Source: Vitis vinifera (lineage: Eukaryota; Streptophyta; Magnoliopsida; Vitales; Vitaceae). From it: a stretch of 64,000 nt of DNA. Of this stretch, positions 1 through 64,000 are shown piece after piece. The stretch lies in contig NC_081806.1 in assembly GCF_030704535.1 (NCBI RefSeq), positions 4,041,001 through 4,105,000 of the forward strand, in the 5' to 3' direction. Numbering within the stretch: position 1 is the stretch's first letter; every line of letters starts with the position of its first letter. Made by a program: the position numbers and the translations under genes. The notes under the pieces are model-generated. The model was not told where the DNA came from. It was given only the letters and a program-made list of their open reading frames with translations, and did no database searches.

Positions 1-1620
1 AACCTCCCAATTAACATTTTGTTGCATATCTAAAGCACATCATCTTATCTTTTTCTAAACTGGGTTTACCTACAAATCCACGGTTAGTTTGTGCATGGCC
101 ACGTCTAGATTTATCCTCTTCATGTTGCCTACCTCCTAGGCAAGTACATTTTGAAATTCCTTCAAAGCAATTAGTTTGGATCACTCAAACTTGAGTACTT
201 CTATTGATAACAATATTTCCCTTCTTAAATAACCTACTTGTCCATCAACTATACAATTAACCAATTAAGTTAACGACTTTAGTCTCCTCAAAAGCTAAGA
301 AAAAATTATCCCTCTTTCTCACTACTATAACTGCTATAACTCTACAACTCTCATGCTCCTATTTCCAATTTCTCGAATGATCCTTACAAAGGTGCCCAAT
401 AACACTTCTTTACTTTGAATTAGTGTCTCAATATCTTCATGACCCTATGATTTACAAGGAAAAACAACTTCTAATAATAAGTTGAAGGGATTGCCTTTAA
501 TTAATTAATCTAAACTTCTTGGCAAAAGGCCAATTGCGTCCAATCATTTGGAAGTGGATTTTCCTCAAGTCAAAGAAGCTCCGACATACGCCTATGGAGG
601 TAGTTCTTAATGGAACTCAAAGCATTTTGACAAAGTCTATTGATTTCGGGGTCTTGTCCCTAATTATTCCAAACACAATTAGCTAACACAAACAAAACAT
701 CAAATAAGGAAATTGCTTGTACCATAGAGTGATTGATTCATGTTCTCTCGCTCCTTGCTTGTGGGGAGGGGTGGTGGGGGGGAGGCGGTGGGAAAGCCTG
801 ATCATCGGATTGGAATCGATGACTTAAACCCCTTTATAAAGGGCCTTAAATTTCAAGGGCGTGACTCACCATTTCAAAGGAGGGAAAGACTTCTCTGTAG
901 TAGGTGATATCACATTGCAAGGTGATGACATATTCATTATCAAGAAGTTAACTACAACTATTTGTGGCCCATTGCTAACTAGTTGGGCTAACTTCTCTAG
1001 CATATTTATTTATTCTTCATTAAACCTAATGACAATGTTTCTACCACCTCCTTATTGGGAACTAAGGATGCCTACCCTATTCATAGTGGACAAGAAAAAT
1101 ATATCATCCGAATTCCCTAAATTAGTTTGGATTCTTTTAACCTCACATTTTTCCATGGACAATATTTCTACCAAGGCAACATTATGTGGTTGAATAACAA
1201 CACCATCTAAGGTCACCTAGAAGACTAGGCTATCCTAACAAGGTTGGAGAATTCTCATCGACTACATCTTACTCTAATGTGGTTAACCTATTGAAGGCCA
1301 TTCATTCTTGGGAAACTTTGATGAAACCTCCCATGTAAAGCATTTTGCACATTTTCTGTTCCATGGATGACTAAAAGAACCCTTCTTCATACTTCCATAA
1401 GTGATAATTCTACATGCATTCTTATCAAGAACCCTCACTTTACAATATTTGTCCTCTTCTTTCATGATAAAAAGTTGTGTTGTTCCTTCCTCGAATACAT
1501 TTCTATTACATCCTTCAAGCTTTGGCAATCCTCAATGGTTTGCCCCTACTTGCCTTTTTAAACAGTAGGGGTAAAAAACATTAAATCAACTATATATATA
1601 TATATTAAAGGCAATCAAAA
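1..1620 (-). repeat. Decayed Ty3/gypsy-like fragment
   Basis: No intact gene is visible. Two blocks (about 10-300 and 905-1050) recur as diverged direct copies at about 4225-4460 and 4490-4620, so this is dispersed repeat DNA. Read on the minus strand, about 905-990 gives VVVNFLIMNMSSPCNVI, which resembles the stretch after the protease of plant Ty3/gypsy polyproteins (pattern V.FLV.D.PSPYN.I). Frames are broken throughout. The family assignment is an inference from one short motif; the repeat status is seen directly. Confidence 0.45.
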
Positions 1621-1639
1621 TATATCAAATATCCATTAT

Positions 1640-2310
1640 TTTAAGAAAGTTTGAAAGAAAATCTAGAATGGAGAGGGAGCATGGAAGTGATTGGATAAGT
1701 AATAAGTTGTATGGGTCATGTTTTTCTCCATGAAGGGACTTAAAGTTAGGATTTCGGAGGCAGGAGAAAATAGAAAAGTGTAAGAATAGAAGAGTGGTTG
1801 TGATGAATATTCTATACAGAAAACTCCAAAAGAAGTGCAAGTGCATGTAATCTTGGTAGTTGTAAACCGGTTGTCTCCACGAGGGCCCTCCCCTGCTCCC
1901 TACCCTCTTCTTCCAAAACCTAGCCCTAGATCCTAAAATTGACCACGTCCAGAACCATGACCCCGTTTTCTTCTTCATCTTGGTCATCATCATCAAGAAA
2001 AAACAAAAACGTTTTTCATTTTAAAAAATAAACACCAAAAAAGTATCTTGCATCTCTTTAATCTCCCTTGTATTTTCATTTTTTAAATATTTCACATTTT
2101 AGAACAAGATTTACATATTACTTATTATTATTCTGTATAAAAGAGTTTTATCTAATTTACAAATTTAAGAAATAAAAAAATATGCATTTTTGTATTAAAA
2201 GATATTTCAAGAAAGTTGTTTGAAGTAGGTGACCGTAGTAGAAATTTTTAAATCAGTCTAAGAAAAATTCTTCTTGTCTATTTACTTTTATCATTATTTT
2301 TAGGGTTATT
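1640..2310. repeat. Diverged intergenic block, copy A of a duplicated sequence
   Basis: This block shares a collinear series of matches with 8700-9790: the phrase ATGGAAGTGATTGGATAAG (1682 and 8709), an AAAACTCCAAAAG phrase, TTATTATTCTGTATAAAA, and TTTCAAGAAAGTTGTTTGAAG. The two copies differ by many indels, so the duplication is old. No open frame is conserved between them, so I treat the block as non-coding duplicated DNA. Confidence 0.6.
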
Positions 2311-2869
2311 TGATTAAAATGACAAATCCTTCCCAATTTGTAAATTTAGTCCTCTATTTTTTTACAACCTAAAAAACATCTATTTTGGATAAAAATTCCC
2401 TCACTTTTTTCTTACAAAAATAACTGTATTTTTTAAAACATATATTTAAATAATAGAAAATTTAAAAGACATTTATGTTAAAAATTAGTTACTTTTCAAG
2501 TTCAAAAGTAAGAAATGTTAGATTTACAAATTTGAGATATTTTCATCACTTTTAACTAATTAATTCTTATTTTTACCAAGATGACATTAATATTTTGTTT
2601 CAAAACTATAAAATCATTTTATCAAAATTTTTATTTTGAACTCATATGTTTACATTTTAAAATATATAAAATAAGGGACCATAGTGAATAAACAATACTT
2701 TAGAACTCTCCATGGCTAAAACCCAAAAAATTTCCTAGAAAATAATCACAAAGCTACTAATATAATTAGGATGAAACTAGTAATTTTTTTTTATCTTTAT
2801 AATAGTTTCTTTATTCAGCTGATGGAAAAATAATACACACCCATGGTTATAGCCTCTTAGAGAGATCTT
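2311..2869. other. AT-rich spacer
   Basis: AT-rich sequence with short homopolymer runs. I see no coding frame, structured RNA or repeat boundary here. Confidence 0.5.
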
Positions 2870-4140
2870 TTACTTTGAGTTTGTTTCTCAAATTCAAAAA
2901 CCTAACACTTGAGATGGTCTTGGTTAGAATGTTTGCTATTTGGTTCAAACATGGTACATATCTAACCTCAACTTGTTTTTACAATACTCTTACGCGAACA
3001 ACTTGTTTTTACAATCTTCTTTTGCAAACAAAGTATAAATCTAGCTGGATGTGCTTGGTTCTGACATGTAAAATAGGGTTAGTAGTAAGTCTGATTGTAC
3101 TAATATGATCACACCAAATTACTGGTAATTGTGGTATATGAATTCTAAGCTCTATAAGTAATGATTAAATCTAAAAAGCTTTTCTACTAGATTAATGAAA
3201 CTCCAATACTTGACTTTTGCGTTTGACTTTAAAATAGTATACTGTTTCGTTGAATTCCAAGTAATCAAGTTAGATCTCAAATAAACACAAAAACTAGATA
3301 TTGAGCATCTATCACTAGGGTTTGAGCCCTAATCACCATCACAAAATCCTGCCAATTCAAGCACAGTTGATGTTTTGAAATGCAAACCATAGTTCAATGT
3401 ACCTCTTAGATACCTCAAGATCCTTTTGACAACCTTCCAATGAGCTTTCTAAAGGGTTAGATGTGAATTGACAAACCTTGTTTACAATGCAAGAGATTCT
3501 AGGCTTAGTTATTGTCATACACTACAATGGTCCAACAATTGATTTATACAACTAGGGATATGCAACTAGAGGATTGCTGAATCTAGACAATTGAAGCCTA
3601 CTTGTCATTGACATGGATAAAGGCTTAACATATTGCATTTTAGCTTTGTACAACAAGTCTGTGATATACTTTAATGCATATTATTTGTAGGTTGCTTTAA
3701 TTGTATTCCCAAGAAGCAATTGACAACTCCTAAATCTTTTGGAGCAAATTCCTTATACAAGTTCGTTATCAAAGTTGAGACAATTTAAGCATCACTTTTG
3801 ATTACTAGTATACCATGTACATATACTAAAACATAGGTAGCATGTTGTGATGTGGTCCTTATAAACAAAAATTGATTTGACCTAGTAAAAAGAAATTGAA
3901 AGGAATATAGGGCTATTGCAAACTTCTCAAATTAACCAGGCCCGAGGAGCTTGTTTTAACCCGTATAATGCTTTGTGAATCTTGCAAATAAGATGGAATT
4001 CTTTAGTATGGACAAAACCAGGTGGCTGCTAACTTCTTGTTTCATTCTCCAATTGATCAATATGTGGAAGTGAGAAACAATCTTTCAAATAAGCTTTATT
4101 TGAATTTGAGCATTTTACACATACTTTCCATTTTCCATTA
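2870..4140 (-). mobile_element. Degenerate Ty1/copia reverse transcriptase-RNase H, antisense
   Basis: On the minus strand, about 3932-3985 reads [15 protein letters not shown], a hallmark of plant copia reverse transcriptases. About 3790-3840 gives YVLVYVHGILVI, where the family has a YVDD catalytic motif, so the active site is lost. About 3030-3120 gives WCDHISTIRLTTNPILHVRTKHI, matching the copia RNase H region (WCDN.SA..LA.NP..H.RTKHIE). Frames are interrupted many times. The order RT then RNase H, reading toward lower coordinates, is consistent with one antisense insertion that has lost its LTRs. Confidence 0.8.
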
Positions 4141-4224
4141 TTTTTTAGGGGAAAACGGTAGTGTTGAATAACCAAGTAAGCTAGTAAGCTTCCTTAATAA
4201 ATCCAACTTATAAAAGTCTTTGAA

Positions 4225-4960
4225 CTTGATTAACATTTTGTTGCATATCTAAAGCATATTATTTATCTAAAGTGAGGTTACCTATGAATCCACAGTTAGT
4301 TTGTGCATGACCGCTTCTAGATTTATCCCCTTCATGTTATCTACCTAATATTTTGGATCACTTAGACTTTAGACTTTTGTTGATGATAATATTTCCCTTC
4401 TCAAAGAACTTACTTGTCCATCAACCAAACAATTAGCTAAGTTAATGACTATAGTCCCCTTGACAATTAAGAAATAATCATCCCTTGAGCATCACATTGC
4501 AAGGTGATGGCATGTCCATTATCAAGAAGTTAACTACAACTGTTTGTGGTCCAATGTTATCTAGTTGGGCTCTTCCCCCCTACCCCAACCCCTAGGGTAT
4601 TTATTTTTCAATGAACCCAATGACTTTGTTAGTAGGACCTCTTTTAGATATGAAACTATCTAAAATTTGGAAACTACAATATTTCTTTGAAGATTTGCAT
4701 ATATGTTGTCATTATATTGGTGAAAATTGGCTTAGGGTATCAAATTTGAGTCTTAATACTCTTTGTGGAATTGATGGATTGTTCCATGCATTGATATTTC
4801 ACTTTTGAAAACTTCCTCAAGTTCTATTAGCCTTCCTTACTTTAAGGTTGGCAGTCACAATTACCCGACGCATAGAGGTTGCCATATCCTGTAAACTTGC
4901 ATACTTGTAAGCTTTAGTAAACGTCTCCTCCATATTTTCTAACTTTTTTTTATAGCAACA
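4225..4960 (-). repeat. Second copy of the gypsy-like dispersed repeat
   Basis: A diverged direct copy of parts of 1-1050; for example AACATTTTGTTGCATATCTA occurs at about 15 and 4232. On the minus strand, about 4850-4940 reads METFTKAYKYASLQDMATSMRR after a frame choice, which is gag-like in character but not diagnostic. Frames are broken. Confidence 0.4.
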
Positions 4961-6216
4961 CTAGAAAGACAAAATATAACACTTTATATCAAATACTTTC
5001 ATAAATTTTTATAAATAAAATAATACCATATATAGCATGAGCCCCACACAAAGACAAGATTACATGTATATATATATAAATGTATGTATGTATATATGTA
5101 TGTAACAATTAAAGGAATTATTGGAATAAACAAAAGATGGTAAATTTGACAAAGGAAAAAGTAATTATCAAGTCATATTAAGAAATAAATTAAATACTAC
5201 CAATATTTCAATGGATTAAGACTATTAAATATAAATTTTTTAAGTCTCCCTTTATATTTACTTAAGGAATAAAATTTTCAAAGATTAAAAAGCCTATCTA
5301 AAGTTAGAGTAGAACTCTTCAAAGAGATTCAAAGCTTTTTGAAATCTTCAAAGGAGATTTCAACAAATATCTAATTTCCTCAAACCGTCTTCAATTGTCA
5401 TGATTTTCAAAACTTCAAGTTTCAAGCTTTTAAATCTAAATCTAAAAAAGATTTATTTGATATAAGATCAAGTTGCTCATGTCATAATTCAACATTGTTT
5501 AAGTCAAGTTAAATCTTAAGCCATGTGAAGGCCTAACTCAATCAAGGCTCTAGCACGCCAAGGCCTAAGTCACACTAGGTTTAAGTCAAGTCAAGTCAAG
5601 GTCTAAATCATACCGAAGACAAAATTAAGACAGGACCTGAGTCATGTAAAGACTAAAAAAACTAAATCAAGTTAAGACTTAAATTAAGCTCAAGATATCC
5701 TAGTCTTTGATTAACAACTAAGAAAGAAAGAGTTAGATGACAAAATAAATATTGTACTTGCATCATTCTTCAAATCAATAACAAAAAGAAAAAAGAAAAA
5801 ATCAAATTTGACCATACCTAGTTTTCCTCTAAGAGAAGTTTATATGCATTACAATGAAAATAAAAAAATTTGAATTTGCCAGCAATTCCCTTTTAAAGGA
5901 AATTCTTACTATGGCATTATCATAGTTTTCACTTGCATCTCCTGTATATCCTCAAGAATAGCAAATTCTGGGAGATAAAACTGGTACCTAGGAACAAAAT
6001 CACCAATGTTGGCCTTTGTGGACTTGTAGAAATATCTTGCAAAGAAATATGTTATTTCCTTCCATCAAAATCATGAGTAATGCATTAAATGGAGGACAGG
6101 GTCTCTCCATCATAAGTAAGGAATTTTGAGAACGTAAATCCTGGGGCTATGTTTGTCACTGGTAAATGGACTATTTACCAGACCCAATAATTTGGTTCAC
6201 AAAGTCACGAACAATT
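4961..6216. other. Non-coding spacer with TA/TG-rich and GTCAA-rich stretches
   Basis: Contains a short TATATA/TATG microsatellite at 5067-5105. About 5480-5710 is a degenerate series of AAGTCAAG / GGCCTAAGTCA phrases, including three direct AGTCA units near 5583-5600. I see no gene. Confidence 0.5.
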
Positions 6217-8043
6217 TTCCCTTTCATTGAGTCAACTTTGATTTTCAAGTTTCAACTCATCTAATTGCTCCTCTATCGCACCCCTCCTTTGTTGGAACGG
6301 GTTGTTTCATTCTGAGCCAACTTTCTTTCTAAACAGTGAGGACGAATCCTTTTGGTAAGAGCTATCATCAACGTGTGGTATGGATAGGCTAAGGGTACAA
6401 TTGAGTGTCTGGAACGCAACATCTCAACTCCTTACATTTGCTACTGTTCTGGCTGTCTTTGCATTCGACACATTGACTCCTCTTCAGCCATGACTCTCTC
6501 CTACAATGATGCGTGTTGCTGAGATATTCTCCTGAGTCACTATTCTTCTTCCTCCTTTTTTCAATCATATAAGCGGGTAATTATATGAACATGGTGTCTA
6601 AATATCAAAATACCCCCTTTCTTTGATGTGAAATGGGTATAAAAAATTTGACAAAGGGTGTTTTTATTTAAAAAAAGAAGTTATTTTTCTTGTTTTGAAA
6701 ATATGAAGGTCATTTTTGTAATATTTGGTAATATTTTGACTTTTTGTAATAAAGACAGTCAAAATATCATGGTTTAAAAATTGGACCGATTGATTATGGT
6801 TCCGGTTCAGTTAATTGAGCCGATAAAGGGTTAAACCAGAATCGAACTCATTGAACCGGTGGTTAGATCGGCGAATCGGATGAACCGACTAGTTCCCTTC
6901 GAACCAAACGATTCAACCTTTTTTTTTTTTTTTTTTTTAAGCCAAAAATACATTTTGATGTATTTTGCACCAAAACGATAATGTTTCCTAGGGGAACCAG
7001 ATCACTCTATGAAAAGCTCATTCAACCCATTTGTCATCAAACCCAATAAATTTTTAGTTTTACAAGTTAATGATTTTTGCTTGCCTTTTATGCCTTACAA
7101 TCCCTATATATATATATATATATATACATATATTATCTATTTTCCCTTTCATTGAGTCAACTTTGATTTTCAAGTTTCAACTCATCTAATTGCTCCCTCT
7201 ATCGCACCCCTCCTTTGTTGGAACGGGTTGTTTCATTCTGAGTCAACTTTCTTTCTAAACAGTGAGGACGAATCCTTTTGGTAAGAGCTATCATCAACGT
7301 GTGGTATGGATAGGCTAAGGGTACAATTGAGTGTCTGGAACGCAACATCTCAACTCCTTCCATTTGCTACTGTTCTGGCTGTCTTTGCATTCGACACATT
7401 GACTCCTCTTCAGCCCTGACTCTCTCCTACAATGATGCGTGTTGCTGAGATATTCTCCTGAGTCACTATTCTTCTTCCTCCTTTTTTCAATCATATAAGC
7501 GGGTAATTATATGAACATGGTGTCTAAATATCAAAATACCCCCTTACTTTGATGTGAAATGGGTATAAAAAATTTGACAAAGGGTGTTTTTATTTAAAAA
7601 AAGAAGTTATTTTTCTTGTTTTGAAAATATGAAGGTCATTTTTGTAATATTTGGTAATATTTTGACTTTTTGTAATAAAGACAATCAAAATATCTTGGAC
7701 CGATTGATTATGGTTCCGGTTCAGTTAATTGAGCCGATAAAGGGTTAAACCAGAATCGAACTCATTGAACCGATGGTTAGATCGACGAATCGGATGAACC
7801 GACTAGTTCTCTTCGAACCGAACGATTCAACCTTTTTTTTTTTTTTTTTAAGCCAAAAATACATTTTGATGTATTTTGCACCAAAACGATAACGTTTCCT
7901 AGGGGAACCAGATCACTCTATGAAAAGCTCATTCAACCCATTTGTCATCAAACCCAATAAATTTTTAGTTTTACAAGTTAATGATTTTTGCTTGCCTTTT
8001 ATGCCTTACAATCCCTATATATATATACATATATTATCTATTT
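6217..8043. repeat. 0.92-kb direct tandem duplication
   Basis: Unit 1 (about 6217-7138) and unit 2 (about 7140-8043) are nearly identical over their length. Both begin TTTTCCCTTTCATTGAGTCA and end in a TA run followed by CATATATTATCTATTTTC. Visible differences are few: a short deletion at the TGGTTTAAAAATTGGACC site, differing poly-T length, and differing TA-run length. Each unit contains the GAACCGGTT-rich phrases typical of a common plant DNA-element type, followed by a T tract. No gene is inside. The low divergence suggests a recent duplication. Confidence 0.85.
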
Positions 8044-8690
8044 TCGATGTGGGATTAGTTAGTGAAAAGAAAAAAATTTTGCAAGCCTTGAGTTGGAACC
8101 TTCAAGTGTAAAAATTGAAGTTTAACCATTAAACTATGAAGTTTCTTCATTATATTATATTTACAAATAAAAATATATAACAAAATTAATATTTTTTTTT
8201 TCAAAATTTTATTGTATAAAGGTATAAAACACTTTCACATTTATTTTTATAATAATTATATAATGTAATTTCAAAAATAATATAAATTAATTAATATAAT
8301 AATTTCAAAATAATAAAATACAAAAGACATGATAATAAAATTAAATGTTATTAAAAAATTTCATTTTAAATATATCTTTATATTTAAATATTATAAATAT
8401 TCTATTTAATAAAATTTAAAATATTAATATATTTATATTTCTCTTCATCATTTAATTTGATATGTCAAATATAAAAAGAAAATATTATTAAATTTTTTAA
8501 TTATATATAATTTTAATTTCTTATAATTATTTAAAATTTTATATAATATATAAATTATTATTTACGACATAACCAGACCATGGTCCAACTATCATTTTAA
8601 CCAATGAACCGTGAACCAATAACTTTTCTAATTCAATTACCGATTTGATTCTAAAAACATTACAAAATATCAAAGATCCATAACTTTAAG
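8044..8690. other. AT-rich spacer
   Basis: Very AT-rich. About 8570-8660 holds further degenerate ACCAATGAACCGTGAACC phrases that resemble the GAACCGGTT-rich part of the preceding duplication, and may be the other end of the same old DNA element. No gene is seen. Confidence 0.4.
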
Positions 8691-8699
8691 AATGAAAGA

Positions 8700-9790
8700 A
8701 AATATAAAATGGAAGTGATTGGATAAGCTATTAAGTATTATGGGTCATGTTCTTTCCCATCAACGACTTGAAGTTAGGGCTTAGGCAACAGACTCTTTGG
8801 TTACCAAGTAACCTTATCTTTATTGAAGTTTTCAATCCTTCTCTTCTTCAAACTTTACACTTCAAACTCTTGAATTGCTTTTTTCTTTCAAACTCTTTAA
8901 TATGAAATAAAGATTAAAATAACAAAAATAATATAATCAAGAGACAGATGAGTTTTTACGATGACAAATTTTGTTTAATATCCACAAGCATATTACCCAT
9001 ATAATTGCTTAAAAATTAGCACCATATCTTCGCCTCATCTATTTCACAGTTAACCATATCAAGTAATTACCGAGTGAAATAAGTAAATCCGCTATTTCAT
9101 CCACTTAAGAAGTCTTCCAAGCCAAATCCCCGTCTGATTAATTTGGTAAAACTCGTATCTCGAAATATAAAAAAAATACAAAATGTGAGGTTTCTAATAA
9201 TTTTACTTCTCTGAAAGGGGGTTTTATTGGCCATAATTCTCAATACAGACAAACATCATATTGCGCCTTTGAAAGAGAGAGAAAAGAGAAAAAGACTACA
9301 GAGAGAAAATAGAAACGTGCAAGAAGAGAAGAGTAGTTGTGATGGCTCTGTAGAAAACTCCAAAAGAACCGGAGGACGACGGAGGCTTGGCAGTTGCAAA
9401 CAGGTTATTTCCACATGGCTCCTCCACTGCTCCCAACCTACTACCTGCAAATCCGGGACCCACCCTTTAGTTTGCCCGGCCATGGGGCCATTTCTTTTCG
9501 TAAAAAAAAAAAAAAAGTTTTAATTTTAAAAGATAAACACCATCTTTCATCTTTTTAATCCCTCCCGAATTTTCAATTTTCAAATATTTCAAATTTACAT
9601 TAAAATTTATATATCACTTATTATTCTGTATAAAATAATTTTATCTAATTTTCAAATTAAGAGAAAAAAAAAAGAAAAAAAACCCACTGATTTTTTGTAT
9701 TTAAAAGAGATTTCAAGAAAGTTGTTTGAAGTAGGTGCCGATAATATTGAATTTTAAGCCGATCCCAGAAAAGGGCTTCTCTCTACAACT
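8700..9790. repeat. Diverged intergenic block, copy B
   Basis: Collinear with 1640-2310 but longer, because about 400 bases after position 8790 have no counterpart there. A 98-codon plus frame at 9227-9523 and a 75-codon minus frame overlap here. Neither has a recognisable domain, and the corresponding part of copy A does not keep them, so I do not call a gene. Confidence 0.55.
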
Positions 9791-10575
9791 TATTTTTATA
9801 ATCATATGGAAACTAGTAATTTTCCCTAGAAAATAATCACGAAGGATGAAACTAGTAATTTATGGAGTCCATGAAGTTACAAAAATGGAAAGAACCAGGG
9901 AGGGACGCGAGCATTTGTCCTTTTCTAGTGCTTAATTTTTATGATTGTATTTATTGGGAATACGTGAGCATCAACTGAAGCTCCATCATTTTTGTTTCCA
10001 TTGATCGGATTTACAAAGTTAGAAGGCATATAAATTGTCGGAAAGCGGCCGAATTAGTCAAAGTAAGAATCTAACTTTCGGAAATGAATCGATTAGAAGT
10101 TGAATTTGGATGTTCCGGAAAGATCCGTCCAATTGCGAGGCATGAATATCAAGAACAACTCAACATCAGTGGAAAAAGGAGGCGTGTGAGTGAAGAGAAG
10201 TGGCGTGGGTGCACAAGCAACCTTCTCGTAGCCTAGGCTGATCTGCGGACACGCAATCAATTTATCCTTCTTTTTCGGAGAACAAAACTTAAAACTCAAC
10301 TTGAGGTCTTCACAGCCCCAGCTGCCCTCGGTGCAGTGCCGGTTTCAGTAAGCAAAGTTAAAGCTAAAGGTAAAGCTAAAGCCAGAGGCATAGCGTAAAA
10401 GCAAGAAAAACATCGAACCTACAAACTCGGCCCATGAGCAAATACCCCACGAAAGTTTCTCTCTGTCCCCACTTGTAAGTTTTTATTTGTTGGTTTCTAA
10501 ATTTGGGTTGCGCTCACAGTACAAGGGTTTGGAGGTTGAAGGAGAGTTTAACGAAGACGGTAGGAGAGAGGGGAG
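9791..10575 (+). other. Upstream region of the intact STAY-GREEN gene
   Basis: Holds no gene. Homology with the second STAY-GREEN copy starts only at about 10430, so everything upstream of that is private to the intact copy. I could not pick a TATA box with confidence. Senescence-factor sites (NAC, EIN3, ABA-response) were not clear enough to call. Confidence 0.5.
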
Positions 10576-11890
10576 ATGGCTACTTTGACTGCTGCTCTTG
10601 TGCTTCCGTCTGAGCTCAAACCTTCTTTCTCTCCACACCAAAGATCTCTCTTCGTTTGTCGAAGAAGACCAAAGAAGAGTCACCCTGCTTTTCCTGTATG
10701 TGTATCTTTTTTTTTTCTATGTGGTTTTGACTAGTTTTCAAGGGTTCAGTGTATTTTTATCTCTTGTGAAGTTGATGGGTTTGATTGGATCAGGTCGCAA
10801 GGCTGTTTGGTCCTGCAATTTTCGAAGCTTCAAAGCTTAAGGTTCTGTTTTTGGGAGTGGATGAGAAGAAGCACCCAGGGAAGCTTCCTAGAACTTACAC
10901 GCTTACGCATAGTGACATAACATCTAAACTCACTCTGGCTATATCTCAAACTATAAACAACTCTCAGGTAATCATGATCCTCGAAACCCAGATCAAAGTG
11001 ACGTTTTGTTATCGATTTTAGCTTGTGGGGTTTGAATATTATTTCTCTTATCTGTTTATGAGTCGATCTGGATGTATGAATGAATTTAAAAACAGAGGAA
11101 AACAGGGGTTGACTGAGAGGTATTAGAATACGAAAAAAAACAGAGTCAAACATGGATTATCGTTTGTTTAGCATGGATTTGAAGCTAATTTTGATGTTTT
11201 ATCCTGGTTGAGTTGATCACAAGAACTGAAAGAATGAAGGGTAATTGGAGTTCTGAATTGCAGTTGCAGGGGTGGTCCAACAGATTACAAAGAGATGAGG
11301 TGGTGGCAGAATGGAAGAAAGTGAAAGACCAGATGTCTCTGCATGTGCACTGCCACATAAGTGGAGGCCATTTCCTTCTAGATTTGTGCGCTAAACTTAG
11401 ATACTTCATCTTCTGCAAAGAGCTTCCAGTGGTAAATATCCAGCAATCTCCCAAGTATTGGCTTAGTTTCTTCTAGTTGTTTAGTGTAACAAATTAATTT
11501 CTTAACGGAATGATGAAAAAATCACAGGTTTTGAAGGCTTTTGTTCATGGAGATGGCAACCTGCTCAACAATTACCCAGAATTACAGGAAGCTTTGGTTT
11601 GGGTTTACTTTCACTCGAACCTCCCAGAATTCAATAGAGTAGAATGCTGGGGGGCGCTCAATAATGCAGCGGCGCCTCCTCCTCCTGCCGCCGGTGCTGG
11701 CGGTGGTAGGGTGGAGGCACACCAGGACATGAGGCAGGTGGAACCATCAAGCAAATGGGAGAGACCAGAAGAGCCATGCATTGAGAACTGTACATGTTGC
11801 TTCCCACCAATGAGCCTCATCCCATGGTCACAAGATCTCGCCCATGAAAATATTCATGATACCCAAAAGGGATTACGGCAGCAAACCTGA
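10576..11890 (+). CDS. SGR: STAY-GREEN protein (Mg-dechelatase), 4 exons, intact
   Basis: Exons 10576-10695, 10794-10967, 11264-11431 and 11528-11890 join in phase 0 through GT..AG introns to give 274 aa. The family enzyme is plastidial: it removes Mg from chlorophyll a to make pheophytin a, the committing step of leaf degreening, and it binds other chlorophyll-breakdown enzymes at LHCII. Residues 1-40 are a basic transit-type leader. The conserved core runs from VARLFGPAIFEASK (41) through TYTLTHSDIT and HVHCHISGGHFLLDL to the YPELQEALVWVYFHS stretch (about 171-184). The C-terminal Cys-rich motif P-x3-C-x3-C-x-CC-FP-x5-P lies at 234-253, which places it in the SGR rather than the SGR-LIKE subfamily. 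A Pro/Gly/Ala linker (about 201-214) is lineage-specific. The start is supported by family length and the absence of an alternative in-frame Met before the core. Confidence 0.95.
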
Positions 11891-11982
11891 CCAGATGATC
11901 TTTACTCTTTAAGAGTCTGTAGGCTGCTATTCACTATTTTCAAGCACTTGCATTGCTACTGTAAAATTTGTTGTAAAATGTA

Positions 11983-11988
11983 AATAAA
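11983..11988 (+). terminator. Polyadenylation signal of SGR
   Basis: AATAAA lies 93 bases after the SGR stop. The same TGTAAATAAAA context is kept in the second copy at about 17560. Confidence 0.55.
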
Positions 11989-12476
11989 AGGTTCATATTA
12001 GTCGGCATGGTGGGTTGGAACATTTATGGCTATATGTCTCTGTTCATTACCATCGTCTTTGTACAACGTGACTGCACAATCTTTCCCTGTTTCAGAATAC
12101 TGTTAGTTGCCTTCTCAGGGCCCTGAATGATGGCCATATCCAAGTATCGTATTTTGGTATTGTGCTGGCTGTTTGATGGGACCAAAACCAACTACATTGA
12201 CACATAACAATAGGAAAGGAACAATCGTGTTCACAATAAAAGCACGATTTTTTTTTTGATATTTGTGCGGTAGATCTCAACCTGTAAGACGTGTTGAGTT
12301 CGAATACTCTCCCTATTAACATCTGATTTCCTCAAATTGTGAGGTCCATTGGAGTCTAGTGCCATGTCCATATGCAATGCTCCGCCACTAATATTTGTCA
12401 TATATAAAAATGAAGAATTGAGAGGATTAGAGAATGGAGCAAAAGAGATTTTTCTTGGGGGGTGGGGTGGGGTGGG

Positions 12477-13006
12477 GGGTTGGGTGGGAATGGCAAGGGG
12501 GTGGGTTCGGGACGGGTTGCCCCCATCCCAACCCCGTCCCGTTTATTAAAAATAATTCCCATCCCCATCCCGTTTAAAAAATTAAACGGGGCGGGGTGGG
12601 GCGGGACAGGTATGGGAAATTCCCAAACCCGCCCCGTTTAGCCTCTTTTTTTTAAAAAAATTTGCTTTTAAAATTTTTAATTACATTAAAATAAATATAT
12701 TTATAAATAATAAAATTATTATATTTTTTATAACTTATTTTATTAATTTTTTTTATTATTATCTATATATTAAAAATAGTAAAATAAAATTAATTTTAAA
12801 TTTTAAATTAAATTAAATTTTAAAATTGATTTTATATGTAAACGGGGCGGGGCGGGGCGGGGCAATACCCGAACCCGTCCCAGGTTTAAAAAAAAAATCT
12901 CATACCCGTTAAAAACCCGTTTATTAAATTTCAACCCCGTCCCATTAGGGGCAGGGCAGGGCGAGTACCCGAAAAAACCCGCCCCGTTGCCATCCCTAGG
13001 GTTGGG
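12477..13006. mobile_element. hAT-type MITE with 8-bp target duplication
   Basis: The element spans 12485-12998 and is flanked by a perfect 8-bp direct repeat GGGTTGGG (12477-12484 and 12999-13006), as expected of the hAT superfamily. Termini are imperfect inverted repeats: TGGGAATGGCAAGGGGGTGG at the left, and the complement of CCCGTTGCCATCCCTA at the right. Subterminal AACGGGGCGGGG motifs recur on both strands around an AT-rich centre. It has no coding capacity. A shorter run of similar phrases at about 60860-60980 may be a truncated relative. Confidence 0.88.
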
Positions 13007-16000
13007 GGGTTGGACAGGGGGGGGTCCGAAGGTGGTGGTCATCCACCATCATATTGAATGCATTTATAACACTTACCTTTGGATGTCCACGGTATTAAGA
13101 TGAATATATCTCATTAAAACTTGAATATATCTCATTAAAACTTTGCTAGTAAAAAATCTTAGAGGAAAAACCTAACGAATGGAAAAAAAAAGATAATATC
13201 CTTATAATTCTTTAGTTGCTCTTAGTCTATAAGGACTACCTTGTTAAAAATCTTACTAATAAAATCCATTGGGACAAAACTTTCATGAAGGGAGAAAGAG
13301 TACATTATGCTAATAATATCCTTGTATAAACTTGCTCCCCCTCATTCTTATATTCTTATACTAAATCATTACAAAATATCCTTGAGTTGGTGAATTTCAA
13401 TCTTGTGTATTAACCTCTTAAATGTTGAGGTTGACAATGACTTTGTAGATAAATTTACAAGATTATCACTTGAACATATTCGTTGAATATCAATTTTACG
13501 AATCTTTTGGAGTTTATGTGTATAAAAGAATTATCTGTTTGGTTTTATCCCATTTAATATAACATCTTTCCCTCTATTTGTTCAATGTATGTAGTATTAT
13601 CTTCATATAATATTGCCAAATTGCCTTTGATAGATGAGAGTCCACATAATTCCCAAATATGCTAGATCATATATTTTAACCATATACATTTATGACTTGT
13701 TTCATGAATTGTAAGTATTTTTTAATGGTTTGATGATATGACCACCATCGTCTATTTGACATATCTCCATGAAATAATAATATCATCACAATTAAACACA
13801 TATAGATCTTGTTTGTGGCCTAACTTTATATGAATTTAAAGGGTCTCCTGCATTTGTATATCTAAATAATTATAGCTTTGATTCTCTTGAATAAAATTAA
13901 CTCATATCAATATTTTCGTGAATATAGTACAATATATGTTTGATATCATTTTAATGTCTTCGAGTTAGAACAAAACCGAATCTTGTTAATAAATTGACAT
14001 AAAAAACAATCTATGGGCATCTAAAATTGGCACGATACATACGTGCACCAATAACTTTAAGATATGATACTTTAGGACTAAATAATTCTTCGTCATTTTC
14101 ATAAGGGTGGAATGAATCAGTTTTCAAGTTAAGTGATTGAAGAACTTAAAGGACTTGCTTTATACATATGAAAACATTTCAAAAATTTCTTAGTGTATGT
14201 TGATTGATATACTGAACTCTAATTGGAAAATACTTTATTTATAATCTGAGTCAAATTTTTTTCCTCAAAATCTATCATCTCAAATTCCTTTATCAAATAA
14301 TTTATTATTCTTGTAAGCTCTTCAAGAGTCCCAATAAGATTTACGTTATTAACATCCATTATAATAATTGCAAATTTTCTTTCTAATTTCTTTAATAAAA
14401 ATGCATGAACATATATATATATAGGGTTATTCACACAATGTCTTTTTGTAGGTATTTACTGTCACATGCATTCAGATTGTTTCAATCCATACAAAGATTA
14501 TTGTAACTTGATCACATATGTGTTGCAAGGCTCTCCATTGCTTGCTTTTGGTAATTTAAATTATTCAAAAAATTATTTGCTTCAAACATTTTAATCTTTT
14601 AAGGAATTATTTGTTTTATACATTTTAAATCCTTTAAGAAATTATTTTCTTCATGCAATTTAAATCTTTTGGGAAATTATTTGTTTTAGACATTTTAATA
14701 TATATATTAGCTATGTAATAAAGTATAAATTAAGTCCTTCATAGACTATTGATCATATAATTAAATCATTACATGAGTTAATACAAAGTTTCTATAGGAA
14801 CCTTATGCTACTAATCATTTTTTTTTTATGATATCATTTTTCTTATTGTGCTTTCATACAAATACTTATTTGTACTCGACAAGCTTTATGTCTTCAAGTC
14901 TTTAGACTACAGGTCCAAATGTTTCTCATTTTATTAACGAGTTTAATTTTGTCTACACTGTTTCTTTCCAATTTTTACCAATCATTTTTATATTGGGATT
15001 TTTCCATATTTTGTGGTTCAAAATTTTCATCATTTCTTATGATTTTAAAGGCCACTTGGAAAGCGAAATTATTGTTAATAACAAAATACTTTTGATCTCA
15101 TTTTCCCTCGTATGTACATAACTTATTGAGATCTCATTATTTTCAAATAGTTGTGCCTCTTTAGAGGCTATTTATTCAATTTATACATTTTCAAAGGTTT
15201 TTTATTCAATATTTACTTCTTTAAGGGTATGTGATTTATTTGTGCATCTTTGGGGATTATAGATTCATTAGTTTTCGATTGAGTAGTCATTTTTATAAGC
15301 TCTTCTAGAGTGCCAAGTTTTCCTTCAAGTCCACCACTCTTCAAACATATCTTAAACTCACTTATTAGGTATCTTATAAGGACATTAATTTGTGTTAGGA
15401 TATTTGCAATCGAGATATATGACTTTGTTATTTTTTTTGTATCAATAAATGCATTTGGTAATTAGCAATCCATAAAATGGTTGTAAAAACATTACTTGTC
15501 AAGGGTTTTATATATATCTTATGATCGATAAAGAATCAAATCTTATATAAATCCCAAGTCTTGGTGAAGAAACCATTTTAGAGAATTGTGTAGGTTCAAT
15601 TGGTTCATAAACTACATAACTAAACGTTAGTAAGTGAGAAATTTGATTTTTTTTTTTCCAACATATGCTCAATATACAACCCCTAATTGACGTGTAATAG
15701 TTAATAAATGTTTGAAAAGTAAATTTGTTAGCATTATCAAAATCTATAATTTTGATTGAATAATTTAGAAATTGTGTTTGTAATTTTATTATTTATGCAA
15801 TGAGCTTGGAAAAGGTAAGCATTACATTTAAAAATGAGACAAATATATGATCACCTGATTGAAACATCTATTAAGATCATAAAATAATGAAATAATTCAC
15901 TGGGTGGATACTCCCTGAGGTAGACGTAGATATGATTTTAGTGAAACATGGCATACCTATCAAATTAATCAGAATTCCCATGTGAGTATTTGACGTATCA

Positions 16001-16060
16001 TTGAAGAGATTGGGTGAAGCACAAAAATTTTTGGATCGTTGCTGGCTTGCGAGAGTTAAA
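13007..16060 (-). mobile_element. Degenerate antisense copia remains between the SGR copies
   Basis: On the minus strand, 14219-14434 encodes a relic of copia reverse transcriptase: NVNLIGTLEELTRIINYL followed by KEFEMIDFEEKN, matching the region around and after the YVDD motif (family form DD..IIGT.EEL....YLKKEFEMKDLG). Here the YVDD position reads DVNN. The surrounding 3 kb has the same antisense character but no further intact domain. No host gene is seen. This block replaces whatever promoter the second SGR copy once had. Confidence 0.7.
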
Positions 16061-16199
16061 ATTGGCCCATAATATGCAAATACCCCACGAAAGTCTCTCT
16101 CGCCCTCTTATAAGCTATTATTTGTCGATTTATTTGGGTGAAGCAAAAAGAACTCGAGGTTGAAGAAGTGTTCAGCAAAGAAGGTAGGAGACAGGGGGG

Positions 16200-17472
16200 A
16201 TGGCTATTTTGACTACTGCTCTTGTGCTTCCGTCTGAGCTCAAACCTTCTTTCTCTCAACATCAAATTTCTCGCTTCGTCTCTAGAAGAAGACCTAGGAA
16301 GAGTCACCCTGCTTTTCCTGTATGTGTATCTTTTTTTTCTCTGTGGTTTTGAATAGTTTTCAAGGGTTCAGTGTATTGTTTTCTCTTGTGAAGTTGATGG
16401 GTTTGATTGAATCAGGTTGCAAGGCTGTTCGGTCCAGCGATTTTCGAAGCTTCAAAGCTTGAGGTTCTGTTTCTGGGAGTGGACGAGAAGAAGCACCAGG
16501 GGAAGCTTCCTAGAATTTACACGCTTACGCATAGTGACATGACATCTAAACTCACTCTGGCTATATCTCAAACCATAAACAACTCTCAGGTATTATCGAT
16601 TTTAGCTTGTGGGGTTTGAATATTATTTCTCTTATTTGTCTATGAGTCGATCTGAATGTATGAATGAATTCAAAAACAGAGGAAAACAGGTTTGACCGAG
16701 AGGCCTTAGAATAAGGAAAAAAAAAAAAAACAGAGTCAAACATGGATTATTGTTAGTTTAATTAGAGCATGGATTTCTAGCTAATTTTGATGTTGTCATT
16801 GTTGAGTTGATCACGAGAACTGAAAGAATGAAGGATAATTAGAGTTCTGAATTGCAGTTGCAGGGGTGGTACAACAGATTACAGAGAGATGAGGTGGTGG
16901 CCGAATGGAAGACCAGATGTCTCTGCATGTGCATTGCCACGTGAGTGGAGGCCATTTCCTTTTAGATTTGTGTGCTGAACTTAGATACTTCATCTTCTGC
17001 AAAGAGCTTCCAGTGGTAAATTTCCAGTATTCTCCCAAGTATTGGCTTAGTTTCCTCTAGTTGTTTAGTGAACAAATTAATTTCTTGACGGAAGGATGAA
17101 AATAATCGAATATCACAGGTTTTGAAGGCTTTTGTTCATGGGGATAGTAACTTGTTCAATAATTACCCAGAATTACAGGAAGCTTTGGTTTGGGTCTACT
17201 TTCACTCAAACCTCCCAGAATTCAATAGAGTGGAATGCTGGGGGCCGCTCAATAATGCAGCGGCGCCTCCTCCTGCTGCCGCTGCTGGTGGTGGTGGCGG
17301 TGGGGTTGACGGACAGCCGAACATGAGGCAAGTGGAACCATCGAGGCCAGAAGAGCCATGCATTGAGAACTGTACATGTTGCTTCCCATCAATGAGCCTC
17401 ATCCCATGGTCACAAGATCTCGCCCATGAAAATACTCATGATACCCAGAAGCGCTTACAGCAGCAAATCTGA
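16200..17472 (+). pseudogene. STAY-GREEN tandem duplicate, frameshifted in exon 3
   Basis: Exon equivalents are 16200-16319, 16416-16589, 16858-17015 and 17119-17472, with all GT..AG junctions kept. Exon 3 is 158 bases against 168 in the intact copy. Ten bases (AAAGTGAAAG) are missing at about 16911, between short GAAG-like repeats. The frame then runs EWKTRCLCMCIAT and stops at TGA 16942-16944, so translation yields about 126 aa with no second half or Cys-rich motif. Exon 4 itself is still open and keeps PEEPCIENCTCCFP. Exon 2 also carries changes at family-constant sites (HPG to HQG, PRTYT to PRIYT, SDIT to SDMT). A GTGAGT appears at 16941, but its use would not restore the frame. The broad exon conservation suggests a fairly recent loss. 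A sequencing error is the alternative. Confidence 0.9.
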
Positions 17473-17567
17473 ACTGATGACCTGACTCTAGAGTCTGGTT
17501 GTTGCTATTCATTACTTTCAAGCACTCGAGTTACTGCCGTAAAATTTGTTGTAAAATGTAAATAAAA

Positions 17568-19128
17568 TTTGGTGTTTAGGCCAAACACATGTTTGGTCGG
17601 AGGGAAGGACAGTGGAAATCGACATCTTGTTTCTTTTCTCATCCATTCTCATATTTGGATACATTAAATAAATGAAATGTTGGAAGAGTGCATGAATATG
17701 TGTTGTGGTGTATAAGCTAAAGTGTACCTTTCCCGTAGATAAGGGACTGAATACTTTAAGTGTCTTGTATTGTGAACCATTTCTTAAATCTCTTGGATGT
17801 ATGAACAGGAAAGTGAGAGTCTTCTACGTTCATGGGTCCAAGCCTGTCAGGTGGGATTTCAGATACCTCGATCTAAGAAACCTTAATTTGAGTCCATTAT
17901 AACCCTCTTACATCGGAGTCCATGGTTGACTTTCTCTCCACACATCTTTTGGGGGTCCTTCAAAATCTCAATTTTTTTAATTGGTTTTTGTATCTTAGAT
18001 GACGTTTTGGTTGTTGAATCCCAAAGGTAAAACATTTATTCCCTATTGAATCAAGACTGATCTTAGAGGAGGATAATCATCTCTCACTCCTCAGTCACAC
18101 TAATCCAATAAGTGTCCTATAATTCTGTTTGTTTCCTGTTTATTCTGTTTTAAGCTTAGTTGGTTTAAGTTTCAAACCTTAAATTGTTTTGAACCAATAT
18201 GAAATCTTATTCATAAATGGATGTCAATTTATTTCTAATGAGAGATATTTTGATTCTTTGAATATAAAAAAATGATATAAAACATGTTAAACTTATTATT
18301 TAACTTCATCTTCCTTACGTTTGTTTGACTTTTTGCGGTTATTGTCAATATTCTTGATTTTTCATTTTCACTCGCATTGTTATCTAACATTGAAATGTAA
18401 ACAAATAATAATTCAAACCTATTTTTAGGTGCATCTAAACATAAAAATTGAAATCACCAAATTCATTCATATTTAAGAATGAGAATCGAAATAAAGGCTT
18501 GGTAACTGTTTTTTTTTTTTTTATAACATAAAAAAATAAAAAACCCAAAAAAATATGGCCGACAACCAAAAAAATAGAAAATATTTTTAAAAAAAAAATA
18601 GAAATCATAGTGTTTTGAGTTAATACTTTTAAGTAATTTATTTGTTTTAAAAAATAATTATACAAATATTAAGAATGATTAAAAATAAAATATTATATGT
18701 CAAAATTATTTTTAAATTATAGAAAATAAATTAAGAACATTTTACATTTCAAATAAACTTTTATTATACAAAAATTAGGGTCTATTTGGCCATATTTGCT
18801 GAAATTTATTTTTAAAAACTGTTTTTTATTCTTTAACTTAAAAACAGTATTTAAAACAAGTTTCTAAAAACATAATTAGCGGGTCGTGTTTTCCTTTTGT
18901 TTTTAAAAATTATTCTATATTTTACTTTGCTTTTAAAAAACAATAGTCAAATGATATTTGAAAATTTTAAAAACGGTTTTCTATTTTTAAATCATACCAT
19001 CAAACAGATCTAGTTTTCTAAATTGTTTTTTAAAATACGTCCCGAATAAACCTAAAATATTTATGCTTATTTTCCATTCTCATTCTCATTTATCCAACAT
19101 GGCCTTAAAAAGTGATGAAAAATGAAAA
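17568..19128. mobile_element. 1.56-kb insertion in the 3' flank of the SGR duplicate
   Basis: The 3' flanks of the two SGR copies align up to the polyadenylation region (about 11990 and 17567) and again from GGTGGGTTGGAACATTTATGG (12009 and 19131). The second copy therefore has extra DNA between these points. The outer edges carry weakly inverted phrases (TTTAGGCCAAACACATG at left, the complement of CATGGCCTTAAA at right). A separate MITE-like unit lies inside at 18776-19056. The 65-codon frame at 17705-17902 has no recognisable domain. Confidence 0.6.
18776..19056. mobile_element. MITE with TAGGGTCTATTTGG-type ends
   Basis: Starts TTAGGGTCTATTTGGCC and ends CCCGAATAAACCTAAAA, which are imperfect inverted repeats. 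The interior is AT-rich with TTTTTAAAAAC phrases on both arms. This is the common plant hAT-like MITE pattern. I could not see a clean target duplication. Confidence 0.6.
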
Positions 19129-19400
19129 TGGTGGGTTGGAACATTTATGGCTATGTCGGTTCACTATCATCCTCAACATGTGAATACAACTGTGATGTAC
19201 CATTCGAGGGCCCTGAATGGAAATGTGCAGGCTGTTGGAGGGGGGCCCAAACCGACCACATTGACACATAACAATCATGTTCCAAATAAAGCACGTTTCT
19301 GATATTTGTGCAGTGGCTCTTAACCCGCGAAACGTGTGAACTGTATATTCTTCCCATGGAGATATCTCATGGAGTCCATTGGAGTCTACTCCCGCTTGAA
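19129..19400 (+). repeat. Continuation of the SGR segmental duplication
   Basis: Diverged copy of about 12008-12370. The phrases GTGGGTTGGAACATTTATGG, CATTGACACATAACAAT and TCCATTGGAGTCTA occur in order in both. It marks the far end of the duplicated segment. Confidence 0.8.
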
Positions 19401-20177
19401 ATGTTCCCTCACTAACCTTTGTTTTATATGTATATTTTTCTTCGCAGATTTTTCTAATAGAGCATATTTTTATAGCCTGATTTTTTCTTCTATGTTGATG
19501 TTGAAGAAGATGAAGAAGAAAACAGGAGCATTTCCATGAACCAAGCTAAAAGAGCAGTTTGTTGAACAAAGAAATGGAAAAGGGTTGGGTGATCAAAAGG
19601 GGTTTTGAAATGCTCTCATTATTATTGTCTTTCATACCTACTTTCTTCCTTCTTCTCTCCATTTTTTGATTTTCAATGGAGTATATTAGAAGGCATACTT
19701 CCAATACCGTTATGTGTTCCAGAAGACGTCCTTACCACTGGGTGGGCATCATACCTAATATTTCATGAAAAATCCACAAATACTTGTTCAGGGAGGCAGA
19801 AATGTGAAAGAAAACTAATTTATTTACATAAACTTTCAAGAACCATGCTACATCTGATCATTGAAACATTCTTAATTATAGGATGGAAGGGGGGCAGTTA
19901 AGAGTTAAGAGTAACTGACACCGCTTCCCACTATACATTGTATAACCATTCAGGGAAAACTAACAATAATCAATTTGCAAGAATGCAGGCATAATCTACA
20001 ACTTCCACTCAGATCTTTGCTTTTCAGGTTCATGCAAATTTTCTTGTATGGGTGTTGGTTCCAGTGGACTAATCTGATGAGCTCGTCATCTTGACAAGTT
20101 ATTACCTTTCTCCTCATCCTGCCATGGCACAAGCAAGTGCAAAAGCTGCTAACTCAATACACATCAATCCCAAAGAG
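19401..20177 (-). other. Downstream region of CCS52A
   Basis: No gene is seen. The part next to the CCS52A stop is likely its 3' UTR. TTTATT at 19819-19824, which reads AATAAA on the gene strand, is a possible polyadenylation signal about 355 bases past the stop. The 98-codon plus frame at 19605-19901 lacks any recognisable domain. Confidence 0.4.
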
Positions 20178-23100
20178 TCATCGGATTTGAGTTCTTCCAA
20201 GGGATGATGCTCCAATTTCACTATCAGTATTCTGCATTAACAGTTCCAATTGTAATAAGTGTTTTGACTTTTGGTCTCCCATTTAGATTAAGAAAGGCTA
20301 AAGTAAACAGGTTGATGCACGAGGAGGCGAGATATATAGTTTGTATATGCCTTTCATTGGTCAAACAATCAAAGGGAATCAACAGGTAAAACAACCTTCC
20401 ATGAAGATTCTGCCTAATAGGGAATCAGTTTCCCCTCCAGCCTAAATAGTAAATAGAGAACCCAATGCCTAGGAAGTATGACATGCATATTTCCATCATA
20501 ATCAGGCTTAGTTATTATTAAAAACAACTTAATAGCATGGGAGCCCCAAGAAATTTTTTTTACCATCTAACAAATCACTTACCTGTGATTTGGGAGAAGG
20601 GAAGACATTCCAAAACCGAAGTGTTTCATCTCCTGCTCCTGTGACGATTGTCTGAAACAACAGCGATTATTGGAACTATGAGATGAACATCCTCAAACTA
20701 AAGGGAAATAAATGGTATTACAGCTCTCTCATAAGAAGAATACAAGGAATGATGAAGGATGAATTACCTGTCCATCGGGGGAGATGGCAAGATAAAGAAC
20801 TCTATACGTATGGCCGGTAAGGGTTGCCAACTGTATTAGCCAAACAAAATTATAGAACCAAACTAATAAACAATGCTTCTTCTTTGCTGTTTGACAAATA
20901 ATAATACACCAACTTTCATACCTTTGACATGGTAGGATATCTCCAAACTATTATTTGATTCTGGGAGTACCCATGGGTGCTTACAAGTTCATTGACATTT
21001 TTAGACCAGACAAGGTTGCATACCTGTCATGTTAAATAGGAAAAAAAAACAAAATTAGTACTGTTGAAAACCATGAGATACAATTTCTCTTAGTGTTGAT
21101 ATAAAACATGAGAGAGAGAGAGAATAATTCATTTTTATGAGTGCCTCATTTCTCTTGGTCTCCTTATTACCAAGGGGAGGTAGAACTACTTATTTGAAGT
21201 GCCTAGTATGAGGTTTCTTCATCCTCTTTTACTCGAGTCTTGAACTGACCTCCCTTGGAATGGAAAATGAGGACATAAAATAGATTTGAAGGCTTGATAA
21301 AGTGCTTTTTATTAGAGTGATTCTCGCTCCCTTAAAAAGGTATCGTCTCTTCCACAACATTAGTCTTTTCCTAAATCTCTCCTCCATTGCATCCTACACC
21401 TTGGAAGATTTGTATGAGGCTCTCAAGGGGAAACCCAAATATTCTACCCCTTATTACTCTTTCATCTTCCTTCTCTTGCTCTTTAGTCTTCTTCTCTATT
21501 TCTAGTATGCCTGCTTCTCTCTTACATTTCTTATTCTTTCTTGCATCAGATTTATTTATATTAAAATGGAACCCTCACTTTTTGGGTTTTCTACATTGCT
21601 GATCATACTTTCAGAAGGCTTCTATCCTAAATATTGCTTCATACTCTTGAAGTTTGCAAGCATTTCTCTGATATAGAACCACACTGCCAACATAATAGAA
21701 CTATTTAACACTCCATTTTTCATTGCTTGGAAAGTTTGAGGGAAAACAAAGCGAAAAGAGAGAGAAAAAATGGAAAGAAAGTAAAACTGAAAGGAAAAAA
21801 AAAATTGAACTCAATAAAATTTTCTTAAATCCTTCACCAAATCTATCTCTTTTTCTCTCCTATACAAAGTATAAAGAATTTGAAAATATATAAATTTCAA
21901 AGTAATTTTCATTAAATTTGATTTTTCTTCATATTTTCTTTGGTAAACCAAACAAGAGATTTTGAATTTGTTCCTCCCTTTTTTGTTTTTTTTTCATTTC
22001 CCTACTTTCCATGATCTAAACAGAGCTTATGGGAAAAGCATTCCCTTATTCTCAACCCTGAACCCACTTCCTGCAGCCACCTCTAGATCACTCTAGGCTA
22101 TGTATCTTTGTGATTTTGGTCCACAAGACAATGTGATCCCATATACCCACAACATGCTCTGACATGTAAGAAGCCAGAAAGCAAAAGCATTATGAGAAAG
22201 GCTCCTTCCACTCCATTCCAAACTGTAATCATTTGAGACTTATATGTTATATCATGGTTTCAAGAATATGAAATTAAGGAAGGAATCATTTATGAAGTTC
22301 TTCCGTGTGTTTGTTTATTTCTTCTGCCTTAAGTTGAACAGCCAAACTAAACAGTTCATTATCCATTTTCTTTTCCAATATGACTGAACTGAAAAAGAAA
22401 AACATAATGTTGAAGAGAAACAAAGAAAGACAACAGTCACTACTACTTTTAGGCTCCTTGTCTGTGTATTGTCAGCTGCTTTTTCAAAATGAAGATTTTG
22501 ATCTAATTATTTTTGTTCTTGTAGAGGCATGTGCTACTTAATTCCACTATTGATATCTCCTGTTCAGCATATTTTTAGAGTACAACAGAAGTTTCAGGAT
22601 AAGGAGCAAATACCTCTAGGCCTTTACATTATATTTGTTTTATTGACTGTTAGAAAACTGTGTATGTATGCATCACTCATGCAACATAATAAGTCGAAAA
22701 AACCTAGGTGGATGTCCCTTTTTCTTTGCATGTGCCAGAAAGTATGAATAAAAAAACCATATGAATGAAAAGGTAGACAAGCTGCTTAGCTATAAAAAGG
22801 AGGATCAGTATCACCTGACTGCCGGTGTCCATGCAGCTCAGGTGTGAGTTAGTGGTTGTATTCCAGAATCGAATGCAGCGGTCTGCTGTACCACCCCCAG
22901 ATGCAAGAAGACCATGAAGATGGGGGGACCATGCTATGGCTTTTACAGCTGCTGTATGCTCACAGTATTTTAGGACAGGTTGAGTTGAATGTTGATTCCA
23001 AACAAAAAGCTGCACATAGATGAGACACACTCAGGAGCCGATATTACTATCACTGCAGGAATACATGAATTCCTCTGTAATAACTGCTAAGCATCAACAT

Positions 23101-26100
23101 AAATAGTAGATGATAAATAAATAAAATTACATACTCTATTATCATTTCCTCCTGATGCTAACTCACGGTTATCATAAGACCACTTCAATCCACAAACCTA
23201 CACCAAAGGTAAATGATTCTCAGGCTGAGAAAAATACAAACTCATAATTTTAATGAATAGAACAACATAGCTATACTAAATGGTTTTTAACAAAAAGGAA
23301 TGCAGCATGAGACATTGGGAAAGAAAAAAGAAGCAACTATAGTTTTAAGAAAACCAGAATCTGCAAGAAAAATCAGGATAACAAATGGTTTAAAAAAAAG
23401 AAAAAAGAAAGAGAAACAAAAAGATTAAAAAAAATATATATACTAAATGAAGAGTAAACATAGAAAGAATTTGATTGACCAAGAAATTCAAGCGGTAACC
23501 AATATGTGTAGGAGTCTGACCTCTGACTTGTGTCCAGCGAGCTTATTAACAAAATCATCCTGAGCACGTATATCACGTTGAAGAATTGTTTTATCCCGAC
23601 TACCTGAAGACAACATGGATGAGCTCCAGGCTAGAGCTCCAATACGTAACCGATGACCCTCCATAGTTCGCACTCTCTTGCAGCGAGATGCATCCCAAAT
23701 CTACATAGAAGGCGGTGAGAGGCATCAGTTAAAGGTAAAACTAGTGAATACCGCATGTCATATGTCAATATTAGATTATAGCTCCTGAAGAAAGATAGAC
23801 AATCATCTTTTGTTTTATTTTATTTTATTTTATTTTTTGATTAGCAGCCGATCATCTTTTATTTTCATATTGGATATTTGAGAATCTCAAAAAAGGATTT
23901 TCCAAATATAAATTTGGAGCAGCCGGTCCTTTAGGTGTAAATTATGTAATAAGCATGTTCATATTTTGCCACTGTACACATCATTTTGAAGAAACAAAAC
24001 CAAACATATTCCAAGTTTTCCAACCAGGGATAAACATCAGGCCAGGTTTCATCGTTTCCCAAACAAACACATAAGCAAAGAAAAAATCTCAGAAAACAGT
24101 TGAATGGATCCAATTCATCCAATCATTTCTGCATAGAAGCTTCAAGCTTTACCATATGAAATGAAAAATGAAGCCTTATGAACGTTACAAGAGCAGTTAT
24201 ACATATAGTAAGATAAGAAGTAAACATTGAAAACAAGCTTGCATTTTGACCGCATGCAAATGATGGTTCTCCAGGCAACCAAAAAAAGAAAGGACAAAGG
24301 CCAAGGGAGTCCCCTTCCAAAGCCAAATGCAAGTTTTTTTTACACAAACAATTCAAATTCTTAAGGGGCAATCTTTCCACCCTTTGTTGTGTCTCACTTA
24401 CAACTGGAACATGATATGCTCAAGAATGCCAAGGTGTTCAACAAACATACGCATCCCATATGCTCAAAAGCAAAGCCAGTTCCAATATAACCAAAGGGAA
24501 ACACAAAATCTGAAGCCAAGATAAATGATCTTAAAGGTACAAGTTACCATGGGCAATTAATGGAGTTCAACTACGAAAGTATTTACTTCAAACTTTTTTT
24601 TCTTTCTCCATTTTTTTTTAAAATTCTGTTACCCTGTTTATAGGCAAAAGATTTTATTAAAAAAGTGCTAACAAACAGGAGGCATAGCCCAAGAGTCTCA
24701 TTACAAAAAGGCAAATGAAAAAAGACGCAAACAACACCTTTCTTGCACATCCATACAATTAAAGAAATCTAACATGGCCCAGCAATCATTGCTCAAACAC
24801 TTTCAACACCAAAGGCAAAGAGAACAAAAAAAGACTCCTTCAATGATTGATCCAAGTCCCCCGAGCCTTCAAAAGTTCTGCTACCTTGCTATATCAAGTG
24901 GTCCAGTACAAACACTATGGATTTTTTTCCACAAATTCTTTCGCTTTTTGCCAACAAATTTCTCATGCCACTCCCAATAAAACTTCTTTCACTGTCTTAG
25001 TACGCACCTAAGAAGGGTCAAAACAAAAGAATAACAAATGCTACAAACTCACAACTTTACCAGTTGGCAAATATGATTGGTCGATTCCTTATTGCATATG
25101 CACAAACACAACCAGTTAGCTAAATGCCACCCTCCATTCCTTAGCTGGTCCATTTTCTCCCCAGACAAGTCTCCTAAATGAAGAAACTCACTTTTGTAGG
25201 GTCCAAGGACTTTTCAAGGAAGGGACCTCTTGAATTGGGCTCCAAAGTTCAATAAAAATATTTGATTGAAAATTTTCCATTCTTAATGCATCTTTATACT
25301 AGCATATTGTCATGGGCTCGGATCTCCCCTAAAAATCCATGCAGCAATTAAACACCTCAACACTTTGAGCATCTAATTCGGCTTGATTCATGCAAGGAAG
25401 CAAACCTAACAGCCAAAAGGAAGAGAATGCTTGCAGAAATCAAGTATAATAGCACTAGGAAACTTTATTATACAAGAGTCAAGACACTTCTCAACTCTTT
25501 GAAGTTGTTAGAATAGGTTACAAGGTTCCTTATTTATAGGTACTAGGGGAGTGTACCCTTCTAGTATGTTTTCGATGTGGTATTCAAATAAGCTCATCAA
25601 GCACATCAATTACCAAGTACCTTAAAAGCTGCTCCAAGTTTTTCCACTTCTCAACCATGGTCATGCTACGTTTACTACTACAAGATTGTTTGCTAAGAGC
25701 TGCTTCATCTATCTCAAAGTCAAACATACTTGTTAGCATCCTCTCTTCCTTAGTTACAAACTTCTTTTGTAACCTCAACGTTGATGTCACTTGTTATAGA
25801 CTAAGATCTCTCCTAAGATAACCATGCAGCTATTAGGCACCTCAAAACTCTAAGTACCCAAGTTAGCCCAACTCAAGTGGCTACAAAAGCAAAACTAAGA
25901 ACCAATAAGAAGGGAATCTTTGAAGAAAGAGTTACAATACAAGACAATTCTCGACTTCTTGAGGTGGTTAGAATGGGTTATCTAGGGAAAGTACCTTTCT
26001 CCCATGAGTATGATGTGGGATATAGATAAGTTAGTCAAGGTCAACATGCATGTCAATTACATCCAAGCACCTCTAAGCTACCATAAGAACCTCAATGTTG

Positions 26101-29085
26101 CTCCAAGCAGCTCAGGGTTCTATAAGGTTTTGAAGCTATTTGAATTTAGGAGAACGGAAAAAGATCCACATAAAATTGGGGGCAAACTATGATACCATTC
26201 TTCCTATCCCTAAGCATTGTTGCCCTTCTAAATTTACTTGAGTGATTCTACATTCAACAACTCCCAATTATGAAAATGTCTTAGAAAACATAGACTTCAG
26301 TGCCCACAGCCTCCAATCTCCCCATAAAAAACAACCACCCAAGCATTCTAAATAAAAACAATTGGGAATAAATAAAAAAATAAAAAAAGGAGGTACTCAA
26401 TAACAACTCATGACACCAAACGCTATGTTAAAACTTACATTAAAAAAAAAAAAAAAAAACTGTTTATGAAAGAAGCTTTGCCCATCCTATCCTTGTCACT
26501 TTCCACAATCCCACTCCCAAAAACTCTCTAGAGCACCAAATACTCACCCCTTGCAAGGATTATACATCCAACACCATTACTCAAGCATGACCTTACTAAG
26601 GAGGAATGAGTTTCTTTGACCTAGTTCTTGCTTTCCCTTATCAAATAAAAGATTGTACCATTTCACCAGCACCTCACAACCACCGCTAACACCATTACTC
26701 GAGCATGGCCTTACAAAGGAGGAACAAGTTTCTAAGATCTAGATCTCGCTTTCCCTAATCAAATAAAAGATTATACCATTTCACCAGCAACTCACAACCA
26801 CCACTCTTAACACACAGAAAGTTAAGCCTAATCTTTTCTGTTTTCTTTTTTTTTTTTTTGGAAACAAAACAAATTCATTTCATTGAATGGTAAATACAAA
26901 GAAGAGCAACCATTCCAACATGTACAATGTTAAGCTTAATCTTCTCATGCCTCAACAACATCATTCTAGGGATAAAAAGGAGGGACAGGCAGTAAATAAG
27001 AAAGCTAGACAAAGTACTCTTCAACGAAATTAATTTCCCTCCCCTAGACAAAGTACTCTTTCATAACGTTACCCTTAACTAATCCTTCATGTCCTTGGGA
27101 TTTAGCAACCAAGGGAATTTGAGAAAAAATCTTGCAGTGAACAACTACTAGTTCAATGGAAAACCCTTCACATATTCCATTCATTCTAGTCCGCTAATTT
27201 ATTAGATTGGCCATAATCTTAAACATTTATCATCAACCACACTGTCTCATATCACTATTAGTGATCACATTTTGAAATTAAGGAGAAAAATGTTTCTAAG
27301 ACATAACCTACAATTAATGGAGTTCAAATAGGGGCCACTGAGGAAGCCTATCCCGAACAATAAGTTTTCTGTCCTTTGCTTTTAATTTCAAAAGTCCCCC
27401 ACTTAAATTGAAAACTTTGTGGTCCTTTTGTATTAATAGCACATTCCCTTATTTAAAAAATACAAAAACAAAACAAAATAAAACTGCAAACTGAATCAAG
27501 AAGTTTCCAAAATCTTGTCCTGAATAATAATGCTTGTTTCCAATTGTAAGACTACTTCAGAAACTTCTAAAAAACCCATCAACTTAAGTATTTGCTTTTG
27601 AAGTTTATCTTCTATAGTGGAAAGAACCTGAGAAGTATGGTTTAACAGGAGCTATAGCAACATATAGCACAAAATGGTGAAATAAAATTCATGTGATTGA
27701 TGCAAATTGAGTTAAGGCTTGTCTGAGTTGAGTGAACATCCAACATATCACTATCAGCATCTAAATTCATCAGGGATGATTGGCATCCTGTATTATCATA
27801 TTTCATTAATTGAATTTACAAAGCCTATGTTGATGTAAACAAATGGCACAACACCCAAATAACTGAACGACCACATGCCTTGCTCAAATCTAGAACTTGC
27901 AACAAATACGAGATTTTGATCAACTAATAATTTCCAACCTGGAGTTTTCCATTACTTGTTCCAACAGCAAGATGTGTGCCACGCTGCGCCCAGCCTACTG
28001 AACAGACACTTACATCCATTCCCAGGTCACACAACTTTGTCACCTGCAGATGGCAAGGAGAAGGAAATTAATTAACTCAAAGAGCAAAGTAGGTGAGACA
28101 GAAAATAGAAAAATGAAAATTTATGGAGGTAAACATAGAGAAGTACTAAAACTCTGTGTGTATGGCCACATTAGCGATCATGATCATTTTTGTAGAATTC
28201 GCAAGGCAAGCATCAAACACAAGAGTGCAAAACAATCATGCCAGGTTACAACATATACACCAACCTCAGATTACATTCAAAAGGGAACAAATTTAACTCT
28301 CATTTAGAATGGAAAATCCAGAACTCACCTTGCTACTACAAGCATTCCATAAATAGACACAATTGCCCAACCCAACTGCCAACACATTATGCGCGGACCA
28401 ATCAACGAGATTCAGATAAAAATCATCTTGTAATGCCGGAGCATCCAAAACCTAGTCAAAGCACGATAACCTCCATAAACCATAAAACCCAAGGACAGAA
28501 ATTTATGTCTAAGCCAACACATCATCAATCAAACAAGAAATTCACCTTATAAGGCGATCGAGGAACCTTCCGTGCTGCCTTGACCGGGCCATGACTCACG
28601 CCCGGCAATGCATCTTCAAACCCGAAAGGCGACAGCGAGTGCATCGACTGCCGAGTCTCCGTCTTGTACCGAAAAATATTCCGGCTCGACGGATACACAG
28701 AAGAATTCTTCCCATCCAATCTCATCAACTTATCCGGCGTGCCTGGGGAACAGACTCCGGCATCGGGCCCGAATAGGGCCGTCCTCAACAACGTCGCATA
28801 CGCGCCAGAGCCATCCTCTCGCCCCTCCGCCGGCGAGTTAGCCAACGGGGAGATGTCGAAGAGCGCAAAATTGGAACCTGTTCTGCTGGGGATGAATCTA
28901 TCGCTGTAAATCGTTCTCGACGGCGACGGCTGATACCCTACACTGATCATACGCTCAATGTGGGTCGACGGGGTTACGGGTTCGAGAGATAGAGGGGTCT
29001 TCGACATTGTAGAAGGTAGATTTAACCCTGAGGAGCTTCTGAGAGCTGATTGGTTGGTTGTTGAAGGTGTTGTGGGATCATCCAT
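20178..29085 (-). CDS. CCS52A: CCS52A / FIZZY-RELATED (CDH1-type APC/C activator), 10 exons
   Basis: Exons in gene order: 29085-28546, 28451-28329, 28043-27939, 23700-23521, 23197-23135, 23009-22815, 21023-20922, 20830-20768, 20651-20583 and 20231-20178. All are phase 0 and together give 497 aa. The family recruits substrates to the anaphase-promoting complex and in plants drives exit to endoreduplication. The C-box DRFIPSR is at residues 62-68, several S/TP sites (T6, T30, T38, S54 and later) could take inhibitory CDK phosphorylation, a WD40 propeller fills about 181-480, and the protein ends in the IR dipeptide that docks on the APC/C. The wording [16 protein letters not shown] and the RDIRAQDD segment fit CCS52A rather than CCS52B. 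The third intron is 4.2 kb with transposon remains. Splice sites are canonical; the fourth donor, GTCAGA, is weak. Confidence 0.97.
24590..25270 (-). mobile_element. LINE (non-LTR) remnant in CCS52A intron 3
   Basis: On the minus strand, about 25048-25190 reads [31 protein letters not shown], close to the Cys/His reverse-transcriptase-associated domain (zf-RVT) near the 3' end of plant LINEs (family form GW.LANRC.LC...E...HIL..C). T-rich runs at 24592-24620 on the plus strand could be the poly-A tail of this copy. It lies in the same orientation as CCS52A. The frame is broken. Confidence 0.65.
25300..26210. repeat. Diverged tandem pair of about 480 bp in CCS52A intron 3
   Basis: 25307-25789 and 25790-26200 align in order: TCTCC-TAA-A-CCATGCAGC-ATTA, GGTTAGAAT-GGTTA, and GTCAATTAC followed by CAAG-ACCT. 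On the minus strand, the phrase TGGTATCATAGTTTGCC near 26190 resembles a decayed initiator-Met primer-binding site, so these may derive from an LTR element. That part is uncertain. Confidence 0.45.
26571..26806. repeat. 118-bp tandem duplication in CCS52A intron 3
   Basis: The phrase ACACCATTACTC starts at 26571 and again at 26689. Both units contain CATTTCACCAGCA and CTCACAACCACC near their ends. The two units differ by scattered substitutions. Confidence 0.75.
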
Positions 29086-29230
29086 AAGCGATCAGAGTGA
29101 GACAAGAAACCCTAGACCTGGAGCGAGAGAGACAAGAGAGGTAACAGGTTAGGGTTTGCGTATGGTAGAAGATAGATGTAGAAAAATAATGACCGTTTGG
29201 TTTGTGGGAAATTGACAAGAAGCTGTTATT

Positions 29231-29273
29231 TTTCCCGGGAAAATTTAGTATTAGAAGTTCCCTTTGCGGGAAA
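29231..29273 (-). promoter_or_regulatory. Pair of E2F-type sites upstream of CCS52A
   Basis: TTTCCCGG within the palindrome TTTTCCCGGGAAAA starts at 29231 (about 146 bases above the ATG). GCGGGAAA at 29266-29273 reads TTTCCCGC on the gene strand (about 181 above the ATG). Both fit TTTSSCGS. From the literature, Arabidopsis CCS52A2 is repressed through a TTTCCCGC site by the atypical factor E2Fe/DEL1. That the sites act here is an inference. Confidence 0.6.
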
Positions 29274-29431
29274 AAATAGACGCTGCGTTTGCGGTGGATG
29301 TCAATTGTCAAGCGGCTTCAAGTGTAGATTTCCTTACCTTTTCCGAATCCAAACTGCAAGTTGGGCTTTCACCTTATAGATTGATTAGACCCAATGTCTT
29401 GGGCCTTTGAGCTCGAGCAACCCAATCACCA

Positions 29432-29433
<2 letters not shown>

Positions 29434-29514
<81 letters not shown>
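29434..29514. repeat. (TA)n(TG)n compound microsatellite
   Basis: A pure TA run of more than 60 bases is followed by about eight TG units, upstream of CCS52A. It is likely to be length-variable. Confidence 0.95.
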
Positions 29515-29515
<1 letters not shown>

Positions 29516-29525
29516 AAATCTTAGA

Positions 29526-29941
29526 GATTGTTTAATAAATCAAATTTATTAAGGAAAATAATTATAAGGAATGCATAATGGAAATAATTAAAAATTCAGA
29601 TTTAGTAAGTAAAATAATTAAAAATCAATGCATAATTGGAGATAATTTAAAAAAATACCTAATTTGTTGCAAACCCTTAAAATCAAACTAGGGTATTGAT
29701 TTAGGAAGTATCTAAAATTAGAATTAGATTTTAGTTTTTTAAAATTATTATTCAAGATTAATAAATATAAATAGTAGTTAAAATTAATGAGGATTTGATG
29801 ATTTTAAAAAAATTAAATTAAATTTATTAAACAATTTTAATACTTAGGTAGTAAGTTTTAAGTAGAAATTTAAGAATTATTTATTTTAAAATCAATTTAT
29901 ATTATTAAATAATAAATATTAAATTTTTCCAAACACCCTTT
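29526..29941. mobile_element. AT-rich MITE-like unit
   Basis: Begins GATTGTTTAATAAATCAAATTTATTAAGG and ends TTTCCAAACACCCTTTC, a weak terminal inversion. It belongs to a family of units that start TTTGGTAAATCAACTTAATAA, which recurs at 44286-44812, 46389-46940 and 52385-52850. No target duplication was resolved. Confidence 0.4.
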
Positions 29942-31915
29942 CATTTGGAACTTTTTTTTTTTTTGGTTAACTCAGTTAAAAACTTGCTTTAAAAAAAAGA
30001 AATAGAAAGTGTTATTAGTATTTGGTAAACTTAATACTTTTTAGTCAATGACTTAAAGTTATTAAGTGCATATTTGAATACATTTCTTGTTTTTGTTTTT
30101 AAAAATAAGTCTTATACAAAATAAAAGATTTCTCATACAAAAAGTAAGTACATACCTTGCATCCTTGAGAGGATCTTTTAAAATTTTAAAATTTAAGGAA
30201 AATTTTTATATTTTTTTTATAAGGTTTCTTATATTTTATATAAGGGAATTTATTTATAAAAATAAAAAAATATATCATCTAAGTTATTAGCTTAAAATTT
30301 ATTAATTAATTTTTACTTCACATATTAAAATTGTTTAATAAATTTATTTTAAATTTTTTTAAATCATTGAATTGTCTTTTTATCATCATTAATTTTGATT
30401 AATATTTATCTTCATTAATGTTAACCAATATAAAGCTTCCTTAATCTTGAGTAATAAATTTGTTATAATTTTATATTCAAAGTCTTGTAGACATATAAAA
30501 TAACTGCAATATTAAAAAAAATGTTTAAAAATGATCTTCTCATTTTTTATTTTACTATTAAAATTTTTTTAAAATAAATATAATTAAAATTAATTAGAAA
30601 TATAAGCATTTATATAAAAGGATTAAAATAAGTAAAGAAGTAACCTATAAAAATAATTTATTTGCTTGACTTTAAATTTTTTTTTCTTCACTTTTTCTTT
30701 TCTTTTATTTTTCTTTTTAGTTTTTTTTTTTTTTTTGCAATTTCTCAAATTTTATAAGAACCAAATATAAGCTTAAAACTATTATTAATTTTAAGTTTTA
30801 TTATTAAGTTATTTTATTAAATATAATTAATATATTTAACGACTTAAATTAGATTATTAAATCAAATTAAGTCATTAAATTGATTTATCAATTACACTCA
30901 AAATATAAAAATTTTGAAACAAAATACTTGTATATCTAAAAAACACTTTTTAAAATTTAAGGAAGTAAATTTCACTTTTTTATATTTTTAAAATTTTGAA
31001 AAGAGTTTAAAAATATAAAGTGAATTTTTATTTATTTTTTTATTAGACTTTCTATTTTTTAAAAATAGAAAGTGTATCATAGGGCACCTAAATTATGATT
31101 TTAGGGGAATAATTTTGATGTTGTGAATATTTTATTAAAGGTGATACAATATTTTACATAAATGAGAAGAAAAAAACTTTCTCCTTTTTTTCTTTAAAAT
31201 TATTTATTAAAAAAAAAACCCTCTAAAAATTCACAGCGAGACTACATTCAACTAGACAAACAGTCTTCGACTTAAGAAAGAATGAATCCAACAAACTTTT
31301 TTACCCACGATTTCGCAGAGAGCTGTTAATAATCTTAATGTGGAGCCCATGCTGTGTGGAGAGATTACTGTTGAATCACATATTGCTTTTCCTGGGATGC
31401 CGAATCTCACCTCAACCACCAGATCAATAGTTTGCCCCTCCCAATCTCATTTAAATTTGACTTTCTCTGTTGCTCTCATCAATCTCACATTTGAAATCCA
31501 TGGCCTACCTGGAAGTTGGGTGATTCAGAGTTGACCATACAAGATATAATATAATTGATCCACATTCGAAACCCTAATCAATTCACTTCCCTCTCTTAAA
31601 CACTGAACAGAAATTACTTTTGGTGATTGACCCAATTTAGCATCTATGTTTGATCTTTTTTTTTTCCCAATCCTTTTTCTCCTTCTCTATGCTTCCTCTT
31701 TATGAAACATTGGACCAGAAGATCATACTCTGTTTTACAGGGCATTGTCTCAAAGAAGACCCAGAACTGCTTTTGTGAATATGATTCTAAATGAAATTTA
31801 TGGAAGAAAATTAAGACGATTTCTCTTAATTTCTTCTTCTCAGAACAAAAAAACTTAATATATTTTGAGCTAATCTTACAGAAAGAATGAAAATGGCTAA
31901 TTGGAGTATAACAAT
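29942..31915. other. AT-rich spacer between CCS52A and the DUF1191 gene
   Basis: About 29950-31200 is AT-rich with poly-T/poly-A runs and TAATTAAG-type phrases from old MITEs, and contains no gene. About 31250-31915 is of more ordinary composition. It lies just 3' of the DUF1191 stop and probably includes its 3' UTR. The 64-codon plus frame at 31340-31534 has no recognisable domain. Confidence 0.45.
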
Positions 31916-32833
31916 TCAAGGAGGAGGAGGTGTGTACTCATCCTGAATTGAGGGCATTGTCCTAGTTACAGCAGCTATAGGAGCCCTCACATGCCCAACC
32001 ATGGACACCTGCAAGGCTTCTTCTTCATAGGCTCTCCTCTCCAACTCCTCCATTCTTGATCTCTTCTTTACCTTCACAAACATTGCCACCAGAAGCAATC
32101 CCAGGAGAAATGCACCCAATGTAGCCCCAATGGAGGCCCCTACTGCCACCTTCCACCAGCTCATCCTTTTCCCCTCCTGCAACTCCGGTGACTCCATCAC
32201 CAACCCGAAATGGCCGTGCTTTGATGTGACACAAACATACGGTGATGTCTGGGGTGTCAATGTCACCTTGCCATCATGCTCAAATGTAGCACATAATGGA
32301 ACAGTTCCCGGAGTCTGGACCAGGGTAGTGTTGCTGAAGTCTACCTTGATGGGTGTTTTTCCGGCGAGAATGCCGAGCTCAAAGGGGTTGGTGTAGTTCC
32401 TGTTGTCGCCTGCATTGTATGCCAAAAGGCCTAAAACAGGGGAAACAAGCTGGTATCCAGATAAATTGTAGCTGTCCGAGTATATAGAAGACAAGTTGTT
32501 TCCAAGGTTTTGCCTAATCACTATGACTCTCTCCACACAAGGGCTGACTTTTACCCCGATACCCAGTTGGAATTCCTTGACCTGAGCGCCATACCGGCGA
32601 AGACTACCGCACCTGAATCTCACTGTGTCGACTCGGATGCCGGAGAAGTTGGCCGGTAAGTCTACAGTGTGTAGCATTCCTGTCCTGGAGCGTGTGTTGT
32701 AGGATCTGATGGTGTAGTCTCTGAGGACCAGATCAAGCAGGCGGGCTGATTTGATTCCCTGAGCTTCAGTTTTCATCAATGCAGACGACCCCAATGAAAG
32801 AACTATTAGTATGAGAGGGAAGAGAGAACCCAT
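31916..32833 (-). CDS. DUF1191 family single-pass membrane protein
   Basis: A single-exon gene. The open frame extends up to a Met at 32893 (325 aa), but I prefer the Met at 32833 (305 aa) because it puts a clean signal peptide at the N-terminus (MGSLFPLILIVLSLGSSALM...TEAQG). The extracytoplasmic part follows: KSARLLDLVLRDYTIRSYN, four cysteines and several N-x-S/T sites. A transmembrane helix (about residues 227-253, WWKVAVGASIGATLGAFLLG onward) leads to a basic stop-transfer KVKKRSR. The cytoplasmic tail has a MEELERRAYEEEAL stretch and ends in YTPPPP. This layout and the RVDTVRFRCGSLRRYG and LLAYNAG signatures match plant DUF1191 proteins, whose molecular function is not known to me. Signal peptide and anchor imply the plasma membrane or endomembranes. 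Confidence 0.9.
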   Translation of the reverse strand: MGSLFPLILIVLSLGSSALMKTEAQGIKSARLLDLVLRDYTIRSYNTRSRTGMLHTVDLPANFSGIRVDTVRFRCGSLRRYGAQVKEFQLGIGVKVSPCVERVIVIRQNLGNNLSSIYSDSYNLSGYQLVSPVLGLLAYNAGDNRNYTNPFELGILAGKTPIKVDFSNTTLVQTPGTVPLCATFEHDGKVTLTPQTSPYVCVTSKHGHFGLVMESPELQEGKRMSWWKVAVGASIGATLGAFLLGLLLVAMFVKVKKRSRMEELERRAYEEEALQVSMVGHVRAPIAAVTRTMPSIQDEYTPPPP

Positions 32834-34266
32834 GTGAGGAAGTGAGGTTTGGTCTAAAAAGAAGTTAAAGCTGGATATACCAGGGTTTTCCACTGTTGTG
32901 GGTCTGGTACATTAAAGGAGAGCTTGATTTCTGCGAGAACTGGCTACAATTCAGCTTTTTCCTTCCTGTAGATTCATACAGGAACCGAGTTTTTAAAGAG
33001 TAAAGTTTGAAGTCTGGACTGTTCGGGGAAAGTTATAGATCAGAGAAAACAGAAGCTTGACTTCATTAATAAAAAAAATGGGGAATTCTAAAAGAGGGGA
33101 AAACTTAAAAAATTTTCACGTAGTATAGGGAGTTTTGGAGAGAATATAGGTTAGGTGGGCTGTGAAATTTTAGATCAAAAACTGCCTGTTGGTGTAGTGA
33201 AGGTGGGGGATGAATCGTCCAGAGAATTGACTTCTGGTTTGCATGTAACAGAGCAGACCATCCTCAAATGCACTGCAGTTTGTATAGGCTACATAATCAA
33301 AGATATGCAGTTCAATTTGTCTAGGCCCCATTGAATGACACAGTAATCGAGTTTTAAACAATCCCCAGAAGGACAAAATGTACCATTATTTCATGTTAAG
33401 AAAGGCTACGCGCCGCACGGTGGCATGCACAAAGCGATGCAGTCACTCAAAAGGTTAAGGGTACTTGGCAATTCACCTGTCTTTTGACTGTTTATTTTTC
33501 TATGGAGAAAAGAAAACTTGAAGTATAAGGGGGGGTTAGAGTGGGTTTGGGTGAGGTGGGCAAAGGTTGGGAGAAATGATTCCGGTGGCGTGCGAGGATA
33601 ATGACAATGAGGATCAAAAGGGCTGGCGTGCTTAGGGAATGGAATGAGGGCGCATAGTCTCTGTTTGGGACTCAATTCTCTTTAATTGTATTGATAACTT
33701 GTCCCCCACTCCAACAACTATGGTGGGTCTCATGGTAGCTAGCATGGCATCCCCATTTTTTTTTTACCTTTGATGGCCCCATATGCTCACATGGGGGTCA
33801 TCCAGTAGGTGTAGATCACAAGGAACCAATTAGCCATTTTTCTTTTTGACTGTTCTCTCATGCTAATGGGGCTTTCTGTCTTGTATCTCCATTTCAGATT
33901 TATGCTAAGAATTCCTTTTCTGATGTTGGGACACAGCATACTAGAAAATCCTGAGCAAATCTGGATAGAGTATATACAGGGTATATACTGAGGAAAACCT
34001 TAATTTATTACTCTTCAATGGCGACATTGACTTCACTGAGAGACTAGAAAACATGAAGATGTAGTCTTAGCATTTCCATCTACCCTCACTGTAGATGTGG
34101 GAAAACATATTCTTCCTCAGCAGATACAATCACATACAAGAAAACGAAAATTCTTCTCCGAAGAGGAAAAGTAAAAGCAAGGGATGAAAGCTCTAGGCCT
34201 TAAAAGGAGCCACAAAAAGGGGGCAAGCAAGAGAAAAAAGGCTGGAGGCAGTGGTGATCTCTTCCA
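32834..34266. other. Spacer between the DUF1191 and expansin genes
   Basis: Contains the 5' flank of the DUF1191 gene and the 3' flank of the expansin. The 89-codon minus frame at 33406-33675 and the 68-codon frame at 33170-33376 show no recognisable domain. I see no repeat here. Confidence 0.5.
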
Positions 34267-35770
34267 TCAATGGAAGTTCACATTGGCCTTGTAAGTCATT
34301 CCTACATTCCAGTTAGAGGGAGCCACATTGTTTGCTACTAGAATCTGCTTGGTTGAGTAGGAGATGAGCTTAAAAGAAAGAGCTTGGCCTTTCAGAGTTG
34401 CAAACGCCTGGTATGAGGCCCCCCAGTTGTGGCTCATACTAATCCACCCTGTTTTGCTTCCCTTCACCCACATGCTCGCGATATCTCCTCCTCCACCAAC
34501 ATTCATCACATATACCAACAGCCAGTATCCGTTCCCTTGGAAAGAAAATTGAAGCCCGCCACGCTTAACACATGGTACTCTACAAGAATCATGCAGAACG
34601 ATTAGAATTTATGTTTGTTAAATCTTTTCTGGGGAAAAAAAAATTGATTATCTAACTTTTCATGTTGCTGTTAGCTTTCCAATAAGGTTTCTGTTAATAT
34701 TCAGATTAATTTTATCTTCCAGAAATTCAACCTTTCAGACTAATTCCTGGAAGAAACAGTCCCCATCTGCGCTTTTAGGAAAAGTTAGAGAAAGGGGTCA
34801 TGTATGGAGGTTGAAACTTGAAAGTGAGATGTAATTGAATGATGTTTTAGAAACCAGTATAGTGGCATTAGGAATGTCTTTGTTCCTTAAAGTTGCTTCC
34901 AAGGGCACCATACTGGGCATTAGGAATGTTTTTGTTCCTTAAAGTTGCTTCCAAGGGCACTATGCTGCTTTTCCTTTAGGTGATGTGGATTGTTTAATCT
35001 GCCATTTTGAAATACAAAACCAACTGCTCTGAGAAATCAAAAAATCTTAGGATTATACGTAAAGGCATCATGTGGGGGCATTATGAGTCATGACCAAGAA
35101 TAACATGCATCATGTTTTTTCTGGATTTCAGAAAAAACATAAACTCTTTGGCAAGGAATAAGTTGTGAGAAGGAAGGGGTACCTGCGGTACATGACTGGG
35201 ATAATGCCAGCCTTCCACTGAGCAATTTTCATGAAGGCGGGCTTGGACATGTCGAAATGGACCCGTGGTGGGTTGCACCAGCCACCGGCATTGGAGTCCT
35301 GGGCCCAATTAGGTGGGCAAAGGTTTGTAGCAGTGACTGTGGTGTATGGGGACCCTTTATAGCATGCACTTGACTGAACACACTTGATCTGGTAACAACT
35401 CCCACAAGAATATCCATTGTTAAACAGTGTGGAGCTCAAAGCCACTGTGTCTGTCCCGTAACCGTTAAGGAACAAGTTTCCATAGCCACATGCTCCTCCT
35501 AAATTCACAAACAAAAAACACCCAACACTTAGTAAACACATTTTTCAATAATGTGAAGCATTATGGCATAGATAAAGTTGCATTGAGAGCCATCCACTAC
35601 TAACCCATGGTCTCGGAGGCGGTGTCGTCGCCATAAAAGGTGGCATGCGCAAGTGCCCATCGGCTTGGCCTGAAGACAGGTGCAACAGCGAGGGTTGATT
35701 TGGCAATGATTGTGAATACCAATCCCATGAAGAGGAACCTGCAGCCCCATGAGTGAAGGGAAGAAGCCAT
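34267..35770 (-). CDS. EXPA: Alpha-expansin, EXPA7/EXPA18 (root-hair) type, 3 exons
   Basis: Exons 35770-35605, 35498-35183 and 34579-34267 join in phases 1 and 2 to give 264 aa. Expansins are secreted and loosen walls in acid growth by disrupting cellulose-matrix contacts, without hydrolysis. There is a hydrophobic signal peptide (about 11-30), then HATFYGDD (42-49), GGACGYGNL (56-64), paired Cys, WCNPP, and the diagnostic HFD at 136-138 in the six-stranded barrel domain. The C-terminal carbohydrate-binding domain (CBM63) carries [27 protein letters not shown] and [14 protein letters not shown]. The [20 protein letters not shown] and terminal ANVNFH phrases resemble Arabidopsis EXPA7 and EXPA18, the root-hair pair, more than the general EXPA ending (GQTFEG..F). 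The clade placement is an inference from memory of the family. Confidence 0.94.
34864..34968. repeat. Short tandem duplication in expansin intron 2
   Basis: Two units begin GGCATTAGGAATGT and share TTTGTTCCTTAAAGTTGC and TTCCAAGGGCAC, with only a few differences. The period is about 53 bp. It lies wholly inside the intron. Confidence 0.85.
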
Positions 35771-35835
35771 TGGTTTTGAGTACAGATTGAGACCTTGTGG
35801 GTAAGTACAATGGCAATTGCCTTGTACATGGTGCC

Positions 35836-35843
35836 TTATATGC
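35836..35843 (-). promoter_or_regulatory. Probable TATA box of the expansin gene
   Basis: The gene strand reads GCATATAAGGC about 70 bases above the ATG, followed by a short leader. Position and sequence fit a plant TATA box. Confidence 0.55.
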
Positions 35844-35877
35844 TTCTAAACTACAAGATGGTAGAGCAAAGAATGCC

Positions 35878-35894
35878 TTCGTGACACTCACGAA
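35878..35894 (-). promoter_or_regulatory. Root hair element (RHE) match upstream of the expansin
   Basis: TTCGTGACACTCACGAA fits the RHE consensus WHHDTGNNN(N)KCACGWH. Because the site is nearly palindromic, its complement TTCGTGAGTGTCACGAA fits too. It lies about 108-124 bases above the ATG and about 35 above the TATA box. RHEs are the targets of RSL-type bHLH factors in root-hair genes such as EXPA7. Confidence 0.65.
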
Positions 35895-37588
35895 GAAAAT
35901 GTATTTCAAGTCAAATGAGGATTTTAAATGAAAAGAAGGTTGAGGTGGCAGCCCAACATACATACTAAGTAGGCTTGTTTGTTGCAGGCCATGTAGCCGT
36001 GCATTGACTTGCTAGATATGACTAGCAACGTGCGGGCAGGTTTTATCGTATTGGATGCTACCTTCGGATTAAACATTGGACTTGGAGTGGGATAGGGTCA
36101 TTAGATTTAATATTTGAGGCGGAGAAGATCAATATTGCTTATCCTAATTTCCATGATTGATGGAAATGGAAAATTCTCCACCTCGTCAATTGTCTTTATC
36201 ATATCAATTCAGATAATTCGGAGTTTATTAGGTATAGCTCCATGGAGGTTTCAGTTTCTTATACTCCAAAACAATAAAAGTATTGATATTCAAAGCTTCC
36301 ATTTCTCTGCCTCCATTTTCTCTGCATTTTTAGCTTGTTAAGGCGTTTTTGGATTATCATTCACACCCACAAAGCGCCGAGCGTAGTTGCAGACTTTTAA
36401 ACTCCAAGATTTTATTGATGTGAAACTTCCAGCCTCTCCTGCCTAAGGGATCAGTTTTGGTTGAAAAAAAATGTGTTCTTAGTCATGATTTAGGAATGCA
36501 GAGACTAAGTTGGCCAAGTTGAGATTCAATCAGTTACTTCATATCCATTTACGTTCAAAATTAGCAAAAGAATGAGCCTACAATTCATAAAATCTGCCAA
36601 AAACCAAAAACAGGGGGGAATATTACTGTAGTGACTTAGAACCCATGCTGAGGAGGGGTTACATGAAAGACTTGCCGGATTGTAGGAGAAAAACCCAAAA
36701 CTATGAAGTTACACAAAACACAATTCTAATAAAGTAGGACGTTTTGATTACAACAATATCGTCCCTCTCTGAGTGTACAAGCCTGTATTAGATATCGATA
36801 TGAACATATAGATACAAGCAATATTGACATGGAGCTAGAAATTCAGCTCCAACCCATCACATTGATGTCTGCCCATCTCTTTGCACTTCCTGAAAACACA
36901 ACCCGATTCCTTTCCCAGTAACTTTACATGTTACCACAAAGTTATGTAGTAGTAGGTCCTTCCACATAGGTCGATCCTGCATTGAGAAACCTTGAGATTT
37001 TTGTTTATTGAATCAACAAAATGTCAAGAATTTTAACCTCATTGCTACTCTGCAAAACAAGGAATCTTCCTAGGTCATAACTGGGCCTGCAACTTTGGGT
37101 TCCAGCTGAAACCTTCCAGCTGCAGTCACTCAAATAGTGGACAGGACTAAGGTTTTACTTGGCTGGGGTAGGATCAGATCTAAATTTTGGTTTTACCCTA
37201 ATAATGCTAGCAAAAAAGGAGATTCCAACACGAGATAACAGTATCTTCAAATCAGTAAACCAAAAGTGGATAAAACATAAACAATGAAAAATGAAAAATA
37301 AAATCAGCCCAGGCCAAGCCTTTTAATCCCCTAAGCAATCATGGATGGAAAAAAGGTCCAAACCAATAAAAAAAATTGGACTATTGGACTCGATTTTGAC
37401 CAGCAGTGTCTCGATGGGAAAGCTTGAACTGAACTTGAGATGGCCCAACTATCTGAAGTTGCAGCCTTGATCAAGCAGTCAAATTGCATATGGAAACTAA
37501 AGTAGAAGCTTTTGAAATTGTTAACTCTTTGGTGTTACCATGATCAAGTACAAGGATTTTAGGGTTGAATGGGTATATGTACCTGCAC
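35895..37588. other. Spacer between the expansin and PGRL1
   Basis: No gene is seen. The 75-codon plus frame at 36114-36341 has no recognisable domain. The part nearest 37588 probably includes the PGRL1 3' UTR. Confidence 0.45.
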
Positions 37589-40500
37589 TCAAGCTTCACT
37601 TCCTTCAGGCAATGTAATCAAGCGTGTCTTTGAATCATACACCATTTGAGTCTCACAACTATAGACAAAATATTATAGACGAGATTTCAAAAAGTCAGTG
37701 GAGAAAATATTGCCTCTTTAACTAATGATCCCAAGAGAATGCTTGCAGGAACATCAATATTAAAAATTCACAATGTCTATCGATTAATGCAGTTAGTAAA
37801 TAGCTTTAAACTTACTTGGAACATTTAAGATTGTTGGTGGTACCACCATTGGAAATTGACAGTATAGTGCCAAAGAACGAAACATTCTCTGTACCACAGT
37901 TTGGGCAGGGGCCCTAAAAAACAATGTTTTATTAGTTGGGCGGTTAAACTGATATAACATGGATTTTCAGTATAAAACCTTATAATAAATGTGTGCAGAA
38001 ATTTTACCTTTAGGATCAAAAAATCTTTCAAAATAAATTTGGTAATTGTCTGAGATAGCCAAAATATGAGGGGCACTGCAGCAAACCACGTGAAAATGAA
38101 ACTGAATGGTTCCTGGAGCTGCAACTCAATGATTTACAGATGAATCAATAAATAATAAGATAACCAGACTTTAAATGTGAGAAGCAATGACTAAGAATGG
38201 TCAAAAGTTTGTTTTTTCAATGAGCAAATCTGATTCAATTGACCAACCCACTCAGCCATTGGAACATCTCATTCAGCATCTTCCATAGTGATAAATGGAG
38301 AATGAGTTATGAGAAATAATTGGCAAGCTTCAATTTCAATAAAAAGTGTATCTAATCACTTACCTTCAAATGGTCAAAAACTAGAACAAAAAAATAAACA
38401 CTGAAATGCATAAGAATCAGAACAAAAATAATAATGATAATAGCTCACCTCCAAAAGAAAAGTGATTTCAAATCCAGTCACATCATCCAGGAAGAAAAAC
38501 CTGTCAATACAAAAAGAATTGAACAGGTTTAGATCCACAAAGTAGGCTACATGCCAGTTGCTTTGGGACAACAGCAATTTATTCCTCCAAACCACCACCA
38601 TAAAGAAGAACCAAAAATTCCAAAAAAGAAGATAAAATTTGAAGTTAAAGGCATACTAATACAGTGGTGCAAATTCTACTTACAATGACAGTGCAACAAC
38701 AGCAGCTGGGACATTCAAGAGGAACATCTTGAGATAGTCGACAGACAGATCACTATAAACCTATATGGAGAAGATGAAAAAAAGTTAACTTGAGTGTATC
38801 TAGTAAATAGTAACTAGTAGCAAGTTGCATGCACTAGAATACGACTGCAAAAAAGATATCAATAAAGGTCTCCAATAAAAACACATCAACTCTGTTGAAT
38901 TTTGACTTAGTATTTGCTGGAATTTGAATTTTGAATATTGCAGCTGGAGTCTTGCACAAAATCTGCAACATCTAGATATTTTCTTATTTTTATTTGGTCA
39001 AGATTTGGTTTCTATTTTATAGGAAGTAGTTGTTCATCATCTAGTAGCTTGATTTTCTGCTATTCTAATGTCATTTAAGTTACAAGTTCATGTATAAATT
39101 CAGCATTCTTCATCAATAAAATTAGAGCTCCGGTAGCCCAAAAATATATATTTTGTATAAGTGTTAAATCCAAATACCAACAAAGTGGTATCAGAGCCTT
39201 TCTTATCTTGAGGGGCCAGTGAGGTGAGTGAACCCAAACACCTTCTAAAATCATTTAGCAATGGAAGAGTCAAGTCTCACAGTTGCACCATCAATTCTTG
39301 ATGGAGACAATTATGAAACTTGGGCTGTTAGAATGACAGTTCATCTACAAGCACTTGATGTTTGGGAAGCAGTGGAAGAAAATTATGAAGTTCCTCCCCT
39401 GGGAGCCAATCCAACTGTGGCTCAAATGAAGTTGCATAAAGAAAGAAGGACAAGAAAGGCTAAAGCGAAAGCTTGCTTGTTTGCTGCAGTTTCACCATCA
39501 ATTTTCATCAAAATCATGAAAATTGATTCAGCTGCAGAAATTTGGGAGTATCTCAAGGAGGAATACAAAGGAGATGAAATAATAAAAAACATGCAGGTGA
39601 TGAACTTGATTCGAGAATTTGAAATGAAGAAAATGAGGGAGTCTGATGCTGTTAAAGACTATGCTGCACAACTTCTTTCAATAGCAGACAAAGTTAGGCT
39701 GCTTGGAAAAGAATTTTCCAATGAGAAGATTGTTCAAAAGATATTGGTTACACTTCCTGAGAAATATGAAGCTACAATTTCCTCTTTGGAGAATTCAAAA
39801 GATCTGTCAACTATTAGCTTGACAGAATTATTACATTCCTTGGAGGCTGTGGAACAAAGAAGACTCATGAGACAAGGAGATACTGCAGAAGGAGCATTTC
39901 AAGCAAGAATGCAGAAAAATGCAGGCCATAAAAATGGAAAGGTGAACAACAACAAGTCGTGTGGCAACAACCAGAAAAATGGAGTTTTTCCACCTTGTCC
40001 TCATTGCAAGAAGACAAATCATTCTCCACAAAAATGTTGGTGGAGACCAGATGTGAAATGCAACAAGTGTGGTAAACAAGGACATGTGGAGAGGATTTGC
40101 AAAAATCAACAGCAAGAAGAAACTAGTGCAGCAGTTGACTATTGCCAGGAGGAGCAATTGTTTGAAGCAACGTGTTTTGCTAATAAAAGCACCTCTAAAA
40201 GCTGGCTTGTGGATAGTGGTTGTACAAACCACATGACAAATAATCAAGATCTCTTTAGAGAACTTGATAGAACAACTATTTCCAAAGTCAGAATTGGAAA
40301 TGGTGAGTATATTCCAGTGAAGGGCAAAGGAACGGTTGCTATCGAAAGCCAAACAGGTTTGAAACTCATTTATGATGTTTTGTTTGTGCCTGACATTGAC
40401 CAAAACTTACTCAGTGTTGGACAGCTCGTTGAGAAAGAATTTAAAGTTTATTTTGAAGATAGGAATTGCATTATCAAGGATGCTGAAGGCAAAGAGGTGT

Positions 40501-43500
40501 TCAACATAAAAATGAAGGGCAAGAGTTTTGCCTTGAATTTACTGGAAGATGAGCATACTGCTATTTTACAACAAGATAGCACAACAATGTTTTGGGACAG
40601 AAGGGTCGAGCACTTTCATCATGATGATGTGCTCTACATGAAGAAAAATCAAATAGTTGAAGGACTTCCTGACTTAGAAAAAGATCTTCCTATATGTGCT
40701 ACTTGTCAATATGGGAAGCAAACTAAACTTCCCTTTCCAAAGAAAATATCCTGGAGAGCAACCCAAAAATTGCAACTGGTGCATACTGATGTTGGTGGAT
40801 CTCAAAAAATGCCATCCTTGAAATGGAATGCAAACAATGTTTGGTGGATCTCAAAAAATGCCATCCTTGAAATGGAATGCAAACAATTTTGGGCTAAAAC
40901 TGCAAGTAGAGCAGTATATTTTCTGAACATATTACCAACAAAAGTGTTAAAGAAGCAGACCCCTTTCGAAGTTTGGTTTGAGTGTCTTTGCATCTACGAA
41001 GTCAAGGAGGAGTGTTGAATTTTGACTTAGTATTTGCTGGAATTTGAATTTTGAATATTGCAGCTGGAGTCTTGCACAAAATCTGCAACATCTAGATATT
41101 TTCTTATTTTTATTTGGTCAAGATTTGGTTTCTATTTTATAGGAAGTAGTTGTTCATCATCTAGTAGCTTGATTTTCTGCTATTCTAATGTCATTTAAGT
41201 TACAAGTTCATGTATAAATTCAGCATTCTTCATCAATAAAATTAGAGCTCCGGTAGCCCAAAAATATATATTTTGTATAAGTGTTAAATCCAAATACCAA
41301 CAAACTCCAATTCCTACAAAGGTTTAAATTTTTAAAAACTGGAGTATTTATGCTATTCCTCAGCAGACAACTTAAAAACACTAATGCAATGAAATTTTAC
41401 AGGCAAGTCAGGCAATCAATGTTCTGATTTGCAGACAAGTATCTAATTAATCAATACAAGGTAGATAATGATGTTATGAGTCAAAATTAAATCGTGAAAA
41501 TGTAATTGTATTTGTTGGGAGGCTACCGTACCAAACCCAAATAGTACCAGGCTTATAAAAGATGCTGCTTGTATTTAAAGCCACGTGGAGCAAGATATGG
41601 TGGAAAGAATGAGAGGAAAAGAGAAGTGGAGCTTATAACATTGGCTTAACTACCTACTTGGCATTTTTAAAAGTTCATAAATAAATCATATAAGCAGTAA
41701 ATAAATCGAACAACCAACCCACAATAACTTCAAAATAATAATCATGCAGTTTTAGCCATGCAACTTTTAAAGCTTAAATGACACACAGGGTTACATTAAA
41801 GCACACACCATGAAAAGGGAGAAGATACAGAAAGATACACACCTTTTTACTACGAAGACTGCATCTTGGACCCTCAACTACAATTTCACTTCCTTCAATC
41901 TAGAAAAAGAAAATTATGGATAAGAAGAAAGCATAATAATAGCAGCAATTATATGGATGGCCAAACACAGGAAAAAACAAACTTGAAAGCTAAATTAACA
42001 ATGGAAGCTTTTGAAGAATCTTTAGTTGGATAACTTTCTATGTAGCTCCACCCAAATGCAATTGCATCACTTGAACTGAATTCATTATTGTGAAGGAAGA
42101 ACCTCATATAGTATTTTTGAGAGGTGATAGAGAAGTATGGTTTGTGAAGTCTTTAGGTCCTTCCAAAGGCCAAATGGAGGATACTAACTTAAAACCATTT
42201 ATCATAGATCTAAAGTTGGCATCATCAATCTTATTCTACCATTCAACCTTATGTAAAATCATGTATTCTCTTAGTAATAAGTAATCTGGTCATCCCTATG
42301 ACCACCTCAGACCACATCATTTATGGCCTTCAACTACAATTTCACTTCAATCTAGAAAAAGAAAATTATGGACAAGAAGAAAGCATAATAATAGCAGCAA
42401 TTATATGGATGGCCAAACACAGGAAAAAACAAACTTGAAAGCTAAATTAACAACGGAAGCTTTTGAAGAATCTTTAGTTGGATAACTTTCTATGTATCTC
42501 CACCCAAATGCAATTGCATCACTTGAACTGAACTCCTCATTATTGTGAAGCAAGAACCTCATATAGTATTTTTGTGAGGTGGTAGAGAAGTATGGTTTGT
42601 AAAGTCTTTATGTCCTTCCAAAGGCCAAATGGAGCATACTAACTTAAAACCATTTATCATATATCTAAAGTTGGCATCATCAATCCTATTCTACTATTCA
42701 ACCTTATGTAAAATCATGTATTCTCTTAGTTATAAGTAATCTGATCATCCCTATGACCACCTTAGACCACATCCTTTATGGTCTTCACCTTGTTTAAGGG
42801 GACCTTCAACTTAACCATCTCACACCTTGTCACTACTACAATTATTGGTCCTCGTTGCATATGAACAAAGTATGCGAGTCAAAATCCATTTTATCACTTC
42901 TAAGTGCTCCCCTAGTATTTCAATATAATGCATTGTTGGTCTTACATCCATCATCTAAAATTCCCCCTTCAATCAAATTGGTGTAACATGCCAATCACAA
43001 GACACTCAAGTGCCTATCCAATTAATTTATGTAACTTTTTATCATACGTAAGATCTCTTCAATCTCTACCTCCTTGTGGACTGCATCTTACACAAGTGTG
43101 GCCTTACAAGTATTTATAGTGGGTCGAACTTTCTAAAGAGATAGTCATTAGATGCTCAAAAGTCAGCACAAAAGTTTTCTGAGATAGTCATTAGCTGGTC
43201 AAAAATCATCACAGAAGTTTTCTTCATGTATCTTTGGCTGAAGCTTCTATATGGTTGGACACTGTAGAGGCCTCCAAATTAGTGTGGAGTTCTCTAGAGT
43301 TAGGTGGAAGCCTTCGGAGTAGTATAGGAGTATCTAGAATACTTCAAGCAGAGTGTATTGAGTATCAGTTTTAGGAAGATTTTGGACACTCAACAAACAG
43401 TTACAAAGGCAGCTATGAATAGATGAAGGCCCATTTGGTCAGAGCAAAGTCTTTGAGATGTCTACGTGCCACATGGTGGTTGAGAATCTCCTAACTTCAT

Positions 43501-45754
43501 GGCTGAGTAGACTAAAGCCACATTTTTATTTTTATTTTTTGATAGGTGACTAAAGCCACATAATGCTAACCCATTGTATAAATTATTTGTATAGAGATAC
43601 TTGCAATCAAGAAACAAATGGGCACCAACCTTAAGCTTTATCTTCAAATCGTCAAACTCTTCATCAGACATTATCGGGTTCCCTGCAACATAGGCCATGG
43701 AGGCTTCAAGAAACTTCTGTTCATCAGAACCTGCATTACACATAAGCCAATTTTACATTTTAGAGATTTAAAAAGTATTACAAACTATTATATCATAAAG
43801 ATATTGATTAAGATAATCTAAATATGTACTTAGCATAACAACGCTGCTTCCTTCCCACATGAGTTCTTCCTTGAGGTTGTCAAATTCCTCATTTGACATA
43901 ATAGCCTTTCCCTCATAATAAAAAGACTACAACAGAAAAATGGAAAGAATATTACAACAAAATGTAATGAGAATAAACACAAACACACCCCACACAAAAT
44001 AGTGGAGCTGCAAATTTGCTCTAAAGGGGCCACATAAGCTCTGATTAGGTTAGGCTAAAAATGAGGCCAATAATGACTAAGCCAGAAATTTGCCCAAGGA
44101 TATAAGAGTAAAGAAAAATTTCAAAATGATGATAAATATAAAAACTTTACAATTCTTTTCAACAAGTTTTCATGAGTGGTCATGAGTATTATCAAATAAT
44201 ACTCACATGCAAATTAAAGATTATCAAAATTATCTAATAATTTTAGAAAATCAAGATTTTGTTTAACTTTTTATAGAAATTTAAAGCGTGTTTGGCAAAT
44301 CAACTTAATAATATATGATTTAATAACTTAATTTAAGTCATTAAATAGATTAAACATGTTTAGAAAAATAGCTCAATACCATAACTTAAAAGTTAAAAAT
44401 AACTTTAAATATTAAAATCAAAATAATTAAATTATTTCTAAATCCCAGATTTTTTTTGCCTTATTTACCCACATCTGGTGAGAGTCTCCTTTACATCTAT
44501 GAGGCTCCACGTATATGACCCATTTTGCACTGTAAATATTTTGTAATTATTTTATGGATCTATAATAATTTTAATATGAATGTTTAACAAATAAATTTAT
44601 CATTTAAGATTAATGAGGGAAAACATTAGTTAATATCAATGAAGGTAAATATTTCAACTTGTTAATTTAGACAAAAATTAAAGTTAACTTACCAAACAAC
44701 CTTAATAAACAAAGTTAAAAATAAACTAATAAGTTTTAAGTCAACAACTTAAGAATAATTTAATTTAGAATTAACTTAATTAGTTAGGTGTAAGGTTTTA
44801 CTAAGCACTCTCTTATTTTTGTGAGAAACGCTATAGATTTATTTCAATAAGAACAATGAGAAATGGGTACCACAATACCACTAGGGTCTGGAATATCATA
44901 TATCTGGCATCATTCTCTCTCCCTTTGTTTTTCAAGGATAGAATGAACGTAGGTGGTATCATTTTGTGTATTAAGGCTTGGTTGCATATAGTAATAGAGG
45001 TTCTGTTATGCTTGGCCAAAGTTGGATCCTCACAGCCTCATTTAGGAGGTTTTAATTCAAGGTTCAGGATACACGTGGCCCTGGCCCTATGCTAAATCAG
45101 CAAGATAAGCAACAAAATTAAATATAAAAGCAAATGGGTAAAATACAACAGAATCAACCTGCAGTGCCTGAAGAAAATCTTGTTCCATCTCCCCAATTGA
45201 CCTCTTTTCTTTCTTGTCTATGCTACAGTAGGGCAAGATTTTAGAATCAACAACGTCATCTCCTTGGACCTGACCTGTAAACATTTAAGTCAGCGTATCT
45301 TATGCAAACCAAGGTTGAATTCCAAATCTAAGTAAATCTGTGTGAAGTTTCTTCTTCTGTGCATAAATTACTTGTTTCTTCTCATGTGCATAAATGTTTT
45401 TTAATTTTCTTTCGTATTTTTTTCGTGATAAATCAATAACATCGTATTTTTTTTGTACGTTTTTTCCTTTTCTCAATATTTTCCTGAAACCAACAAAATA
45501 TAATAAACACTTCTGCTAGGGATGTAAAAACCCTAACCTTGCTGGTCTGCAGTGGCCTTAGGTGAAATAATAAAAAGTCTACGCGAAAGACGCAACTGCC
45601 GACCGACCAATTGAAATGACTCAACTCTCGAACAAGATGATGCAGATGACAACGATGCCGGCGAAATCAATGGCTTCCGTGACGAAGAAGCGAAGAGGCG
45701 CGGCGCTGTGGTTAGAGCAAACCCCAACTTGGTAGCCATTAGGCTTGAAAACAT
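37589..45754 (-). CDS. PGRL1: PGRL1 (PROTON GRADIENT REGULATION 5-LIKE 1), 10 exons
   Basis: Exons in gene order: 45754-45538, 45274-45159, 43926-43830, 43730-43630, 41899-41843, 38760-38684, 38500-38449, 38118-38008, 37913-37816 and 37658-37589. All frames join to give 331 aa. The family is a thylakoid protein that works with PGR5 in antimycin-A-sensitive cyclic electron flow from ferredoxin to plastoquinone around photosystem I. A Ser/Arg-rich transit peptide fills about 1-65. The stromal domain has LPYCSI, EMEQDFLQALQ, KAIMSNEEFDNLKEELMWEGSS and GPRCSLRSKK. Two transmembrane helices lie near 203-225 and 244-270. The C-terminal stromal tail has C279-x2-C282 and C307-x2-C310, a redox or metal-binding Cys cluster. 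Intron 5 contains a copia insertion and intron 4 a partial tandem copy of exon 5. All exon frames remain open, so the gene should be functional if intron 5 is still spliced. Confidence 0.96.
38893..39182 (+). repeat. 5' LTR of the copia element
   Basis: 290 bp, TG...CA ends, with an ATCAATAAAATT polyadenylation-like phrase. It appears identical to the 3' LTR. Confidence 0.95.
39186..39198 (+). promoter_or_regulatory. Primer-binding site of the copia element
   Basis: TGGTATCAGAGCC, three bases after the 5' LTR; the usual initiator-Met tRNA site of plant copia elements. Confidence 0.9.
39261..41018 (+). CDS. Copia gag-protease polyprotein, truncated (585 aa)
   Basis: Starts MEESSLTVAP, as plant copia gags do. 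The gag core (UBN2-type, with DNYETWAVRM and EIWEYLKEEYKGDE) fills about 10-205. Two CCHC knuckles follow: C246-x2-C249-x4-H254-x4-C259 and C267-x2-C270-x4-H275-x4-C280. The aspartic protease site is DSG at 318-320. A pre-integrase segment (about 455-500, with CATCQYGKQTKLPF) leads into VHTDVGG. The integrase core and everything to the RT are deleted, and only a late integrase piece (QFWAKTASRAVYFLNILPTK) remains before the stop. The TGA lies inside the first bases of the 3' LTR. A 49-bp tandem duplication sits at the deletion joint (40793-40890). Confidence 0.93.
   Translation: MEESSLTVAPSILDGDNYETWAVRMTVHLQALDVWEAVEENYEVPPLGANPTVAQMKLHKERRTRKAKAKACLFAAVSPSIFIKIMKIDSAAEIWEYLKEEYKGDEIIKNMQVMNLIREFEMKKMRESDAVKDYAAQLLSIADKVRLLGKEFSNEKIVQKILVTLPEKYEATISSLENSKDLSTISLTELLHSLEAVEQRRLMRQGDTAEGAFQARMQKNAGHKNGKVNNNKSCGNNQKNGVFPPCPHCKKTNHSPQKCWWRPDVKCNKCGKQGHVERICKNQQQEETSAAVDYCQEEQLFEATCFANKSTSKSWLVDSGCTNHMTNNQDLFRELDRTTISKVRIGNGEYIPVKGKGTVAIESQTGLKLIYDVLFVPDIDQNLLSVGQLVEKEFKVYFEDRNCIIKDAEGKEVFNIKMKGKSFALNLLEDEHTAILQQDSTTMFWDRRVEHFHHDDVLYMKKNQIVEGLPDLEKDLPICATCQYGKQTKLPFPKKISWRATQKLQLVHTDVGGSQKMPSLKWNANNVWWISKNAILEMECKQFWAKTASRAVYFLNILPTKVLKKQTPFEVWFECLCIYEVKEEC
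41013..41302 (+). repeat. 3' LTR of the copia element
   Basis: 290 bp, with the same sequence as the 5' LTR, followed by the AACTC target duplication. Confidence 0.95.
41871..42790. repeat. 456-bp tandem duplication in PGRL1 that copies part of exon 5
   Basis: About 41871-42320 and 42328-42790 are near-identical units, for example CAACTACAATTTCACTT at 41875 and 42331, and CATTTATCATA-ATCTAAAGTTGG in both. The first unit holds the 5' part of exon 5, its acceptor and intron 4 sequence. The second therefore holds a decoy acceptor (exon edge at 42351) and a shortened exon head with a 4-base deletion, and lacks the exon donor. Confidence 0.85.
44286..44812. mobile_element. MITE-like AT-rich unit in PGRL1 intron 2
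   Basis: Begins GCGTGTTTGGCAAATCAACTTAATAA and ends AGGTTTTACTAAGCACTC, an imperfect terminal inversion. The interior is TAACTTAA-rich on both arms. Same family as 46389-46940 and 52385-52850. Confidence 0.55.
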
Positions 45755-45969
45755 GAGCTTCTTCTCCGGCGGTGCCGGTGGTGGTGGTGGTGGAAAGTGG
45801 TGGTTTCAGGTGAGAGTGAGGTGAGGGAAATGAATTGCATTGTGATATTTTTGGGTTGTTTGGAGGGAGAGAGAGAGAGGGACAGCTCGGAGATAAGGTA
45901 ACTCTGAAATGTGTGGAGGGAAAATGCAGAGGATCTCATAGTTTCCCACTTTTGATTTCGTGTCATCTG

Positions 45970-46051
45970 CCACGTCATCAATTTTCCTTTTTTATTTGTA
46001 CTAGGATACACGTGGATGGTCTCTTATACTTATTACCCTTGGATACACGTG
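45970..46051. promoter_or_regulatory. Cluster of ACGT-core boxes upstream of PGRL1
   Basis: CCACGTCA at 45970-45977, and perfect G-boxes CACGTG at 46009-46014 and 46046-46051, lie about 215-300 bases above the ATG. The two G-boxes share the context GGATACACGTG. Palindromic G-boxes are common in light-regulated plastid genes; function here is an inference. Confidence 0.5.
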
Positions 46052-46388
46052 TCGATTGCTTTGTGGATGGGTTTGGTGGGCCTTTTTTGGCCTGGGCCAG
46101 AGTCTGATTCAAGTCCACTATCAGCTTTTTATTAATGACACTCGTTATTATTATGATTGCCTTTATTAAAAACATAGCTAATTGTCTTAATATAAAATAA
46201 GATCTTTTGACTTATTTTAAGGTGTTTTTAATGTAAGCATTACCCAAAATGATTAAAAAAATTGGAATTATAGATTTTTATTTTATTATATCATATTAGC
46301 TTAATTTCTCCAAAAAAAATCCATATTAACAAAAAAAAAATCATGATAAAAATCTTTCATTATAATAAAAAATAAATAAATAAGTGGT

Positions 46389-46940
46389 GATATGGGGGGA
46401 TTTGGTAAATCAATTTAATATCTTAATATAATTTTAAGACTTAATTTAAGTATTAAGGTGGTGTTTGATAAATCAATTTAATAACTTAAAATGACTTAAT
46501 AACTTAATTTAAATTATTAAGTAAATTAAATATATTTGATAAATTAACTCAATGATATGACTTAAGATAAAAATAATAATAATAATAATTTTAAGTAATA
46601 TATAAAAACTATTAACTTATTTTTAAGTTAACATATTCATTTTATTTTTTTACCTTCATTTGCCCTAATTATCTCAATAATCTCGTTCGCTACTTCATAA
46701 CCTCCATAGTTATTTGATTTTCTTTGCTCTAATTATAATTTATCATAATAATATGTCAATTTAATGATTTGAAATAAATTTTAAGTTAATTTTATCAAAT
46801 AATCTTAACAATTAAAAGTTATAATTAAGTAATAAATTTTAAATCAACAATGTAACTATAATTTAACTTAAGGCAACTTAAATCATTAAAATATAAATAT
46901 TAGTCAATATTAATAGTAACTCTTACTAAACTTAAAAAAT
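46389..46940. mobile_element. MITE-like AT-rich unit, possibly nested
   Basis: Two starts of the family phrase are visible (46397 TTTGGTAAATCAATTTAATA, and 46458 TTTGATAAATCAATTTAATAA), suggesting one copy inside or beside another. It ends near ACTCTTACTAAACTTAAA. Confidence 0.45.
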
Positions 46941-47349
46941 AGTTTTATAAATCAAACCTAATGATGCCTAAGAATTTTATTTTTTTTATTAACTTAATTC
47001 TGTAAAAAATTTAAAGCATTTTTAGAGCTAGTTATTGATTAAGTTATTATTTTTTATAATATAATTTTATTTTAATAAAAATAGTGATTTTTGTTTTTGC
47101 TTCTATCATGGAAAAAGTTTTTTTTTTCTTTCCATTTTTATCCGTATTGGACCATCAAACTAAATTTCTCAAACAAAATAAGACTAAAATAAAATAATTT
47201 AATTTGAATAAGAAATTAATCTAAAATAAATCCACAATATATGTGTATGGTTCAATCTCAGTTTTTGGAATTTTGTGGATTTATTTTAAATTAATCTCTT
47301 ATCCAAATTAAATGATTTTGTGTTATTTATTTTATATTGAGATTAGACT

Positions 47350-50300
47350 TGTAGACCCCTTTTAAAAATCAAATGTTATTAGTTTTATTTATTGCTTTTA
47401 TAGCATTTGAAGGTTTTTTTTCTCTCACACTCGGGAAGAGTTGGCCACACCTTAAAGGAGTGAGGGACCCCCTTTCTACCGAGAACCAGCTGCATGGGCA
47501 TGTGGCAAAGAGCATGGCTCACCATGGTGGTGGTTGACAGTGATGACATCCTCCTTGAACAAGGAGCAGTGGAACGGGTAGTGGCTTACGAGAAAAGACA
47601 GAAACAGGAGAGAGGCAAAAAGCTAGAAAATTTGAGGGAGCTTGGGAAGAAACCAGTTGGAGGGTGGATAGCTGGAGAATAGAAGATTTTCTAGAGATAG
47701 CAAAAAAAAAAAAAAACAAAGCTTGGAGTCAAGCGAGCTTTTGTTCGAGAAGAGGTTTCTCAGGTAAGGACCCTGTATTTACCATTGCTTCTGTTCATTA
47801 TCTTCTCCTTCTTATTTCTAGATATTATTGTTTGTTTTGGGTAGGGGTATTAGGCTATATGTTTAGCTTTCATTAATCTCTGGAATATCTATAGATTTGT
47901 TGTCATTGTTTTATCACCTCTTTTCCTTGGTTTTATTGAAAAGTAACTTTACTCTACTTTAGTTGCATTATGAGATATCCCGGAATTCATACCCTTGTTT
48001 TTTTTTGTATGAACCTATGGTCCCTCAACCCACTTGCAAGCCCGTGGATAACTCGTGAAATGAGGCTTCGATTTATGTCCTTTTGGTTCATTCATTCTTG
48101 TTTTCTTTTTGTTAATGGTCCTTGCCCTATACTTCTCTGTTTTTGGTGTCTGTCTGTGGTGTGCTTTGGTTGGTGCGTCTTCATCTAAGAGTGAAAATAC
48201 AGGGAGTGAATGACGAGGCTGTCAAGATGTTGTTGTCCAACCTGGAAGCATAGGACTGGATCTTGTTCATGTTGCCTTTGTCCAGATGTTTAACACTCCC
48301 ATCAATAGCAACAAGGATGTAATGAAGACAGTTGTTCCTGTATAGTTTGTTAAGAAGAGTGACAAAGTGGGTTCACCTGAAGCTGCCTTTTTTTGCAAAG
48401 TTGGGAATGAGACCTTTCTCTTGGGGTCTTGTGGTGTTGCCCGTTTATGGCCATAACCCCATTTTCAGTCCCGAGATGCTAGAATGTATAAAAAGAGGAT
48501 CACATTGGTGAGTTTGCAGCTAGAGTCTCTATGGTTCCCTTACACCCATTGATTATCTCATACCCCACCCTAGCAGTTGCACCTCAGACCCACGTACTAG
48601 ACCCCATTACCAGGGTGGAAGCATGGTGATAACTCCATTCAGGACCCCATCTGTGACTTTGTGCTAAGGAGTCAAAGCAGCTCAAAGAAATGATGGCCCA
48701 AATGAAAAAATGATTCAATAATGCTCCACGTGCATGAATTCCCATGCCATAGCCATCCTCATCTCTCCATCTTCACACCCCACGAACCCTCTTCATACCC
48801 ACTTCTTTCTCTAAATCTTCATCCATCGTAACCTCCAAACCCATCCCCATACCCGTTCATTTATCCATCACACCCATTGCAACAACCCGCTTCATTCTCA
48901 TACCCATTTTCACTCTTCCCATACCCACCACATACCTATGCCTCCATCCATCATTTCACCACCTTATCTGTTCAAACCCGTTCTCCTAGTCCCATGCATG
49001 GAAGCCTCATCTCACTCCGTTCTTAAGTATTATACCTATCACTATACTCCATTTATCACACCTCATGCCCACCGAAACCTTCTCTTTACCCACCAATGTC
49101 TATCATCACTCTATCTTCATTTTCTAACACCCATCAAACTCATCACCCTTCCACTTACCATCAAGCGCTCCTGTCTCCTCCACCACAGGTTTTAAATGCA
49201 TTGCTTTGGGTATCAACTATCATGCAAAGTTCAAGTCTATGTTTTCCAGAACAGTTTGGGATCTTTAAGGTTCTCCATACAAAGGCTTAGAGTATTCATG
49301 CTGCTACCACCACTACCGTTGAGGCCCAACTCGATAATATTATCACTCCACCCTAGAATTTTAGCCTTATTTCCCTCTACAGAGGACTGGATTCAAATCT
49401 TCTAGCATTGCTGATTGTTTTTTGTTCTAGGGTTTATACATAGGTAGAAGGCGGAGTGAAAGGGAAGAATCTCTTTCTTTTTTTCATATAGTAATCTAGG
49501 TTTTGCTGTTTTTGTGTGTCCGTGGTGGTGGTAGTGTTGAAGAGGGTGAAAAAGTGATATATGTGTTATAATTTTGAAAAAAGGGCTTGGTGTGGGTATG
49601 GCAGTCACGTGCATAAGAGAATGGGTTTGTGGTGTGAATTTCAAAGATATGTGCATTGGAAAATGGGATAGTGTAGCATTATTGCAATGTAAAAATGGGT
49701 TTGTAGTGCTATTGTACCTGTACGCGTTATGATACTTAGACCATGTCTTTGTTTTTTTTATTATTTTCTTAGTTTTCTTCAACTTTTACGCAAAAAAAAA
49801 ATTAATTTTCAAATTTTTAATCTTAAGATAATTTCCCAAAACTCCAGTTTTAATTTAAATTTTCAAAACTCCTATTTAAAAAAAAAAATTATTTTCAAAA
49901 CCTTGACTTTCCAAACTTTAATTATTTTCAAATTTAATTTTTAAAATTTCATCTTTAAGTAATTCTTCAAAATCCTAATTTCCAAATTCAATTTCTAATT
50001 TTTGGAATTCCGATTTCCATATTTATTTATTTAATCATTATTATTTTTGTTATTATTATTATTTTATTTATTTATTTTTAAAATTTAATCTTTAAGTAAA
50101 TCTCAAAATTATGATTTTCGAATTTAATTTCCAATTTAAAAAATTCCAATATTCACTTTCATTTATTTATTTTAAAACAAATTCCATCCTTAAACAATTT
50201 TTCAAAATTCCGCCGAATTTAATTTGTAATTTTAAAAATTCCAATATTCACGTTCATTTATTTAATTATTATTTTTGTTATTATTATTATTCTATTTATT

Positions 50301-52012
50301 TATAAAAAATTCTATCCTTAAACAATTTTTCAAAATTCCAATTTCCCAATTTAATTTCCAATTTAAAAAATTCCAATATTCACGTTCATTTATTTAATTA
50401 TTATTTTCATTATTATTATTATTTTATTTATTTATTATTATTATTTTTATCAAATAAAAAAATCAATTCTTGAACATTTTTTCAAAATTATGATTTCCGA
50501 ATTTAATTTCCAATTTAAAATTTTCCAATATTCACGTTCATTTATTTAATTATTATTATTTTTATTATTATTATTCCATTTATTTATTTATTTTTAAATT
50601 TCTGTCCTTAAACATTTTTTTTTTAAATTCCGATTTCCAAATTTAATTTCTAATTTCCACAATTCCAATTTTCACATTTATTTATTTAATCATTATTATT
50701 TTCGTTATTATTATTATTCTATTTATTTATTTATTTTTAAAATTCCATCCTTAAACAATTTTTTTTTTAATTCTGATTACCAAATTTAATTTCCAAAATT
50801 CTAATTTTCACGTTTATTTATTTAATCATTATTATTTTCGTGATTATTATTATTTTATTTATTGTTTATTTTTAAAATTCCATCTTTAAATAATTCTTCA
50901 AAATTCCGATTTTCAAATTTAGTTCTTAATTTCTAAAATTCCAATTTTCCAATTTCCAAAATTACAATTTTCACATTTATTTATTTATTTATTATTATTA
51001 TTATCATTTTATTTTTTATTTTTTAAAAAATTCCACCTTCAAATAATTTTCAAGATTCCAATTTTTATACTTTAATGTTTATAGTTTCTACTTCTCAAAC
51101 AATTTTCAAAATCCTAATTTTTTTCAAATTTATTTTCCAAAATTCCAATCTTTAAATTTAATTCTCAAGACTCCAATTTTCAAATAAATTTCAAAAATCC
51201 AGTTTTCTTTCGAACAATTTTAATTCCACTTTGGTTTTCAAACAATCTGCTGTTTCTCTTGATTTTACATAAGTAAGAATGTTTTTTTTTCTCATAATTA
51301 TAAAATAATGGAATTTGTGAGACCAATTCATGTAAAATCATTTGGGTTTTGGTGGGGGCCCTACATATGAGTTTTCTCTTATGATCATTGATGGTTATGC
51401 TTAATGAATATTGTTCGATATTTGTCTTGCTCTTTAATATACATGTGATATATTTTATATTCATTATTGCACACTAACCTTGTTTCTTGATAGCGCTTTA
51501 TTGCCTACTGCCAAGGTACGATCTCACTTTCACTTTGCTTATTCTTATGTATGATTTGTTTTAGTATTTGATCATTTTCATTGGTATCCATTGATTTTCT
51601 TATCAATTGCCACATTTACTTCACCTTATTTAGTAGAGATCTTATTATAGGGCTTAGAGGGGCGTTACGGCCCACCACCGTTCCTTCCCAATAGGTAACC
51701 TGACCCCGAACTCGACTTTGGTTTTTCATAGACTTGTTTTTCCTTTAGGAGTCACACTTAGAGTTTTTCTTTCTTATTTTGTTTTTTCCTTTAAAAATAA
51801 AATAAAAATAAGTGGCGACTCCAAGTATTTTTCTAAAAATCAATGTTTTCACCGAAATACTAAAAAGCGAGTTGCGTCATTGAGCTAAAATGTGGGGTCC
51901 ATAAAATGGCGACTTCGAGTCTTTTTCTAAAAATCAATGTTTTCATCAAAATAATAAAAAGCGAATTGCGTCATCAAGTGGGAACTCATCGAGCGAAAAT
52001 GCGGGGTCCACA
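47350..52012. mobile_element. Large LTR-like unit 1 (TGTAGACCCC...GGGGTCCACA)
   Basis: Ends TGTAGACCCC and GGGGTCCACA form a short terminal inversion with TG..CA edges, and the last 600 bases (51440-52012) match the tail of unit 2 in order: GATAGCGCTT, GTAGAGA, AGGGGCGTTACGG, GGTAACCTGACCCCGAAC, AGGAGTCACACTTAG, AGTGGCGACTCCAAG. The flanks (AGACT and TACCT) do not match, so the true edge or target duplication is unclear. The interior differs from unit 2. About 48180-48560 has fairly complex sequence that I do not recognise, and 49790-51240 is a degenerate AT-rich array. A gypsy (Tat/Ogre-like) long LTR is possible. Confidence 0.6.
49790..51240. repeat. Degenerate AT-rich array, period about 135 bp
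   Basis: The phrase TTCACGTTCATTTATTTAATTATTATT or a variant recurs near 50017, 50152, 50247, 50379, 50531, 50671, 50807 and 50971, alternating with AAAATTCCGATTTCCAAATTTAATTTCC phrases. Spacing varies from 95 to 164. A shorter array of the same phrases lies in unit 2 at about 54940-55600. Confidence 0.75.
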
Positions 52013-52384
52013 TACCTCATGAGAAAAAAAAATAAATCTAAATTTTCTTAAGAAACAAAAGGAAAAATTGAGAAAAATAGAACATATTTAAGTCATATTT
52101 TTTTTACAATTTTGCTAATTTAATTTTCCCTCCCAAAAAAAAATAGAGATAGCTTGATTTATTTTTAAGTCAAGAATTACACAAAATTCTCTAAATAAAT
52201 TTGGTTTTATTGTGTGTGAGAAATTAGATTTATTGTAACAAAATTAAAAGGTTGAAAAGAGAAAATAAAAAATAAATAAAAATTGACTTTTTCCACTAAC
52301 AAAAATTGTTTTAGAAAAAATTGATAACTTAAAAAGATAGATAACCTAAAAATGTCTTATAACCTAACTTAAAGTCAAACAAAT

Positions 52385-52850
52385 AGAGTAAGGCGTTATG
52401 TTTCATAAATTAATTTAAATTTAAAAATAAATTAATTTAACGACTTAATGACTTAAAATATAATTTAACCTAAACTTAAATTAATTAATTGAACATTAAT
52501 TTAATTTAATGATTTAGCTTTAATTAATTCTACTAAAAATCATTAAACTCATTAAACATGTTTAACAGAATAATATAATATTAAAAATAATTTAAAATAG
52601 TAAGTTAAAATAAACAATTTTGTTTACTTGCCCACTTTTCTTTTCTCCCTCCTTTTATCTCTCATAATCTTATTTAATATGATAATGGTGAATATCTTAA
52701 CTTAATAATTCAAAAAAAAAATTAAGATCTTTTCATTTAACTATCTTAATACTTAAAGTAAAAATAAAATAATAAATTTTAATCAATAATTTAATTTAGA
52801 TTAATAATAATTTAATCATAATTTAAATTTAAAATCACCTTTAAGTCATT
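52385..52850. mobile_element. MITE-like AT-rich unit between the LTR-like units
   Basis: TAATTTAAC/GACTTAAT-rich on both arms, ending TTTAAGTCATTAATTGTTTGAA. Same family as 44286-44812. The edges are approximate. Confidence 0.4.
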
Positions 52851-52981
52851 AATTGTTTGAATTGGTTTTTAAAAGATAAAAAATTCTTCTTCAAGCTTTT
52901 TTATCTACCGGAGTAGGTCATACTAGGTATAAAACTATGTCGTATAGGGTGTACAAGGTGTCGGTGATTTTTTTATATTTT

Positions 52982-55900
52982 TGTAGACCCCCTCCCGAGG
53001 AGGAGTTTTTGGGGCGGATTTTTTCTATCATGATGACCCTCCTGACCACCCCGGGAATTAAGCTGACGGGGGCGGCCAGATTAGACAGAAGGCAGAGAGG
53101 AAGTGAGGGCTGTGGAAAAAAAGGCGGGAAAAGGGAAAAATATCTGGGGGGAAAAACACAACTGTAGAGGGTGCGGCAGATTACGAGAGAGGGGGAGTTA
53201 CCAGTGGAGCAAGGGGAGAAAGCAGAGGAGCTTTCAAAAATCTGGCTAGTAGAGGAGGCAGTGAGGGCGGTAAGATAAGTGAGCTTCATCGGGGAGGAGT
53301 GCTCTCAGGTACGAGTATTATTGACTTTTGATTCATATTCCCCTATCGCATTTGCTTCTTCACTCATTTTTTTTTATGTAGTTTTCGTTCATTAAAGAGA
53401 CGTGTTTGCTATGCTATTCTTTCACTCTCTTGGATTTCATTCGAGAATATTACGTATATGGGTTTGTATGGATCATGTTGATGTTCTTTATATATATATA
53501 TATATATATATATTTTACCTGGTTCATAGCCCACGGATTAATGCTTGGAAAGAGGCTCAATATATTTGCTATTTGTTTTCTCCCGTTTGTTTCCTTTTGA
53601 ACATTTTACACCATTTCAATCTCTGTTCCTTCTTCCTTCATATACGTCATTTTGAGTTGGTGAGTTCACTGCTAGTCCGCGGGAATCGAATAGGGACTTG
53701 GATTTTAGAGTTGTTTATCTTCTCTCAGTTTGAAGAATCCGTCTATCAACCCTGTAGTCCCAGTTTATGAAATGACTCCTCACACAGCCGCCACTACTTT
53801 GTTTTTCTTTTTCTCACCATTCTCTTCATTGTCTTTTCATTCATCTCCACTTTTTCCCTCCTCCATTCTCATGGAAGGCCGCCCTTGCTCTCAGCTCGCC
53901 TTCGCCATTGCCGGCCACTGACCACGCAGTCTTTCCTCGCCTATATTACTACATAGCCATCAGAGTCGCCATCTCCACTTTACAACGCCGCCGCATCCCT
54001 CATAGTTGAGCCACCACCTTTGTATCTCTATGAAACCGCCTTGGACTAGCCATTGTTCACCATCCCATAGCTCCATGACGCCACAGCCGCTGCCCATAGC
54101 TTGCATGGTTACCACACCGCCGGAATGACACCAGAAATGCCAACCTTCACGCGGACCACCAGCAATGCCACTGTCTATACCGCCTCCTCAACTCCGTTTG
54201 ACGATGGAATCATCAGCGGGGAAGAACCATGAGTTCTGGCCGTCAAGGTTCCACAATCTCCATCTAGTCCCTCTTATAAGCTGTTGCGACCATCCCCAAG
54301 CAAGGATCCTCATATACGAACGTTGCCCAAGGAAGCTTCCGTGATCGTTTTTATAAAACAAATAAGGTTCTATTGACATGGAAGCAATGGCTCGAGATCG
54401 GTATCGGTGCTGTTTGGGGACTGAAGCATCTACATCAAGGCTCGGAATGCGAAATCATTCACCAGGACATCAAGACCACAGATATTTCGTTAGATGAGAA
54501 ACGGGTGGCCAAATTTGCTGATTTCGGAGTGGTGTTGTTTGAAGTACTGTGCGCAGGACTGGCTGTGGAAGGGAGCCTGATGAAGGAGCGTTCTTTGAGG
54601 GGCACAGAGACGAAGGTGATGCAATGTTATGCAGAAGTAGATGGAAAGGGTTTCGAGATTAGCATGGGTGTATTTGCTTTCTATATGGTGTTGGATGCTT
54701 TGAGTGAAAATGGGTAGTGTCAGTGCTTTTTAAAAAAAAATGATGATGTTGGCAGAGGCTTGACTTGAATTTAATGGTGTACATAAAGCATGTGTTTGGC
54801 TCAGCTATGCATGACCACTTTCTCTCACGGCGCGTGTCATCCTTTTAAGAGTATTTACTTATTTGCTTATTTTCTTTCCATGTATTTAAAATTTTCATAC
54901 CAAAAATAATTTCCTTCAAAATTTAGTTTTTTTTTACGTACTGTTCTCAAACAATTCTTCGACATCCCGGTCTCCGAATTTGTTTTTTTAGTATTACTAT
55001 TATTCCAATTATTTATTTATTTTAAAACTTCATTTTAAATCAAATTCTTTAAAACTTCTGATTTTCGAATTAGATCCCTAATCCCGTAAATTCCCATATT
55101 CCCATTAATTTATTTAATCATTAACATTTTATTTATTTATTTATTAACCCCATTTTAAGTCTAATCCTTCAAAATTTCAAAATTTCAAAATTTCGATTTC
55201 CAAATTTAATTTCTAATTTCAAAAATTCCAATATTTCTGTTTATTAATTTAAGTATTATTTTCATTATTATTATTATTCTATTTATTTATTTTTAAAAAA
55301 TCCAATTTTTAAATAATTCTTTAAAATTCTGATTTCCAATTTCTTTAAAATTTAATTTCTAAAGTTCCAATTCTTAAATTTAATTTTCAAGACACCAATT
55401 CTCAAATCCTTTTAAAAATTCCAATTTCTTTTCCAATTCTTAAATTTAATTTTCACGACTTCAATTCTCAAATCATTTTAAAAATTCCAATTTCTTTCAA
55501 ATTTAATCTCCAAAATTCCAATTCTTAAATTTAATTCCTAATACTCCAATTTTTTAAACAAATTTCAAAAATCCAGTCTTCACTCGAACAGTTTTAATTC
55601 CATTTCGGTTTTCAAATAATCTCATGTTTCTCGACTTTACATAAGCATGAATGTAATTTTCATAATTCTGGAGTAATAGAATCTGTGATATAAATTCATG
55701 CAAAATAAACGGGTTTTGGTGGGGGCCCCACATATGTGACTTATCGATCGATTGACAGATAGATCAATTTGATCATGATACATGATTGATTTATCCTGCT
55801 CTATGACATGCTCAGAATTATTTCTTAATTGTGCACTAACCTCACTTCTTGATAGCGCTTCATGGATCACTGCTCAGGTACGCATCCACATCCGCTCTGG

Positions 55901-56298
55901 TCATTTTCGGTATGCATGTTTAGATTCTCACGTGTGTATGATCACTTTGAGTATTCATTGATTTCCTCATCAATTATCATGATTGCTTCATTTTATTAGT
56001 AGAGACCTAACTTTAGGGACTTAAAGGGGCGCTACGGTCTGTACCGTACTTTCCCGATAAGTAACCTGACCCCCGAACCCGATCCGGTTTTTCACAGATC
56101 ACCTTTTTCAAAATAAGGAGTCACACTTAGGGTTTTCTTTTTTATTTTGTTTACCCTTTTAAAAAATAAAACAAAAATAAGTGGCAACTCCAAGTTAGTT
56201 TTCTTAATAAAAATAAATAAATTAATCAATTTTTCAAAATGAAAAATCGAGCTCGTCATTCGAGTGGGAAACGCATGAGCCGAAATGCGGGGTCCACA
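52982..56298. mobile_element. Large LTR-like unit 2, probable solo LTR of 3.3 kb
   Basis: Begins TGTAGACCCC and ends GGGGTCCACA, and is flanked by a perfect 5-bp direct repeat ATTTT (52977-52981 and 56299-56303). TG..CA ends plus a 5-bp duplication identify an LTR-retroelement insertion. With no internal domains or second LTR of its own, a solo LTR is the simplest reading. Its tail (55830-56298) is the homologue of the end of unit 1. It contains a receptor-kinase fragment at 54234-54580. A (TA)n run lies at 53490-53513. Confidence 0.78.
54234..54580 (+). pseudogene. Receptor-like kinase fragment inside LTR-like unit 2
   Basis: Plus-strand frames give FHNLHLVPLISCCDHPQARILIYE, then after a frameshift near 54319 SFRDRFYKTNKVLLTWKQWL, EIGIGAVWGLKHLHQGS, IIHQDIKTTDISLDEKRVAKFADFG and then VVLFEVLCA. 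This is the middle of a plant kinase domain, closest in wording to the CrRLK1L (FERONIA-like) group (LTWKQRLEICIGAARGLHYLH, HRDVKTTNILLDE, SDVYSFGVVLFEVLCA). The catalytic loop reads HQD rather than HRD. The activation loop and helix F are deleted, with the DFG fused to the later FGVVLFEVL. The in-frame part is open from 54373 to 54717, but the C-terminal half is not kinase-like. It cannot be an active kinase. Confidence 0.8.
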
Positions 56299-56303
56299 AT
56301 TTT

Positions 56304-56771
56304 ATTTTTATTTTTTAGTCTCCAAAATTCAACTCGACCTAGGCTAAGCCCAAATGCCAAACACATAGTATGATATAATCATATAACCCAACAACCCAAT
56401 AGCCCATCCAACAACAATCTAACACAACCTAATAGCCTAACCAGGCTTAAAATTAATTTAATTAAAGCTAAATCTGGGATTGGAATATGTATGTATATGC
56501 CTAGCAGTCCATTGATCACGCGGCAGACCATGGTTCAATTCTTAGTTATTTCGTGGAAATATTGCCCATATGATGCAATAGTTACGATTTTCTCCTCCAT
56601 TACTAAAAGAAAATATTTATATAGTTTTATTTCCATAGTCCACAAGTATTGATTTTTTTTTTGGAAGCTTACTTTGAGTGATTTCGTCGTTTATAAGAAG
56701 TTATTTCACCTTAAAAAAATCAATTGAGTGATTATAAAGACATAATGAAGCCTTGAAAATCCGTTATAAAC
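56304..56771. other. Spacer with a possible tRNA-derived SINE
   Basis: No gene. About 56470-56640 holds TAGCAGTCCATTG followed about 25 bases later by GGTTCAATTC, spaced like the A and B boxes of a tRNA-derived SINE. It lacks a clear poly-A or target duplication, so this is tentative. Confidence 0.3.
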
Positions 56772-56837
56772 CTTAGGACTTGTTTGGCAATTATTTTTAA
56801 AAATAGTTCTAAAAAACAATTTTTAAGAATAATTTCT

Positions 56838-56871
<34 letters not shown>

Positions 56872-57194
56872 AATGTTTTGTAAAATAAAATTTTGTTTAA
56901 AAACTTAAAATTTTTTTAATATATTTTTAAATATGTTCTAAAAATAATTTTTATGTCTAATATTTTATTTTTAATTATTTTACATATTGTATAATTATTT
57001 TTTTAAACAATCCTAAAAAAATAAGTGAAAATAATATAAAATAATTAAAAAATGTTATCTGAATACACTATATTTTCTGTTTTTAAAAACATAAAATATA
57101 AAATAATTTTTAATTCCTAAACGCGTTTTTTTATTTTCTTGTTTTAAAGAACATAAAACTATTTTCAAAAACAGTTACTAAACAAACCCTTAAG
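56772..57194. mobile_element. hAT-like MITE, 423 bp
   Basis: Begins CTTAGGACTTGTTTGGCAAT and ends CAGTTACTAAACAAACCCTT followed by AAG, imperfect inverted repeats that extend inward through TTTTTAAAAATAGTTCT and its inverted counterpart. The interior is AT-rich. A relative lacking its right end lies at 60341-60600. Confidence 0.72.
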
Positions 57195-57576
57195 ATCAAG
57201 TTGAAATAAAAAGGAGTTGGTGTAATCAATTATGGAACATATATTTTTATTGGGTGTGCTTTATATTACATTATTTCTTATCGTGTACATTAAAATTTGA
57301 AAAAGAGACTAATGCCAAGTTTAAAGAAATTTATATATAAAAAAAACCACGTAATTAAGAAAGAAATCATATTTAATTTTTTTTTATATTGGTTGGCGGA
57401 AAAAGAATGATAAAATGAAGAGATCATGTTCCTTTTTTCTTTTGGTTTTTAAAATTTTTTTCTTTTCAAAAAATAGATGTAAACAATTTAATCAAATATA
57501 GGTTAAATATTTTAAATATATAATTAAGTTAATAATGAGATTATTAAATGGATTAATTGGGGTTAAATTCATGTTA

Positions 57577-60110
57577 TGTAGATATGAACCTGCATTATTT
57601 TTCACGTGTCTCCACTCAAAACGGTGAGACTCGTTTTTAATTTGATGAAAATTTAATTTTTGAAAAAAATTGAAATCACCACTTATTTTAGTTTATTTTT
57701 AAAAGGGAAAACAAAATAAGAAATAAAATCTTACTATGACTCCTTATTTAGAAAAGATATGTCTGTAAAAATCGAATCTAAATTGGAAGATCAAGTTACC
57801 TATTGGGAAGATACGACGAAAAGCCGTAACACCCTTCTAAGCCCAAATACCTATGGTCACTACTTAATGAATTGGAAGAATCACAATAATTAATTAATTA
57901 ATCATCGATACCAACATTAATGACATAAATCAATATACAAAAAAAAAAATCATAAAAACAAATTACCATAATGTATAAATAAATAACAAGAAAATTTTCC
58001 AAATTGATTCATTCAGCCAATTAAAAAAATTAAAAATTATTTTCTTAAGAAATTCCAAATGAGTTTATTAAAAACAATTTCAAATTAATGATTTTAATTT
58101 ATTTATTTACAAAATGATTTCAATTCATTTCTAATAAATGATTTGATTCAATTTTATTTGCATTCACTTTTTAAAAAGTTATTTATACTCATTTTATCAA
58201 AAACAAATTATTACAAAAATCTCAATTTGACAATAGGGTTTTCACTAACTTTTAACCAAAAAAAAAATTACAACTTTATTTACGAAGGAATTAAATTTTT
58301 TACAAATTTTGTTTAAAACATATTTTCAACCCAATTTTATTTATATAAAAAAATTATTTCTACAACTTCAGTTTGCAGATTCCATTCTTATAATCCTATT
58401 CTAATTAGAGAAATAGAATTTGTTTTAAAAAAATCTTTTTTTTGGACAATTTTATTAAAAAATAACCTTTTGAACAATTTTATTTACAAAACAATTTTTT
58501 TTTTGACAATTTTTATTAAACAAATAAATTTCTTAACAATAGTTGCTAAAAACGATTTTTTTGAATTTAGTTAAAAAAAATTTAGATTTTCCTAAAAACA
58601 TTTTTCTAAATTTTTATTAAAAAAACTTTCATTTTTTAACAAAAATATTTTCTAAACAATTTTTTTTATTAAAATAAAATTATTAAACTATTTCTTTTAT
58701 TAAAACAAAATTTTGTAATCATCTAAATAAAATGAAGAAAATAAAATATACTCAGATAAGCTTACAACAAACTTAATGCCTCATTTACAACTTACGTGAG
58801 TCTCATTTTCTTTTATTAAATTTGGTTCTCTATGGTCACCCATCATAATACCAATAGTAGAATTGGCTCATGCAAACAAAAATGAGCATAAATATCAAGA
58901 GTCCAAAATAATTATTCAAGTCAAAATTCAAACTTCAAATTAATTCAATAAATTTTTACCAATAAAATTGCACTCAAATTAATAAATCTAACCCAACAAA
59001 AATATCCCTTGTTACTAGCCCTAGTCTAAAATTTCCAAATAAATCACCAAAATACAACACAATCATTAAACCCAAAATATCATAAACAAAATAAATTCAA
59101 TTATACTTAAATTTAATATCTCAAGCCCCATTTAATACACAAATCCAAATTCACAACCAAACCCAATTTAATATATAGAGACTAAATGTAACAAAAATAT
59201 ACTACAATATTAATTCATGTACAAATTAAACTATTCAAATGAGCAAAACTCAAATCAAATATCTTCCAACAAATTTCACCAATAATGGACCAAATTTCAT
59301 ATTGATTAACAACCCCAAAATTCACAAATAATTACAATTGAAATCAAAGCAAAATAATAATAATAATAAAAATAAATAAAATAAAATAAAATGAAGCATA
59401 AATAAACTTTCACTTTTTTTTTTTGGTTTTTTGAATATGGATGGTTGCTGAAGGGTGGCAGTGGAGTTGAGAGGAGAAAGAAATGAAAAAAAAAAAAACA
59501 AAGAATGAGAGGGAAAGAGAGAGAAAGTAGTGAGAGAAGAGATGGGTGGAAGGGGAGAATGAGAGGGGAGGAGGGGGGTCGCCGACCGGCAATGGCTTGC
59601 CGGCGGTGGTGAGGTTTGATGGGTTTTTGGGTGAGGGAAGAAATGGGTATGGGAAAGAGGAAAAGAAAGAAAAAAATAAGAAAAGAAAGGGAAAGTGGGT
59701 GTGGTCGTGTGGCAATCGGAGTTGGGGAGAGAGGGTGGGGAGGAAAATGGAAAGGTAGAAAAAAATGGAGAAAAAGAAAAAGGAAAGGAAGGAGAGAGGA
59801 GGAAAGAGAAAGGAGGGGGGAAATGGAAAGGTAGAAAAAAATGGAGAAGAAGAAAAAGGAAAGGTAGAAAAAAATGGAGAAGAAGAAAAAGGAGGGGGGT
59901 TGGGGGGAAGAGGGGATGGGGTGGCTGGCTATGGTCGTGCGAGAGTCGGAGTTTTGGGGGAGAGAAAAATGGGTGGGAAAAGAGAGGAGGAAAAAAATAA
60001 AAAAGGAAATGAAAAGAACTAAAAATAGAAATACAATAATAATAAAAATTAAAAATAAGACAATACAAAAATAAAAAATTAAAAGGTTTGGACGAAAAAT
60101 CAAATATAAT
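57577..60110 (-). mobile_element. LTR-like unit 3, inverted relative of units 1 and 2
   Basis: On the minus strand, 57577-57900 is a decayed copy of the shared tail: AGAAGGGTGTTACGGC, CCCAATAGGTAACTTGATC, AAGGAGTCATAGTAAG, TAAGTGGTGATTTC. It is followed by an AT-rich array (57960-58720) and, further in, a polypyrimidine tract (59420-60000 on the minus strand). The outer end is not clear. Confidence 0.55.
59420..60000. repeat. Purine-rich tract with short tandem repeats
   Basis: Almost entirely A and G on the plus strand. The phrase GGAAAGGTAGAAAAAAATGG recurs at about 59749, 59826 and 59859. Stop codons are scarce here for compositional reasons, so long overlapping frames exist in several phases on both strands; I do not call them genes. 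Confidence 0.85.
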
Positions 60111-60340
60111 TAAGTTTAAAATTTAAGAATAAAATTGAACACCAAACTAATATAAAAGTAAATTCAAGATAAATTTTAAGATTTACAATATATTGACCCA
60201 AAAATTATTTATTTATTAAATGAGTTATTATGGTAAATATGAATTTGATCTGAGCTTATTTATACTCAATCCAAACCCACAAAAAAACATGTTGAGTTTG
60301 TGTCATATTCAATATTTAATTTTGTCATTTCTACAAAAAT

Positions 60341-60600
60341 TAAGAATATGTTTGGTAAATATTTTAAAAAATAATTTTGAAAAATAGTTTTTATAGAGCA
60401 AAAGTAAATTTGAAAACTTAAAATATTTTTAACTCATTTTTAATATTTTTAAATATGTTTTAAAAATAATTTCTATATTTAATGTTTTATTTTTAATCAT
60501 TCTACATATATAATTATTTTTTAAAATAATCTTTATAAAAACAAATGAAAAATAACTAAAAGACATTATTTGAAAACACATTATTTTATGTTCTGGAGAA
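60341..60600. mobile_element. Truncated hAT-like MITE
   Basis: TAAGAATATGTTTGGTAAATA and about 250 bases that follow align with the left and middle parts of 56772-57194. The right terminal inversion is absent. Confidence 0.55.
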
Positions 60601-62190
60601 AATGATAGTAGCGTAAACTGATAAGATTGCCAATAGCTGTGAGTATGCAATAAACAAGGATGAATTAAGAGAAGAGGTGGAGAAAATGAGATTATTGAAT
60701 GGTTTTTTCGGATGAATTATCTAAAGGATTTCTGCATTGAGTGGGAGGAACAACAACCTTAGCAATAGAGAGGAATGAGAACCGTAAAATGAGATAGGAA
60801 GACCGAAAAGGTCAAAGGAAACAAATATTTATAGGTGGGGGTAAACTTGTAATTTCATATTCGGAGCGGAGCGGGACATATTATTATTAAACCCGACCCC
60901 GCCCTGAACTCGTCTCATCTCCGAATTCTATGCTCCCATACCCATCCTAATAAGTGCGGATGACCCGAAAAAACCCACGAAATTATTATTCCTATAAATA
61001 ACTATCAAAATTCAGTTTATAATCAATGTGAATGGTAGTTGAAACTTCAAACTATTCCATAACATTTTTCAACTAGTATTAGAAGTTTTAGTGGTGTCCT
61101 CACTAATTACTACTCAAAAAAACTTGCAATGTACAAGTCTATAGTCTCACAGAAGTAAATAATTATAAAAAGAGTAAAAGTAATCTGGAAGGATCCACTC
61201 CAGGGACTAATTATTTAATATGATGACAATGTTGAAGACTATGACCACAAATATTTCTCTGGCCTGATGTGATTAGGGTTGGACCAAGTCCAGCAAATGA
61301 GTCCACAACATTATGTTAATTTTTTTAATATATATATAAATAAAAGCCCACATACTCTACGGCGATTTCTCCCCTGTTTGGAACTGTGAGTCAGAAAACG
61401 GTGTCCTAGCCACAGATTCCATAGAGATTTCTCCCTGGTTTGGCCCCGAAACACTCTGATAGCCACGCATATATCTATCTACCCGTCATGCTTAAAGGAA
61501 AATTTTACCTCTGTGGCTATTATAATTTTAAGAATATTGTGGTGAATTGGGTATAAAGAAGTGGTAGTAGAGGCAGCCACTTTTCAGGCCTGCCGACCAC
61601 AGTATCAAATCTTCTAGAAACCCATTAATGGGCCTCGGGAGCTTATTCTAAAAAATTTGTTAGAAAAAATTGTTCTTGGATCTCAAAGTTTACTCTTGAG
61701 TCTTGAAAAGTTGTTAAAAATGTAATTCTTTTTTAACTTATTTTTAGAAACGAATGCAAGTGCCACCTACTTTCCTTGTACATAGAATTTTTTTTATTTA
61801 TATTGTTATTATTAGTCGATTTATTTTATAACTTGACAATTATGTTAAATGTCTTACATTTATTTAAATATATAAATTTAATAAATACAAATTCTATTAA
61901 ATTATTCACATGAGCATGGAGGCTTCATGTTTCCTTTGTTTCTATCAAAACAAATGTATTATGTTGAGTTACCAATTTTTCAAGTTTAAGCTTATAAGAT
62001 TTAGATTTCATATTCGTATTGTGCTCTTAATAAAAGGGATTTCTCCTATTGCATTTTACGATGAAGGCAACATATGTGCATTTGAGAAGCTTGATTGTTT
62101 CACTCTTCTTACAATTATGTTGTTTCTTCTAAAATGTTTATGGATAGATGATTTCTTAAACCCCTTAGAAGTCCGACCCTTGACACAATG
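60601..62190. other. Repeat-like spacer
   Basis: No host gene is recognised. About 60860-60980 has GGAGCGGAGCGGGAC and ACCCGACCCCGCCC phrases like the G-rich MITE at 12485. A 138-codon plus frame at 61910-62326 begins at 61910 and ends inside the tandem repeat that follows. I recognise no domain in it. Confidence 0.4.
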
Positions 62191-62193
62191 CCT

Positions 62194-62775
62194 AAATCAT
62201 AAAATGTTTGCTCTAGAGTGTGGAATAGGGTTCCAAACTTCCAAAATGGACTTGATGCATCTCAATTGTGAAATCAGTCTTCCTATAATTGAGTACTTTA
62301 GGGTTGAATTGACGGTGTTGGATTGATGGCTAAAGTTGGATGTTCCCTAAGACGGATAAACATCATCTTGTGAAGGAAACTTGAAAAGGGGACCATTGTG
62401 TCATTTCGAGATGTGTCATTTCCAAAAGCTTTCACATCGTCATTAATTCATTAATGCAAAAGTTACTATTTTGCAATACCATAAATCATAAAATGCTTGC
62501 CCAAGTGTGGAGTAGGGTTCCAAACTTCCAAAATGGACTCGATGAGTCTCAATTGTGAAATTAGTCTCCCCACAATCAAGCACTTTAGGATTGAATTAAG
62601 GGTGTTGGATTGATGGATAAGGTTGGATATTCCCTGAGGTGTGATTAACATACAACATCTAGTGATGGGAGTTGATAAAGGAGACCATTGTGTATTTGCC
62701 ACGTGTCATTTCTAAAAGCTTTCATATCATCATTGATTTATTAGTGCAAAAGTTATTATTTTGCAATACTATAAA
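62194..62775. repeat. 289-bp tandem duplication
   Basis: Unit 1 is 62194-62482 and unit 2 is 62483-62775. Both contain AGGGTTCCAAACTTCCAAAATGGAC, GTGTTGGATTGATGG, GACCATTGTGT, AAAAGCTTTCA and TTTTGCAATAC. They differ by about one base in ten and a few indels. The second unit runs into TATAAAAATACC, a TATA-like phrase, so this could be the enhancer repeat of an LTR. No protein domain is kept. Confidence 0.85.
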
Positions 62776-64000
62776 AATACCTTATTTTTCGCCAAAATAA
62801 TAATAATAAAAAAGGAATATTTCATTTGTTTCTAGCCTCCTAGACCTCTCACTCTCCTACACTCTCTTCTTACAATCTTGAGACCTCATTGTGTCTATGT
62901 CTTTGACCTCCTACAAACGAGGAATCTATATAACTTATATTAAAAAGATAATGTCTTTTAAAAATTATTTAAAAAAGGAATGTATTAAAAAATTCTGATC
63001 ACATCAAATTTTAAAATTTTAAAATACATAAGATATACGCATATTTTTTATATAAAAGTTGTCATTACTTTCTATTTTGAAAAAGGGGAAGAAAAGGACG
63101 TGCAAAGAAGCTATTGGTTAATGAGAATAACTATAACTAAGATAATAATTTTTTTTGGGTATAAAGAGTATTAGTTTAAATGAATTATATTGTATTACAT
63201 AATTTTAATGATTTGATGATTTCAAGTATCTTGTATTTAAATTTCATTATGTTATTCATTTTTAAATATTTAAATACACGAAAAATATGGGATTATTTAA
63301 ATCTAATTATAATTATTTATTTTTAAATATTTAATTATATGATGAATATGGGTTTTATTTTATTTTATTTTTGAAAATGAGTTTGTTTTAAAAAAGTAAA
63401 AATCTTGTTTCGTTTTGAGTTCTCATTCACGTTATAAATGGTTTAATAAAACATTCTAATATGCCCATAATTAATCAAATAAATTGTTCCAATATAAAAT
63501 GATATCCACCTATAATTATCCATAATTTAATAAATAAATAAAATATTTATATTATATTTTTAGAATAATTTTTTATTTGAAATATATATGAGATAATATT
63601 TTATTCATATTAAAATTTCTCTTATATTATAACTAAACAAAGTCTTTTATATGATTACATTATGTTTTCCATCTTTAATTGTTTAGAAAATAATTTTCAT
63701 TTTTAAGAAAATTTTGAAATTTTCATTTTTTTTAAGAAAATACCAAATTAGTGTTTTTACTTTTTTTTCTTTTTCTTTTTCTTTTTTCTTTTTTCATTTT
63801 TGTAGCTTAATTTAAAAAAAAAAAAGGAAAATAAAAACATCGTGGAAACATATTTTCAGCCCAATTTTTGTTTTACTTGAAAATGAAAAAAAAAACCTCT
63901 AAACAAATAAAGAGTTAAGTAGTGTTTTTTTTTTACTTAATTCTAAATATAACTTAAAATTAAATAATATTTAATAATATTAAGTATTTGATGGTTTGTT
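62776..64000. other. AT-rich spacer to the window end
   Basis: AT-rich with poly-T/CTTTTT runs. The last 60 bases (TTAAATAATATTTAATAATATTAAG) look like the start of another MITE of the TAACTTAA family, cut by the window edge. No gene is seen. Confidence 0.4.

Follow-up and report, generated by a model that had tools for sequence, protein, structure and literature searches.

In the bacterial SGR homologue AbSGR-h, the D34N and D62N exchanges give soluble protein without activity, and the D114N exchange gives insoluble protein (PMC8531759). Tandem SGR-family duplicates have been described in Nicotiana (Nitab4.5_0001714g0050/g0060; PMC13330579), and the word "pseudogene" has no match in the main text of that paper on the Nicotiana SGR duplicates. 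For grapevine (Vitis vinifera), Table 1 of PMC9656468 lists VvSGR as one gene of 228 aa (VIT_02s0025g04660.1, chr2:4225612..4232509, plus strand), and the text of the same paper mentions three SGR-type candidates, one of which was dropped as too short. A review table (PMC12941323) records that an Arabidopsis over-expressor of VvSGR yellows early, the copy used not being stated there. In PMC10500148, the only VvSGR name is VvSGR9, which stands among E3 ubiquitin ligases. Searching titles and abstract openings, with supplements and most subscription papers outside the scope, we found none that dealt with a disabled tandem duplicate of SGR in this species.

Layout of the two copies and the exon 3 lesion

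We analyzed a 64-kb stretch of the grapevine assembly (C2:4041001-4105000; hereafter the window, whose first base is position 1). It contains two STAY-GREEN genes arranged head-to-tail, both on the plus strand, with start codons 5.6 kb apart. Copy 1 (10576-11890, plus strand) has four exons and encodes a 274-aa product. Its exon 1 (10576..10695), which we take to be the transit-peptide region, is followed by exon 2 (10794..10967) with the THSD aspartate, by exon 3 (11264..11431; 168 nt) with the RDEV aspartate, and by exon 4 with the stop codon (11528..11890), which encodes the D114 equivalent and a C-terminus rich in cysteines. Copy 2 (16200-17472, plus strand) has the same four-exon layout, with exon 1 at 16200..16319, exon 2 at 16416..16589, exon 3 at 16858..17015 (158 nt), and exon 4 at 17119..17472. 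In both copies, exon 3 may alternatively start 6 nt further 3′. The exon lengths are divisible by three for all four exons of copy 1 and for exons 1, 2, and 4 of copy 2.

Performing blastn, we aligned 10423-11989 with 16058-17567 (84% over 1,594 columns), and further short matches (19128-19174 and 19218-19337 on the copy 2 side) reach 12294 and 19337. A segment of about 1.9 kb, spanning the entire gene plus some 150 bp in front of it (~153 bp in copy 1), is therefore present twice on the plus strand: at 10423..12294 for copy 1, and at 16058..17567 (main part) and 19128..19337 (3′ remainder) for copy 2. A stretch of ~1.56 kb (17568-19127), absent from copy 1, interrupts the 3′ flank of copy 2. 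A weak match in the AT-rich spacer (12786-12816 against 18702-18734, E 6e-4) was excluded from the unit. Since the upstream DNA is common for only about 150 bp, copy 2 came without, or has since lost, most of the copy-1 upstream DNA. Scanning nine short motifs in 1.5 kb upstream of each copy gave one match per copy, which is uninformative. When copy 2 was used as a DNA query against the whole assembly (495.6 Mb, 21 contigs), the search, which scores only its best candidates, gave two places, namely copy 2 itself and copy 1. The preliminary description had regarded the second gene as a tandem duplicate of STAY-GREEN, and the exon/intron alignment together with the neighboring parent copy bears this out.

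The three introns are 92.5 to 94.8% identical where aligned (31 differences over 446 aligned sites) and differ by indels of 1, 1, 2, 2, 6, 7, 8, and 38 nt. Besides the lesion described below, the exons differ by indels of 3 and 12 nt, both frame-keeping. Silent coding sites diverge more (33/205, kappa 2) than introns (31/446; Fisher p 0.0006). It had been claimed that copy 2 keeps all four exons and their splice sites. This holds for the exons and for the GT/AG dinucleotides of all three retained introns, but the context of the intron-2 donor (16590..16598) has changed: a 38-nt deletion directly 3′ of the donor turned CAG/GTAATC into CAG/GTATTA, a small added weakness of copy 2.

Downstream of the SGR pair lie a DUF1191 gene (31916-32911, minus strand) and the expansin gene VvEXPA2. 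An ORF at 28525-29091 gave no Pfam match; to us it looks like FIZZY-RELATED, and a gene order SGR-FZR-DUF1191 is also known from Arabidopsis. Further along, the window carries a Copia-type gag/pol fragment (39249-41018; Retrotran_gag_2, Pol_BBD, gag_pre-integrs) and a 455-bp unit in two tandem copies with 94% matches (41874-42787).

The only indel between the two third exons is a gap of 10 nt in copy 2, with its junction at about 16908-16913. A microhomology of 4 nt at the gap gives five equivalent placements, and two AAGA tetramers probably gave rise to the deletion, through slippage or through microhomology repair. The grapevine SGRL gene on C18 has the deleted stretch in frame (EWKEVKGEK), and 7y5y_A, a solved bacterial homologue, has the same length as copy 1 across it. 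As both retain the full length, the bases were lost by copy 2, and a 10-base gain by copy 1 was rejected. The first in-frame stop of copy 2 is a TGA at 16942..16944 (codon 127), so that the product has 126 aa, 116 of them native and 10 out-of-frame. Both the 10-bp deletion and the position of the TGA thus agree with what had been noted beforehand, and a disabled second STAY-GREEN copy is confirmed.

Copy 1 scores 190 bits against Pfam Staygreen (PF12638; cut-off 27), over positions 2-146 of the 147-position profile, and both catalytic aspartates align (THSD and RDEV, equivalent to AbSGR-h D34 and D62). The 126-aa product of copy 2 scores 67 bits over positions 2-67, an incomplete domain; the second half of the dechelatase domain is lost, as proposed earlier. 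The truncated product still has the D34 and D62 equivalents, and the D114 equivalent and everything C-terminal are gone. In 59 homologues, the D34 and D62 equivalents are invariant (59/59), and the D114 equivalent is D in 55 of them and E in the other 4. This set comprises 7y5y_A and 58 prokaryotic loci of the 59 found by an alignment-based contig scan; the remaining one (L059) was left out because the contig ends there. Scans with single proteins returned no relatives in 37 stretches of genome contigs and none in 7 of viral contigs. Copy 1 is apparently an intact senescence-type STAY-GREEN gene, and apparently the only one in grapevine. Any copy 2 protein, ending mid-domain, would not be a working dechelatase.

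The published VvSGR model

Table 1 of PMC3628503 places VvEXPA2 (VIT_02s0025g04700) at chr2:4249304..4250807 on the minus strand. Subtracting an offset of 4215037 gives 34267..35770 (minus strand) in the window, and these ends coincide, exact to the base, with the end of the stop codon and the beginning of the ATG of the expansin gene there, which puts the window on grapevine chr2. With the same offset, the printed VvSGR span maps to 10575-17472, from one base before the copy-1 ATG to the last base of the copy-2 stop, where copy-2 exon 4 ends. The printed model and the window thus describe the same locus. They differ in that the former is a 6.9-kb single gene of 228 aa and the latter holds two genes, with 274 aa for copy 1.

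We enumerated coding models of 687 nt that open with the complete exon 1 of copy 1, draw their second and third exons from either copy, and close with exon 4 of copy 2 at its stop. Within these second to fourth exons, no more than a single non-standard GT or AG junction was allowed; exon 1 truncation, copy-1 exon 4, and copy-2 exon 1 were left out. The four solutions are of one type, in which exon 1 and an exon 2 are followed by the initial 39 nt of an exon 3 and then by copy-2 exon 4. The corresponding arithmetic, 40+58+13+117 = 228 aa, equals the length printed for VvSGR. The coordinates and the length lead us to infer that the 228-aa VvSGR is the product of a gene prediction that ran across both copies and stepped round the deletion. 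The published model therefore appears, on the sequence and the printed table, to fuse a working and a broken copy.

A 20-mer printed in PMC5866948 as an exon of VIT_02s0025g04670 (chr2:-4232312) has one exact occurrence in the window, in copy-2 exon 4 (17272..17291, minus strand; 4232309-4232328 by the offset). This second paper thus puts a copy-2 exon-4 position in VIT_02s0025g04670, which is a point against the fusion, and overlapping models may exist. The candidate dropped as too short in PMC9656468 could be this g04670 model or the partial SGRL copy on C18. We consider the very probable VvSGR fusion a more useful finding than the pseudogene itself. If the model is fused, primers, probes, promoter choices, guide RNAs, and protein sequences derived from it may hit the wrong copy.

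Timing of the loss and alternative readings

Judged from its sequence, copy 2 of this well-known gene is an unprocessed tandem pseudogene of the ordinary kind: its introns are kept, the parent is its neighbor, and it carries a disabling lesion. With high confidence, we favor as an explanation of the whole locus that copy 1 is intact and that copy 2 is a young pseudogene of this kind, bridged in the published model.

The preliminary description had held that the loss looks recent and argued this from exon 4. Exon 4 is indeed open in the ancestral frame. However, under random neutral substitution the probability that it stays open is 0.78 with 5 changes, 0.50 with 16, and 0.28 with 31. An open exon 4 survives 16 neutral changes half the time, and we rejected it as evidence of recency. 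A late loss is better supported by dN/dS in the domain and by the residues 3′ of the deletion.

Leaving out codons touched by gaps, we obtained a pairwise dN/dS of 0.25-0.33 over 265 codons (kappa 1-3; bootstrap 0.18-0.50 at kappa 2) and of 0.13-0.18 over the 156 domain codons (kappa 1-3; bootstrap 0.06-0.32 at kappa 2). A simpler count gave 0.24 overall and 0.12 in the domain. The low pairwise value (0.25-0.33) would mean that the decay of copy 2 has barely begun, although the upper limit of 0.50 for the whole CDS, taken alone, allows an old loss.

Within the domain, 10 amino acids differ between the two copies. SGRL agrees with copy 2 at 5 of these sites and with copy 1 at 1, and it differs from both at 4; as SGRL is a distant paralogue, this polarization is rough. 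The 59 homologues favor copy 2 at three sites (copy-1:copy-2 counts of 1:11 for S/Y and 11:48 for I/V in exon 3, and 2:31 for L/F in exon 4). They favor copy 1 at two, I/M in exon 2 (17:3) and K/E in exon 3 (8:4), which is a point against the favored explanation, and they say almost nothing at the remaining five. Five of the differences lie 3′ of the deletion: SGRL has the copy-2 residue at four, and the prokaryotes have it at the fifth, I/V. At K/E, one of the SGRL-matching sites in this part, the prokaryotes lean to the copy-1 residue. If there are zero derived changes, the 95% upper limit for the part of its time since the duplication that copy 2 spent unconstrained is 0.17 by the dS clock or 0.45 by the intron clock; one derived change raises these limits to 0.27 and 0.71, and two raise them to 0.36 and 0.94.

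Profile scores were also compared piece by piece. Against the prokaryotic profile, copy 2 is slightly ahead of copy 1 in three of four comparisons (40.7 versus 38.0 bits in exon 4, and in exon 3, 15.3 versus 15.0 after the gap and 11.5 versus 11.4 before it), with 22.5 versus 23.3 in exon 2. The Pfam score of exon 4 is 61.6 bits in copy 2 and 57.3 bits in copy 1. If anything, the conservation of copy 2 seems to equal or exceed that of copy 1, the survivor. Copy 2 thus appears to have stayed under constraint through most of its history and to have been lost late. Gene conversion between the copies could mimic constraint; the longest identical run between them is not unusual (1,045 of 2,000 shuffles have one as long).

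A loss this late would fit a segregating null allele, with other grape accessions or wild Vitis keeping a working copy 2. We regard this as a minority possibility. It draws on the constraint that copy 2 seems to have been under until late and on the zero-change limits (0.17 or 0.45), but two derived changes would lift these limits to 0.36 and 0.94. Moreover, the 12X and present assemblies very probably represent one genotype, in all likelihood PN40024 for the window, and so do not supply independent alleles. Such an allele would be compatible with the pseudogene explanation for the present genotype, and it is plausible that accessions vary in SGR dosage. Should intact alleles of copy 2 persist elsewhere among grapes, this dosage would be a candidate for explaining natural differences in senescence or in the color change of the berries.

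Returning to the pseudogene, we considered the fate of its transcript. Nonsense-mediated decay is expected where a stop lies more than 50-55 nt before the last junction. The TGA of copy 2 lies 71 nt 5′ of the exon 3/4 junction, past this limit, so the normally spliced mRNA would be a target of decay. A splice form that keeps the frame had been named beforehand as something that would speak against the loss. Such a form does exist on paper: as the lengths of exons 1, 2, and 4 are divisible by three, leaving out exon 3 brings the frame back and gives a product of 215 aa. It lacks the D62 equivalent, the second catalytic aspartate, yet still matches Pfam Staygreen in two stretches with 104.7 bits, which is a counter-point to the pseudogene reading. 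The stop itself lies inside a donor-like GTGAGT (16941-16946), missing from copy 1, that matches 8 of 9 consensus positions, with 6 matched by the three natural copy-2 donors. Frame rescue through this site was rejected as the stop arises anyway, and rescue by retaining intron 2 or 3 was rejected as either retention gives a stop.

It is very improbable, in our estimate, that exon-3 skipping yields a stable, catalytically dead 215-aa protein that joins SGR complexes and damps chlorophyll breakdown. The kept frame, the residual domain score, and the strong donor-like site within exon 3 would favor it, as would the descriptions of AbSGR-h as a homo-oligomer (PMC8531759) and of Arabidopsis SGR2 as a negative regulator (PMC9656468). 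Against it, the skipped form loses the LHVHCHISGG region along with the D62 equivalent and may not fold, and the intron-2 donor context is altered. If it were true, the "pseudogene" would delay chlorophyll loss by competing with the working enzyme, instead of just reducing dosage.

Least probable of all, to the point of being negligible, is an assembly or base-calling artefact, the other objection foreseen in the preliminary description: the finding came from a single assembly, but the VvSGR span from the printed 12X coordinates is 6,898 bp, against 6,897 bp from ATG to stop in the window and ~6,907 expected had 12X contained the 10 nt, and the distance to VvEXPA2 agrees as well, so 12X likewise appears to lack them, and its differing chromosome coordinates mark the present assembly as distinct from it.

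Comparison with related loci

Tandem duplication in this family has already been reported for the Nicotiana pair (PMC13330579), to which the grapevine pair is comparable in this respect. Within grapevine, the SGRL gene (L070; G000:C18:1843500-1850500) has a partial neighbor copy ~23 kb away (L071; G000:C18:1866500-1872500), which is 97.6% identical over the matched 2.3 kb and of whose Staygreen-domain exons we found just the first. This locus resembles the copy 1 and copy 2 pair in having a nearby incomplete copy, and differs in that the SGRL duplicate is partial, not frameshifted. With it and copy 2, both SGR-family loci seen in the genome have a defective duplicate nearby. Compared with the SGR/NYE1 Mg-dechelatase family, copy 1 shares the Staygreen domain, the catalytic aspartates, and the cysteine-rich C-terminus, whereas copy 2 departs from it in having only profile positions 2-67 of 147 ahead of its stop.
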